A DNA stretch of 64,000 bases from Escallonia rubra (lineage: Eukaryota; Streptophyta; Magnoliopsida; Escalloniales; Escalloniaceae): the NCBI GenBank assembly GCA_033065855.1, contig JAVXUO010001346.1, positions 248,001-312,000 on the forward strand. Reading direction: 5' to 3'. Both the position numbers and the translations under genes were made by a program. Under the pieces are notes generated by a model. It was not told the DNA's origin. It was given only the letters and a program-made list of their open reading frames with translations, and searched no databases. Shown in pieces: positions 1 to 64,000 of the stretch. How positions within the stretch are numbered: the stretch's first letter is position 1; each line of letters begins with the position of its first letter.

Positions 1-2049
1 ACTAATTTTGATCTACTTTCAGTATATGAAGAATTGTAAAATTCACCAATGATGTAATAATTAAAGCCACACCCAACTTATGGCGTGATTACCAAAGTTA
101 AACCTTCGGTCAGAACATTTGAAACATCCTTCATTTTTTAGCAGTAATTTTGTTATTCTAAAACGTAGAAGAGTTGAGGAGTGTATTCGTTTCTTCTGAG
201 TCTCTTCAACCGGGCGTAGACAGTGGTGCACTTAGTACGTTGCACACAACAATATTGTTGAATTAGAAAATAAAATTTAAAGTGGCCAAACAAATAATTT
301 TCATTTCAAATATGAAAAAAAAAAAAGGAAACGTCTTTCATACTTTTCAAGAATATACGTGCACATTGTACTTTTATACTACAGTATTATGCTTACAAAG
401 AAACTTCTAGTTTTTGACATATATCAAACAACCATATTGGGAGACAAAATTAAGGAATAACAAGATGAAAATGCAACTTGCAATTATTCATAAAAATAGC
501 ACCGGAAAACGAGAAGAAAATGAAAATACCTGCATTAAGAATTAACTGTTTCTACTGTTGTTGGAAAACAAAAAAATCATGTTATGAAAAGTCAAAAATC
601 TAATTGAAATGAAAGAATCAGCACCAGAATGTCACATACCTGTCTGTTCTGACTTTAAGTGCAGCAATTGGCGATTGCAGCTGCTGGTGTCCTGCAGCTG
701 TCATTACATGATTTAGGCTTTTGAGTTGAAAGCCCATTTTGCTATCGTTAGTAGGCCACTGCGGGTAACTGGGAACTCATTCACCCACTGGCTACTGTCA
801 GCCATCGCGTGGTTTCTGAAATTCACCCTGCATTTTGCCCTGCCATTTCCTCCAGAATCTTCAACCACTCTCTATTTCTTATGGTTTTCCCTTCTGTTTT
901 CTTTTCCAGTTTTGCAAAAGCTGATTCGAAAAGTTTTCACAGTCCAACACATCCATTGTCACTTCTTAGTTGGTTGAGAATAAAGTTGTCCTTGTAGCTT
1001 AAAATAGTTCAAGTTTGGATCCCAAAATCCAATCTATTCAGCAATGTATGGAGTAGTGGTAAAGCCTCTTTTGAAACAAGTATATTTGTTCCTATTTATA
1101 AGGAAAATTGAGAGCTTACAAATGGGTATATATGAGATCTTTCTCGACATAAATTACGCAATACTAGGTTGGTCAGTTTCAAGTAGCTCTGCCGTTGCCT
1201 GCATGCTCTTTGCGTAACATTTAAAGCAATCCTCAAAGCGGTTGCTTTTTGAGCCGCCTTATAATGGCAGCTTGACATTCTTATCGATAAGTAGAATGTT
1301 TAAATGTTGTTTATTGATTGTTTTTACGACCGCTGCTTTTGACGTTCCCGTCAATGTTGCATTTAGTAGCAACTTTTTCAAATATTTTATAATCGGCGAG
1401 ACGAGCTTTAAGTTACAAAAGATCTAACCAAGAGATAAGCCTTGAGTTACTGGAAAAATGCTCAGCATAACAACATTACTCACCATAGTCCAGTAGCCCA
1501 AAAAAAATAAAAATAAAATATCTGGTAAAACGCCAGTTACGGCTCGCCATGTCAGCAATTGACAGCGAATCTTTGAGTTAAATTTCTTGTTTTTTGCGTG
1601 GGACGGCCCTAACGTGACGTCGCCTCCCGTGATTGGTTCCACCATCTTAGTTTTGTCGTCTCCGTCCTATTTTTCCGCAATCTCTCTCTCTCTCACACAC
1701 TCGCACTCACACACAACTCTTAATGACGTTTCAGCCCGCACTCATTACCCCTCCACCCCCTCCCGACCTGTTATCCCCGTACACTACCCACCGTCGGATC
1801 CTAATCCCCTTCGATCCCCACCGTCCGTTCCCATCGCCACACACCACTTAATCCCACTCGCGTCCCCGCCCCCTTCTTTTTCAACTCCCCTTCTCGCCAC
1901 GACGACGCCGGATCCGATCCCTCCGATTTTCTGGCCTGAATTTTCGGACTTGATCCCGCCGGAATTGGGTCCTCCGTTTCTTTGACTCCTCTTCTACTGA
2001 ATTTTCGTTTTCCGGTCAGCTTCGCAGCGTGGTCGGTGCTTTCCGGCGA
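1..2049. other. COI1 upstream region and 5' UTR
   Basis: No gene was recognised in the first 1.6 kb, which is AT-rich and full of stops on both strands. From about 1600 the base composition shifts to C-rich, with a CT/CA-rich microsatellite-like run near 1681-1720, typical of a plant 5' UTR or core promoter. An in-frame ATG lies 21 bases upstream of the chosen COI1 start. No convincing TATA box was identified. Confidence 0.5.
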
Positions 2050-5000
2050 ATGGAGGAACGGAACGCGAGCCGGGCGAATATCAGCATGTCGGACATGATT
2101 ATTGACCAGGTGATACCCTACATAACGGATCCGCGCGACAGGGCGTCGGTGTCCCTGGTTTGCCGGAGCTGGTACGACCTCGACGCGCTCACGCGCAAGC
2201 ACGTGACCATCGCGCTGTGCTACACGGTGACGCCGGCCCGGCTCTGGCGCCGGTTCAAGCAGCTCGAGTCGTTGAACCTCAAGGGCAAGCCGCGCGCCTC
2301 GATGTTCAACTTGATACCGGAGGACTGGGGCGGGTACGCGACGCCGTGGGTGGAGGAGATTGCGACGTCGTTCGCCGGCCTGAAGTTCCTCCATTTCCGA
2401 AGGATGATTGTCACCGATTCGGATCTTGAAGTGCTCGCCAAATCGCGTGGTAAAGATCTTCTGGTGCTCAAGCTTGACAAGTGCTCGGGGTTTTCTACTG
2501 ATGGACTTTTGCATATTGGCCGGACCTGCAGGTGATGATAACTTGTTTATTTTAGGCTTTCTTGACTTGCCAAATGATAATTAACAGAGTCTCTGGTTGC
2601 TATTTAATTTTAATTCAGTGTTTAGGTGAACTGAATTTGTGCTACGATTTCCCAAAAAGTCAAAAGAAGAAATTAGAATGAAATGGAGGGAGTAGGTTTC
2701 TAAGTCATAAAGTTGTGAGACTGATGTTTATTTGCAGTTTTTTTGGTTCGAATTACAATTGTTTTGCTCTTACTCCCTTTTTTTTTTTTTTGATTGAGCA
2801 ATGATTTCACTGGCCAGTTTCCTGTTTGATTGAAGAAATTGATATGGATTTTATTTTATTAGAAGGAGGTGGGATGTTTGACAGAGATAGAAATGTGGAA
2901 GGCGTCTGATTGTTGGTCTTATTAATCTTGCTTTTGGTGCCACTGCTTGATTCTGCAGAATTTGCAAGCAGCACCTTAGTGCTTAGTAAAGAACATTAAG
3001 TTACCTACGGAAATCAATTTTCCAATTTAACTCCTTAGACTTAGGGCTTATATTTTGGCCGGGCTTTTGTTGATTACTCGTACCTGTGGACTTGTGTAAG
3101 CTGTTTTACCTTTGCCCTCCGACGTTGACACTGCTGGTCTTTATCCCCTTCCCAAGTAAGAGCTAAATATTTCACATTTCAACAGTAATAAAACTGCCCT
3201 TGGGTTCTTGCATGTGGTTTAGTATATAGCATTTAGATGACTTATAGCACAGAAATTGGAGCCGTATTGTTGTTTTTGTCATCTTGATGAGCGTGAGGTC
3301 AAATCTTAAACCAAGTCACGTTAGTGGTTTTATATTTTTTCGTTTTGGCTTAAAAGCCCAGTGTACTGTTTTTGGGAGTTCTGGCAGCAAGATCAGCTCA
3401 ATAGCACAGTGCACCAGTGGAGTTTGGACTTTAATCTTGGACCACACAGCTTGATGTTAAGCTACCGCTCTAATATGGACAAGATTTAAAGTTGGAAATA
3501 CTTGAGGACTAGTGGCAGATTTGAATTTTGTAAGTAGTAAATGTTATTAGTTTGTGAAAGCTTCCTGTACAGGTAAAAAAAGAACTATGTGATCTATGTG
3601 CGATATCGTGTATAATTACGTTAGCGTTTTCTATAACCCATTTTATACTTTGCCAGGAGTTTAAAATCATTGGTATTGGAAGAGAGCACAATAATAGAGA
3701 AGGATGGTGAGTGGCTGCACGAGATTGCTCTGAATAATACAGTACTTGAAGCACTGAACTTTTACATGACGGATCTTTCCAAAATCAGAGTTGAAGACCT
3801 CGAACTCATAGCCAGAAGATGTAGCTCTTTGGTTTCAGTGAAAATTAGTGATTTCGATATTCTGGACCTCATGGGTTTCTTCCGCGCCGCAGGTTCACTA
3901 GAAGAGTTTGGAGGGGGTTCCTTTAATGTTCAACCAGAAAAGTATTCTGCTGTAAGATTCCCCCCAAAGTTATGCCGCTTGGGTTTAACTTACATGGGGA
4001 AGAACGAAATGCCTATTGTATTTCCTTTTGCAGCCGTGCTAAGAAAGTTGGATCTCCTCTATGCTCTTCTTGACACAGAGGACCACTGTCTTTTGATTCA
4101 GAGGTGTCCAAATTTGGAAGTTCTTGAGGTACAAATTTCAAAGCAGTTTCTTACTCTCATTTCTCCATGGCCGCATTTTTTTCTCTCTGTTTGAGTTTTT
4201 TGCATGTTGTTGTCTAAATGCACAATATTCTATCCTTTTACAACACCGTTTCTCAGATTTTTGTTCTGGCATTCAGCCTTCAATTTTGGTTTCTGCTTGT
4301 AGAGGTCGACATTTTTATGTGATTTTTGGGCCTTCTAATTTGTTATTGTGATGAAGCTATATGAGAAAAGTCCTTATCTTATTTCCGTTCATTTGATAAG
4401 CAAATATTGTCTAACATAAGAAAGTTTGCCATGGAATTTGGAAGCTTAATTAAGTAGCTTCTGTTGATCGTTTACTTTCTTATTGACAGACAAGAAATGT
4501 TATTGGAGATAGGGGGTTGGAAGTCCTTGCTCGTTGCTGCAAAACATTGAGGAGGCTTAGGATTGAGCGAGGTGCTGATGAACAGGGAATGGAAGATGAA
4601 GAAGGTGTTGTTTCGCAGAGAGGATTGATTGCTGTGGCCCAAGGTTGCCTTGAATTGGAATATGTCGCTGTATATGTGTCTGATATTACAAATGCGTCTC
4701 TGGAATGTTTTGGCACACACTTGAAGAACCTTTGTGATTTTCGATTAGTCTTGCTTGATCGAGAGGAAAGGATAACGGATTTGCCACTTGACAATGGCGT
4801 TCGAGCTCTATTAAGAGGCTGCCATAGGCTTAGACGGTTTGCTCTGTACCTTCGGCCTGGAGGCTTGACTGATACAGGTCTCGGTTATGTCGGGCAGTAC
4901 AGTCAGAATATAAGATGGATGCTTCTGGGCTATGTTGGAGGATCCGATGCGGGACTTCTGGAGTTTTCTAAAGGTTGCCCTAACCTGCAAAAGCTGGAAA

Positions 5001-5308
5001 TGAGGGGATGCTGCTTCAGTGAATATGCACTGGCTGTTGCCACATCGCGACTAAAATCTCTGAGGTACTTGTGGGTGCAAGGTTATAGAGCATCTGAAAA
5101 TGGTCACGATCTCCTAGCCATGGTTCGCCCCTTCTGGAACATTGAATTGATTCCTTCCAGACGAGTTGTTGTTGCTGACCCACTTGGGGAAGCTGTATAT
5201 CATGAGCATCCAGCCCATATACTTGCATATTACTCCCTTGCTGGACGAAGAAAAGATTTCCCAGATACTGTTAAACCCTTGGACCCAGTTTCTTTTCTCA
5301 CGTCATAG
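2050..5308 (+). CDS. COI1: COI1 jasmonate receptor, F-box/LRR protein
   Basis: F-box subunit of the SCF-COI1 ubiquitin ligase. With JAZ repressors it perceives jasmonoyl-isoleucine and sends JAZ proteins to degradation in the nucleus. Exons are 2050-2531, 3657-4128 and 4490-5308, all with GT-AG borders, giving 590 residues, close to Arabidopsis COI1 (592). The F-box covers about residues 14-50 (SDMIIDQVIPYITD, then VSLVCRSW), followed by leucine-rich repeats. Diagnostic COI1 blocks include FNLIPEDWGGY, LDKCSGF, RIERGADEQGMEDEEG, LDREERITDLPLDNGVR, VQGYRAS and the C-terminal AHILAYYSLAGRRKD. The three-exon structure is the one known for COI1. Exon 1 is much richer in GC than exons 2 and 3. The start at 2050 fits family length better than the in-frame ATG at 2029, which would add seven residues. 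No damage was seen. Confidence 0.97.
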
Positions 5309-8300
5309 ACCTCCTCTTCCTGTACATATAGTTTTCCCGTTACATGCTTTCCACTAGGTGTAACTTCCAGTGTATCCTTCTGTTTGGTAAGAGCAAATCT
5401 GTATTTCTTTGTTTTCCCTCCTTAGGCAGTTTTGATCTTATTGTATGACTTGTGGCATGTAATAAGTTTGTTTCATGTTGTAATCTCAGAACAATCTGCT
5501 TACAGGGTAATTACTTCTCAAGCCAAGCTTTCTTGTGCTTTGTTTTTTGTGATTCAGATGGTGTTGATTTCCTGTTGGCTATGAGCAGAACTGTTTTGCC
5601 AGTTTTGTAATGGATATTAAGTTTGATTTAATTGAAGCTGCGTAACAGCGTACTGTACCAAGCTCTGAGTAACCTGTGTGGTTCTCAATATTATGAATGA
5701 ACTGAATCGAGTGCTGATATCACATTTGTTCGGGTATCAATATCAATCAATATCAAATCAAATCAAATCAAAATAAATATAAATATATAAATTATGAGTC
5801 ATTCTCTCTGAAATTCTCAACCCTCTGTGGTGAAGTTTCATTTTCTTTGACCGTAGACTTTTAATATGGACTTCTTAATAATGTTTCAATTAATCTTATC
5901 TTGAATTTAGACGTCTAATCTTCACTTATGAACTTATAATCTACTTTATTCTACCTTGAATTTCGATTCCTAATCTGGCCACTCATAATTCACGTATTAT
6001 ACCTTGAATTTAAACAATCTAGACTTCTTATTATTATAATCAATTTAGACTTCTAATCCACTTGTTATGCCTTGAACTTAACTTTAATCTCACATACATA
6101 ATGTCACCCGCCTTCTCTTTGCCAGGTAAATGTTTGCTCTCTCTAACTTTTCTCTGTTTTTTATTTTTTTATTTTAACACTTTTTCAATGTTGTTACAAA
6201 TATATCTCTAACCTTCTCAAACAATATGGATAAATCAATGGATAAATTTACAATTGATTTGGCAAGATCCTCATCAGCCAGATGCAACGTAATTACATAA
6301 GATGCCTGTATGGCTTAAGTTCATTCATAAATTCGCATAAAGAATTGTTTAATTTAGAATTCTGTGGGAAAAGATGGAGGGAGCATTGCCAAGTCTCATA
6401 GCCCATCAGCAGGAAGGAGGGAAATTGGAAGCAGCCTGTCAACTCACTCTCGAGGACCTTGCTACATCAAAATTGAAGAGCAACGAAGGAATCAGGCCTA
6501 CGGGTGGGGTGGAGGGGCCTTCTTGCTTCAATGAGGAGGTGGTCTCTATTGCTCTTACAAGATTTAAGGTAAGCTTCCAAGATGACGCCTTCCCCTCAAG
6601 AGACTACTATTTCTTAAAGTTTGTTGTTTGAAAAAATTAGTTGTGAACTAACTTAAAGTTACAAAAAATGTTTAGATAGAAACTGATTAAATCAGTTTTG
6701 ATATGGCAAAATGACCATAAAGAACAGTATATAAATAAAGTTTCTAATATCCATTTAGTTAAATAATGTTAACATAACTTCCATTTGAAAATAACTACAA
6801 TACACGAAAAAATTATTGAAGATTCCAACCACCTAAAAAAGTTGTCACTTCTTATTCTGAATTAACGGTAGAACATCGTACATAAATGGTGGGGAGGAAG
6901 AAGGCGGCTGTTGGTGCTTCCTCTCTCTGTAAGCGTAGAAAATAATATATATATATATATATTCGATATGAGTGAGATGGTTATTTTACTATATATACAA
7001 CATAACAAATTCGAATCACTTTTAGTTTTTATACTAGTTTTAACCCGTGCGTTGCACATGGGAGCGACATATGCTAAGTGCAAAAATATTCACTCAATTA
7101 TATTGTACCAATCATAATAAAGTTAAATAATATCAAGAACAATAAAAATGCCAATAATAAATTTTGGTTTCCATTTTTATACCATAGATGATTTCTATTG
7201 GTGAAGTTCTTATATCCAAAAAGAAGGGGAAGAAAATGATAATATCACATGATCGTAAATGTAATATTTTTCCGTCGAGTGCATGCAGAGGGTTGCACAA
7301 CAACTATTAATGTATTGAATTAAAACTATCATTAGTTTTATCAATAATATTAAAACAATTTCTTTATGTACATAAAATCCAAAGAACATGTATAACATGC
7401 AACAATAACACCAACCAAGCGGTAAACGTTTGTAAGTAATATGAGTGGACAACATGCTGATAAATTGTTGACCCTTTCAAGGAATAATCATAATTTTAAA
7501 TTGATTAGCGATAACTACATGTTATTGTAGATTAAGATTGATCATGGCGGCCGACTTGATTTCACCATAACTTTTAATCTCGAACTAAATAAAGGTGTGA
7601 TTTTAACTAAGAGCTTCATCTAGAACAACCAAAAATTTATTAAACAAAAAAAATTCATTTCATGTTCTCAAACACTATTGAGAAAGAGAAACTAAGTAGG
7701 TTCGGTCACACAATCAAATATTTTTAAGAGTGATATTCATAAATAATTTTTTTATTACCAAAACTTTCAGCAAAATCAGAGAGGTAGGATATGTAAGGGA
7801 GGGATGTAGATAAAAATATATGATTATTATTTCAAATTTGAAGAGTTTATGCAAGAAAAGGAAGACTTCAAGTAAGCATTTACTTGGCAGTATTAAAGGA
7901 TATATCAATAAATAGGTATACTTTATTCAAATATTTTGATTTTGTGCAAAAGTTTTGGAAAATGATTGTGAAATCAGATTTTAATTGAATTAATGAGGAA
8001 GCAAAAATGATGGGAACTCGACTAAAATGCTCTAATTATAATTTTACTTTTAAATTTAAATGATGAGGTTAATTAAAGTTTTGATAATTAATTGATAAGA
8101 TAAATTCCAACAGATTGGTGAGAGAGAATCAAATTCAAAAAGGGAAGTGACAATTTAACAACCAAATTCAAAAAAGAAAGTAATAATTTATTAGTTTTAT
8201 ATAAGAAATAAATTAAATCCACGTGGCGAAAGAAAAGACTGTCCACGTAGGCGGTGACATTGCAATATTCTCTCACTTTCGGCTTTCATATATATATATA

Positions 8301-8624
8301 TATATATATATAATTAGATTCGATATGAATGAGAGGGTTAATTTACTATATATCCAATGATCCCAAATGGTTGAGAGTATTAGTCTCGGGCCAAAGTTCT
8401 TAGTTTGAGGAGATACTTGACATGCAAATATCTTTTATATAGGCCTATTAGAAAAATAAATGTTTCGTATTTTTCAAGGTTAGTCATTAAAGTTTTTCTT
8501 TTAGGTCCTAGACTTGCTTTATTCTTCCTTTTCGTTCAAAAGCTATTATTCTAGCGATCCATATAAACTATACTAGAGAGAGTAATTTCGAATTTTAGTT
8601 CCATTTAAAATGACTAAAAATGTA
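5309..8624. other. COI1 3' UTR and gene-poor intergenic DNA
   Basis: It holds the COI1 3' UTR, a short AATCA-type repeat near 5740-5775, and AT-rich DNA without a convincing gene. Two (TA)n tracts, near 6943-6962 and 8288-8312, are each followed by a similar sequence of about 37 bases (6961-6997 and 8318-8354; core TTCGATATGAGTGAGATGG). The text at about 7035-7060 (AACCCGTGCGTTGCACATGG) resembles a motif widely repeated in plant genomes. The stretch may therefore be an old non-autonomous element, but its ends and class could not be fixed. Confidence 0.4.
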
Positions 8625-8997
8625 CTCCCTCCGTCCCTTTTTAAGTGAACCATTTTTTTTTACACGTATATTAAGGATTTAGGTTATATATTGTGTGTCT
8701 TTCCCATTTTACCCTTTAGAGAGAGGGGGGAAGAAAGTGGGCCATAAGAAAGAAAATTGGTTGGTAGAGTGTTAAATGTGGAGAGAGAAATAGTATAAAG
8801 TAGTGTAAAGTTGTGGGTCAGGAGAGAGAAAATGAGTTGGTAGAGAATTAATTGTAGTGAGAGAAATAGAATAAAAAATATATAAAAAAGGTAAATATGT
8901 AAAAATACCTACATAATATTTCCTAATTTGGAAGTGATCACTTTTTGTGAGACGGCCCAAAAAGGAAATTTGATCACTTTTTAAGGGACGGAGTGAG
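8625..8997. mobile_element. Stowaway MITE, copy 1 (373 bp)
   Basis: The left end reads CTCCCTCCGTCCCTTTTTAA and the right end carries its inverse, TTAAGGGACGGAGTGAG. The element is flanked by the TA target duplication expected of Tc1/mariner-type Stowaway elements (8623-8624 and 8998-8999). The body is AT-rich with GAGAGA runs and encodes nothing. It matches the element at 48124-48496 in the opposite orientation along its whole length, and both are 373 bp. Confidence 0.9.
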
Positions 8998-8999
8998 TA

Positions 9000-10204
9000 T
9001 ATACTAAAGCCTTTTTGTTGGCTGAGTAGGTGTACTGTATAAAGAAAATATTCTAGACAAGGATGTATGAATATGAATAATAAGCAATATGCATTAACCC
9101 ATATAACTCTTGCATATGCTCTATCTGTTACCTATTCAATTTTCACTCAAAACCATAAAATTTATGGTTTAAGCTTTATATGCTATTGTAAATGCATGTA
9201 TTCGATTTTATATTACAACATTCTAACAACTAAAATCTTAAATATTTGTTGTATAATGTGGTTAGGTAGGTATGTTACACCTTATTTTGGTATCTTTACT
9301 TTCGTTACTACAGTAGTTTTTTTACCACCAAATAAAAAGAATAGACAGAAATAACCATCCCTTAATGTATCATTTATGTATGTTATCGTGTCGGCAACAA
9401 CATATATACAAACAAAAATGAAATTAGCCCTAAGATTTATGTTAAGGGGAATTTAAAACGAAAGAAAAGGTGACCTTAGGAAAATTTATGCCAATTTCCC
9501 CATAATGTTGGCCAATATTAGTTTGTTTGAGGAGCATTTCGTTGCATAACATGAATTATCTCATTAACAATTAAATAGAAAATTAAATTAGCATAGAATT
9601 ACAAAGAACACCTTTAATTGGTAAAATGTGAAGTACAATAGTCAATCCCCTGAATTCAAAAGCAAAGTAAAATGGTACTCAGTAAAATGTTAAACCGCAT
9701 AACCCTAAAAAGGAAGAGCAACAAAAGCAATATCAGATTAGAAAAAAATATGTTGCTAACTTCACAAAGCACACTAACTTGAAAAGGAAAAAAGAACAAC
9801 AAAATCCATGGTTGAAATTAGAGGGAATATTATTTTTTTTGTAAGCTTTAACCTAAGTTTGTAGTTGTATGCACTAACATGTTACAGTACAGAACCAAGT
9901 ACTTTCGGTATTAATTACTAGAAGGAGTTGGAAATGATCGGTAATAAGTTGTCACAAGTTGAGAATGAGTTTGAAGAAGAAAAATAGAAAGGTAAATTCA
10001 GTCTAAGACAATTTTTACTTTAACTATAAATAAAATACTATAGGTTGTAACAATGTGGTGGTGAAAACGTGCAGACAGTACATGGTTGTGTTTATGGTAA
10101 CCCTGCTAGCAAGCGGATGAAGGCAGATACGGTAGGGGCTGGTGGGTGATGGTGACAATAAAGTTGGCAGTAAAGGTGCACCTATGAATGTAATTATTGT
10201 AGTG
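9000..10204. other. Intergenic DNA without a recognised gene
   Basis: AT-rich non-coding sequence. Open frames here are short and have no recognisable family. From about 10050 the sequence becomes GTGG-rich and of low complexity; this is the target of the hAT insertion that follows. Confidence 0.4.
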
Positions 10205-10212
10205 GTAATGGT

Positions 10213-10852
10213 TAGGGGCGGATCTAAAAAATCTAATCAGGGGATGCCAAAAAATCATAAAATTTTTTGATGGCTAACATAAAAGAATTCAAAAGGTTCA
10301 AGTTCACATAAAACATGAATAATCAAAAACACATTATAATAAGCGTCACTATTAAATCTGTTAAATAAAAAATACATTGCTCAATTTGTTTACTAACAAT
10401 ATATTTTCACTATGACTTGTTAAGGTTAGTCAATAATAAATTTCTAATTTTACATGGAAAAAGCTTAACTTTTACTGTATAAATATATTACTAATGTGAT
10501 TGTTAACTGTATGAGTACATTAGTTACGTATAAGTTAACCAACTATAAGAATTTAAACTTAAAAAAGAAAAAGAACGAACCTTAATCTATTCTTTTTTTT
10601 ATTATTTTCTTTTTGGTAATGTGGAGATTTAGAATTTGAGATTTAGAAAAATGAAGCTAAAGCAAGAAAATGAAGAAGATAATGACTATGATAGGGCACA
10701 AAGAGTAAAAGATACAACAAATGAAATCCTAATAAATTAGTGTTACAATATAATGAATTTCTGTAAACATTTTAAATATTTTAAATATATTGATTCATTA
10801 TCTAGGAAACTAAAGAAGAATTCCAAAAAAAAATGAGGGTGGTCCGCCCCTG
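10213..10852. mobile_element. Non-autonomous hAT element (640 bp)
   Basis: The ends are inverted: the left begins TAGGGGCGGATCT and the right, read on the other strand, begins CAGGGGCGGACCA. A perfect 8-bp target duplication, GTAATGGT, lies at 10205-10212 and 10853-10860, as expected for the hAT superfamily. The interior is AT-rich with no transposase frame, so this is a deletion derivative or MITE. It split a GTGG-rich low-complexity tract that continues on both sides. Confidence 0.9.
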
Positions 10853-10860
10853 GTAATGGT

Positions 10861-12587
10861 GGTAGTGGTGGTTGTGGTTGAGCTGCTGCTGGAGGTTTTT
10901 GACAGCGCCATGGCGGCAATCATGGTGGCCTTAGTAACTCTAATAAGGTAATAATGGTAATAGTGGTGGCGGCTCGAGAGGTAATGTCAGCGATGATGGT
11001 TGATGACAGTAATGGTGATCATGTTTTTGTATCCATGTACACTAATCAAGAAGTTCCCTTTCATCTAAACCCCAATGGCAATGGGGTAAACGGTTTTTCA
11101 ATGACAACCTTCACTAGCTATGCATGTATAACCTTCATACTTTAAACATACATAAGAACCTACAAGACAAAAGAAACACGTGCAATACAATACTTCTCAT
11201 AAAGAAAGATATGAGGCGACTTTAGAAACATTTATGGAATTGCCTAGATAGCAGTTGGGCTCGATATATTGCAAAAAAGAAAGACATGGTGGGACTAGAC
11301 TCACACCCTGTTGAGAAGAGTTAGGTTTTAAGAGTATAAGATTTTGGTGGGCAGTCTTTCCAGGAAATTGGCTTAATATGCCTGTTTATTTATGATTGGG
11401 ATTGTTTATGGTGGACTAAGTATGCTCTTCGGTTGATCTCAGGGTTTGCATAGTCTTTCTGCTAGAGTATGTGTATGAATGTTAAAAAACTAATTAGCAA
11501 TCTTATTGATACAACCCCAAGTTCTTCATTTGAATTATTAGCGAGTGCAATACCGGTCGTAACTTACTTCTGTCCTTTCACCACATAGACAATGATAGCT
11601 GACAATTTAGCGGACTTCATCAGGCACAATAGGATTCTGACGAGGTTGATTTAATTTTATCTGAGGTTGAAGTTCTGAGTGTGTAGCTGATGTCGTACGC
11701 AATGTGTAATTTGAAGCCATTATGTAACCGTAAGTGTTTACTTGGGTTATGAACTTACATTCAAATAGTTTCATTTGGTCTTTTACGTGCTAATAATAAT
11801 TGACAATGTTCTTTGGTCCTAAAGACTTAATTATGACTTTAAAGTCTTTGAGTTTCACAGTATTATAGTTAATTTTTTATACGAAATATAATTGACTATG
11901 ATAAAATATATGACTAACGAGAATCAAGTTACATTCAAACCTCTGCATTTGCACGGGCTCACTAGCTAGCGTGGATGAATAGTGGTGACAAATACACACA
12001 ACTGCTGAAAGCTTAATTTTTTTTTTTTCTGTATCCAAATTTCACCGGTTGGCTGTTGGTAGGTCCTAAACAGAGAACCTTCGTCGTAGCGGCAATCAAG
12101 TAGCAACAAGTACTCTTCTCACCATTCTGACCAATGGGTGGTGAATTAACACTCGAGCAGTTACTTTATGACCTGAAGTTTTCATTATCTTTTTGTTTGA
12201 ACCCTGAAAGTTGCAGTTTATCTTCTTTACACTTGAGGAACAATGAAACTCCCACCTCCTAATTTCTGCGAAAGATATGATGATGATGATCCTGGATATG
12301 GAATGGTGGATGGACAGGGACCAAAAACATGGAAATATATCTGTAGAACAAAGTTGCTTTGTAGAGTTTAATTGGTGCTCATTCATGGTTGAGGTCCCAT
12401 CTGCAGTTGTTGCTTTTGTTACTGAAGCTGTGGCTTCACCCTGGAAGTGTTGTCACTACACCCTTCCTTTATGCATAAATTAGAATCAACTGTCAAAACA
12501 CACCCGAAAAGTAATCTTACACAATCTGATTTTAGTCCTTGCTCCTGATAAATTTTCCTTCTATGATTTTTCTTTCTTAATTACAAG
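10861..12587. other. Intergenic DNA, GTGG-rich at its start
   Basis: The first 150 bases continue the GTGG-rich tract split by the hAT element. The rest is ordinary AT-rich DNA. Short frames such as those near 12096-12483 show no family features. Confidence 0.4.
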
Positions 12588-12595
12588 TTTAAGAC

Positions 12596-12944
12596 CTATG
12601 TTACATGGATTCGGTACAAATGTCCGGGCCGGATGCGTGTCCAAATGTCGGATTCGTCTAATTTTTTAAGCACAAGACACTGGGACACGGCAAAATATTC
12701 ATATCTAGCCTTACTTATTAATTAATTCTTAGGTAAAATGATGGTTTATGTGACGCACATGATTTTAGTTGAGAACTTGTCTTGTCTCAAAGCCAAAGAA
12801 ATCAAAAGAAACACTATAAGATAGTGTTCATAATAGCATATCTTATGAGATGTGTCAGAAACATATTCTATACCCATGTCGTTCAAGTGTCGAGTATCCG
12901 ACACAGATACCCTTCATGCATTCTGAAGAGTTCATGTAACGTAG
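12596..12944. mobile_element. hAT-like MITE, family copy 1 (349 bp)
   Basis: It starts CTATGTTACATGGATTCGG and ends with the inverse, GTTCATGTAACGTAG. It is about 85 percent similar by eye to the element at 58564-58899 along its whole length, in the same orientation, with shared blocks such as AATATTCATATCTAGC and AGAAACACTATAAGATAG. The flanks TTTAAGAC and TTTACAAC may be an 8-bp target duplication with two changes. No coding capacity. Confidence 0.8.
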
Positions 12945-12952
12945 TTTACAAC

Positions 12953-15687
12953 ACACTCACAGTCTCGGAATCAAGTTCCTACAATGATTCTTAGCAATTT
13001 GGCAGTGAACAGAATTCTACTCTTAATTGGTATTACTATCTCCTATGTACTGCCCAGGTTTGAGTCCAAACCAGCCAAAGCATACCTAGGCTTACACATT
13101 ACTGCAGGATCCCTTTTCCCAGCAGCAAACATTCATACTTTTGGTCTCCCCCTCCCCACCACCACCATCCTAGCATTTTTCCACTTGATTTCAAGTCACA
13201 TCTAGCGGGTAGTGCGCTGGTACAGAACTGTAATGGCAGGCCTATTCTAATTTACAGCCTTCATGACTATTGCCACAAGGGGCACACTGCTTCCATCACC
13301 TGTCCACACTCTTGTTTTTCTCTCTTTCATTCCTTTAAGGTGACAACTTCTAGCATTGATTCCTTTACTTCATACATCTTTGACCCATCGATATGACCTC
13401 AATTGGAGAAAAAAAAAGATGAACCCATGGCTGAAAGGTCATGCTTGAACCTTTGAGGACCAACTGGCCAAAGAAAGATGCATATCTTATGTAGGGGAGA
13501 TTATATATTTTATGGGGTTAAAAGGAGAATTTCAGTCATATCCAACACAAGATATACACAAAAGCTGAAAAAAAACATTATAAACCAATTAGCCAGCAGA
13601 AAGCATACAAGTAAAAAGGAAAAGCAGGCAAGGGAAAGCTAGGGGTAAGGTTTCCTGTTATTGTTTTAGAAAGAAAAGGTGAACTAAAGTGCAAGGTTTT
13701 GGACTTTATGCATCCTTGGATGTAATCAAAATCCACTCAATTTCATAAAATTTTGAAGGAAAGTGACCAAGTGCTTTTTGTGCAACTTGCAGAAAGGTTA
13801 TTCACAAAGAAAATAATATAAAGTTGGTAGCTTTGTGATTCACTACAAAAGGTGTGAATGAGAGTAATCATAATGGTGATGATTTAGCCTTGGGACCTTT
13901 TTATTGCTTAATATGTGGCTTAAACATGAGATGTTCATAGTGACAAGGGCTGGGCACTAACATAGACTTTTCATGATACTCGTTGCAGCAACAATGGTGG
14001 CAGTAGCAGCCACTATAGCAGCTAAAAGAAACAAACACAGTAACAGCATATTAAGAGGCATGATTTGTTTAGTTCATTTGTCATTTGTGGGATGACAACT
14101 ACTGAGATATTGATCTACCCACTATACATAAAATCCAGGAAAACCTGATGAAGAACAGTCTGGTGGCCTGGTAGGTGATCTCAGGACCATGACAAAATTC
14201 CTTAGTTTTTTTGAAAAAATATGAGGTAATATTTGTTTCTGTTTCCATTTTGTTTTAAAGATGTTGCTTCTTTTTTCTTTTCTTTTTTTCCGGGATGAAT
14301 GCGATTGGGTATTGATCAGCAAAAGAACACTTTTAGGCTTCATCAAGATAGCAATGACCCCCTGATAGCATCATCTGATGAAATTTACAGTACTTGTTAG
14401 CAGATAACCAAGCAACAGAAAAGGAAGAGCATGTCCAATCTATTTTTTTCTCCCGATATCTTCTCTGCAACCAATTTCAGCATACTGATATTTGTCGCGC
14501 ATCTGCAATAATCTCTCGAAAACAAAAACAGTGAACTTCCAGGGTCAAAAAAGTGTACGGATGCTATTCGCCTTTCATGAGTTTAGTTGTGTTGCTAAGT
14601 GAACTTCAGAATCAAGAATATCACGATACCTGCAAGGACTTACATTGCCGAAGGCAATAGTCCTGTCACCATTGACCATTGAATGGAAAAGTACTTATAA
14701 AAATTAAGTCTGGGGATGTGCATTCCGTGGATCTTTATGTGAGTTATGATGGCCTAAAAGCATGAGATGCCAGAATTAGTGGAATGCAGTCTCAACTTGG
14801 CGAAATGATGGCGATTGAGCTAGGTCAACTTGGCCAAATTCGGTACATAAATCTTAAAAAAATAGTGGAAAGGATGCAAGGGGAAAAGCAAGCAATCAGA
14901 TACTCTAGAATTTCATTACAGTGCCCAGTGAGTCAGGAGTGAGATGGCACACAGTGTAAAGAAAAGGAGCGAGTCAGCATCGACCACAGCAACTAATGAC
15001 ACCGCGAATTTAGCACCTAGTGGCTACGATCGATCTGCCCATTATGAAACACCATAGTTTACTTATACCACCTTTACAGTTCCGAAATGTGATATTGATC
15101 ACTAAAATCATGGAAATAAACTGAAAATTCGATTTTGTGGACAATTAGTAATCTTCAAAGTGCAATGAACAGTCTAGATGTTACCGTGACTGGTTCAGTA
15201 AGTTGGATGCTTCGTTGCCATGAGCACCACATTCAGTTGCAATTTGGAAGACAGAATCAAGAATACCGGTCTACATCCAAAGACTTGGAACGAAGCTATA
15301 ATGCCACATGCACTCCTGTCACAATTGACCAGTGGATGGGGGAAAAGACAGATATCATACACTTAAGGAAATCAGATATTTCAGTTGGTATCGATCAACA
15401 GTGTTCGGAAAAGTCACGTTGTCGGCCATTTGAAACGATTAACTGTTTCTTGCACATGAACCTGGATACAGTCAGTGTTAACTAAGCAGAAATGAACCAT
15501 TTAGATCTTCAAACAAGTTGATATATATACAGAGAAACTCAAAAAAAGGAAATGTCTTCAACATGGTTGCATCCACTTGATCTCATTAACGTAATCGTAT
15601 AATACCATCATGACGAATTAAAAACTGACTCAACAGAATCAGAATTTGGCTTTCTAGTACATTTTTTCAACTACAGGCTTTGTTGCC
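12953..15687. other. Intergenic DNA downstream of the MYB gene
   Basis: No gene was recognised. Segments near 14580-14690 and 15210-15340 share scattered phrases (CAGAATCAAGAATA; CCTGTCACCATTGACCA against CCTGTCACAATTGACCA), which may reflect an old local duplication. The MYB 3' UTR presumably occupies the end nearest 15687. Confidence 0.4.
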
Positions 15688-16975
15688 TTAACCACGAACT
15701 TGATATCGAGTTGATTGAATCTGAAATCCAGAAACGCGAGGGCCAACATTAGCTCCATAACTAGCAGCCCTCTGGAATTTAAGACCATGAGAAGCAATCT
15801 CACACGGATATGCAACGAATGGGTTTCCATGAATCGAGTCAAGAATTACCACTGCTCCATCATCAGCATGGTTCCAGCCTGGGATTAATTTGGTTGTGCT
15901 GGGTGACTTTTGTGAATGCTCAAACGAAGGAGATTTGTTATTTTCCGTGGTAGTAATGTCTGTGAGATGGACCGTCGTTATGTCATGGATGCTAGGTCTC
16001 CTCTTGTCTTTCCGTCCTGGAAGCTGCCTTGCAAAGTATTTCTGAGCATGACTTGCCACTTGTGTAGGTGTCTTGGTGATGACACAATTCCGGGAAATGT
16101 TCCTCCAGTCCCCTTTACCGTGCTTTTGAAGGCCGATCAGGAACCGCCTATATCATCAAATCACCAAACAACCAATATCAAGAGCATCAATAACACCCTA
16201 TTTATGAAATTTGAAAATTGCAAGCCACAAGTTATAACAAAAGTACCAAACAAAAACCTCAATCTAGCGATGTACAATAGTGGGTTCAAGTTCATCTTCG
16301 ATTAAAGCTTTCCGCTCAATCAAAAGCTACAGTAAAAGCAGCATGGTGGATAAAATTTACACCTAAAAAAAGCATTAAACACTAGCCTCGATGAGTACTT
16401 CTGTATAGTAGCTGCTGACTTAAGTTCGAGTTATAATTTTCTCAAGATAAATCAAGCTTGCAATCTCTTTTCATTTCCTTACCTTTGTGGTCTAGTTAAG
16501 CATCCAATTCAAAGTGTAATTAATTTAAGCACCAAACACTACCCTAACCTGGCCAAATCACACAATTATTGCAACAAAATCACATAACTATGAAGAGGAT
16601 TCACCTGTGCTCATCTTCTGTCCATGGTACACCTTTCCTTCTCTCCTGATCAGAAGTTCTACCAGTAGTGTTCCTCTTTCTGAACGCTTCCACCACCTCC
16701 AATGTAAAAGAGGAGGCTAAATACCCAGGAATCGGGACCACCCCAGCTTCTATATCAATAATATCTGCTTCCAGCTCCTCATACTGCTTCATTACATCAA
16801 ACACAGATTTCCCAGGGATCATAGCAGCCACTTTCATCCATCTATTCGGGTCCTCCACATCAAATATGGCAAGTGCACGCTCAAATCTCTTGTTCTCTTC
16901 TCTTGTCCATTCTGTGCTCTTGTTCTCTTGCTTCAACCGATTGTAGTTAGAAATGTACGAGTTCAAAGTCTCCAT
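15688..16975 (-). CDS. DIVARICATA-type MYB/SANT transcription factor
   Basis: A two-SANT-domain transcription factor of the R-R/DIVARICATA group, expected in the nucleus. Coding exons are 16975-16605 and 16147-15688 with GT-AG borders, giving 276 residues. The first SANT domain is about residues 22-75 ([19 protein letters not shown], then [13 protein letters not shown]-like text as [18 protein letters not shown]). The second is about 114-166 ([20 protein letters not shown], then [11 protein letters not shown]), containing the SHAQKYF signature. PSIHDITT follows, as is usual in this family. The intron splits Arg124 inside the second SANT domain, a position typical of the group. The start chosen at 16975 gives METLNS, the usual beginning; an in-frame ATG lies 87 bases upstream. 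Which paralogue it is cannot be told. Confidence 0.93.
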
Positions 16976-18351
16976 ACCCACCAAGCTCCAAAACCCTTGT
17001 ATCAATACCAAAGCCCTCAAATTTAAACTATGCTGAAGAGTGAAATATTTACAGTGACCCAAATGGCAATGATTTCAGAATCATTAACAGGGAATCAGAA
17101 TACCCACTTTAATTTTTTTTTTGTCCTTAGTTAGCATAAATTCAAGAACATTGAGAAAAGACCCACCTTTTAGAATAAAGAAAGTCTTGGAAATGTAGAA
17201 ATTTATACTACTCTTCACGCATAAACCCTAGCCCAGTTGAAAACTCCAAGGAAACTGGATAATAATGGAATCTATCTAGCCAAAACCCAACTGACCAAAT
17301 GGGCTGATGTTGAAGAATATGGTGAGAATCAAGAAAAGAAGGTGGGCTAGGCTAATAGTGGTACTGATGTTTACTTTGGTCGTGGATGAAACCAAAGGAG
17401 AGGAGAATTAGAAAGAGAAAAGGAGACATTAAAGGAAAAACCTTAAAGACGTCTACTTGTGATTGGATAAACAAAGGTATGGTTTATTCAGTGCATGTGG
17501 AGAGACTGCTATTATAGGGAGAACGAAATAGAAAGAGTCTGTAAATAAGGGGGCTCTCTCTGGCTGCTGCTCTCCTCTCCTGGTGCAAAATTACTTTAAT
17601 ATATGTCGGCACAGAAAGCGGGTACTGAAAAGATTTGGCCACTAGGAACAGGAGGATGTGAAATGGTCCTTTCTTTTGATACTGAGAATCTAAAAGCAGA
17701 GTTTGGAAAAGAAATGAAAGTATGAGAAGATTATAAAGCTGTTTAGTCTTCTTTTCACTATAAAGTACCTGTTTTTTTTCTTTTGTCCAAGAGAAATCAG
17801 CCAACCCTACCAATTTGTGCCCTTTTGAGGCATAAGACTTCACTGCAAAGTTTGTGCGTTTCTCCCCCAGTTAGTTTACCATATCCTTCGTTTTCATTTT
17901 CATGATTTAAGAAAAGTAAACAGGGAATCGAAACACATAAAAACTTGTTTGGATATCATTTTCGAAATAGCATGTCAAGAACCATTTTAAATAATAAGAA
18001 AACACATCCATGTTGATTGAATACCATTTCTCGGTACATTTACGTAGGAGATGGTGAATAGTGTTTGAGTTTCGCGTTTTCGAAAACAGAATTTGATTCA
18101 TAAATCGAACACAATTAAAGCTTTTGCTTAACAATCCCTTGTATGAATAACGTTTTTCGAATGGCCTAATTGCAAAAATTTGTATCAAAGAGACTATTTA
18201 GTTGTTAAAAATTGAATGAATCATTTGTGACATTAGCTTCCAGAGGGGGAAGGGATAGCTTTACGACCTTGGTGAGTATCGAACTATCGTATTAGCAGCT
18301 TCATGTGGGGAGAGAGTAGGGGAGGATGCAACAAATGCAATCATCACATTA

Positions 18352-18355
<4 letters not shown>
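16976..18355. other. MYB upstream region
   Basis: Non-coding DNA between the MYB start and the (TA)n tract of the palindrome-bearing element. It includes the MYB 5' leader and promoter. Short frames near 17484-17843 and 17907-18188 have no recognisable family. Confidence 0.4.

Positions 18356-18356
<1 letters not shown>

Positions 18357-18396
<40 letters not shown>
18357..18396. repeat. (TA)n microsatellite, left flank
   Basis: About 20 TA units directly abut the left end of the palindrome-bearing element. A matching TA tract abuts its right end, so the element appears to have inserted into or duplicated a TA microsatellite. Confidence 0.95.
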
Positions 18397-18398
<2 letters not shown>

Positions 18399-19747
18399 GA
18401 GCTGATCCGTTGAGAGCGTTAGCAAAATAGGAGAAGTTGCAAGCGCGATCTGGCAGTCCATCCCGAAAGATGGACGGCCCAGATCTTTTTTTTTTTGCGT
18501 TTTCTTAAGTACTTTCGCTACATTATGTAGCGGACAATTTTTTGCCTTTTTTTGACAATAATACCCTCCGAGTCCGTCTGCTACATTATGTAGCAGACAA
18601 GTTTTCAGATCTTTTTTCTCTTTCTGTCTTTAATGTTCTGACAGAAATGACAGAGTTCGTTACGTCCGCTACATTATGTAGCGGACAAATAGACAGTCCG
18701 CTACATAATGTAGCGGACAACTAAACAGTATATTTTCTGACACATCTCTCTTTCACGTCAATTTCTCACTTTCTCTTGTCCTTTCTCTCTCTTCTTTTCT
18801 CTCAGATCTGTTTTGTTCTCTCTCATCCTCCTCTCCCATCCTGTTTGGAACAAGTTCAGCATTCATCCTCCTCCTCTCCCAAACCCTTCGTGCACCGAGA
18901 AGGAGGCGATCCTCGTCCTCCCGAACTGCCTCGCCAGGAACTCGTGCGGCGGCACCCGATCGTCGTCCTCCTCGAGATCCTCGCCGTCCACATCATCGTC
19001 GATGTCCCGACGCCGGTTGTCCTTGTAGTCCTCCTTCAATTTCGCCCAGTCCGGTATGTTCACCGGCAGCGACGACGCCGTCCCCCCGACCACCGCCTCA
19101 GCCCTCTTCGCCGCTGCCAGCGGCTTCTTCCTCGAACTCACCACCGGTTTCCTGTAGTTCGGCGACACGCCGCCGCCGCCGATCGAGCTTCACACGTCTG
19201 ATTCGTCGAGCTCCAAGCCCGAGTCTAGCCCGATGAAAAGAAAAGAAAAGCACAGATGAAAAGAATTTATTCAGTTGTTGAAGAAGAAGCAAAGGAGGAA
19301 TGGGGGAATGGAGTGGGGACAGCGAGAGAGAGAGAGAGAGAGAGAGATAGTCAGAAAATTGATGGGAGAGGGAGAGAGTGTGCCAGAACAGAAAGAAGAA
19401 AGAAAGGACAGAGAAAGAGATAGTCAGAAAAAGTTTGTCTCGAAAGTCCGCTACATTATGTAGCGGACAAGTTTTCAGAGAATATTTTTATCAAAAAATT
19501 GTCCGCTACATAATGTAGCGGACGGATTTAAAAAAAAAGTCAGAACAGTAGTCTCGATAGTCCGCTACATAATGTAGCGGATGAGCACAAAGGGTATTTT
19601 TGTCAAAAAATTGCCCGCTACATAATGTAGCGGACGTACTTAAAAAAATGCAAAAAAAAAAGATCTGGGCCGTCCATCTTTCGGGATGGACGGCCAGATC
19701 GCGCTTGCAACTTATCTTATTTTGCTAACGCTCTCAACGGATCAGCT

Positions 19748-19749
<2 letters not shown>
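18397..19749. mobile_element. Palindrome-bearing inverted-repeat element, 1.35 kb
   Basis: The two arms, about 18397-18720 and 19444-19749, are inverted copies. Both begin GGAGCTGATCCGTTGAGAG and share a small hairpin (GTCCATC, loop CCGAAA, GATGGAC). Each arm carries four copies of a 23-bp near-perfect palindrome with core CCGCTACATTATGTAGCGG, at 18514-18536, 18576-18598, 18664-18686, 18696-18718 and 19446-19468, 19501-19523, 19560-19582, 19613-19635. The centre base is T in the outer three and A in the innermost copy of each arm, read from its own end. The region between the arms holds a captured S40-like gene fragment and a GA microsatellite (19323-19348). There is no transposase frame. The flanks are (TA)n on both sides. 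It resembles rice Micron elements in its microsatellite flanks, but the inverted arms fit a TIR element. The family was not recognised. Confidence 0.85.
18880..19225 (-). pseudogene. Captured S40/DUF584 senescence-regulator fragment
   Basis: Read on the minus strand this gives LDSGLELDESDV, a stop at 19190-19192 where the family has Trp (SDVWS), then [30 protein letters not shown], an acidic run, and [20 protein letters not shown] followed by VHEGFGR. These are the central blocks of the plant S40 (DUF584) family. The usual start and the C-terminal block (TLKGRDLSRVRNAIW-like) are missing, so this is an internal piece of a host exon. It is GC-rich against AT-rich arms and lies between the inverted arms of the element, as in Pack-type transposons. 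A protein product of S40 type is unlikely. Confidence 0.8.
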
Positions 19750-19750
<1 letters not shown>

Positions 19751-19817
<67 letters not shown>

Positions 19818-19837
19818 TTATTTATTTATTTATTTAT
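19751..19837. repeat. (TA)n followed by (TTTA)n microsatellite
   Basis: About 31 TA units run from the right end of the large element, then change to TTTA units that run up to the left end of the small element at 19838. TTTA units resume after the small element, near 19940-19953. Confidence 0.95.
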
Positions 19838-19939
19838 GGGAGCTGATCCGTTGCTAGCGCTAGCAGAGTTGCTAGCGCTGTTTTGCCGTCCGCTACATTA
19901 TGTAGCGGACCTGCTAGCGCTAGCAATGGATCACGACCC
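19838..19939. mobile_element. Small hairpin element of the same family, 102 bp
   Basis: It begins GGGAGCTGATCCGTTGC, like the large element's end, and finishes GGATCACGACCC. It contains one copy of the 23-bp palindrome (19888-19910). The rest is also inverted: TGATCCGTTGCTAGCGCTAG pairs with the inverse of CTAGCGCTAGCAATGGATCA, so almost all of it can fold into one hairpin. TTTA repeats lie on both sides, so it too sits inside a microsatellite. It is non-coding. Confidence 0.8.
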
Positions 19940-20277
19940 TTTATTTATTTATTTATATTTGGATTTTGTTAATATCTTTTATGCCTTCCAAAACTCTAAT
20001 CCTATTTTTCAGATTCTTACAATTTTGAAATAGAGTTAAATAGGTGTTAAATTTTGAGTGGTCACAAAATAACCTCCAATCTCATGAACTCCCGCATGAT
20101 TTTTCTTCCCTCACTTCATTATTAAGTATCTCCGTTCCCGTGCATAGCAGGGGGTTTAGCCAGTCATATATAAACCAGATTAGTAATACGTCGTCATCTC
20201 GTCAAACTTCGAGCTTAATGGAAGAGAGAGTCTTTTCTTATAGGATAAATATCATCTTAACTTCAATTTAGATATAA

Positions 20278-20350
20278 GCGCCTGTAGCTCAGTGGATAGA
20301 GCGTCTGTTTCCTAAGCAGAAAGTCGAAGGTTCGACCCCTTCCTGGCGCG
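20278..20350 (+). tRNA. tRNA-Arg (anticodon CCU)
   Basis: A 73-base cloverleaf: acceptor GCGCCTG against CTGGCGC with discriminator G, D arm GCTCAGTGGATAGAGC, anticodon arm TCTGT-TTCCTAA-GCAGA with anticodon CCT, and T arm GAAGG-TTCGACC-CCTTC. No intron. The acceptor stem has one U-U opposition (position 6 with 67). A TTTT run near 20368, shortly after the gene, can serve as the RNA polymerase III terminator. The A box (TAGCTCAGTGG) and B box (GGTTCGACCCC) are intact. Confidence 0.96.
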
Positions 20351-21181
20351 TTACCTGCTTGTTTCCCTTTTACTAAATTTAATTTTTGATTTAGTTTCAT
20401 TTTTTTCAGTTACCCTTTTAGATATTTCACAGTATACTAGGCCTCTTCACATCCTCGTTTGTCGCTAAAAGTGCTACAATAACCAAATATTAACCTTTTA
20501 GAGATAATAATCGATGGTGTAAACAGGTCGTATACATTCGCTTTTCTTTTCGCACCTCTATTTGGGCATGATTGTGGTGAGTTAGTTTCATTTTGTTCTC
20601 TATATTATGTTTTCCGAACAAAACTTTAGCTAGCTAAACAATCATATTTTATGTTCCATTGGTACTTCAACTACCAAGAATCATTCAGGAAGGCGAAGCC
20701 AATGCCATGCCAGGTAGAGGTGTCAAACACGTCGAGCTTGGGCCGGGCTCCGGCAAGAATATGAGGACGCAACCCTAGTCCAAATAAGTGAACGATTTAA
20801 GTCATAGTATCAGGGGGGCGTTGTAGTATATGTGATGCACCCGCTGCAGCCAAATCCAGTCTTTATGCCATTCATCAAGAACTCTATGTTCAACAGATGC
20901 CTCTACAACCCTTCAGGACTCTCACAAGTACACATATACAAACGTTTCTAACATACAAGCACAAAATTACAAGAAGAAAATCTGGCAACTGATTTGTAAA
21001 AATTATTTAACACTGCTTGAACATCAACTCCATTTTGTCTACACTTATCTCCTTTATTTGCTCTTCAAATTTGTCTGTCTTGTTGTTTCCGATCTCCGGC
21101 TGTCGTATCTTCTTTTAGTCCCTGTATCGATGTTGGAATGCCCTCTAACCTGTGTGTGTGTTCAGCCGCGCTTGGATTTTC
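20351..21181. other. Spacer between the tRNA and the laccase 3' end
   Basis: No gene was recognised. The part next to 21181 should be the laccase 3' UTR. Confidence 0.4.
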
Positions 21182-24100
21182 CTAGCACTTTGGAAGGTCA
21201 CTTGGAGGCGGTGGAAGCGACTGGCTCGGGCCTTTACCATTTTCCACCAAAAAGGCCATCTTGAGTCCCCATGTTGTGTGTACTTCCAGATGGCAGTGTA
21301 GAAACCAAACACCTGCAGAGATCACAAACCATTAGGCAGTGTACTTCATGAAATGAACGTGCCAGCTTTCGCCTTTTCAGTCTGAAAAAGTTGTGCTTGT
21401 GTTCACCAAGATGCTGGTGTCCCACTTGTAGGAAAGACGATATTACCATGTAAGATAGCTGATAGACTTTGCGACTGCACAATGAACTTAGGCTTCGCAC
21501 ATGTAAGTCAAGGGAGTACAACGGAAAGACCCTAACAAAATGATAGACGACATGAATGTAGAATTTACCTGGATTATCTGCCCTGAATCTGATTGCAGCC
21601 CATCCAGCAGTTGGTACACTCAATGTGTTCCTCTCAACAGGATCCACGAGATTAAATTTCTTGGGATCCCTTTCAGAATCAAAGTTACCTAGTCCCTTCC
21701 CAACTGCATAGAAATTGAACCCATGTAGATGGGTTGGATGGCTCTCTGGTGTTACAATTCCAGTTCCTTGGAACACAACTTGAACTGTGGAGTTATAACC
21801 CAGTCTATAAACCTTTGTCCCATTCATAGTCTGCATATTTGCTGGTCCAGTGCCAGTATAATTATAAGGGTTTGGCGGATTTTCTGGAAAATCATCTGTA
21901 TAAACGCCACTTATGTTATAGTAATGTGCTTGAAGGAGAGCTGTTACTGGCATCACAAAGCTGACATTGTTGATATCAGCCACAAATCGGCTTCCATTGA
22001 CGCATGTAGCACATGGATTAACACCAACACCAATGGCGAAAAGCAATGAATGATCAATCGTTAAGGGGACTTTAGCTGGGTACTGTTTAGAATTGAGGCT
22101 TCGAAGGGAGTCCACAAAGCTAGTTGTTACAGGTGTAGCATTTTTGGGAGGCATCGCTGTGAGGGAAGTTGGGGTAAAAGGATGAGTGCCTTCGTAGCGC
22201 AAGGTACCAATCGCAGTTTGGTTGTCAACGGCTACAATATTGGTGTCCATAAATGGTGAGATGGCTATCAAGTACTTGCTAGTATCTTGATCAGCAGTTA
22301 AAAGGGCATTTGTAGTTTGGCCTGGAGCAATGAATATGGTGTCGGTATTAAAGGGCTTAGTATAGGAGGCGTCAACTTCAACAACGGTGAGTTGGTGTCC
22401 AGCAATCTTGAAAAAGAGTTCTTCGTTTAGGGCTGCGTTTATTAGGCGCAGCATGTAAGTCTTGCCACTTTCAACATGTAGACTGAAACCTGCATATGGT
22501 TGGAAGTTAGAAATGAGGGCTGTTAATGTCGTTGCTGAGAAAAGTAGGGCCAAAATTGGAGAGAGCAACTCTAAAGAGAAAATCCGGCCATGGCCGTTGA
22601 GAGTGTCTAGTTTGACATTGAACATTTCCAAGAGACTAGCACTAATAGCGTGGCGTCTCTTATAGACTATTATGAGTTGGACACTCTTAACATGTAAGCG
22701 CAACAGATTAGTGTTTTTCGTTCTTTTTCCTGTCGTGGAACAATGTTGTTTTAGAAAGTTTTCATCATTCTGCGAAGGCACGTCAGGATTTGAAAAATAA
22801 CAAGGTCACGTATACCCTGTTTCAGTACCCTGAGAGGAGCAATTTGGAACAGGTCCTGGATGGCCATTAATTGTATGTGCATCTGATACATTTGGTGGCG
22901 TTCCTGCTTGCATTGCCTGATTGATCACAGCTTCGGTATCCGACTTCCACCATTCGCCTACAATTTAGATAGAAAAAAAACTAATCAAATGTGTGAAAAA
23001 AAAAAAAAACTTAGTGAAACAAATTAAAACGCATCTTTACTCACCTAATATGATGATTTCTTCTTTGTCTGGCTTAGGAAACGGATAAGGAATGCCTCGC
23101 TTGGGCAGGATGACTATGGCACCGTGCACTGTTGCCCTTAACCAGTTGATATGTGCATGCCAAAGAAGTGTGCCTCTTTGACCTGTTAGAGTGAAGTTGT
23201 AGATATAGCTTTGGCCAGTTGGAATGGGGCATTGAGTGATGTATGCTGGTCCATCTGCCCAACCTGTTCGAAGTTGCCTTACTCCATGCCTGCAAAATCA
23301 CCAGAAATGTCTTAATAAGGAGACGGAGGTAGTAAATTGTCAATCATTTTCTCACCAATTTCGATGAGTAAAGTGATCTCGCCTAACAATGATTTCTAAT
23401 TGTGTCACCGTTACGTAATTTTTCATATTCACTCCATGAAATATGGTTCACAAGACTATATGTCGAGCCTATGATATTCAAACGAGGCCTCTTTTTCAGG
23501 GACGCGAGGAGTTGTAGCTATGGAAAATGAGGAAGCAAAAGATCTGTACCAGTGGATAGTAATGTTGTGTTGAACATGGTTGACAACTCTGACAATAACT
23601 GTATCATCTTCCCTTGCATAGAGAGTAGGCCCTGGGAACTTCCCATTGACCGTGACAAGGGGTTTGCTTGCACAAAGTCTTGTTGTATTCTTCATGACAA
23701 CCTGCATTAAAGTAATTGCTCAAGGATCATTAAGAAAACTGAAGGCTTATAACACTCCGTTTGTCGGAAACAAGGTAAGGTACCAACTGATGCAACATTT
23801 TTGTACGCTTCTTTCACTTATGAACATTGCAAGCTCCTATTCTATCAGAAACGGAGATCGTGATCTTTGCATTTTTATTATTTTCTCCTCTGATATTTCC
23901 AAAGTTCTTTAAAGGCCATTGAAACTTCAGCAATGCTACAACAGAGCAAATCTTTTTGGGCAAATTAAACGGTTCAAAAAGTAAGCAAAGTAAAAGAACA
24001 AAAAAGGGAAACAGGAAAAGAAGGGTGAATGGATGACATGTGGTACCCAGTACAGGTTCCCAGCAATTCACTGAATTTTCTAGAAAAAAGGAAAAACTTT

Positions 24101-24790
24101 TCTTGGTGAAACGTTTGTTATGAACATCTTGGAAGCAAAAAAATTACTAAAAACACTTGGTTGACTGTTCTCCATAAATTGGCGACACCACAATATTGGC
24201 AGGATCGCTAGTCCGGCATTCTCCAAGTGATTGTCTTAAGTGAAATGATCACTGTCATTCCTATTGGTTTTGAAATGGCAGCTGCCAGATTAGTTAGCAT
24301 ATGCAGTGTTCAGGTACAAGGGAGATCACTTATAGAAAGCCTCGGTATAGGCAATACTAAGGGGAATGGTCTAACTCCTAACAAGCAACTTTGAATTCTT
24401 GGCGGCTAAATTGAAGCCTATTTGCAGGAACTTTAATATTGAGAGCCTAGCGCTTTCCAGAGGACATGCGCTACCTCTTTATATGCATATTTCTTAGGTC
24501 GTTTTTTGCTTTTGTAAAAGCTGGGCTTCACCTTTTCAGCCATCATCAGAGCGATGCCTAATCTGTATATTCAGGCTATTTCAGTTTCCTTTTATCTTAT
24601 TTCCTGTTCCAATATTATGCATGGCATGGCATTCTTACTGTTTTACTTCTTATGTTCAAGCTAAGATCAACTGCAGAAGATAGAGAAGCAACGAACTTAC
24701 ACTAAATTTGTAATGGCGAACCATGGACTCAACCATTGCTGGAAAGAGGAGAGCTGCCACCAGCACCACTGCCTTAACCCGACACGCCAT
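21182..24790 (-). CDS. Laccase (lignin-type multicopper oxidase)
   Basis: A secreted multicopper oxidase that oxidises monolignols and other phenolics in the cell wall. Exons, in order: 24790-24701, 23701-23550, 23289-23045, 22957-22829, 22489-21569 and 21312-21182. The internal sizes 152, 245 and 129 are the classic plant laccase exon lengths. The product has 555 residues with an N-terminal signal peptide ([20 protein letters not shown]). Copper-ligand motifs are complete: HWHG (across the exon 2/3 border), [15 protein letters not shown] and [12 protein letters not shown], with Leu at the axial type 1 position. The C-terminal [11 protein letters not shown] and DLPKC resemble the LAC4-like lignin group, as do [19 protein letters not shown] and NPCATC. 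The exact paralogue is uncertain. The miR397 target block is poorly matched (see findings). Introns contain nothing recognisable. Confidence 0.95.
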
Positions 24791-24865
24791 TTTCTTTCTC
24801 TCTTTCTCAATTTGATTCAGTGTATGTTAATAGTTGCTATGCAAGTCTATAGCTCTATTGCCACA

Positions 24866-24875
24866 TGTATATAAG
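24866..24875 (-). promoter_or_regulatory. Probable laccase TATA box
   Basis: On the minus strand, TTATATACAT lies about 75 bases upstream of the laccase ATG, a normal distance for a plant TATA box with a short leader. This is inference from motif and position only. Confidence 0.5.
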
Positions 24876-26127
24876 ACTGACCTCTGCAGCATTATCAAGG
24901 AATATGAATTTAGGATGCAATGTCACTTTACCTGGTTAGGTGAGTAGAGATAGTAGCCATTAGCCAGCCATGGAGTTTGTCCAAGTTTTCTTACACATTA
25001 CATAAAGTAGTTATCTGTCGACGACCTGTATAAGTTTTGAAGTAAGCTACCTTTAAGCTTGTGTGTTGCCATTTTCCCATGACCTCAACTGATGCTGTCT
25101 GAAACAAACGCCTCTGTTTCTCTTCGTCAAATTTTTCGTGCTGTGGTGGGCGTATAAACTCATATTGCTATTTCTATTGCCTACCTTCTTGTTTCAATAT
25201 CAATGTCATGTCAGTGGCCCTTTCACTGCACAATGCAACTAGAAAATTGAGTTAATAGAACAAAACATGCTGTTGTATTATTAATTTGGTAAACTGGTTA
25301 CTCAGAGAATGACTAATGCAACTAGAAAATTGATACGGACTTGTACTGAGTTAGAAGAACCGTAGAATTTCTTTGGAAGTTATACGGTCCTTCCAGAAGA
25401 GTATTACGCTGCGGTCAGTATTAATCCACGAGGCTATGAGTACTTGCTAGTGAAACAAAACTTTGTTGCTTTGGTTGAGGAATGGTTTTCATAGATAAAG
25501 GCCTGGTCTAATGGTTGTTTTCAGTGCTCTTAAAATAAGGATTAGATGGGGATAAGTAGTAACAGCCCATCTTCCCCATCAGTTACTGTAAAGCACCTCT
25601 AAATTTGTATTCTTCTATCTCCCTCTCTCAACACTTTAATTCAACTAAAAGCAAAAAGAATAAGATTTTCTTAGAAAATTTCGGTAATATAGAATTTACT
25701 AGAAAAAGAAGAGCGGAACCTATCAAACTTGTTGACATTGCATTTGTTAAGCATGATAACATTGTTAGACCCATTCTCAAACGGCTTAAGGATTTAGAGC
25801 AGATAGTAACTTAACATGGTATCAGAGCTCTGGTTTAGTAAGGTCTTGGGTTCGATTTTTCCCGCTTGCATATCTGGTCCCCCTTTATCGTAGTGTTATT
25901 TGCACTCAGTTTACTTCTGACTGAATTTGTCTCTCCACGCGCAATCGGGGGGTTTGCACGTGAGGGGGAGTTGCTTTTAGATTCTCTAGCCCATCCAACA
26001 AGTGCTAATGATGCGCAAATCAACTAACTAAAAAGAGATGACATTCAGCAGAGTTGAGTAGTTGTGTTTGTAGGTATTAGCCCTGTCTCACTGCCAGCCG
26101 AGACCTGCATAATTCTCACCACATATC
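24876..26127. other. Laccase upstream region
   Basis: Non-coding DNA holding the laccase promoter and, at 25817-25975, a retroelement-like fragment listed separately. The frame at 25605-25814 has no recognised family. Confidence 0.4.
25817..25975 (+). mobile_element. TRIM- or SINE-like fragment
   Basis: It begins TGGTATCAGAGC, the complement of the initiator tRNA-Met 3' end used as primer-binding site by many plant LTR elements, then GGTCTTGGGTTCGAT, which resembles a Pol III B box. It ends near GTGAGGGGGAG, a purine-rich tract. A TRIM (miniature LTR element) internal domain and a tRNA-like SINE head are both possible. No terminal repeats were found. A similar block lies at 30143-30175 on the minus strand. 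Confidence 0.35.
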
Positions 26128-26136
26128 CTATTACAA

Positions 26137-26801
26137 GGGAAAATTATGTAAAAGTGGGTTTTGGGATAAAACTTTTGGGGATGGTGGGTTTTTTAAAAAA
26201 ACTTGTGAAAAAGGGGGGCCACTTTTGAAAATCTCTGAAAAAGGGGATTAGTTGGGAAAAAAGGGTTTTTTTTAAACCTGACTTTTCCATTTCCCAAATT
26301 ACCCCTCCTTTTGGAAATCGCGGTTTGAAACCACGACTTCAAAGTAGTAATCGCGGTTTTAAACAACGTTTTTAGTATATATATAAATGTTTTTCCTTTT
26401 AAATTACGCAGAAAATGAAAAAAAAATTGAAAACGTGGTTTTGAACCACGTTTTCTATTTAAAGTCGTGGTTCTGAACCACGTTTTCTATTTAAAAACGT
26501 GATTTTGAACCACGTTTTTTATTTAAAATTGTGATTTTGAACCACGTTTTCTACTAAACAGCGATTTTCACTTTAAAGTCGAGGTTTCAAACCGCAATTT
26601 TCAAAAGTGTTGTATGTGGGACAAACAAAGGGAGGGGTAATTTGGGAAATGGAAAAGTCAAGTTTAAAAAAAACTCTTTTTTCCCGACTAATCTCCTTTT
26701 TCAGAGATTTTCAAAAGTGGCCCCCCTTTTTCATAAGTTTTTTAAAAAAACCCACCATCCCCAAAAGTTTTATCCCAAAACCCACTTTTACATAATTTTC
26801 C
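26137..26801. mobile_element. Mutator-like long-TIR MITE (665 bp)
   Basis: Both ends begin GGGAAAATTATGTAAAAGTG and remain almost perfect inverted copies for about 190 bases. A perfect 9-bp target duplication, CTATTACAA, lies at 26128-26136 and 26802-26810, the hallmark of Mutator-like elements. The middle (about 26420-26580) has four imperfect units of about 36 bp, each with a small palindrome of the form GTGGTTTTGAACCAC. There is no transposase. The near-identity of the arms suggests a fairly recent insertion. Confidence 0.92.
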
Positions 26802-26985
26802 CTATTACAATGGTACCTGTGAACTTCCATTTTTCAGCTAAGATGAGCAATATGTAGTTTGCAGAAGATGCTACTTTGAGATACCTTTGAGTGGTATAGT
26901 TAGAAAATTTGTATATAGAATCCTTCCCTTAGTACGATCTTTTGGACATTACGGAGATTGCGAATTATGCTTGATACATGGCATG

Positions 26986-27628
26986 TTACTCAGGCTTTCT
27001 GGATGAAGCTTCTATAGCACTCCCGATCCTGTTAATACAAGATTTATAAAGAAATCCTAGGTAATCTATTATGCTGTCCTCGCACGCTCCTTCTAAAGGA
27101 GTGATTTCAAATGACCAGTCAACTAGTGTTGAATCGTCCCCATAATCTACAAGCTTTAATGAATTTTCGGACCCATCTAAACCTACATTGCTTGCCTCCA
27201 TTCTGTAGACATATTTATGTGAAGTTGGATCCATGGAAACCAGCCTTTCCTTGATCCAAGACCTGTCTCCATCTTCTTGAGGGAACATGAAGCCAGAAAC
27301 TAGCCTAACATCCTGGAAGACCTTCCTCTCCATCCAAGTCGGTGCATCTTTCAACCATTGGCATCCATTCTGGTAGTCTATTAGTTTGAGACACCATGGT
27401 CCACACTTTGTCGATAGGAGCATCCACAAGTCCTCCAACCGATCCATGCCATTTCTTGTACTCCTGCTTATTTTCCTGCAGATTAAACATAGTGAAAAAG
27501 AAAACTGAAACTGTAAACTGACTCCAAATTCCATCTCAAGAGGTAAGATTGTAAAACGATAGTAATATGCCGCAAAAGAGACGGTGGGGGAAGAATTAGT
27601 AATTCCATAATTTGGAAATTCATACCAT
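26986..27628 (-). pseudogene. Lachrymatory-factor-synthase-like gene, frameshifted
   Basis: START/Bet v 1-like (polyketide cyclase, SRPBCC) family, similar to plant proteins annotated as lachrymatory-factor synthase-like. The main exon runs 27475-26986. Upstream, an ATG at 27628-27626 is followed at once by a GT donor, and the intron ends at TGCAG before 27475, giving M|ENKQEYKKWHGSV. The first frame reads through DAPIDKVWTMVSQTNRLPEW and GEEGLPGC, then stops at 27305-27307. The family-like sequence resumes in another frame as VRLVSGFMFPQEDGDRSW, SNVGLDGSENSLKLVDYGDD and IIDYLGFLYKSCINRI, ending at 26986. The two parts fit if two bases are missing near 27308-27310. This is either a recent pseudogene or a sequencing error; both halves otherwise look well kept. 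The biochemical activity of most homologues outside Allium is unknown. Confidence 0.75.
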
Positions 27629-27630
27629 TT

Positions 27631-28428
27631 TAGTATCTGTCTTAGTTGGTGGTGGTAGTTCTTTTCCAACCGAAAACAGTGGCAAAAAATTTATCTACCC
27701 AGAGTTTCCCTCTTCAACCTGAACGACGTGGTCGTACAGTAATCCTCAGTTTGAGCCCCTGCCAATGTTACTTCTTATTATAAAGTAGCCATGCTATCTT
27801 GTGAGGGTATCCTAAGAAACAATGTGATTTTTTGGAGTGTTTCTTAGAAAACAAAAGGACAGGAGGTTTACATGAGATAACTCCAAGGCTTACTTTCTTA
27901 GGTATTTACAATATTTCAAAAGATTCTGTGGCAGCTTTTTGATGATTAGTGCTGGATAAATTTTGTAGTTCAAAATAGTGTTAGATAATGGGATTTAACA
28001 AATGCTCCAAAATGTCGCAGTTTCAGATAGTCATGCGCTCCAGGGAATTGTGCTGACCATTTGGCCAGTGAGGATTTATTGCTTCAGTGTACCTCAAAAA
28101 TTGGTTCTCTTCCTGCTTTCCTTTGACGAATATACCAGTATTTTGAGTAGTTATCTGTAATATCCAATGCAGATTTATGCCCGCGACGACCCAATATATT
28201 CATGGATTTTTCATTGTACTCCAAATGAACATGTTTCTAAACAAGAAATGCCAAGCAAAGAAGAGCAACTGTAGCTACTTGCTCTCTCCCATCCAAGCTC
28301 AACCTTGCAAACAAAGCCTACTCGCCTCTGTAATACGCTTATATCATTACATACAAACGCGTGCATGGAGCACTTTTAGTGCTGTTGTCGAAAGGGGAAA
28401 AATAGGAAGGCGTGCAGAATGGAATGTT
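27631..28428. other. Spacer between LFS-like gene and SBPase
   Basis: No gene was recognised. It contains the LFS-like 5' leader at one end and the SBPase 3' UTR at the other. Confidence 0.4.
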
Positions 28429-31195
28429 TTATGCAGCAGCTCCAACCGGCACAGCTCCCTTGAGCCTCGAGGACCCGTATAGTGTTTCTTCGAATCGAAT
28501 AATCTCGTTCTTGGATCCATACGCTACCTGAGTCCTATCATCAAGATTAATGATCTCCTTGTCTAGTACAGACTGTTTGCCATCACTACTGAAGCCTCCG
28601 GCTTTCTCAATCAAGAATCCCAAAGGAGCCACCTCAAATAGTAATCTCAGCTTAGCTTTGGTAGTTGGAGATATTACATTTGTGAAGACACCTTTCTCTT
28701 TCACAATAATCTGCACCATTGAGGGTAAAGCATACGGATTAGGTAATCCAAACTCATAACCACTTGATCAACTTCTGCGAATGGTAGAACGTGGAATAAT
28801 GGTACAGAAAACAACGAAAGATGTAAAGACCTGGTTGACATCAGGCACCATTCCTCCAGTGTATCGCAATGTGTATTTCTCTTTGACATAGTAGTTGATA
28901 AGCTGTTCACAGAACTCGGAAGGTTAGATGGTTCAAACGTGCTCCTTAAATTGCTAGTTAGAGTTACAACCAAACAATGAAAAGAGTTTAATAGATTGAG
29001 TACAAACAACAGAGAAGATGAAAAGAGTTGTTGTTAACATAAGAAAAACCTTGTCATAGTCAGGGTTGTCAAATGTGGCTCTCAAATTTCCGGGGGAAAA
29101 CATCTTTCCTTCTCCAATTTCTGTTGTGTCTTTGACATGTTGCCATTTTCCTGTTCAAAGGGGGATTAAGTACTTACAGTTTGATAATGAAAACCTCATT
29201 CTTGCGCAGAACAAACCATCCATAAACAGACACTCTATGCACTTAAATATGACAGTTTTGAACTATAGTCGTTGCCATGTTGTTGAATGAATCTTGTGGA
29301 TAAATACCATCATCAAGGAGGAGGAACTCATGGGTGCCGGGAACGTCTTTAAGAGCAAGAACGTATGTAGTTCGAGGTCCATAAATCCCCATGGCTGCAG
29401 CAACTTGGGATGCTCCGGTCACCCCAGTTAGCTTATCTCCTGGCCAAACCCCAAAAATGGTGCCAACAGTGAAATTCGTGTCCACGATACTGGAACCATC
29501 GAGTGGATCAAAGGCAACACTGAATCCTCCTGTTAATTTTCGGAAAGCCAATTAAGTACTTTAGCATCACGTGAATATTTATTTTTTGTATAAACAAAGC
29601 TTCAAATCATAACTTTTGTTTACCTTCAACTGGACCTCCCATATCTTGAAGCTCAGGCACTTCTTCAGAGCAAGCATATTTGCAGAAGTGCGAGTACTCC
29701 AAGGCCTAAGAGTTGCAAATCGGAATAATTAGTTTGTAGAATAACCATGTAATTTGAGTAGCTTGAAGAGATTTTGATATGCTTTTTCTTTGGAGGATTG
29801 TGGAAGAAGCTGCAAATGTTCCATTTCGGAAGGGCAATAGTCCCATTATTATAAAGTTATACAACCGAGTGCCAATTAACAAGGACTTCATGTTGCAGTT
29901 GGGAGTTACTCCAGTATCACATCCTTTTATTAAGAAACTTAAGTTTAAACCCCGATTTTAATGTACATTACAGCCTAAACGCTTAAACTAGTAGAGAATG
30001 GGACCAAACATCACAACCAGAAATCGATGAAAAACAAATTAAGGAGCACCAAGTTCACGAACAATGTTATCGGAAACTGCACTAACAAAAATGGGGAGCC
30101 AAAGCAAATGGGGGACTTGAACTCAAGACCCTGCAAAATTAGAGCTTTGATACCATGTTAAATTACAGGTTCTCTAAACACTGCAGCTATTAAAGATTGC
30201 AGCCAACAATGTGTTAGCACTTCAGCACAACCTTCTGGGCCTAAGTCGGACATTGTTAAAAACTGGGGCATAATTTTCCCGAGGTTGATTTCTCATCCCT
30301 GAGGAGCAACTCCTACTTCCAGTAAAAAGGGGTAAAATGTTCACAGACACTCCATCAAGAATGAATTTTCATAATTAATTTTCCTAAGACGCTCTCAAAC
30401 AACTACTACTCCGTTATAGGGCTTAGCCGATTTGCGGGGCAGCTGGGAAAGAGATTTTAAAGGTGAAGTAAGTTCATAAGTAAGAATTTTAACCTCGAAT
30501 AGGAGCTTGTCAGCAAGCATATCAACTGCAAGCTGCTCATCTCCAAAGGTATTCACGCAGGCTGTTCCTCCACAAGAAGCAGTTCTCACTTTAAAGGCAA
30601 TGGTCCTTATTGCCTCCCCCATGCATGTCATCAACCTGATCAGTCCCTTATCCTTGGTTGATTTTGTAAGGAATTCTTCCTGCATTTACAAAACCATAGA
30701 ACTGTTTAATCAAGATGCACACATTTTTCTCCTCTATTGCATTCTTTTATTGCTAACAGAAAACTGTATCTAGCTACTCCTTGGAGTAACTTACCAGGCT
30801 GTCACCAATCTCGCATTTCGTCAAAAGGGACGAATTCTTTGTCTTTGAAACCTTTAGTGATGACTTTGGCATGATCCTCAAGGACTCTCCGAATAATGAG
30901 CTTGATTTCAGACTCTGCAAGTGCAAACACATCAGAATTCGGAGGTGACAGAGGGGTTGTACAAGATGTAGGGACAATACAACTAAGACACTTGCTACTG
31001 CTTTAGGGTGAGACCAAAACTAACACGTGACAGTAGTGAACTAAAAAGATTGCAGAAATGAAGTCTCAGTGCTATTACCCTGGAGCTGAATGATGGAGAG
31101 TTGGACCGGGGAGGAGCTAGAGCAGTAGAGTGTTGAGAAGAAGCAGTTGGCAGGAGAGCCCCACGTGCACAGCATGTGATGCTAGCTGACTCCAT
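28429..31195 (-). CDS. SBPASE: Sedoheptulose-1,7-bisphosphatase, chloroplast
   Basis: Dephosphorylates sedoheptulose-1,7-bisphosphate in the regenerative phase of the Calvin cycle, in the chloroplast stroma. Exons are 31195-31079, 30914-30795, 30679-30494, 29705-29624, 29529-29308, 29150-29050, 28902-28831 and 28710-28429. All have GT-AG borders and compatible phases, giving 393 residues, the usual plant length. Residues 1 to about 65 form a Ser-rich transit peptide ([20 protein letters not shown]). The redox pair for thioredoxin control is present as [10 protein letters not shown] (Cys115, Cys120). Metal and substrate blocks include [41 protein letters not shown] and [13 protein letters not shown]. 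It is not a chloroplast FBPase, because the FBPase redox-loop insertion is absent. Upstream G-box and I-box motifs fit light control. No damage was seen. Confidence 0.97.
30030..30175 (-). mobile_element. TRIM- or SINE-like fragment in SBPase intron 3
   Basis: On the minus strand it starts TTTAACATGGTATCAAAGC, close to the primer-binding-site-like block at 25817, with GGGTCTTGAGTTCAAG at the same spacing. The two blocks are clearly related, but neither shows flanking terminal repeats. The left boundary is a guess. Confidence 0.3.
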
Positions 31196-31325
31196 GGTTG
31201 TGTTGAAACTGAGCTGAAGAAGAGGAAATGCAAAAGCAGGAAGAGCTTTTGATCCCCTTCAAAGGCCTTTTAGCAAGCAGAGTTGCTGTTTTTGGGCATG
31301 GAGGGACTGAAGAGGGAGGATAACA

Positions 31326-31356
31326 GATAAGCAGTTAATGGTGTCCTGCCACGTGG
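31326..31356. promoter_or_regulatory. I-box and G-box upstream of SBPase
   Basis: GATAAG (I-box core) is at 31326-31331 and the palindromic G-box CCACGTGG at 31349-31356, about 130-160 bases upstream of the SBPase ATG. This pairing is known from light-regulated photosynthesis genes such as rbcS. The regulatory role here is inferred. Confidence 0.55.
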
Positions 31357-33254
31357 GCTTTGGCATGAATAGATAGGCTGATAAAGCAGTATGGGGCTAA
31401 TTACCATCTCTCATATTTATGTGGCTCAAATACTTGTGAAGTTTTGAAGAGATATGGTGTGCACATTGGCCCCTCTCTTATGGTTTCTCTGTTCTTGGCA
31501 TATTCTCAAGTTTCTATGTATTGCATACGCCATGGCAGTTGGGAGAACTTCCAAGAATGCCTGCGTTTTGGAACTTCTGAATTGTGTTAAATGAAGTTCC
31601 CGTGTCTGCTCATTGCAGCTTTCGATTCCCCATATGGAGAGTGAAGTTTTTTGAATTAAGAGAATTCTATCATTTGTGACCGTAAAAAGAAAAAAGTAAT
31701 CAAGTACTGAGATCCGCAGTAATTTTATCTCGTTAGAATTATAACTAGTGTCAGTATGATCTTATTTTCTCCTGGACGGGCATCGAGGATTTACAAAATA
31801 GAGTAGGATTAGGCGAGGGGAATAGACATTTCTTTCCTTTTTGTTGTTCTCAGGTACATACAACGTTCATTGTGCGCATGACACATAAAATTTAATGTGA
31901 ATTGATTCATTTTACACGACGCGCCTTTTTGTTTCTCTTACAATCTATAGAAACCTATAGTGCTCAATTTGGTAAGTCAGATCCCGTCCAGAGCAACAAA
32001 AAGTTCTTTCACAAAGTTCGTGCCAGGCAAGGAACGAAAACCGATGAGTTGGGGGAGAGCGGGATTACGCGCTACAATCTTACAAGGACACTAGGGATAA
32101 TTATTTTTCAAAATATTTTTCTAAGGAATCCATAAAAGCCTCATTATTAATATGAGAAATGTTGTGTCCACCCAAAAAATTTCATCCATTTTTGTCGTTA
32201 AAAATATATTTCAGGGATATTATTAACCTTGCAGAGATAAAAGAGGCAGTAGTAGCATATTAGGGATGAAAATAACTCATTTTTATTACTATGTATACCA
32301 GGTGACCGGCCATGAATTCATAATTTTGACAGAAAACTTCAAATAAATTTAGGTGCATGTGAAAATTGATTAAGCTAATTTATGTTATTCTTTCCTTAAC
32401 CCGCGTCTCTATAGAAAATCCATTTGTATCTGCAATAATTGTTAAAGTTTTTCGTACCTTTTATTGATAGTCTTATTCACACTCCGTAATTGAGTATTGA
32501 TACTCCCTACACGCGTGCATAATATGTGTATTTTGTTCTGTACAATTGGAACTGAAAAGCTAACTAGGCCTTAACATGGGGAGCTCCTGCCACTTCTGCT
32601 GCTAAACATGAATGCTACCAAATCTTGAGACCCGTACATCCAGTCACACCACCACCTATATTCTGCTAGTTAGTATCAGTAATTAGTAAAAAAGAAAGAA
32701 AGTGAAGATGAATTTTATTGTCAAAAAAGCTCAATGGGGATCGATATATGCTCTTTCCTCAATCTTATCCTCTCCAACGAACCCTAATGAAAAGAAGAAT
32801 GTAACCATAATCGGTCAACGGTCTCATCACAAGACAATGCATTAACTAAGTCATGATGCGATAGTTGGCCGCGCGGTATAAGGTTAATTAAACATTATCT
32901 TACTTCCGATATGGGATCTCTTAATCTCAACCTTAGGTGCACATGGTACATAACCTTGTGAGATACCAATCCACCATAGCAACTTTGGCCATACATAGTG
33001 CAGAATCTTACAAGGGATTTGGAACCAATTTTTTTTCCGAGGGATTTGGAACCAATTTTTTTCCCGTAGGATTTGGATTTCAAATTCAAAATTAGATTTG
33101 GAATTCAATTCACATTTTTTGTTTTGGAACATAAGGGAATTTAAATTACAGAATTCCGATTTTGTATTTGGAGAACAAATGAAATGGAAAAGGTAATAAA
33201 TTTATAGACATTTATATTCTTGACTTACGATGAAAAATAAATTGCAGTAAATGG
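31357..33254. other. SBPase upstream and intergenic DNA
   Basis: No gene was recognised. A short tandem repeat of about 30 bp (unit around GGATTTGGAACCAATTTTTT) lies at 33013-33070. The frame at 31902-32135 is in a slightly GC-richer patch but was not recognised. Confidence 0.4.
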
Positions 33255-33720
33255 TTTCAAATGTGTTAGTGCCACCACATGGCGATGGTGGTGACGTCAG
33301 TACACGAGGTAGCGATATCAAGGTGAAAGTGGTAGGGTTGTCAAGTGATGATAATGATGGAAGTGGTGGTGGCATTGATGTGTAACTAGTAGTGGTCAAG
33401 ACCCCAATAATGACACCGGTGGCAGTAGTGGTGGCGGCGGTGGTGGCGATGGTAGTGGTAGTGGTGGCAACGACAGTGGTTATGATTGCAGTAGTGGTGG
33501 CGGCGGCAACAGTGATAGTGGTAGTGGTAGGGATGGCAGTGGTGTTGGTGGTAGTAGTGGTGGCAGTATTAGTGGCGGTGGCGGTGGGGGTGGTAATAGT
33601 GGCAATAGTGGTGGTAATAGTAATGGTGGTGACAGCAGCGGCGGCGGTGGTGGCAATAGCGGTGTCGGTGGTGGTAGTAAACGTGGTGTGGCGATAGCGA
33701 TAACGAAAACAGTGGTGATG
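33255..33720. repeat. GTG-rich trinucleotide-like low-complexity tract
   Basis: Long runs of GTGGTG, GTAGTG, GGCGGT and similar triplets. The apparent Val/Ala-rich frame at 33392-33697 is a product of this composition. The tract is bordered by AT-rich text with related phrases on both sides (AAATCCCATGAAATCC and TTGGAATTC-type text), so the whole may be an expanded microsatellite inside an old MITE. Confidence 0.85.
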
Positions 33721-34355
33721 GGTTCATTGTTGGAGAGATCCAGAAAATGGTAAGATAAATAAAAAATTACTTTTAATTTAAGTTAACCTAAATCCCATGA
33801 AATCCGACCATTTTTCATTGAATTTCACACTACAAAAATAAATTCAATCAAATCCCATGAAATCCAATTCATTTTTTTAATGTTCCAAACAACAAAATTT
33901 GAGTATATGAAATGATATTCTATCAATTTCATGATTCCAAACATAGTCTTAGTGTGTATTTGAAAGCCTTGTGATTTTTGATTTTTAGTTTTGAAAAATG
34001 AAAACTATAGCCTCTTTTTATTTTCATTATATAAAAAAAAAAAGACAAGTGTTTGATTGGGAATTTGCAATTTGACTTTTCTCTTTTATTCCTTTCTTTT
34101 CTTACTTTTTCCTTCTCAAATTTCCCTTTCTACCTCATGTCTACAACATCACAACACCACCACCCGCTGCCACCATATGGGTTGATCCACCATTAATGAC
34201 AACGACCTGACTTATGTTGCAGAGACAACATTATGGACCCTCACAACCCCAGAATTGGTGGTGGTAAAGTGGCGTCGGGCACAGGCACATGAAAGACAAG
34301 GCATCGGCTGATCGTAGTGGTGGTACTGAGTGGTAAAATTAATTGTGGTGGTGAC

Positions 34356-35609
34356 CAAGGGCGGACCTACGTGGGAACTAGGGGGAGCTAGTGCACCCCC
34401 TAGAATTTTGAATTTTTTTTTTGGGAAATTGCACCCCGTCTCCCGTGACCCCATTCCCCGAGGGCCGAGATCCCGTCCGCTCTGCCTCTCAGTCTCTCAC
34501 CTCAGTCTCTCTCTCTTCGTGACCGTCGACCGGTGACTACACTCCGACCGTGAGTCCGTGACGACGACGGCCAATGCCCGAGCACGAGTTGTGACCAGAT
34601 CTGAATGCCGGATCGTTTCTCGAGCTACGCATGTGCCGTTGTGCGACTGACAGTGACGGGCAACGCCGCGGTGGCCAAGTTGCCAACGGCTGTGCAGCTG
34701 CAGCCTGCAGGCGACGCCGCGACTGACCGACGGGCGACAACGACTGGTCACCGACGAGCTTCTCTCATTCTCTGCTCTCTCTGTTGACTGGCTGACTGCT
34801 GTTACTTCCCATCTTGAGGTAAGCTGCTTCTTTATCTTGAAATTGTAGTTTAATTTCTTGAAATTTTAGTTTAATTTCAGTAATTGATTATATAGAAATT
34901 TAAAAAATATGTTTGTTTAATTTGCTTGTTAATTCTTAATTGGTAAGCAGAAATTACGCCTTGATTATATATATTTATGTTCCCTAATGAAAATGCTAAA
35001 CCAAATAATGAATTATGCATTGATTATATATATTGTAGAAATTATTGGTGATTTGGTGGAAGTTGGAACACCTTAATTATTTGGTTACTTTGCTTTACTA
35101 ATTCTTAATTGGCTAATTGCTTTTCTAATTCATAAATTAGTGCATAGATAGTTTATAATTGTGCTGGAATGTGACGTTGAGCTTGAGTTTGTTTGGCTAT
35201 TTAATTTTAAAATTGGGAAGTAAAAAATGTACTGTTTTGTTGGAATATGATGTTGTGTTGAGATTGGGCGGTGGAGTTTGAGCTTGGGAGCGGAGGTTGA
35301 TCTTGAAATGTGATTTAGTTTTAAAATTGGGAGTTTGATATTGAGCTTGAAATGTACAGTTATTTAACTATGTGAATTTGTGTTGAGAATTGAGATTTTG
35401 AGATTTTATTCCAATGTGCGTGTGTTTTTTTTTTTTCAGAATGAAAGTTTTTTAGAAAGAAAGAAAAATTGACAGAATCCTCGCAGTCTAATCAAGATAG
35501 TATTATTTTACTAACAAATTTTTTTGGCTATTATTTTACTAACAAATTTTTTTGGTGAATTCGATATAATTTTTGCACCTCCTGAAAAAAAATCATGGTT
35601 CCACCTCTG
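34356..35609. mobile_element. hAT element, deletion derivative (1.25 kb)
   Basis: The left end CAAGGGCGGACCTACG is a partial inverse of the right end (other strand: CAGAGGTGGAACCATG). The flanks GTGGTGAC (34348-34355) and GTGGCGAC (35610-35617) are an 8-bp target duplication with one change. From 34440 to 34820 the element is GC-rich and CT-rich and then meets a GTAAGC donor, as in the untranslated first exon of a transposase gene. No transposase frame follows, so the element lacks its coding part. The subterminal text with GCACCCC near both ends supports one element. Confidence 0.8.
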
Positions 35610-35617
35610 GTGGCGAC

Positions 35618-35747
35618 AGATAGGAGGAATTGATGGTGTTGGCCCAGATACATGAGTGGTGATGGTGGTGGTGGTGTGCTGGGCTATAAGGAATTATGGT
35701 GGGCTGTAGGACGGTGGTAATTGGGGCGGGATTGCAGATGTGGGGTT
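35618..35747. repeat. GTGG-rich tract between two insertions
   Basis: A piece of the same GTGG-rich low-complexity DNA as found before 34348 and after 37127. It separates the hAT element from the solo LTR and shows that both inserted into one older tract. Confidence 0.7.
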
Positions 35748-35752
35748 GTGGG

Positions 35753-37126
35753 TGTAGGTCCCTAAATACACCTAGAGGGGGGGTGAATATGTGTTTTTCA
35801 ACTTAAATTATGAATTTAAAAATTAAGATTACAACGTAAAGACGGATACAACAATAACAAGATTAACACAGAGATTTATACTGGTTCGGCCCCACCAGCC
35901 TACGTCCAGTCCTCGAGCACTCCACACAAGGGAGACCTACTCGAGCCTTTCACTAAACCAGCTAGCTTCGGGTGCTAGCTCAAACCTCAGTACAATATCC
36001 AAAACCCTTCCTAGGTTTCCAACAGATTACAAATGAAAAGAGATTACAATTTGAGTACTATAAACAGGCTCCTTCTTGAGCAGAATATACAATGAAAGTT
36101 TTAAAGCTAAGCCTTCTTAGGTGGGAAGATCTAAATTCTTTCAAGAACAAAACCAAGAAGCTTACACAGAACTTTTTCTAAAGTGAACTCACTCAAAAGA
36201 TAATTGATAAGAACAAGAGATTGAGATGAGAGAGTTTTTCAGAGTGAAAATTTCGCGAGAGAAAAAGAAAATAAATGCGCTAACAGATTCCCTATTTATA
36301 CAGGAAGGAAATAGAGGACCGTTAGGTAGAAAAGCCAAACAAGAAGGATTCGACTAAAACATTTTAGCTTCGACTCAAATGTCTTGGCTTCGACTGAAAG
36401 TCTTGGCTTCGACTGAAAGTCTTAGCTTCGACTGAAAGTCTTGCCTTCGACTGAAATGTTTTGCTTCGACTAAAACATTTTGGTTTCGACTAAAAGTCTT
36501 GACTTCGACTGAAACACTTGGCTTCGACTGAAACACTTGGCTTCGACTGAAAGTCTTAGCTTCGACTAAAATGTTTTACTTCGACTAAAAGATTTTGACT
36601 TCGACTAAAACATTTTGGCTTCGACTAAAACATTTTGGCTTCGACTAAAAAGTCTTGACTTCGACTCAAAGTCTTGACTTCGACTGAAACACTTGGCTTC
36701 GACTGAAACACTTGACTTCGACTGAAAGTCTTAGCTTCGACTAAAAATATTTTGGTTTCGACTCAAAAACTTGACTTCGACTAAAAACACTTGGCTTCGT
36801 TCTTTACTAGAATTTCTGTCAGATCCTTTAAGAAAGGCTGTTTAAAGAAAAGATTAAAAGAAGAAAATATATACTTTAAGGTCTTGAATCTTTCTGTGTA
36901 GTCCAAAGCTTGAGTCCAAAGTCTTTTTCATCCATTGTCAAGGTCGTGCAAAGTCTTTGTCATCCATTATCAAGGTCATGCAAAGTCTGTCAATCTCTGT
37001 CATCCATGTCAAGATTATGTCTTTGTTTGACTAAGATAAAACCTGAAATGTTTTACCTTTAATAATATTGTCAGATTAAAGTTTAGATAAGTTAAGTCCG
37101 AAATCATGAAAATCAACAAGTCAACA
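35753..37126 (-). mobile_element. Solo LTR, probably SIRE/Maximus-type Copia (1374 bp)
   Basis: The ends are TG...CA (TGTAGGTCCC at left, AGTCAACA at right) with a perfect 5-bp target duplication GTGGG at 35748-35752 and 37127-37131. The block CACCTAGAGGGGGGG near the left end is, on the minus strand, the CCCCCCTCTAGG motif near the 3' end of LTRs of this Copia group. That sets the orientation as minus. No internal coding domain or second LTR is present, so it is a solo LTR left by recombination. It contains a minisatellite (listed separately). Its age cannot be measured from a single LTR; the intact target duplication suggests it is not very old. Confidence 0.85.
36345..36800. repeat. Minisatellite inside the solo LTR
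   Basis: About two dozen tandem units of 18-20 bp, each starting TTCGACT and continuing GAAAGTCTTGGC, GAAACACTTGGC, AAAACATTTTGGC or a close variant. The variants are arranged in blocks, which indicates repeated local duplication. Confidence 0.95.
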
Positions 37127-37795
37127 GTGGGATGGTGGTTTGCTTTGGGGTGGTGGTGAACTGCTAAATGGTGATAATTAGGTGGGGATGCAGTAATGGT
37201 TGGTTGGTCGTGGGACGGTGGTGACTGTGATGGTTGGTTTTGAGCATGGGGAAACGATGGTCAAAGGGGAGGTCAATCAATGTTGGGTGGGTCATAGTGG
37301 TGATAATAGCTGGCAACGATGATGTGTGTATGAGTGGTAGGGGGGATGGTGGTATGTGTGTATATGTGGTAGAGGGGACGTGTAACAGGTCTGGTGGTGG
37401 TGGTGGTGGGGTAATGGGTGTGTAAGGGGTGGGGGTGTGAATGGTGGAGGTGGGGAAATGACCACCTAAGGAAATTGTTTTGTTAAAATATGGCTCGTTT
37501 ATAGCTTCTAATGAAGCTCGAATGTTGGATTTCAAAACAAAAGTCAAACATTTTTTTGTTTGTTTGTTGATATCAAGTATTTTCTTTGATAAATTTGTCC
37601 ACACGAGGAGAATTTATTAGCACTATCAAATCCCTCATAGCAAAACAAAGTGAAATTAGCCTCCTACCATCCTAACTTAACTAGTCAAGTGATGTCTCAG
37701 TCGACATCATGTGTATTGTAGCCCTTCTCTGAGGCAATTGCATGCTTATTATTTCATCTCTAGGTAGACTATATATAGATGCGTTGCCCGACTCA
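37127..37795. other. GTGG-rich tract and spacer
   Basis: GTGG-rich low-complexity DNA to about 37450, then AT-rich non-coding sequence up to the NRAMP fragment. Confidence 0.5.
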
Positions 37796-38364
37796 TTAGC
37801 CATTTTTCGACTCACTTATTGTTAGGTGTGCAACCTCCTTCTTTTTCCGAAACACAAAGTATGCAATTCCAGCCAAATAAAGTAACATACCTAAAACCCC
37901 AGTATACTGCCTAACACCTTACCCACGATCAGTAAATGGCTATGAACAAGCAATTGAATGAGATGGTTTGCAAGAAAGTAGATGTTGGTGGCCATAATTA
38001 AGGAGCCAATGATCCAAGTGATTGCCGAGATCGTGACGGAGTTGCATATGCACCCATCTAGGTCTTGCTACTGGTAAACTTGAGAAGTGGAATTGAGAGC
38101 AAAAGGGAGTTCAAATGACAAGATCATCGATGCAATGATAATTCCAGCCCCAGTAGAGCCACCAACGAGTGCAACAATGAGACTAGGGACAATGGCTAAG
38201 CATCGAGTTAAGAAGTTCCGAATCCATGGCTTCAATTGCAAATCAAGAAAGCCCTGCATAACATATTGTCCAGCATATGTTCCAGTTATGGTAGAACTCT
38301 GGCCAGAAGCCAGCAAGGTGATTGCAAAAATCTTTGAACTCCAACTACCTAAAACATTTTTTAG
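37796..38364 (-). pseudogene. NRAMP metal-transporter C-terminal fragment
   Basis: On the minus strand it reads [60 protein letters not shown] and [12 protein letters not shown], clear NRAMP family text for the later membrane helices. Past FAL the frame shifts by one base, an in-frame TAG follows where Lys is expected near SKT, and the frame shifts again before SVTISAITWIIGSLIM. One codon (Lys in GAGKL) is also missing. The end, near 37796, resembles an NRAMP C-terminus (LYLAGIAYFVFRKKKE). The N-terminal two thirds are absent. No introns interrupt the fragment, so it may derive from a processed copy, though it could be a truncated exon block. A broken copy of a host gene. Confidence 0.85.
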
Positions 38365-38823
38365 CACAGAAAACTGAAAACTCCAAAACGGATTTAGCAT
38401 GAAATTGATAACTCCAAAATAGAGTTTTAAAGAACAAGCCCAAATCAACAACCAATTTTAAAAAATGAGAAAAAAAACAAAATTATTTACCAAACGTCAA
38501 TTTTTTCTTCAATTTATAAAATTGAAGAAAAAACTGAAAATGAAAATTTATGTCAAACGCTATCTTACTATTTAGTCATTGTTAAATAATATTCAGTTCT
38601 ATTGGCCCAATTTCGAGTCTACTTTCACGATATTATCTCACATTCAATGTAAAAAATCAAAAGGAGGTACTGAGAGGACGCACTACTATTGATTACGAGA
38701 ATTCAAACCTAATAGGTTATTGCTTCATATCTAAGCGCTATTCTGTTGTCATTTTCATTTTTACTAAGTTCAACGACCATTTAGTCAAGACAAAGTTAAA
38801 ATTTCAAGAGGACAAATTCGATA
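38365..38823. other. AT-rich spacer
   Basis: No gene was seen. Phrases such as ACCAAACGTCAATTTTTTC and GTCAAACGCTATC around 38490-38560 suggest a short decayed MITE, but its ends are not clear. Confidence 0.35.
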
Positions 38824-38832
38824 AAAATTAAT

Positions 38833-39770
38833 GGGATAATTGCGTAAAATACCCCTGTGGTTTGGGGTAGTTGCAAAATAACCCCTCCCGTTACAAAAAT
38901 TGCAAAAAGACACCTAAGATCTAAAAAGTGTTACACCCGTCAACTCTCGTTGCAGAATTAACGAATTTCCTAAACTACCCCGTATATAAGCACATTGGTC
39001 TGGTTCTTCTCTCCGGCGCACAAAGAATCAAACAATTTCTGGCCGTCTTCTTCGCCGGTTTCCGGTTGGCCTTTGGTTCTTCTCCTCGGCGCTATCACGG
39101 CCGTCGCCGGTGAGAACCGCGGCTCCCTCTCCCCTCCTCTCCCATTCCCCTGGTCCCCTGGCTTTCCCCCTTCCCTTCGGATTTACAGATTATGTCTTCT
39201 TCTTCCCCAAATCTTAAGCCCTAAATTCCACCGCCACTTCAATACGATCGCCACCGCCGTCGCTATCTACTCCGCCAAATCGCCGCAACCCCTCAAGCCC
39301 AAAACCTAGCCGCCACCCTCGTCAGGGCCCATCGACCACCCCTTTTCTGCCACCATTTTCAAGCCTCGTCCACCTCCGATTTGACCTTCGGTTCTTCTCC
39401 CCGGCGCTGTCACAGCCATCGCCGGTGACAACCGTGGCCCCCTCGCCCCTCCTCTCCCCTTCCCCTGGTCCCCTGCCTTTCCCTCTTCCCTTCTCCTCCC
39501 TTTCCCCGCTTTCCTGTTGTTTTCTTGCGCCGGCCCTAATTAGGGCTTGGCTGCAAGAGAGGTATCTAGGGGCAAAAATGGGTTTTCAATAATTATTTAT
39601 CAGTGACACTTGCTCTCTAGGCGCATTTACCACAAACGCGGTTAAAACATACGGTTTTATTGACGGATGTAACACTTTTAAAATCTTAGGTATCTTCTTG
39701 CAATTTTTGTAACGGGAATAGTTTTTTTGCAACTACTCCAAACCACATGGGTATTTTACGCAATTATTCC
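38833..39770. mobile_element. Pack-MULE-like element with captured GC-rich DNA
   Basis: Inverted arms of about 110 bases: GGGATAATTGCGTAAAATAC at left and GGAATAATTGCGTAAAATAC at right (other strand). A perfect 9-bp target duplication AAAATTAAT lies at 38824-38832 and 39771-39779, so this is Mutator-like. The interior, about 38990-39560, is GC-rich with C-rich coding-like or 5'-UTR-like text, unlike the AT-rich surroundings. It has two copies of a block of about 105 bp (39075-39178 and 39390-39498). The source gene was not recognised. There is no transposase. Confidence 0.88.
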
Positions 39771-39963
39771 AAAATTAATTTACGGAGGTGACAAAACATC
39801 AAATTTTGTGATAATATCGTTTACAATATTTTATTAAAAATCGAAAGAGAAAAAAGGATATTGGGAATTTAGGGCTAACATTTCGGGAGGCACGCGGAAA
39901 AAGGAGACCGCCAACGGCACTTCACGCCATCCTCTGTTCGAGCTCTACGCTACTTCTGCTCTC

Positions 39964-46311
<6,348 letters not shown>

Positions 46312-47320
46312 GTTAACTAGGGTTAAAGAGAGTTGGGTTAGAAGTATAGTGATGATCTGGTTTGGCTCCAGAAAACCTGTTCAATTGTGTGTCATCGAAT
46401 ACATGATAGCTAGCAGTTTTGGAGTGGTTAATCTTGGAAGGACAAACCCGCTTCTGCCGCCACCAGAAGAGTTGCTCTGTCATGAAAATCAATTTTGCCT
46501 CTTACTTATCATGTTAGGAAGGAGTATCTAAAGGTATTTTCTAGCTTCTCTGAGGATGGCTTGATCTCTTCTTATCACATCTCCTCTATCACATAATCTA
46601 TCTTTCCAGCTTTCTGGGAAAGCGATTTGGTCGTAGATGCAAGCATATAATAATATACATTCAATAGACAAAGGCACGTTGATCCCTTTAGTTGTCACAT
46701 CCGATGGATGAACTGGCTCCATTTTTGGTATTTTTAAAGGCTAATTTCAACTCTCCCATTGAGAAAGTTAGGGAAAGGGTGGTTGGAGCAAGATTTGGGC
46801 GAAATTAGGTGTATTTTCATAGAAGATGATGTTGCTTTATGGCCTAAATTAAACATAATGTCTAATTTAACTCTATTGAAAGGTGAAGGACAATCTGGAA
46901 CCTGAAATTAAAAGAGGACTTTTTCCATGAGTTATCTATCATCTTTCTCTTGTTATTATTGCATATGGAAGTTGTAATCTTGCTCTTTCTTGATCAGATC
47001 GAATGGAGACAATTGATTGGGAAGATCAATTAGAACACGAAAGTTTTTTTAAAGACCAGTGAAAGAGTTGAAAAGGCCAATGAAAGTGAAAGGACGAGGA
47101 TTGTTTTTGCAATTTATCCCATTTGAGAAAAGGAAAGATGACAATTGAAAAAAATATAAAAACTTTAATGTAACAGTCAGAGAAGAAGATGAGAGAACAA
47201 CAAATCTTCTATCTCATTAGATATCACATGTCCTCTACACTAGATTATTTTTATCACCGCTTAAAAGATATATTCGAAAATTTCCTTCAACATTTAATTA
47301 TTGGTCGAATTAATTGCATA
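46312..47320. other. ASL 3' UTR and spacer
   Basis: No gene was recognised after the ASL stop. Part is presumably the 3' UTR. Confidence 0.4.
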
Positions 47321-47329
47321 TAAAATCTC

Positions 47330-48113
47330 ATACTTTGGGGCACGGATCACCCTAGAGCTTTTGTTTTTTTCATCCCACCACCTTGAACTTTCATTTTGGT
47401 GCTCAAGTCACCAATTGACGAGATAACTTTTAGATTTTTGGTTAACTTTTGATGGTATAATCAGGGAGTTCACCTCCTTCTCTAGCATAGCTCACCCCTT
47501 TCCACACAACAATCCACCGCCTTCTTTCTCCAAACTCAGCCAACACCAATGCTCCACCACCTCACTGCCCCTAACTTCTTTCCCCAAATCCAACCACCCT
47601 ATTGTAGTTGTTGCCACTCCTTCGCAACAATCACCTCTACATGTGGGTTGAATTGTTGCAATGGTTCTATTTGAAAATCTGGGGTTTCGTTTTGAATTAA
47701 GATTTGCTTTCGATATCTATTGAGCAATCGGGCTGGTAACCAAATAGACGTCTCTTCTACGTTAGGGTGATGGGTGGCAATGGCAGCGATAGAGGGTTTC
47801 GTGGTTTCATTAGTGGTTGATGGTATTGGTAGCGGTGGTTGATGTCACGGAGGATTGGAGGCAGAAGGCGAGGTTAAGACCTGACAAATAGTAGGAAAGA
47901 AGAAAATGTCGCTACGACAAGAGTTTGAAATTTGATGACGTGGGCGTCACATGTGTTTTAGCTGTGATGGTATGAATGTCACATATGTTTTTTTGCTGTA
48001 AATTATTAAATTTGCCCTTCAAGATCAAATAAACATTGAAAAGAGACAAAAATGGAAGCTTGGGGTAGTAGCGGAATCAAAGAAAAAGAGTGGGGTAATT
48101 CGTGAAACAGCCC
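47330..48113. mobile_element. Possible degenerate Mutator-like element
   Basis: The left part (GGATCACCCTAGAGC, then TTCATCCCACCACCTTGAAC and TTTCATTTT) aligns by eye with the inverse of the right part (GAATTACCCCACTC, then GATTCCGCTACTACCCCAAG and TTCCATTTT). The middle is C-rich and then GGTGG-rich, unlike the flanks. No target duplication was found, so the ends are approximate. Confidence 0.4.
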
Positions 48114-48123
48114 AAAAAATATA

Positions 48124-48496
48124 CTTCTTCCGTCCCACATAATTTGATCAACTTTCCTTTTTAAACCGTTGCATAAAAATTGCTCGTTTCCAAATTAAGA
48201 AAGATCATGTATGTACTTTTACATATTTATCATTTTTACACTCTCTTTCTCTCCAAATTAAGAAAGATCATGCGGTGTTTGCCTATCTCATTTTCTCTCT
48301 CATAACCCACTCTCTTACACTTTTTTATTCATTTTTCTCTCCACATTTAACACCACACTAACACATTTTCTCTCTCTTGTCCCATTTTCATTCCTTCTTC
48401 GCTCTAAAGGATAGAATAAGAAACGCATAATATATCACTTAAATCCTTAATCTGCGTACAGAAAAAGTTAAATCAAATTATGTGGGACGGTGGGAG
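48124..48496. mobile_element. Stowaway MITE, copy 2 (373 bp)
   Basis: The left end CTTCTTCCGTCCCACATAAT and right end ATTATGTGGGACGGTGGGAG are inverted and flanked by TA (48122-48123 and 48497-48498). It is the same family as 8625-8997 but in opposite orientation; shared internal blocks include ATTAAGGATTTA and GTGTTAAATGTGGAGAG, read on the minus strand. Confidence 0.9.
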
Positions 48497-48498
48497 TA

Positions 48499-49176
48499 GA
48501 ATTGTATGCGCAAAGAATACATATGGATCTTATACAACGTGGCGTCCAATTTTAAAATACCGAGTGTATCATATCAGTCAGCACCGGACGTGCCGTCCAA
48601 TTTTAAAACACGGACTACATTAGCACCAGACAGACCCTCCCTCATGCAAAGCATAACCTGCGAAATAATAATGGAGGGAGTGGCCATGACCTCAGATCTT
48701 GGGCCACTTTTTTGCTCCCTCCAATATCCGTCTGCTTCAATCAGTCAACTTACAGAATTTCCCTGGTAATTTTACTAATCAGCCCTCTCCATTGCCTGTT
48801 TGATTTGAATATGCTATTTTTTGGCTTTTCAAAACGCTTGATCATATCACTTGTTATATGATAATGGTAAAGCAGTTTGGATAAGGGCTTAAGCAATTAT
48901 GATGTTGATGACAAATTGATGATGACCCAATTCTTATCTTAATATTTGTTTAAGTTTTTTAAACGAATCCTTCTTTTTCGTAATCAATTAGCAGCTTACA
49001 AGTGGATGGATGATCTGAGGGCTCAGTGTTTGCCTATATACTGTTAGTCATTGTGGTGTATGATAAGTGAATGACTTGAATTTTGGTGTTTTTGCAGGTG
49101 AATCAAGCCTTTGAAGAAATGTTGTGCGATTTCTTTGACTGATCTGTTTGGTTGCTGGTTGAGCTTTTGCTTACTA
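48499..49176. other. Upstream region of the HAD gene
   Basis: A probable promoter and 5' leader. The TTTTTGCAG at about 49090-49098, followed by GTGAATCAAG, looks like an acceptor of an intron in the 5' UTR, with the first untranslated exon possibly near 48650-48765. This is inference from splice signals only. Confidence 0.4.
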
Positions 49177-52100
49177 ATGTCGGCGTATGGCCATCAAATG
49201 GAGCGAGAGTACTCCGTCCAAAGTCTCTCGAGCAGTCGAGCTTCAGGTATGCAATACTAACTATGTCGATGTTTCGTGCATTTCTTGAGTAAATCGTCAT
49301 TGCAAACTTTCGTTGGGAGTTATGTTATAATATCACTTTAGGGGTCATATAATCTGCTAATTGACAGATATCGTGTACTGTCATTTGTTGTTAGAACTTT
49401 TAGATTTCATGAGGTTCGAACCAACATCTGATTTTGGATTGGATTTGGTCGTCGAATCTCCAGCTTCGAACTGGTAGGTCATTGTTTACCATCAACCCAT
49501 GGAAGTTTCACGATCTGGGAAGAGTTGACGGCATGGACGTAAAACTTATGCAATTAGATTGGTTGACATTACGCTGACCAGTTTTTACTGCGAAGCCTTT
49601 TGTGTTCATTTTGCAACTAAGTAGGACATTTTTAGGATGCATGGAGTTCCTTTAGCTCGTTTCTCTGCCTCTAGTTCATGACGTAAGAATTGTGTTCTCT
49701 TGAGGGTGCAGACATGGAGTCGGGGATCTATATGTCATCATTTGCTGCGGCTATCTTCATCGGTGCACTTGTAACTGTCGGGCTTCTAGTAATCACGTTG
49801 ATCATTGCATTAACAGTAATGCTACAGTCTTGTCAAAGTAAGAGTGCTGGAGTTGTTGAGATGCAGAAGTTTGGTGATGATTATAATTTTTGCAAGATTT
49901 ATGCTATGCATGCAGAGCTCAACAGCTTGAGTGCAGATTCTGTACCTGCATTTTGCAATGATGTCGCAGTTCGGTACATTGAAAAAGGTCTATACATGAA
50001 AGATTTAAATATTACCGTGTCAATGGCTGAGCATTATTTCGGTAATGTTAAACCGCTAGATGATGGTCTAGACGTGGTTTTGATGGACGTAGATGACTTC
50101 TCTTCAGATTCTTGTGATAACATTGCATTGCTGCTCAGGTAATTTCATCCTGAACCTATACATCTGAGCTTTCATTGAGCTCACTGCACCTTCTCATGCT
50201 TGTTTCGAAAAGCGTCCTTTGAATGTATGCCACCTGCAGCTCAGGGGCCCGGTCCATTACTTTTCTTATTTTGATCGTCTAAAATTAGCTTCTTATGACG
50301 CAAGCTTTTACTCTTTCTGAGCTCGTTGCATCACTACTTATAAGTTCAGAGCGTTTTCTACATACAAGGCGCTGTCAAAACTTATAATAATTCTTCGTTT
50401 ATTGGTCAAAGTTCTCTGTTAGAGATTTATTGATGACGCATATCTTTGAGTTTCGTTAGCATATATCTTGCAACACTCTACTTGTCTTCTCATGCAGATT
50501 AAATCAAGATGATAGCAACGATTTCATTAAAGATGCCAAACGTATGAAACACGCACGCTTTCTTCAACTGTACATGAGACTACAAGCTGGAGGGTGGTCG
50601 TTGATTTTGTTATCAAGGAAGCCTGAGAAACTACGCAATGTTACAATACAACACCTTATTTCATGTGGATTTGGTGGCTGGACTTCATTAGTTATGAGGT
50701 GCTGTCCCTTTATGCCTTTCTTTGATCCAATCAGACAAAAACAAATGTGCAAATGTGGTATAGGCGAAACAGAGATCATCCTGATTAGCGATATTGAATT
50801 GCCTTTGATATACTGGTTAGGCTTGTTCTGTCGTAATTAATTCAACTCTTACGCTGCTTTCAGAGTCAAAGATTTGAAATGAATAAACATCTCCAAAGAA
50901 ATATAAGCTTTGACACGTTCGATGTGGATCTGAACAGAATGAATGAGTGGCTTTAAAAAAGCTGTACTGGATGGATTTTAACTAACATCATCAAAACAGT
51001 TATTTAAAATGTACACCACTAGTAATAGAAATTCCCCAAATATCAACTGAATTACATGTGTTATAATAGCCAAGTTCCTCCATATCTATTCCATGGATAT
51101 TTCCTACTTTATAGTGGCAAGTTTTTCCAGAAATACTAAGATTACCTTCCGTTTCCTTTATGCTGTCCTAGTTGGGTATATAATTATGTTTTGTTACTCA
51201 CTATGATCTCGAGTTTTTTTTAAGTTGTTGAGTTTTCTAACAGGGTCCTGAAAGGACGACTTTTCCATGTATTTCCTTAATGGTTCAGATTCACTTTTAT
51301 GCAACTTTGTTAGAAGGCCATGTTTAGCTTCAAGCTGTTTATTCGTATCACATCTTCTAATCGTTGTGGACCATGGCCTGCCTTTATATCTCAAATCAGC
51401 TTCAACCTATTGTTAGAAACAACTATTACTATGTTGTTAAGTCAACTAAGTGATTGCCATTGCTTACGCAAAACAACTGCTTTTGTCTTTTCATATTAAT
51501 CAGAAGTCTACATTTCCATGGATCGCTAATAGTTTATCTCAGAGATCTAGAGCATGATTATCTTCTTAAGTGGAAGACTACTTACTGATGTTATCATCCG
51601 CTTTGGTCATAAACTCTGTTTGGTGTTCAACTTAATTCTAACTTCTAAGTTTCTTCCATGCTCTTGGTCATTACCCTTTTTTAAAGTTCCAGGTGTAATT
51701 ACATGTTTCTGTTTCTTTCACGTTGCTGTTTACACGTCATAGTAATCCAAGAGTACCCCTTGTTAGCATAGAGTACTTTGCTTTCTACATGTTTCTGTTT
51801 CTCTCACGTTGCTTTTCACGTCATAGTAATCCAAGAGTGCCCCTTTCTTGTTAGCATTTGTTTGGTGTTCAACTTAATTCTCAGTTTCTTACATGCTCCA
51901 GATCATTGCCTTTATGAAAGTTCCAGGTGTAATTACATGTTTCTGTTTCTCTCACGTTGCTTTTTACACGTCATAGTAATCCAAGAGTGCCCCTTTCTTG
52001 TCAACATAGAATACGTTCTCAGATTTTTTGCTTGAGAAGTTTAAAGTTAGGTTGTGTGTATCAAGGGGGTTAACATTTGAATTCTAGGTTAGTAAGAAGA

Positions 52101-53117
52101 GATCTTCTGCTGTGCTGGTGCTATGTAGTACCTTGACATCATTTCCCTTTTAGTTCCCTTCTATAGGTTTTTAGTTGCTGCATTTCTATCTTTGTTGCAA
52201 AGTGTTACTGCGCTTATGAGGATCTGTTGAATTTTTTCGTGAATCAGAGCATAAAACTAAACTATGGAAATTAGAAAATAAGCAGCTGTTTCGAAGTTAA
52301 ATATGTGCTGAAGTGCTGAAACTCTGCTGGTGTGTAGGAGAGAAGTTTTAAAGGACTTTTTGATAAGGCCACTGCTTGGTTGAAAGGCTGGATTTGCAGA
52401 TTCTAAATGAATAAAGATCTTATGCTAATCTGCTGTTGATCCATTAACTTCTTTGTGCTAGATCTCGAAGGATGGTTAAACACCAAAACTTACCAAAATA
52501 CCAGGGGCGTAAGTGTAGTCTACCCATAATATCACAAGTTTCAAAACCTCAGCAAACTTATATAAACACAGATTAGCAGAAATCAAATTGACACCCTCAA
52601 ATAAGATTGACTGAAACCAGTCCTTGGTCTCTAGTGAAGGGACGCCTCCACAATTGCAGCAATATACACGTCTCTATTTGTTTCTTTGATGTTCAATGTC
52701 TGGAATGGTTGTAGAGCTTCGGATTTGTTGATTTTTGGCTTATGCTATAGTAGATTGTTATTCATGTTATATTTCTCATGCTATTGAACTAAATGTTTTG
52801 GACTTAGATTTACCTATACAGTTGGCTAACATGGCTGGCGATATTGCAGATTGGATAGTGAAATGCAGTTGAGTACCCGTGAATATTTATCCAGACGAAG
52901 AATTGCTATACAAGAAGAGGGCTTCCGCATAGCGTCTGTGATTGGCAGTCAAATGGAAGCTTTAACAGGGCCATCTTTGGGAAAGCGCATCTTCAAGCTT
53001 CCAAACCCAATCTACTACGACGTAGAGTATCATAACGAAAGCACAGAGTATCATAATGAAAGCACATATATACTTCAAAAGAATACGGAGTCTAAAGAAT
53101 ACCACCATGATATATAA
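49177..53117 (+). CDS. HAD subfamily IIIB acid phosphatase-like membrane protein
   Basis: Resembles Arabidopsis At2g39920. Exons 49177-49246, 49712-50138, 50498-50698 and 52850-53117 give 321 residues. The N-terminus (MSAYGHQMEREYSVQSLSSS) is followed by one membrane segment at about residues 34-61, so the phosphatase-like domain is membrane-anchored. The HAD motif I region reads VVLMDVDDFSSD (Asp149 and Asp151), with Phe where active acid phosphatases of this class usually have Thr. A motif II-like block is GGWSLILLSRKPEKLRN. The C-terminal block RRRIAIQEEGFRIASVIGSQ, then GPSLGKRIFKLPNPIYYDVE, is typical of the group. After it comes a repeated EYHNEST and a tail to HHDI that looks specific to this gene. 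Intron 3 is 2.15 kb and holds tandem repeats. Whether it is catalytic is not known. Confidence 0.92.
51619..52012. repeat. Tandem duplication in HAD intron 3
   Basis: A unit of about 242 bp beginning TTTGGTGTTCAACTTAATTC repeats at 51619 and 51861. Within it, a block of about 75 bp (ACATGTTTCTGTTTCTCTCA, then CACGTCATAGTAATCCAAGA) occurs three times, near 51699, 51787 and 51937. The pattern suggests at least two rounds of duplication. Confidence 0.88.
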
Positions 53118-55027
53118 TGCTTCTACAGAAATACTGCTGATATTGTTCCGTGTATATGCATTCATTGGAGGCGCGATTCAACTTAAGAAACCTGCTGCTC
53201 AGGGTCGGATGTGGTTTTTTGTGGTTCTGCGTTTTGTATTTGTTGTATCTATCATCGTTGTATAAACATCTGGACGTGGAAGAACGTGTACAGTTTTGGC
53301 ATGAATCATTCATTGTTATAAGAAAGTTACAGAGACCAGTTGTGACACAACTTGCGATAGGTCAAAAGGAGTCCAGCAGGCAAGTTGTCCTAATGCAAAA
53401 GCAAGGACGGGCCAACTGATTGCAGCCGTTGCAACCATGAACTCTTGTGCTAGGCTTCTTGCTAGGCTTATTAAATTGAAAGAAAATCTCTCTGTAATCC
53501 TTCTTCAGGAATATGTATATAATGCGACCAAGTAGAGGTCACTTCCTTGTTCAACCTCCTCCATCCCATCTGGGCGCTCGATGCTTTTGCCAATGCTATG
53601 ATTGGATTCGACGTGTAGATTGAACCTTGACAGTAAGATTGGCTGATTTTCGCTGCATCAAGAAACGCTCATTTCTTCTGTCAGGCTCGTACCAATTGGC
53701 TCGTTCGTATGCAAGAGAGAGGTGGTCGAACCAGAGTTCGTCTGTAACAAAAACCATTGCAAGGTACTCTTTATAGGTACTGGGCAGCCTCAGAGTTCGT
53801 CTGTAACAAAAACCATTGCAAGGTCACTAAGCTGGTAATCAAGGGTGAAGCTCCATAAAATGTCGTTCTTAGAAAATTCTATCAGCCTTAACATAGTAAC
53901 GATGAGAATCCAGATTCAATCAGAACTACCAACTAAACATTCAGGGAAAACTGATGTTGCAGGCATTAACAACAATGTTAACCCAGTTTAACGTTAAAGC
54001 ATCCTTTAAGGGAAGGCCTTTTCACATATTCTGTTTCCAAAGAGGCTTTTGTGTTATAACCCAAAGCTCTAACATTGGAAGGATGAGATAAGCTAGGAAC
54101 TTACAGATGCAATTAATTGAAATTTAACGATAAGGTTATGTACTGAAACATTTCTTGCCTGTATATTCATCAAACGATGGGTAGGCCATATACAAGGGCA
54201 TAGTTACGTGATTCCGCATATAAAGAGATTGAGAGAAGTTAAGTTACCAGAAGGGCAAACACTGCATAGCCCACCGGAAAACGGTTCATCAAAGGGCGAT
54301 GGAGTGCACTCACCAGTTAAATATGAGGAGAAAGAAATGTGAAAATCCTGTAAAAGAAGGGGTTGAGACTTGAGAGGGGGAGGGGTGGGGGTGGCTTCAT
54401 GGGCCAATTCTGAAATTTGGGGTGTCAATCAGTCCATGATGCCAGCAGGCTGCTTTGCAGACTAGCCTACTAACCATCTATTGCGTCCTCTTAAATAAGT
54501 TGGCGGCCACTTGGTTAAAATTAATTGATGAATGCATCCCATTTCTGGGCTTGTGAAGTGTAGCTTCGGCGACACTTTAGAGCAGTAGATTTTAAAGGGA
54601 GAGCTTAATGGGTGCGAGTCTAGTTCTTTAGAGGCAGAAAGTAGAAGAAACTATTTATCATTAGAGCATTTTAGAGGCAGAAACTAGCAGAAATCATGAG
54701 TCATTAGAACATCCTAGAGGCAGAAAGTAGTAAAAAGAGTCGCTCTGCATTGTGTAGTCTAGACCTAAAAGACATCCGATCGATGAACCATTAAAAGAAA
54801 AAGAAAAGTAAGCCCTGGACTAACAAAAATCACCAAAAAGCAAAGCATGAAAGCAACCAGCTAGCAACACAAAATCAAACTTTCTCTGGACTGATGTTCA
54901 TATTCCTCAAGTTACAAACATCACTAGCCAGCCCACCTTCAACAAACAAAGGTTTCACCTGCTATCATCATACTAGTCCAACTACAACATACTACAAAGA
55001 TCTACCTACACAAAGCAATTGATTGCC
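53118..55027. other. HAD 3' UTR and spacer with small tandem repeats
   Basis: Non-coding. It contains a direct duplication of about 59 bp at 53732-53825 (unit CAGAGTTCGTCTGTAACAAA) and about three imperfect units of roughly 43-48 bp at 54627-54740 (unit TTTAGAGGCAGAAAGTAG). The part next to 55027 is the presumed 3' UTR of the GH17 gene. Confidence 0.5.
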
Positions 55028-56206
55028 TCAAGAACATGCCACCAGATCTTTCCGGAACAGCAGAACACCAACCACCAGAACCACACCAATCACCATCCCA
55101 ACCGGAGCGCCACCAACTCGACCAGACCCGCCAGAGAAAGTGATCCTGTACTTCATAGTCATGTTGGGGTACACAATCCCCCAACGCTGCTCACTTCCCC
55201 CAACCACCCCATTGCTCCCCTGCTCAGTACCGTTGTCAAAGAGCTGGTATATGTAAGCCTCCGCCACCCCTTCCTTCCGCAGCGGCGTGCCCAGACCCGA
55301 ATTCAAGTGCAGCAACAGCCCCTTCAGGTACATTTCAGCAAACACCGGGCTGGCCTCACCGTCATTGGTGTTACCAGCACCACTCGCGGAACTCGGCCAG
55401 CCCGTCTCGGTCACGATTATCGGGATGTTCTCGTGACCCGACACTGCCATCGCCGCGACGACGGCGTCCACCATCATGTCGAAGAGGTTACGGTACCGGA
55501 CGCCGGTGACGTGGTCGTCACGGAAGTTGAACGGCTGCTCTTGGAATAACGCATACCCAATCGGGATCTCGGAGTTTAGTTTGTAAACGTTGTATGGGTA
55601 GAGATTGATTAGGAAGGATGAATTGGTTTCTTCAAGGAACTGCAGCAAGGGTTTGATGATGATGTCGTTTAAGGGTTGTTGGAACTCGGCGGAGGAGGGG
55701 GGGAAGGAGGTGGTGAGGGTGTTGATGAAGGAGAAGGTGGTGGAGACGGAGATGTGACGGAGGCCAAGGTCGGAGAGGGAGGAGTGGAGGTTGCGGATGG
55801 CGGGTAGGAGGGAGGAGGAGAGGTCGGAGGCGTCGGAGGGGGTGTCGGAGCCGACGGAGATGGCGGAGATGCGGGCGCGGGGGTGGAAGGGGACGACGTG
55901 GGTGTAGAGCCAGAGCTCGGCGGCGGAGCGGTTGGTGGCGAAGGAGGGGACCAGGGAGTTTGGGACGGTGAGGAGGAGGGAAGTGTTGCAGTAGGAGCAG
56001 GCCCGGACGACGGAGGGGTCGGGCTGGGGGAGGCGGACTGCGGGGATTTTTAGGGTTTGGAGGGCGCCGGCGACGTGTTCCGGTGGGGGGAGGGTGTCGG
56101 TGGGGTTGTAGGTGACGCCGATGGTGGTGGCGACGGTGGTGGTGGTGGTGGTGAGGAGAGAGAAAAAGAGGAGAGAGAAAGGGAAGGAGAAAGAGGAGAC
56201 AGACAT
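55028..56206 (-). CDS. GH17 glucan endo-1,3-beta-glucosidase-like, likely GPI-anchored
   Basis: Intronless, 392 residues from the chosen start. Family 17 enzymes cut callose (beta-1,3-glucan) in the wall or at plasmodesmata. The N-terminus has a hydrophobic signal peptide (MSVSSFSFPFSLLFFSLL). GH17 blocks: IGVTYNPTDTLPPPEHVAGA, INLYPYNVYKLN, TETGWPSSASGAGNT with the nucleophile Glu268, and YIYQLFDNGTEQG with RWGIVYP. The C-terminus is Gly/Ser-rich followed by a hydrophobic segment (about residues 369-384), fitting a GPI signal or membrane anchor. The block that normally reads VGNE and holds the acid/base Glu reads ISVGSDTP here (Ser120, Asp121). An upstream in-frame ATG at 56284 would add 26 residues before the signal peptide and is less likely. 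The N-terminal half has a strong C bias. Confidence 0.93.
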   Translation of the reverse strand: MSVSSFSFPFSLLFFSLLTTTTTTVATTIGVTYNPTDTLPPPEHVAGALQTLKIPAVRLPQPDPSVVRACSYCNTSLLLTVPNSLVPSFATNRSAAELWLYTHVVPFHPRARISAISVGSDTPSDASDLSSSLLPAIRNLHSSLSDLGLRHISVSTTFSFINTLTTSFPPSSAEFQQPLNDIIIKPLLQFLEETNSSFLINLYPYNVYKLNSEIPIGYALFQEQPFNFRDDHVTGVRYRNLFDMMVDAVVAAMAVSGHENIPIIVTETGWPSSASGAGNTNDGEASPVFAEMYLKGLLLHLNSGLGTPLRKEGVAEAYIYQLFDNGTEQGSNGVVGGSEQRWGIVYPNMTMKYRITFSGGSGRVGGAPVGMVIGVVLVVGVLLFRKDLVACS

Positions 56207-57447
56207 GGTTTCTTGGAAGTAATTTTTGAAGTGAATGTTTGTGGGGGGTTTTAGGGGGGTTCTGTGTGTGTTTTGCACGTTCAATGTGTGTGAGAGAGAA
56301 ATTTGAAGGAGGGAAGCTTGTGGTTGATGGAGTTAGTTACAGAGTCTGTTAATGGTTTCACTGGGGGGGTGTTGCGGCGGTCGGCGTATTTTAGCAGCAG
56401 TTAGTTATTCAGTTGTTTTTGGAGGGAAAAATGGTTAGAAGGGATATGGTGGGGTGCATGAGGGTGCATGATATAGCACTGAGACCGCTCGTCCAAGAGC
56501 TCCACGTCAATACATCAGGAAACCGGAAATGAAGATTTTAACTTCGAACTTTTCATTGGAACACACGTTGTATCGTATAATTTACGCATGAACCCAATTG
56601 ATTTCTTAATTTCTCGAGCTAATTGAATACAAAAATCTATCGCACTACTGGCCTGAAATTTTGAGAGAGAACGTAAAAGCATTCCTGAGAGTAATGACAA
56701 ATGTTAACAGGTCATAGATCGTGACAGCATGAAAGTGTAGAGCAATTTAATTTTTAGATATGTTGCGACTTTCAGAATGTTATTTCTGAATTTGGCTTCC
56801 AAAAAGCATAAAAGAACCCCATTCTGAGGTTCACTGTCATCTCAAAATGCTCATTTAAGATGAGAGAACTTGGGAACCCCACAAGCTTCAAACAACCTGG
56901 AAGTGAATATTGGTTTATGCACATCAAAACAACTCCATGAAGGCATGAGAATACTTTTGGAATCACAGAAGCTTCAAGCAACAAAGGCAAGAGCCAGCCT
57001 CCCGGTGCTTATAGGAGAAACGAAACTGCATTACCGTAACCTTAAGCAAGGAAACAGGACATAGGACCAGCTTTGACGGAACAAAGTTTAATAAGCTGAA
57101 CTATACAAGCTATTATTCACTAAGACAGCCTACAGAGGGTGCTGAACTTATGTACAAAGAAGTACACATTCCATTGCAGAAGCACAACCAGAAGCTGTCA
57201 AGAACCTTGCTCCATGCCATGAACTCAATTTCAGAAAGCGCCAAGGGCACGAGATACCGCCAGTCCAGAAACAACAATCTGGACAAGTCAGCCATCAGCC
57301 ACCAGCCACTTCCAGCTTATTCAAGTTTCATTGGGTTTGAGCCCCTCTATAGATGACCAGGTCCAGAACGATGCTCCTTGAAAATCGAGCAGTGCCTTTC
57401 GAACAATGCAATTGCACGGTGCCGTTAGTCTGGACACCAGTAATAAT
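56207..57447. other. GH17 upstream region and ARM gene 3' UTR
   Basis: No further gene was recognised. The 56207-56500 part is the GH17 promoter and leader; the rest probably includes the 3' UTR of the ARM gene. Confidence 0.4.
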
Positions 57448-60400
57448 TCAAATGCATTTTGCGAGGTCATTCTCATGAAAACAAGGAGTGTCTACCCTTG
57501 CAGCATTTTCTCCGCTAAGGGGTGGATGAAGAGCTGTCAAGTTGGGATCATCCTTGTGCTTGCTCCAAGCTGCTTCAAACTGTGGGCCTTTACATCTAGA
57601 AAAAAGGCAGATCAAGAATGACTTAATTTTTGGAAAGCATTGTATGTTAATATTAAGATATAGACAAATATTTACTGCTGGAGCAAGACTAGTATCTGAA
57701 GAACACGTGCTCTAATATCTTCACGAGCAATTTTAACTGCTGCCTCTTTGTATAAGATTACCAGTTCATCCACTAATCTGGAAGAATAAGGATTGTATTA
57801 GCACAGCAGAGAGAACATGAAAGGAGAAAGAGAGAAGCACAACAATCTGGTCAGCCTGGTGTAAGCGTAAGTCACAACTTCCTAAACAAAGAAAGAAGGA
57901 AAGAATGACCAAGTCCATAGAAGATAGTAAAGAATTTTGAAACAACTCTGTTCCTAGATGTATCCCATGAGAACAGGTCGATAAATTTGTTCAAAACGTG
58001 TGTGCCTCAATATTCATACTCTGATACAAGATCTTATATGTCAGTTCTATTTATCTCGGCTACATTCTATGTTCTACAACATTTAGATAAATTTAACTTG
58101 TCGAACCAGTAAAATAATAACATCATTCAAACTGCAATGCTGTAAAACAGCTATTTACTTGTTTAAAACTTCAAATGCAACACTGGACAATAAGGACTGA
58201 TTTTATCTCCATTTCCCATGCACTTTCTTTTCTTATTCCTTGTTTTTCTTCTATTTATCACTAAAGGAATTTCAAAGGCCACCTGTTGCAATAAAGTAGG
58301 AACATTACATGGTTCACCTTTCAATATATGGAGAATTCCTTATCCACGTTAACTTGATAACAGTTTTGACCTGGTCGAGAACCTGCAAATTTCGCAATGG
58401 CTTTTGATTTGTCCCGACAATTGGAAAGACAGAAAGCACAAGATGAGACGTATGCATAGCTGAAATTTACATCACAATACAATGTACTAAAAATCATCTT
58501 GCATCACAATATATGCTTCCATTGATAAATATTTAACCAGTTTTATCAATAAAGACATCAGTGCTATGTTACATGGACTCGGTACAAGTGTCCAGGTCGG
58601 ATACATATCCAAGTGTCGGATTCGTCTAATTTTTAAAACAAAAGACATGGGGACATGGCAAAATATTCATATCTAGCATTACTTATTTATTATTTCTAAC
58701 GTAAAATGATGTTTTACGTAACGCACATGGTTTAGTTGAGAAATTGTCTGTCTCAAAGCCAAAGAAATCAAAAGAAACACTATAAGATAGTGTTCATAGT
58801 AGCATATCCTATGAGATGCGTCGGACACATATCCCATGTCCAAGTGTCGAGTGTCTAACACGGGTACTTCATGCATTCTGAAGAGTCCATGTAACATAGC
58901 ATCAGTGAACTAGTACTTGACAACTTGCAAGTGAGCAACTAAAGCAAAAAACTGGGTGCTGCACTACCAGTGGCCTCACATAGAGTCCACTCTACTGATA
59001 ATTGATTGTGTTATTCTGCACATAAAAATCCGTTGGAATCTCTATGATTGCGCATGATATGTGACCAGAATCCAACATCTCCGCACAATAATTTTATATA
59101 ACGACATATTAACCAAAAATGGTACACAGAAGACAACAATAACATCTCAACCTAACAGTGTATATACCTTATAGTGGCATAACGTAGATTCCAATGAGCA
59201 ACCACATCCCAAAGACAATCAAAATAGCTAGATGATCAAAATGATTTCTAGGGCTGAAAAAGGCAATTGCCTCTTACCAGTACAACAGTTTCATCATCAT
59301 CAGCGTGCATCCACTGAAAGAAAAGCGGAAATATACGCTTGAAATGAGCTAACAGCACAAGACCCATACCGTTGAGCAGTAGCTCTATATGGTTAAGCCA
59401 CGCAATTCGGCGTTCCTTATTTCTTGGCTGTCGCTCTAAGTGACTCAGCATCTCATTTAGCAACTTTTCATACCTACACCGAAGAGCAAACGACAATAAA
59501 AAAGAGCTGCAGTCAATCATAAAAGTTGTTCAATGACGTTTTAGTAGGACAATTTAAAAGGAAGTGTATATAATTATACCCACATATATAGCTCAATTTT
59601 CACAATGTTCAAAGAAAGTGTTATTTCGTAAATTGTATCCTATGTTCCAAAACTTATACTGTTTACAATAAAGACTCCAGTCTGAATAACAGAGAATGAG
59701 TGTGATTCTGAAAAATCCATGTCCAAATATCGCGACCCAGGAGATCTCATAGGCAAAAAAACCACACTTTATCAACTTCTTGTAGACCTAAATCTGCCAT
59801 CATAGTCTGCTATGGTCCGTATCATGACACTTCGTCCAAACGACTAATGATAATGTCGCTGCCATTTGGTTTATTCTCTCCTCAACTTGTGTTTACTAAT
59901 ATTTTCAACTACGTCACTACGATGACAGAAAAGCTATCTTTTGATGTCAAGTAACATGATGCAAGACAAGAATGTGAAGAAGATCAAACAACACAAACTA
60001 TACCATTTGCTACGAGGATTACTTCGCTGTGTACTTGTCACTAGGAGCACCGACATCTCAACCACATAGTCCCAGATCTCATCACTTCCAGCAACATTTT
60101 GGCAGCATGCATCAAGGATAACATCTTCATACCAACTAAGCTCTGCAGCATTTACATTTTTCGCAAGATGTATGAAACTAATCATGCCCTGCCCCTGAGA
60201 TAAGAAAAGGAAATGAACATTAACAACAACCAAAAGCGAGATGCTAACACTTTTCGTGTTTTGAATCTGGAGATGCTAATCCAGTAGGCTCACTGGGTTG
60301 TAAAGATTAGAAAGTGGTAACATCAAATGCCATCAAAATACAGGACATATCTTCGCACCAAAACTGAACCAGAAACTCGTAGAAATGAGAAGTAAAGATA

Positions 60401-63400
60401 CATTCTCTAGTTACTTCTTAATAAATAAATTTTATACAAGGCCATCTTATTATCCTCGCACATCAACCTTGTCACAGCCAGGGGTCCAGATAAGGGATCC
60501 GGCTGGACGCTGGGATTCAACGTAAAGATTCAAATGGATTAGATGGTGATAGAAGTAATTAAACTGTTAGTCCTATGGTTGAATAACCCATGCTTACATC
60601 TTGTTTTGATAATAACTACACATTGATTATGTTCTAATGTGTGCTTTGAGTGTATTCTTAGTAGGTATATACATGCACACTCATGAAGACACATTTGAGA
60701 AGTTGGATAGATGGATTAAAGCCAAAGAAGCTTAGAGCTATAGTGGACATGCTATTGAAGCTTCATCAAGACCAATGACAAAGAGCAACAAAGAATGCAT
60801 AGGCTAAGTTACTTTTGATTATGATTGAACTCTAATATTATGTAACTAGTCTTAGTTTGATGCTTGAATTGATGACTATGGCCTAAAATGACCTTAGGAC
60901 ACCTTGTGCATTGCATGTGAGTTTCATAACCTTTCACACAAGTGTGTTTCTTAAAAATGAGTGAACTTTGGAACTCACTCAGATTTTCTCAAGAATGTTT
61001 TTGGGGCTAATCTTTTCATATCTTGATAAAACTTTTCATTATCTTTCCAACGCAAAAAACGGCACCTCAATCCGATTTTTCTAGAGAAAGTTATGGCCAA
61101 AATAAGAAAGAGGGTTTCGCGAGACAGTTGAGAAATGGCAGCAAGGGAATGCAGTCGACTCTATTGACCGTTGGGAGAGAAATAACAGCTAGTTTTGCCC
61201 AAAATCATGTCAAATCTTCCCATAACGGCTATATTTGATCTCTTCTCTATATAAATGATTTGGAGCTTCATTATACACCATGGAAACCACATTCTAAGCC
61301 TCCATTCATTAGAGAAACATCAATGCTCATAGATTAAACTTTTCTCTCTTCATCTTCATGATTTTACATCATTAAAGAGAGCATCTTTGTAAGCAATTCT
61401 TTGATTGAGAGTGAGCATTCTTCAAGTCATCAATTCTCTCATCTCTCTATTGTACTAAAGCTTCATGTGTACTCATTTCCTTTCAAGAGGGTTTCTTTGT
61501 ACACAATTGATCTTTGTAAAAGAATTGTGATCAAGGCTTGGGTTTGTCAAGTCTTGGAAAGCTTTGTGGATTCAAGGCTTGTGCTTGGTGTGGGGATATC
61601 ACCAAGTGTTGTAAGGGTTTTGATCTTGACCCGGAAGAAGATTGTTGCTAGTGGATTCTAGTGCTCTTGCAAGAGACTTCCTTGAAGAGGTCGATGTAGG
61701 CTTGAGGGTAGTTCAAGCCGAACCATTTAAATCTCCTTGTCAAGTATCTCTAACTCAATCTCTTTACTTATTGCTCTATAATTGTTTGAGATTGTGTAGT
61801 TAGCATCTTCATTGAAATATTACTTGGTTTGATTGAGATTCATAATTGTGCTTAGTTTAAATTCCCCATTGATTTTCAAAAACCCTATTCACCCCCCTCT
61901 AGGGTTGTTTTATTGGTTTCAAGAATAAACAACTACCCAGTGTTGGCTGCACACATGTCCTCGTACAAATACTATACTTCAACTAGCTCAAAAAGATCAG
62001 AAACTCTTTCAAAAATAAAACAAAGAAGAATCATGAGTCCAGAATCCAAATAGACGCCCGTTAAAAGTCCAAGAGTCCAACTATTCCACTTAACTTTATA
62101 GAATGAATAATGTAGCTTCCTGATTGTTGTCTCCTCTTCTGTGTAGGTTTTGCTACTTTTATTTGTGAGGGAACCCAAAAAATGGCTAACTGAAGGAACT
62201 CAATATGAATGAGAGATTTGACATGCCGTTAATTTGGTGGTGGTGTTGGGGGTGTGGGGGGGGGGGGGTGGAGGTCATTGTAAGTATATGCAAATTGCTT
62301 GAGAAATGTGCCATGTCCATTAATGCGAGTTTGGTATGCAATTATCTCTTTCATGTTTTAGCAGATCAAATGGGCAGGCGTGCATCTACTTAAGGGTTTG
62401 AATCTCGTAATTTTAGAAGCATCAAATCTTTCATTAGACTTATAAGGAAAATTCACCTCGCAAACAACTATTGGAAACGGGCCAGATATATTATTTCCAA
62501 GTTATAAACTTAAGAGCCCACAATTTTGACGAATAAGTTCCATAAACAGGGAGTAATTTTAGGCAGTTAATATCACATTTCACTTGATCCCAATATAGTA
62601 ACATAGGACTTCTGAGTGGCACCACAAGGCAGGCAAAATGGTGGGCTCAAAAGCACAATACTTGGCAGCATTCGAAAATCACCCGACAAGTACCAGGCCA
62701 CTAAGAGCTCAAATAAGATGACAGGACATATGTTAGCAGTATAACTCAAAAACGAACCTTCACTTCTGGCGACCAGTGATCAAGAGCTGTCAATGCACAA
62801 GGAATCACCAAAGAGGACATCTTTCCCAACTGAGGGTAACTAACCTATCATACAATTAGCAAACCAATCACTAACTCTATCAAACATCAACATAACACAC
62901 ATGTCAATCTCATTCATGAAGTATGTACTCAGTCCATCCATGATTTGTTTCTTTTGACTTTTCGAATTCTTGAAATAGAATTTGAACATGTAAACAATGA
63001 CTTAACTCGTTTATGCACTACTCTGACTTGTCAAAGACTACTTATTTCTCTGCATTTAATGTTTCAAAATAATTCATCTCCATCAGCTTTTTTCGATTCT
63101 TAAAAATAGAATTCAAACGTGTAAACAATGAGTTAACTCATTTTGGCGCTACTCTGACTTGTCAAACATTACTTGTTTCTCTGTAATGATTATTTCAGGT
63201 TCAGTTCAATGTCTAAATACACGATTTCAGTTAGCAAAAAAGGCAAAAGCCAACGAAAATTATGTAGCCGAGGGAGTAGTACACAATCTCAAAAACCCAA
63301 CCTGTGTAACAAGCCATCTGAGCTGGTAAGCAGCCACAATGGCATATGCAACGGGCACCCTCGCAGTGGCTGCCGATATCTGATCCACATCATCAGACGT

Positions 63401-63803
63401 ATCAATCGAACTCTCCTTAATCCTCGCTTTAAGATACTGCAACACTTCAGGCATCAATTCAATCGCCAATTTAGCCTCATCAGACTTATCGAAAGCTCTT
63501 GACAGCTCGCAAAAGGCCGAATTCGCTTCTTCAGAGAGGGAACCGGGAATCCAGGAGAGTTGGATGTATGTGGAGCTTTGGGCGGAAGCCAATGCGGCAC
63601 AGCATAGGGTGAAGTCTTTGATTTGTCCGGAAACTTCAGGTCCGGATTTTTCGGAGGTCGGGAGAAGGGATTCGAGCATGGACTTGATTGAGACATCGGA
63701 GCCTTCTGGTGGAGTGTATTGTGTTTCTGATAAGGAGGCTCGGATTGGTTCTGATAAACTGAGACAGATGGCCGTGTTTTAATTGAAATAATGTGAAACG
63801 CAG

Positions 63804-63838
<35 letters not shown>

Positions 63839-63900
63839 GAGAGAAGAGAGGAAGCTTACCGGAGGAGATGGTGATGAAGAGCAGAGAAGGGCTTGGACAT
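57448..63900 (-). CDS. ARM-repeat superfamily protein (At2g39910-like)
   Basis: A plant protein of unknown function with alpha-helical ARM/HEAT-like structure; no catalytic motif. Exons: 63900-63860, 63758-63302, 62844-62758, 60194-60004, 59473-59278, 58382-58318, 57777-57676 and 57595-57448, with GT-AG borders and matching phases, giving 428 residues. Start MSKPFSALHHHLL; later VPVAYAIVAAYQLRWLVTQ, VIPCALTALDHWSPEVKGQG, FIHLAKNVNAAELSWYEDVI, LEYQ-like helices in KLLNEMLSHLERQPRNKERR, GLVLLAHFKRIFPLFFQWMH, QVKTVIKLTWIRNSPYIERL and CKGPQFEAAWSKHKDDPNL. Intron 3 (2.6 kb) contains a solo LTR; intron 2 contains a Stowaway; intron 5 contains an hAT-like MITE. The C-terminal 20 residues (after LTALHP) look less conserved and are less certain. 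The proximity to the HAD gene matches Arabidopsis order. Confidence 0.88.
58564..58899. mobile_element. hAT-like MITE, family copy 2 (336 bp)
   Basis: Perfect terminal inverted repeats CTATGTTACATGGACTC and GAGTCCATGTAACATAG, with a perfect 8-bp target duplication CATCAGTG at 58556-58563 and 58900-58907. It lies in intron 5 of the ARM gene and is non-coding. Its ends define the family shared with 12596-12944. Confidence 0.92.
60565..61925 (+). mobile_element. Solo LTR, SIRE/Maximus-type Copia (about 1.36 kb)
   Basis: It begins TGTTAGTCC, continues with TGTTTTGATAATAAC, and near its end has CCTATTCACCCCCCTCTAGG, a motif typical of this Copia group. The flanks carry TAAAC at 60560-60564 and 61926-61930, a candidate 5-bp target duplication; on that reading the right end lacks the usual CA, so the boundary is uncertain by a few bases. 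No internal domain or second LTR is present. It lies inside an intron of the ARM gene, antisense to it. Its length is close to that of the solo LTR at 35753-37126, but the two are not close copies. Age cannot be measured from one LTR. Confidence 0.75.
62928..63276. mobile_element. Stowaway MITE with internal duplication (349 bp)
   Basis: The left end CTCAGTCCATCCATGATTTG and right end with AGCCGAGGGAG are flanked by TA (62926-62927 and 63277-63278). Inside, a segment of about 100 bp beginning TTTTCGAATTCTTGAAATAG is repeated from about 63089, with shared words GTGTAAACAATGA and CTACTCTGACTTGTCAAA. It lies in intron 2 of the ARM gene, ending 25 bases from exon 2. Confidence 0.75.
63803..63835. 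repeat. (GT)n microsatellite in ARM intron 1
   Basis: About 15 GT units within the 101-base first intron of the ARM gene, 25 bases from the exon 1 donor. Confidence 0.95.
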
Positions 63901-64000
63901 GGTGGACTTGGTACAGCTCCGTTACTGGTTAGGGCTTAGTGGCAGGGTTTTTGTCCCGAAAAAAATTTGGCCACCACCCGCTATGAGTTGTTAGTAAATT

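Follow-up and report, generated by a model that had tools for sequence, protein, structure and literature searches.

Several families of non-autonomous Mutator-like elements (MULEs) that target TA microsatellites have been described, namely Micron, TAFT, MuTAnT, SaTar, Ac-mMITE and MiM, and elements of this kind are known to form non-nested arrays. For MuTAnT of Medicago truncatula, 218 copies have been described, along with a putative autonomous element of 4.9 kb (PMC4486113). SaTars occur in guayule, rice, sorghum and citrus, Micron being rSaTar2 and classed as Mutator-like, and their hallmark is non-nested neighbours linked by microsatellite (PMC5907723). TAFT is mentioned as the maize member of the kind (PMC4486113, PMC5907723). 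A 9-bp duplication is characteristic of MuTAnT and is the usual length for rice MULEs (PMC4486113, PMC5907723). Long Mutator terminal inverted repeats (TIRs) harbour transposase-binding sites (PMC3310237). How such elements find TA microsatellites is called unclear in one account (PMC8227079) and is the subject of a speculative model in another (PMC5907723).

We analysed a window of 64 kb, by which we mean the whole stretch of DNA under study, with an overall GC content of 39%. Its plant origin is indicated by frame 1954-2532, whose best relative in the PDB is COI1 (E 1.4e-62). Pfam scans, which covered 80 of the window's 84 stop-to-stop frames of at least 90 aa, identified FBPase, adenylosuccinate lyase, Nramp, F-box_5, Transp_inhibit and Senescence_reg domains and no transposase, of the mudrA type or any other, as expected for a non-autonomous copy. 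An RNA element was considered as the identity of the locus and rejected, Rfam having returned nothing but a tRNA at 20278-20350. With a probability of roughly 0.75, we read the locus as two non-autonomous members of a single Mutator-like family that lie side by side in a microsatellite, the larger with a captured S40-type gene piece, and whose palindromes would serve as dimer sites. The initial annotation had held that the structure matches no family that could be named. At the level of the kind this does not stand, since long inverted repeats with (TA)n flanks have been published as MuTAnT (PMC4486113), SaTar (PMC5907723), Ac-mMITE (PMC8449440) and MiM (PMC8227079). The elements and their surroundings are as follows:

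18355-18396, no strand: (AT)21 microsatellite, left flank and target of the large element; only one TA run of the window is longer
18397-19749, no strand: large element, 1353 bp, from GGGAGCTGATCC to GGATCAGCTCC
18398-18495, plus strand: left outer TIR, 98 nt, 97% complementary to 19652-19749, containing the GTCCATC/GATGGAC hairpin
18866-19189, minus strand: captured, truncated Senescence_reg gene piece with an open frame; Pfam match of 87 residues, profile positions 64-145 of 167
19652-19749, minus strand: right outer TIR, with one terminal G fewer than the left end
19750-19813, no strand: (AT)32 microsatellite that separates the two elements; no TA run of the window is longer, and it continues into (TTTA)6 at 19813-19836
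19838-19939, no strand: small element, 102 bp, from GGGAGCTGATCCGTTG to GATCACGACCC, with the 14-bp palindrome TGCTAGCGCTAGCA near each end
19940-19955, no strand: (TTTA)4, flanking the small element on its right

The span first proposed for the element, 18357-19837, does enclose it but takes in microsatellite as well, the element proper being 18397-19749. Its left end starts with GGG and its right end has one G less; in MuTAnT, too, the tip G-run and the number of distal G/C vary (PMC4486113). Long TIRs, a MULE trait, are present: the outermost 98 nt of the two arms differ at three positions (95/98 identical) and are followed inwards by further collinear homology, with a second inverted stretch of 58 nt (91%) that carries the outermost palindrome and a third of 51 nt (82%) that carries the next. 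Farther inwards, the arms are alignable only with several gaps. A recent origin, which had been proposed from the similarity of the arms, has support only in the tip positions; the inner arms are more diverged. The second hairpin, GTCCATC/GATGGAC, was correctly placed near both tips. Modules of palindrome and flank are duplicated within the right arm, in part as a tandem repeat of 112 bp (1.9 copies). MULEs and Pack-MULEs with tandem TIRs resemble the large element in the repeated internal units of their ends, their GC-rich gene fragment and a size class of 1.3-1.4 kb; they repeat whole TIRs in tandem, whereas the repeats here are 23-bp palindromes (PMC3310237).

The presence of (TA)n at both ends of the large element is confirmed, (AT)21 on the left and (AT)32 on the right being the two longest of the window's four TA runs that reach seven units or more (9, 12, 21 and 32 units). 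The window contains only two (TTTA) runs of at least three units, and both, (TTTA)6 and (TTTA)4, flank the small element. Simple-repeat flanks, a trait of MULEs that target TA microsatellites, are therefore present at each element, and the two elements, which have the same tip, are placed side by side and un-nested at one locus, joined by microsatellite. In these respects the locus resembles MuTAnT, with its (TA)n flanks and long modular foldback-like inverted repeats (PMC4486113), the SaTars, non-autonomous MULEs that occupy (TA)n as well as other simple repeats and adjoin one another without ever being nested (PMC5907723), and Ac-mMITE of pineapple (PMC8449440) and MiM of carrot (PMC8227079), both of them MITEs associated with TA microsatellites and tied to Mutator, of which Ac-mMITE also forms adjacent clusters (PMC8449440). 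It differs from MuTAnT, which has the tip GGGGTTTGCTAGAACA and sizes of 200 bp to 1.6 kb (PMC4486113), and from Ac-mMITE, which measures 210-570 bp and ends mostly in GA/TC (PMC8449440).

We compared the flanks of each element for target duplications, which in MULEs measure 8-11 bp and mostly 9. At the small element, exact identity is found only at 5, 9, 13 and 17 bp among the lengths of 2-20 bp tested, so that the Mutator-typical 9 bp is compatible and 2, 3 and 8 bp are incompatible; such a fit in phase has a chance probability of about 1 in 4. In MuTAnT, the 9-bp duplication is likewise seen in copies outside perfect TA runs (PMC4486113). At the large element only even lengths fit, with 2, 8 and 10 bp compatible and 9 bp not, a misfit for which bases lost at the shortened right end could account. 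The even lengths also agree with insertion of (TA)n-flanked elements through a circular intermediate that recombines homologously with microsatellite filler, instead of by direct transposition, a model proposed for SaTars whose flanks misfit a duplication (PMC5907723); the fit of a 9-bp duplication at the small element speaks against this route, which we regard as improbable. A cut-and-paste element of another superfamily (hAT, CACTA, PIF/Harbinger or Tc1/mariner) that landed in AT-rich repeats by chance would be compatible with flank lengths of 2 and 8 bp (8 bp being that of hAT) at the large element and with a window whose scanned frames offer no transposase to decide the matter. The same explanation conflicts with the small element, where 2, 3 and 8 bp do not fit, and with the combination of long inverted ends that begin with GGG, a captured gene piece and insertion targeted to TA microsatellites, which is that published for Mutator-like elements (PMC4486113, PMC5907723, PMC8449440); we consider it distinctly improbable. 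Two other long-TIR elements in the window, with exact 8-bp and 9-bp duplications, lend support to the Mutator-like reading.

The first of these, at 26137-26802, has 178-nt arms (96%), GGG...CCC ends and the 8-bp flank duplication TATTACAA, and contains an internal 32-bp tandem array with the 17-bp palindrome CGTGGTTCTGAACCACG. The second, at 38833-39770, measures 938 bp and has 112-nt arms (89%) and the 9-bp duplication AAAATTAAT; its interior reaches 59% GC over 39000-39560 and includes a 113-bp direct repeat, and it is likely a second Pack-MULE-like copy. Other repeats in the window include CTCCCTCCGTCC at 8625-8636, which adjoins TA and which we take to resemble the tip of a Stowaway MITE, a dispersed repeat of about 280 bp whose two copies share one orientation (12596-12879 and 58564-58845, 86-90% identical, about 46 kb apart), and a 19-bp unit in tandem at 36349-36799 (22 copies, higher-order period 96 bp).

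Between the arms of the large element, the minus-strand frame 18866-19189 matches the Pfam family Senescence_reg (PF04520), which we take to be S40/DUF584, with an E value of 2.2e-17 and 64.8 bits against a cut-off of 22. The match is cut off at the C-terminal end relative to the profile, and its coverage implies that both gene ends are missing or unmatched. The stretch 18866-19233 has a GC content of 64%, against 41% for the remainder of the element. A host gene fragment between the ends, the trait of a Pack-MULE, is therefore present. We also considered whether the TGA upstream of the captured frame is a broken codon of what is presumably a conserved tryptophan motif in the gene piece. Reading it as W raises the score from 64.8 to 68.8 bits and leaves the aligned stretch unchanged, and the 26-residue piece has no match on its own; given this small gain and the absence of a match, we make no claim that a conserved tryptophan was hit. 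Gene pieces of the host are carried by derivatives of Muta1, an active MULE of Aedes aegypti, as by the large element (PMC5225508), whereas three of the five rice SaTar families are typed as non-Pack-MULE (PMC5907723). Gene capture is not described for MuTAnT in the accessible part of its account (PMC4486113). Our literature searches for a Pack-MULE combined with TA repeats or microsatellite and a senescence regulator did not find this combination.

The small element has the same terminal 16 bp, GGGAGCTGATCCGTTG, as the left end of the large element. Its two 28-bp ends are identical to each other at 24 of 28 positions, and its left 28 bp match the left end of the large element at 25 of 28. The interiors of the two elements differ; tip and palindrome are common to both. 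As neighbours, the two may share descent at this locus. These observations bear on the possibility that an inverted duplication around a microsatellite made arms and palindromes by local rearrangement, with no mobile element involved. Such an origin would be consistent with a palindrome that, in the window, is confined to this locus and with the duplication of palindrome and flank modules within the right arm. It is difficult to reconcile with a differently built second element that has the same 16-bp tip and palindrome and sits in another repeat, or with a gene piece of foreign composition between the arms, and we judge it very improbable. The inverted ends in microsatellite, the captured gene piece and the second element with the same tip and palindrome and another interior thus argue for a mobile element, as the initial annotation had proposed, rather than for a local rearrangement.

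Allowing at most three mismatches, the 64 kb contain nine copies of the palindrome core CCGCTACATWATGTAGCGG (expected mean 0.01; none of 100 shuffles reaches nine). Eight copies lie within the arms of the large element and one in the small element, and the window holds none beyond this locus:

18513-18535, plus strand: palindrome 1, left arm, departs from the consensus at two positions, dyad perfect over 17 bp
18576-18598, plus strand: palindrome 2, left arm, GTCTGC...GCAGAC, two symmetric changes (positions 4 and 20) that keep the perfect dyad
18664-18686, plus strand: palindrome 3, left arm, perfect
18696-18718, minus strand: palindrome 4, left arm, perfect, in opposite orientation by its centre base
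19446-19468, plus strand: palindrome 4, right arm, perfect, in opposite orientation
19501-19523, minus strand: palindrome 3, right arm, perfect
19560-19582, minus strand: palindrome 2, right arm, one change, dyad over 21 bp
19613-19635, minus strand: palindrome 1, right arm, one change, dyad over 19 bp
19888-19910, plus strand: ninth palindrome, in the small element, perfect

The initial annotation described four 23-bp palindromes per arm in regularly mirrored order. The count is borne out, with a full 23-bp dyad in five of the eight and perfect dyads over 21, 19 and 17 bp in the others. The order of the centres is mirrored as well, the outer three of each arm having T and the innermost A when read inwards. 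The regularity does not extend to the spacing, which from outside to inside is 63, 88 and 32 on the left and 53, 59 and 55 on the right. Because of these unequal spacings and the tandem duplication in the right arm, the equal counts may be partly accidental, and we do not retain four mirrored copies per arm as a design rule.

Perfect odd-centred dyads with arms of at least 9 bp number ten in the window, eight of them at this locus, compared with zero to two in 20 dinucleotide shuffles; with arms of 11 bp there are six, compared with none in any of the 20 shuffles. With the centre base used to orient the nine copies, pairwise identity averages 0.943 within the 23-mer and falls to 0.378 and 0.408 in the 10 bp next to it on either side and to 0.326 and 0.323 over 30 bp. 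All nine copies agree in the 15 innermost bases. Six substitutions from the consensus are found, of which two compensate each other (copy at 18576) and four are uncompensated and break the dyad. This pattern points to constraint on the symmetry of the palindrome, the single compensated pair being a thin indication that hairpin-templated repair could also produce.

An account without binding sites is that the palindromes are repeats prone to form hairpins, and that they owe their similarity to replication slippage, template switching or gene conversion, with the double change in copy 2 as a product of hairpin-templated repair. The perfect inverted symmetry, the duplication of palindrome modules with their flanks in subsets, including the 112-bp unit, and a predicted DNA fold in which the palindromes pair with one another are all compatible with it. 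What it accommodates poorly is the perfect palindrome of the small element, which has no alignable flank beyond the 23-mer and for which conversion between the arms alone is insufficient. We regard this account as unlikely, though by a smaller measure than the alternatives discussed above.

Exact matches to the 19-base core elsewhere, in one viral and two genomic stretches from collections without plants, are single hairpins that lack the GTCC...GGAC frame of the 23-mer and were taken as chance; one of the three stretches was examined whole and does not contain the tip sequence. Since these collections contain no plants, the negative carries little weight. Searches of published text, excluding supplements, with two 15-mers, the 19-mer and the 16-bp tip gave no match. 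Muta1 has 145-bp TIRs with an imperfect palindromic tip and nine copies of a 12-bp subterminal repeat; these repeats are short tandem units, unlike the 23-bp palindromes here (PMC5225508), and the accessible part of its account describes no targeting of TA microsatellites. The terms 'palindrom', 'hairpin' and 'subterminal' are absent from the main text of the SaTar paper (PMC5907723), 'palindrom' and 'microsatellite' from the accessible text of the tandem-TIR paper (PMC3310237), and palindromes receive no mention for Ac-mMITE in the corresponding portion of PMC8449440. No 23-bp palindrome array appears in the accessible main-text accounts of MuTAnT (PMC4486113), SaTar, Ac-mMITE, MiM, Muta1 or tandem-TIR MULEs, a comparison that covers neither supplements nor repeat libraries.

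We infer that both elements belong to the Mutator-like superfamily, that they would be mobile in trans and that the palindrome is a candidate binding site. According to this Mutator-like reading, the two elements would lie un-nested in a microsatellite of mixed type, (TA)n(TTTA)n, each moved by cut-and-paste through a transposase encoded elsewhere in the genome. This transposase would recognise the GGGAGCTGATCCGTTG tips and presumably the palindromes, each of which could offer a dimer two half-sites, and integration would prefer TA-rich simple repeats. The large element would be a Pack-MULE-like copy that took up part of an S40-type gene. More specifically, and only tentatively, we propose a TA-microsatellite-targeting Mutator-like family whose transposase recognises mirrored arrays of the 23-bp palindrome as dimer sites, reduced to a single site in the 102-bp element.

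Apart from the palindromes, the locus adds one more well-preserved case to a described kind. The kind is already known; the noteworthy feature is the palindromic array together with its minimal 102-bp sibling. A family in which members of 102 bp and 1.35 kb have nothing but the tips and one palindrome in common would narrow the sequences needed in cis. If the proposed recognition of the palindromes is true, the 102-bp element would approximate a natural minimal substrate, consisting of two tips and one palindrome.
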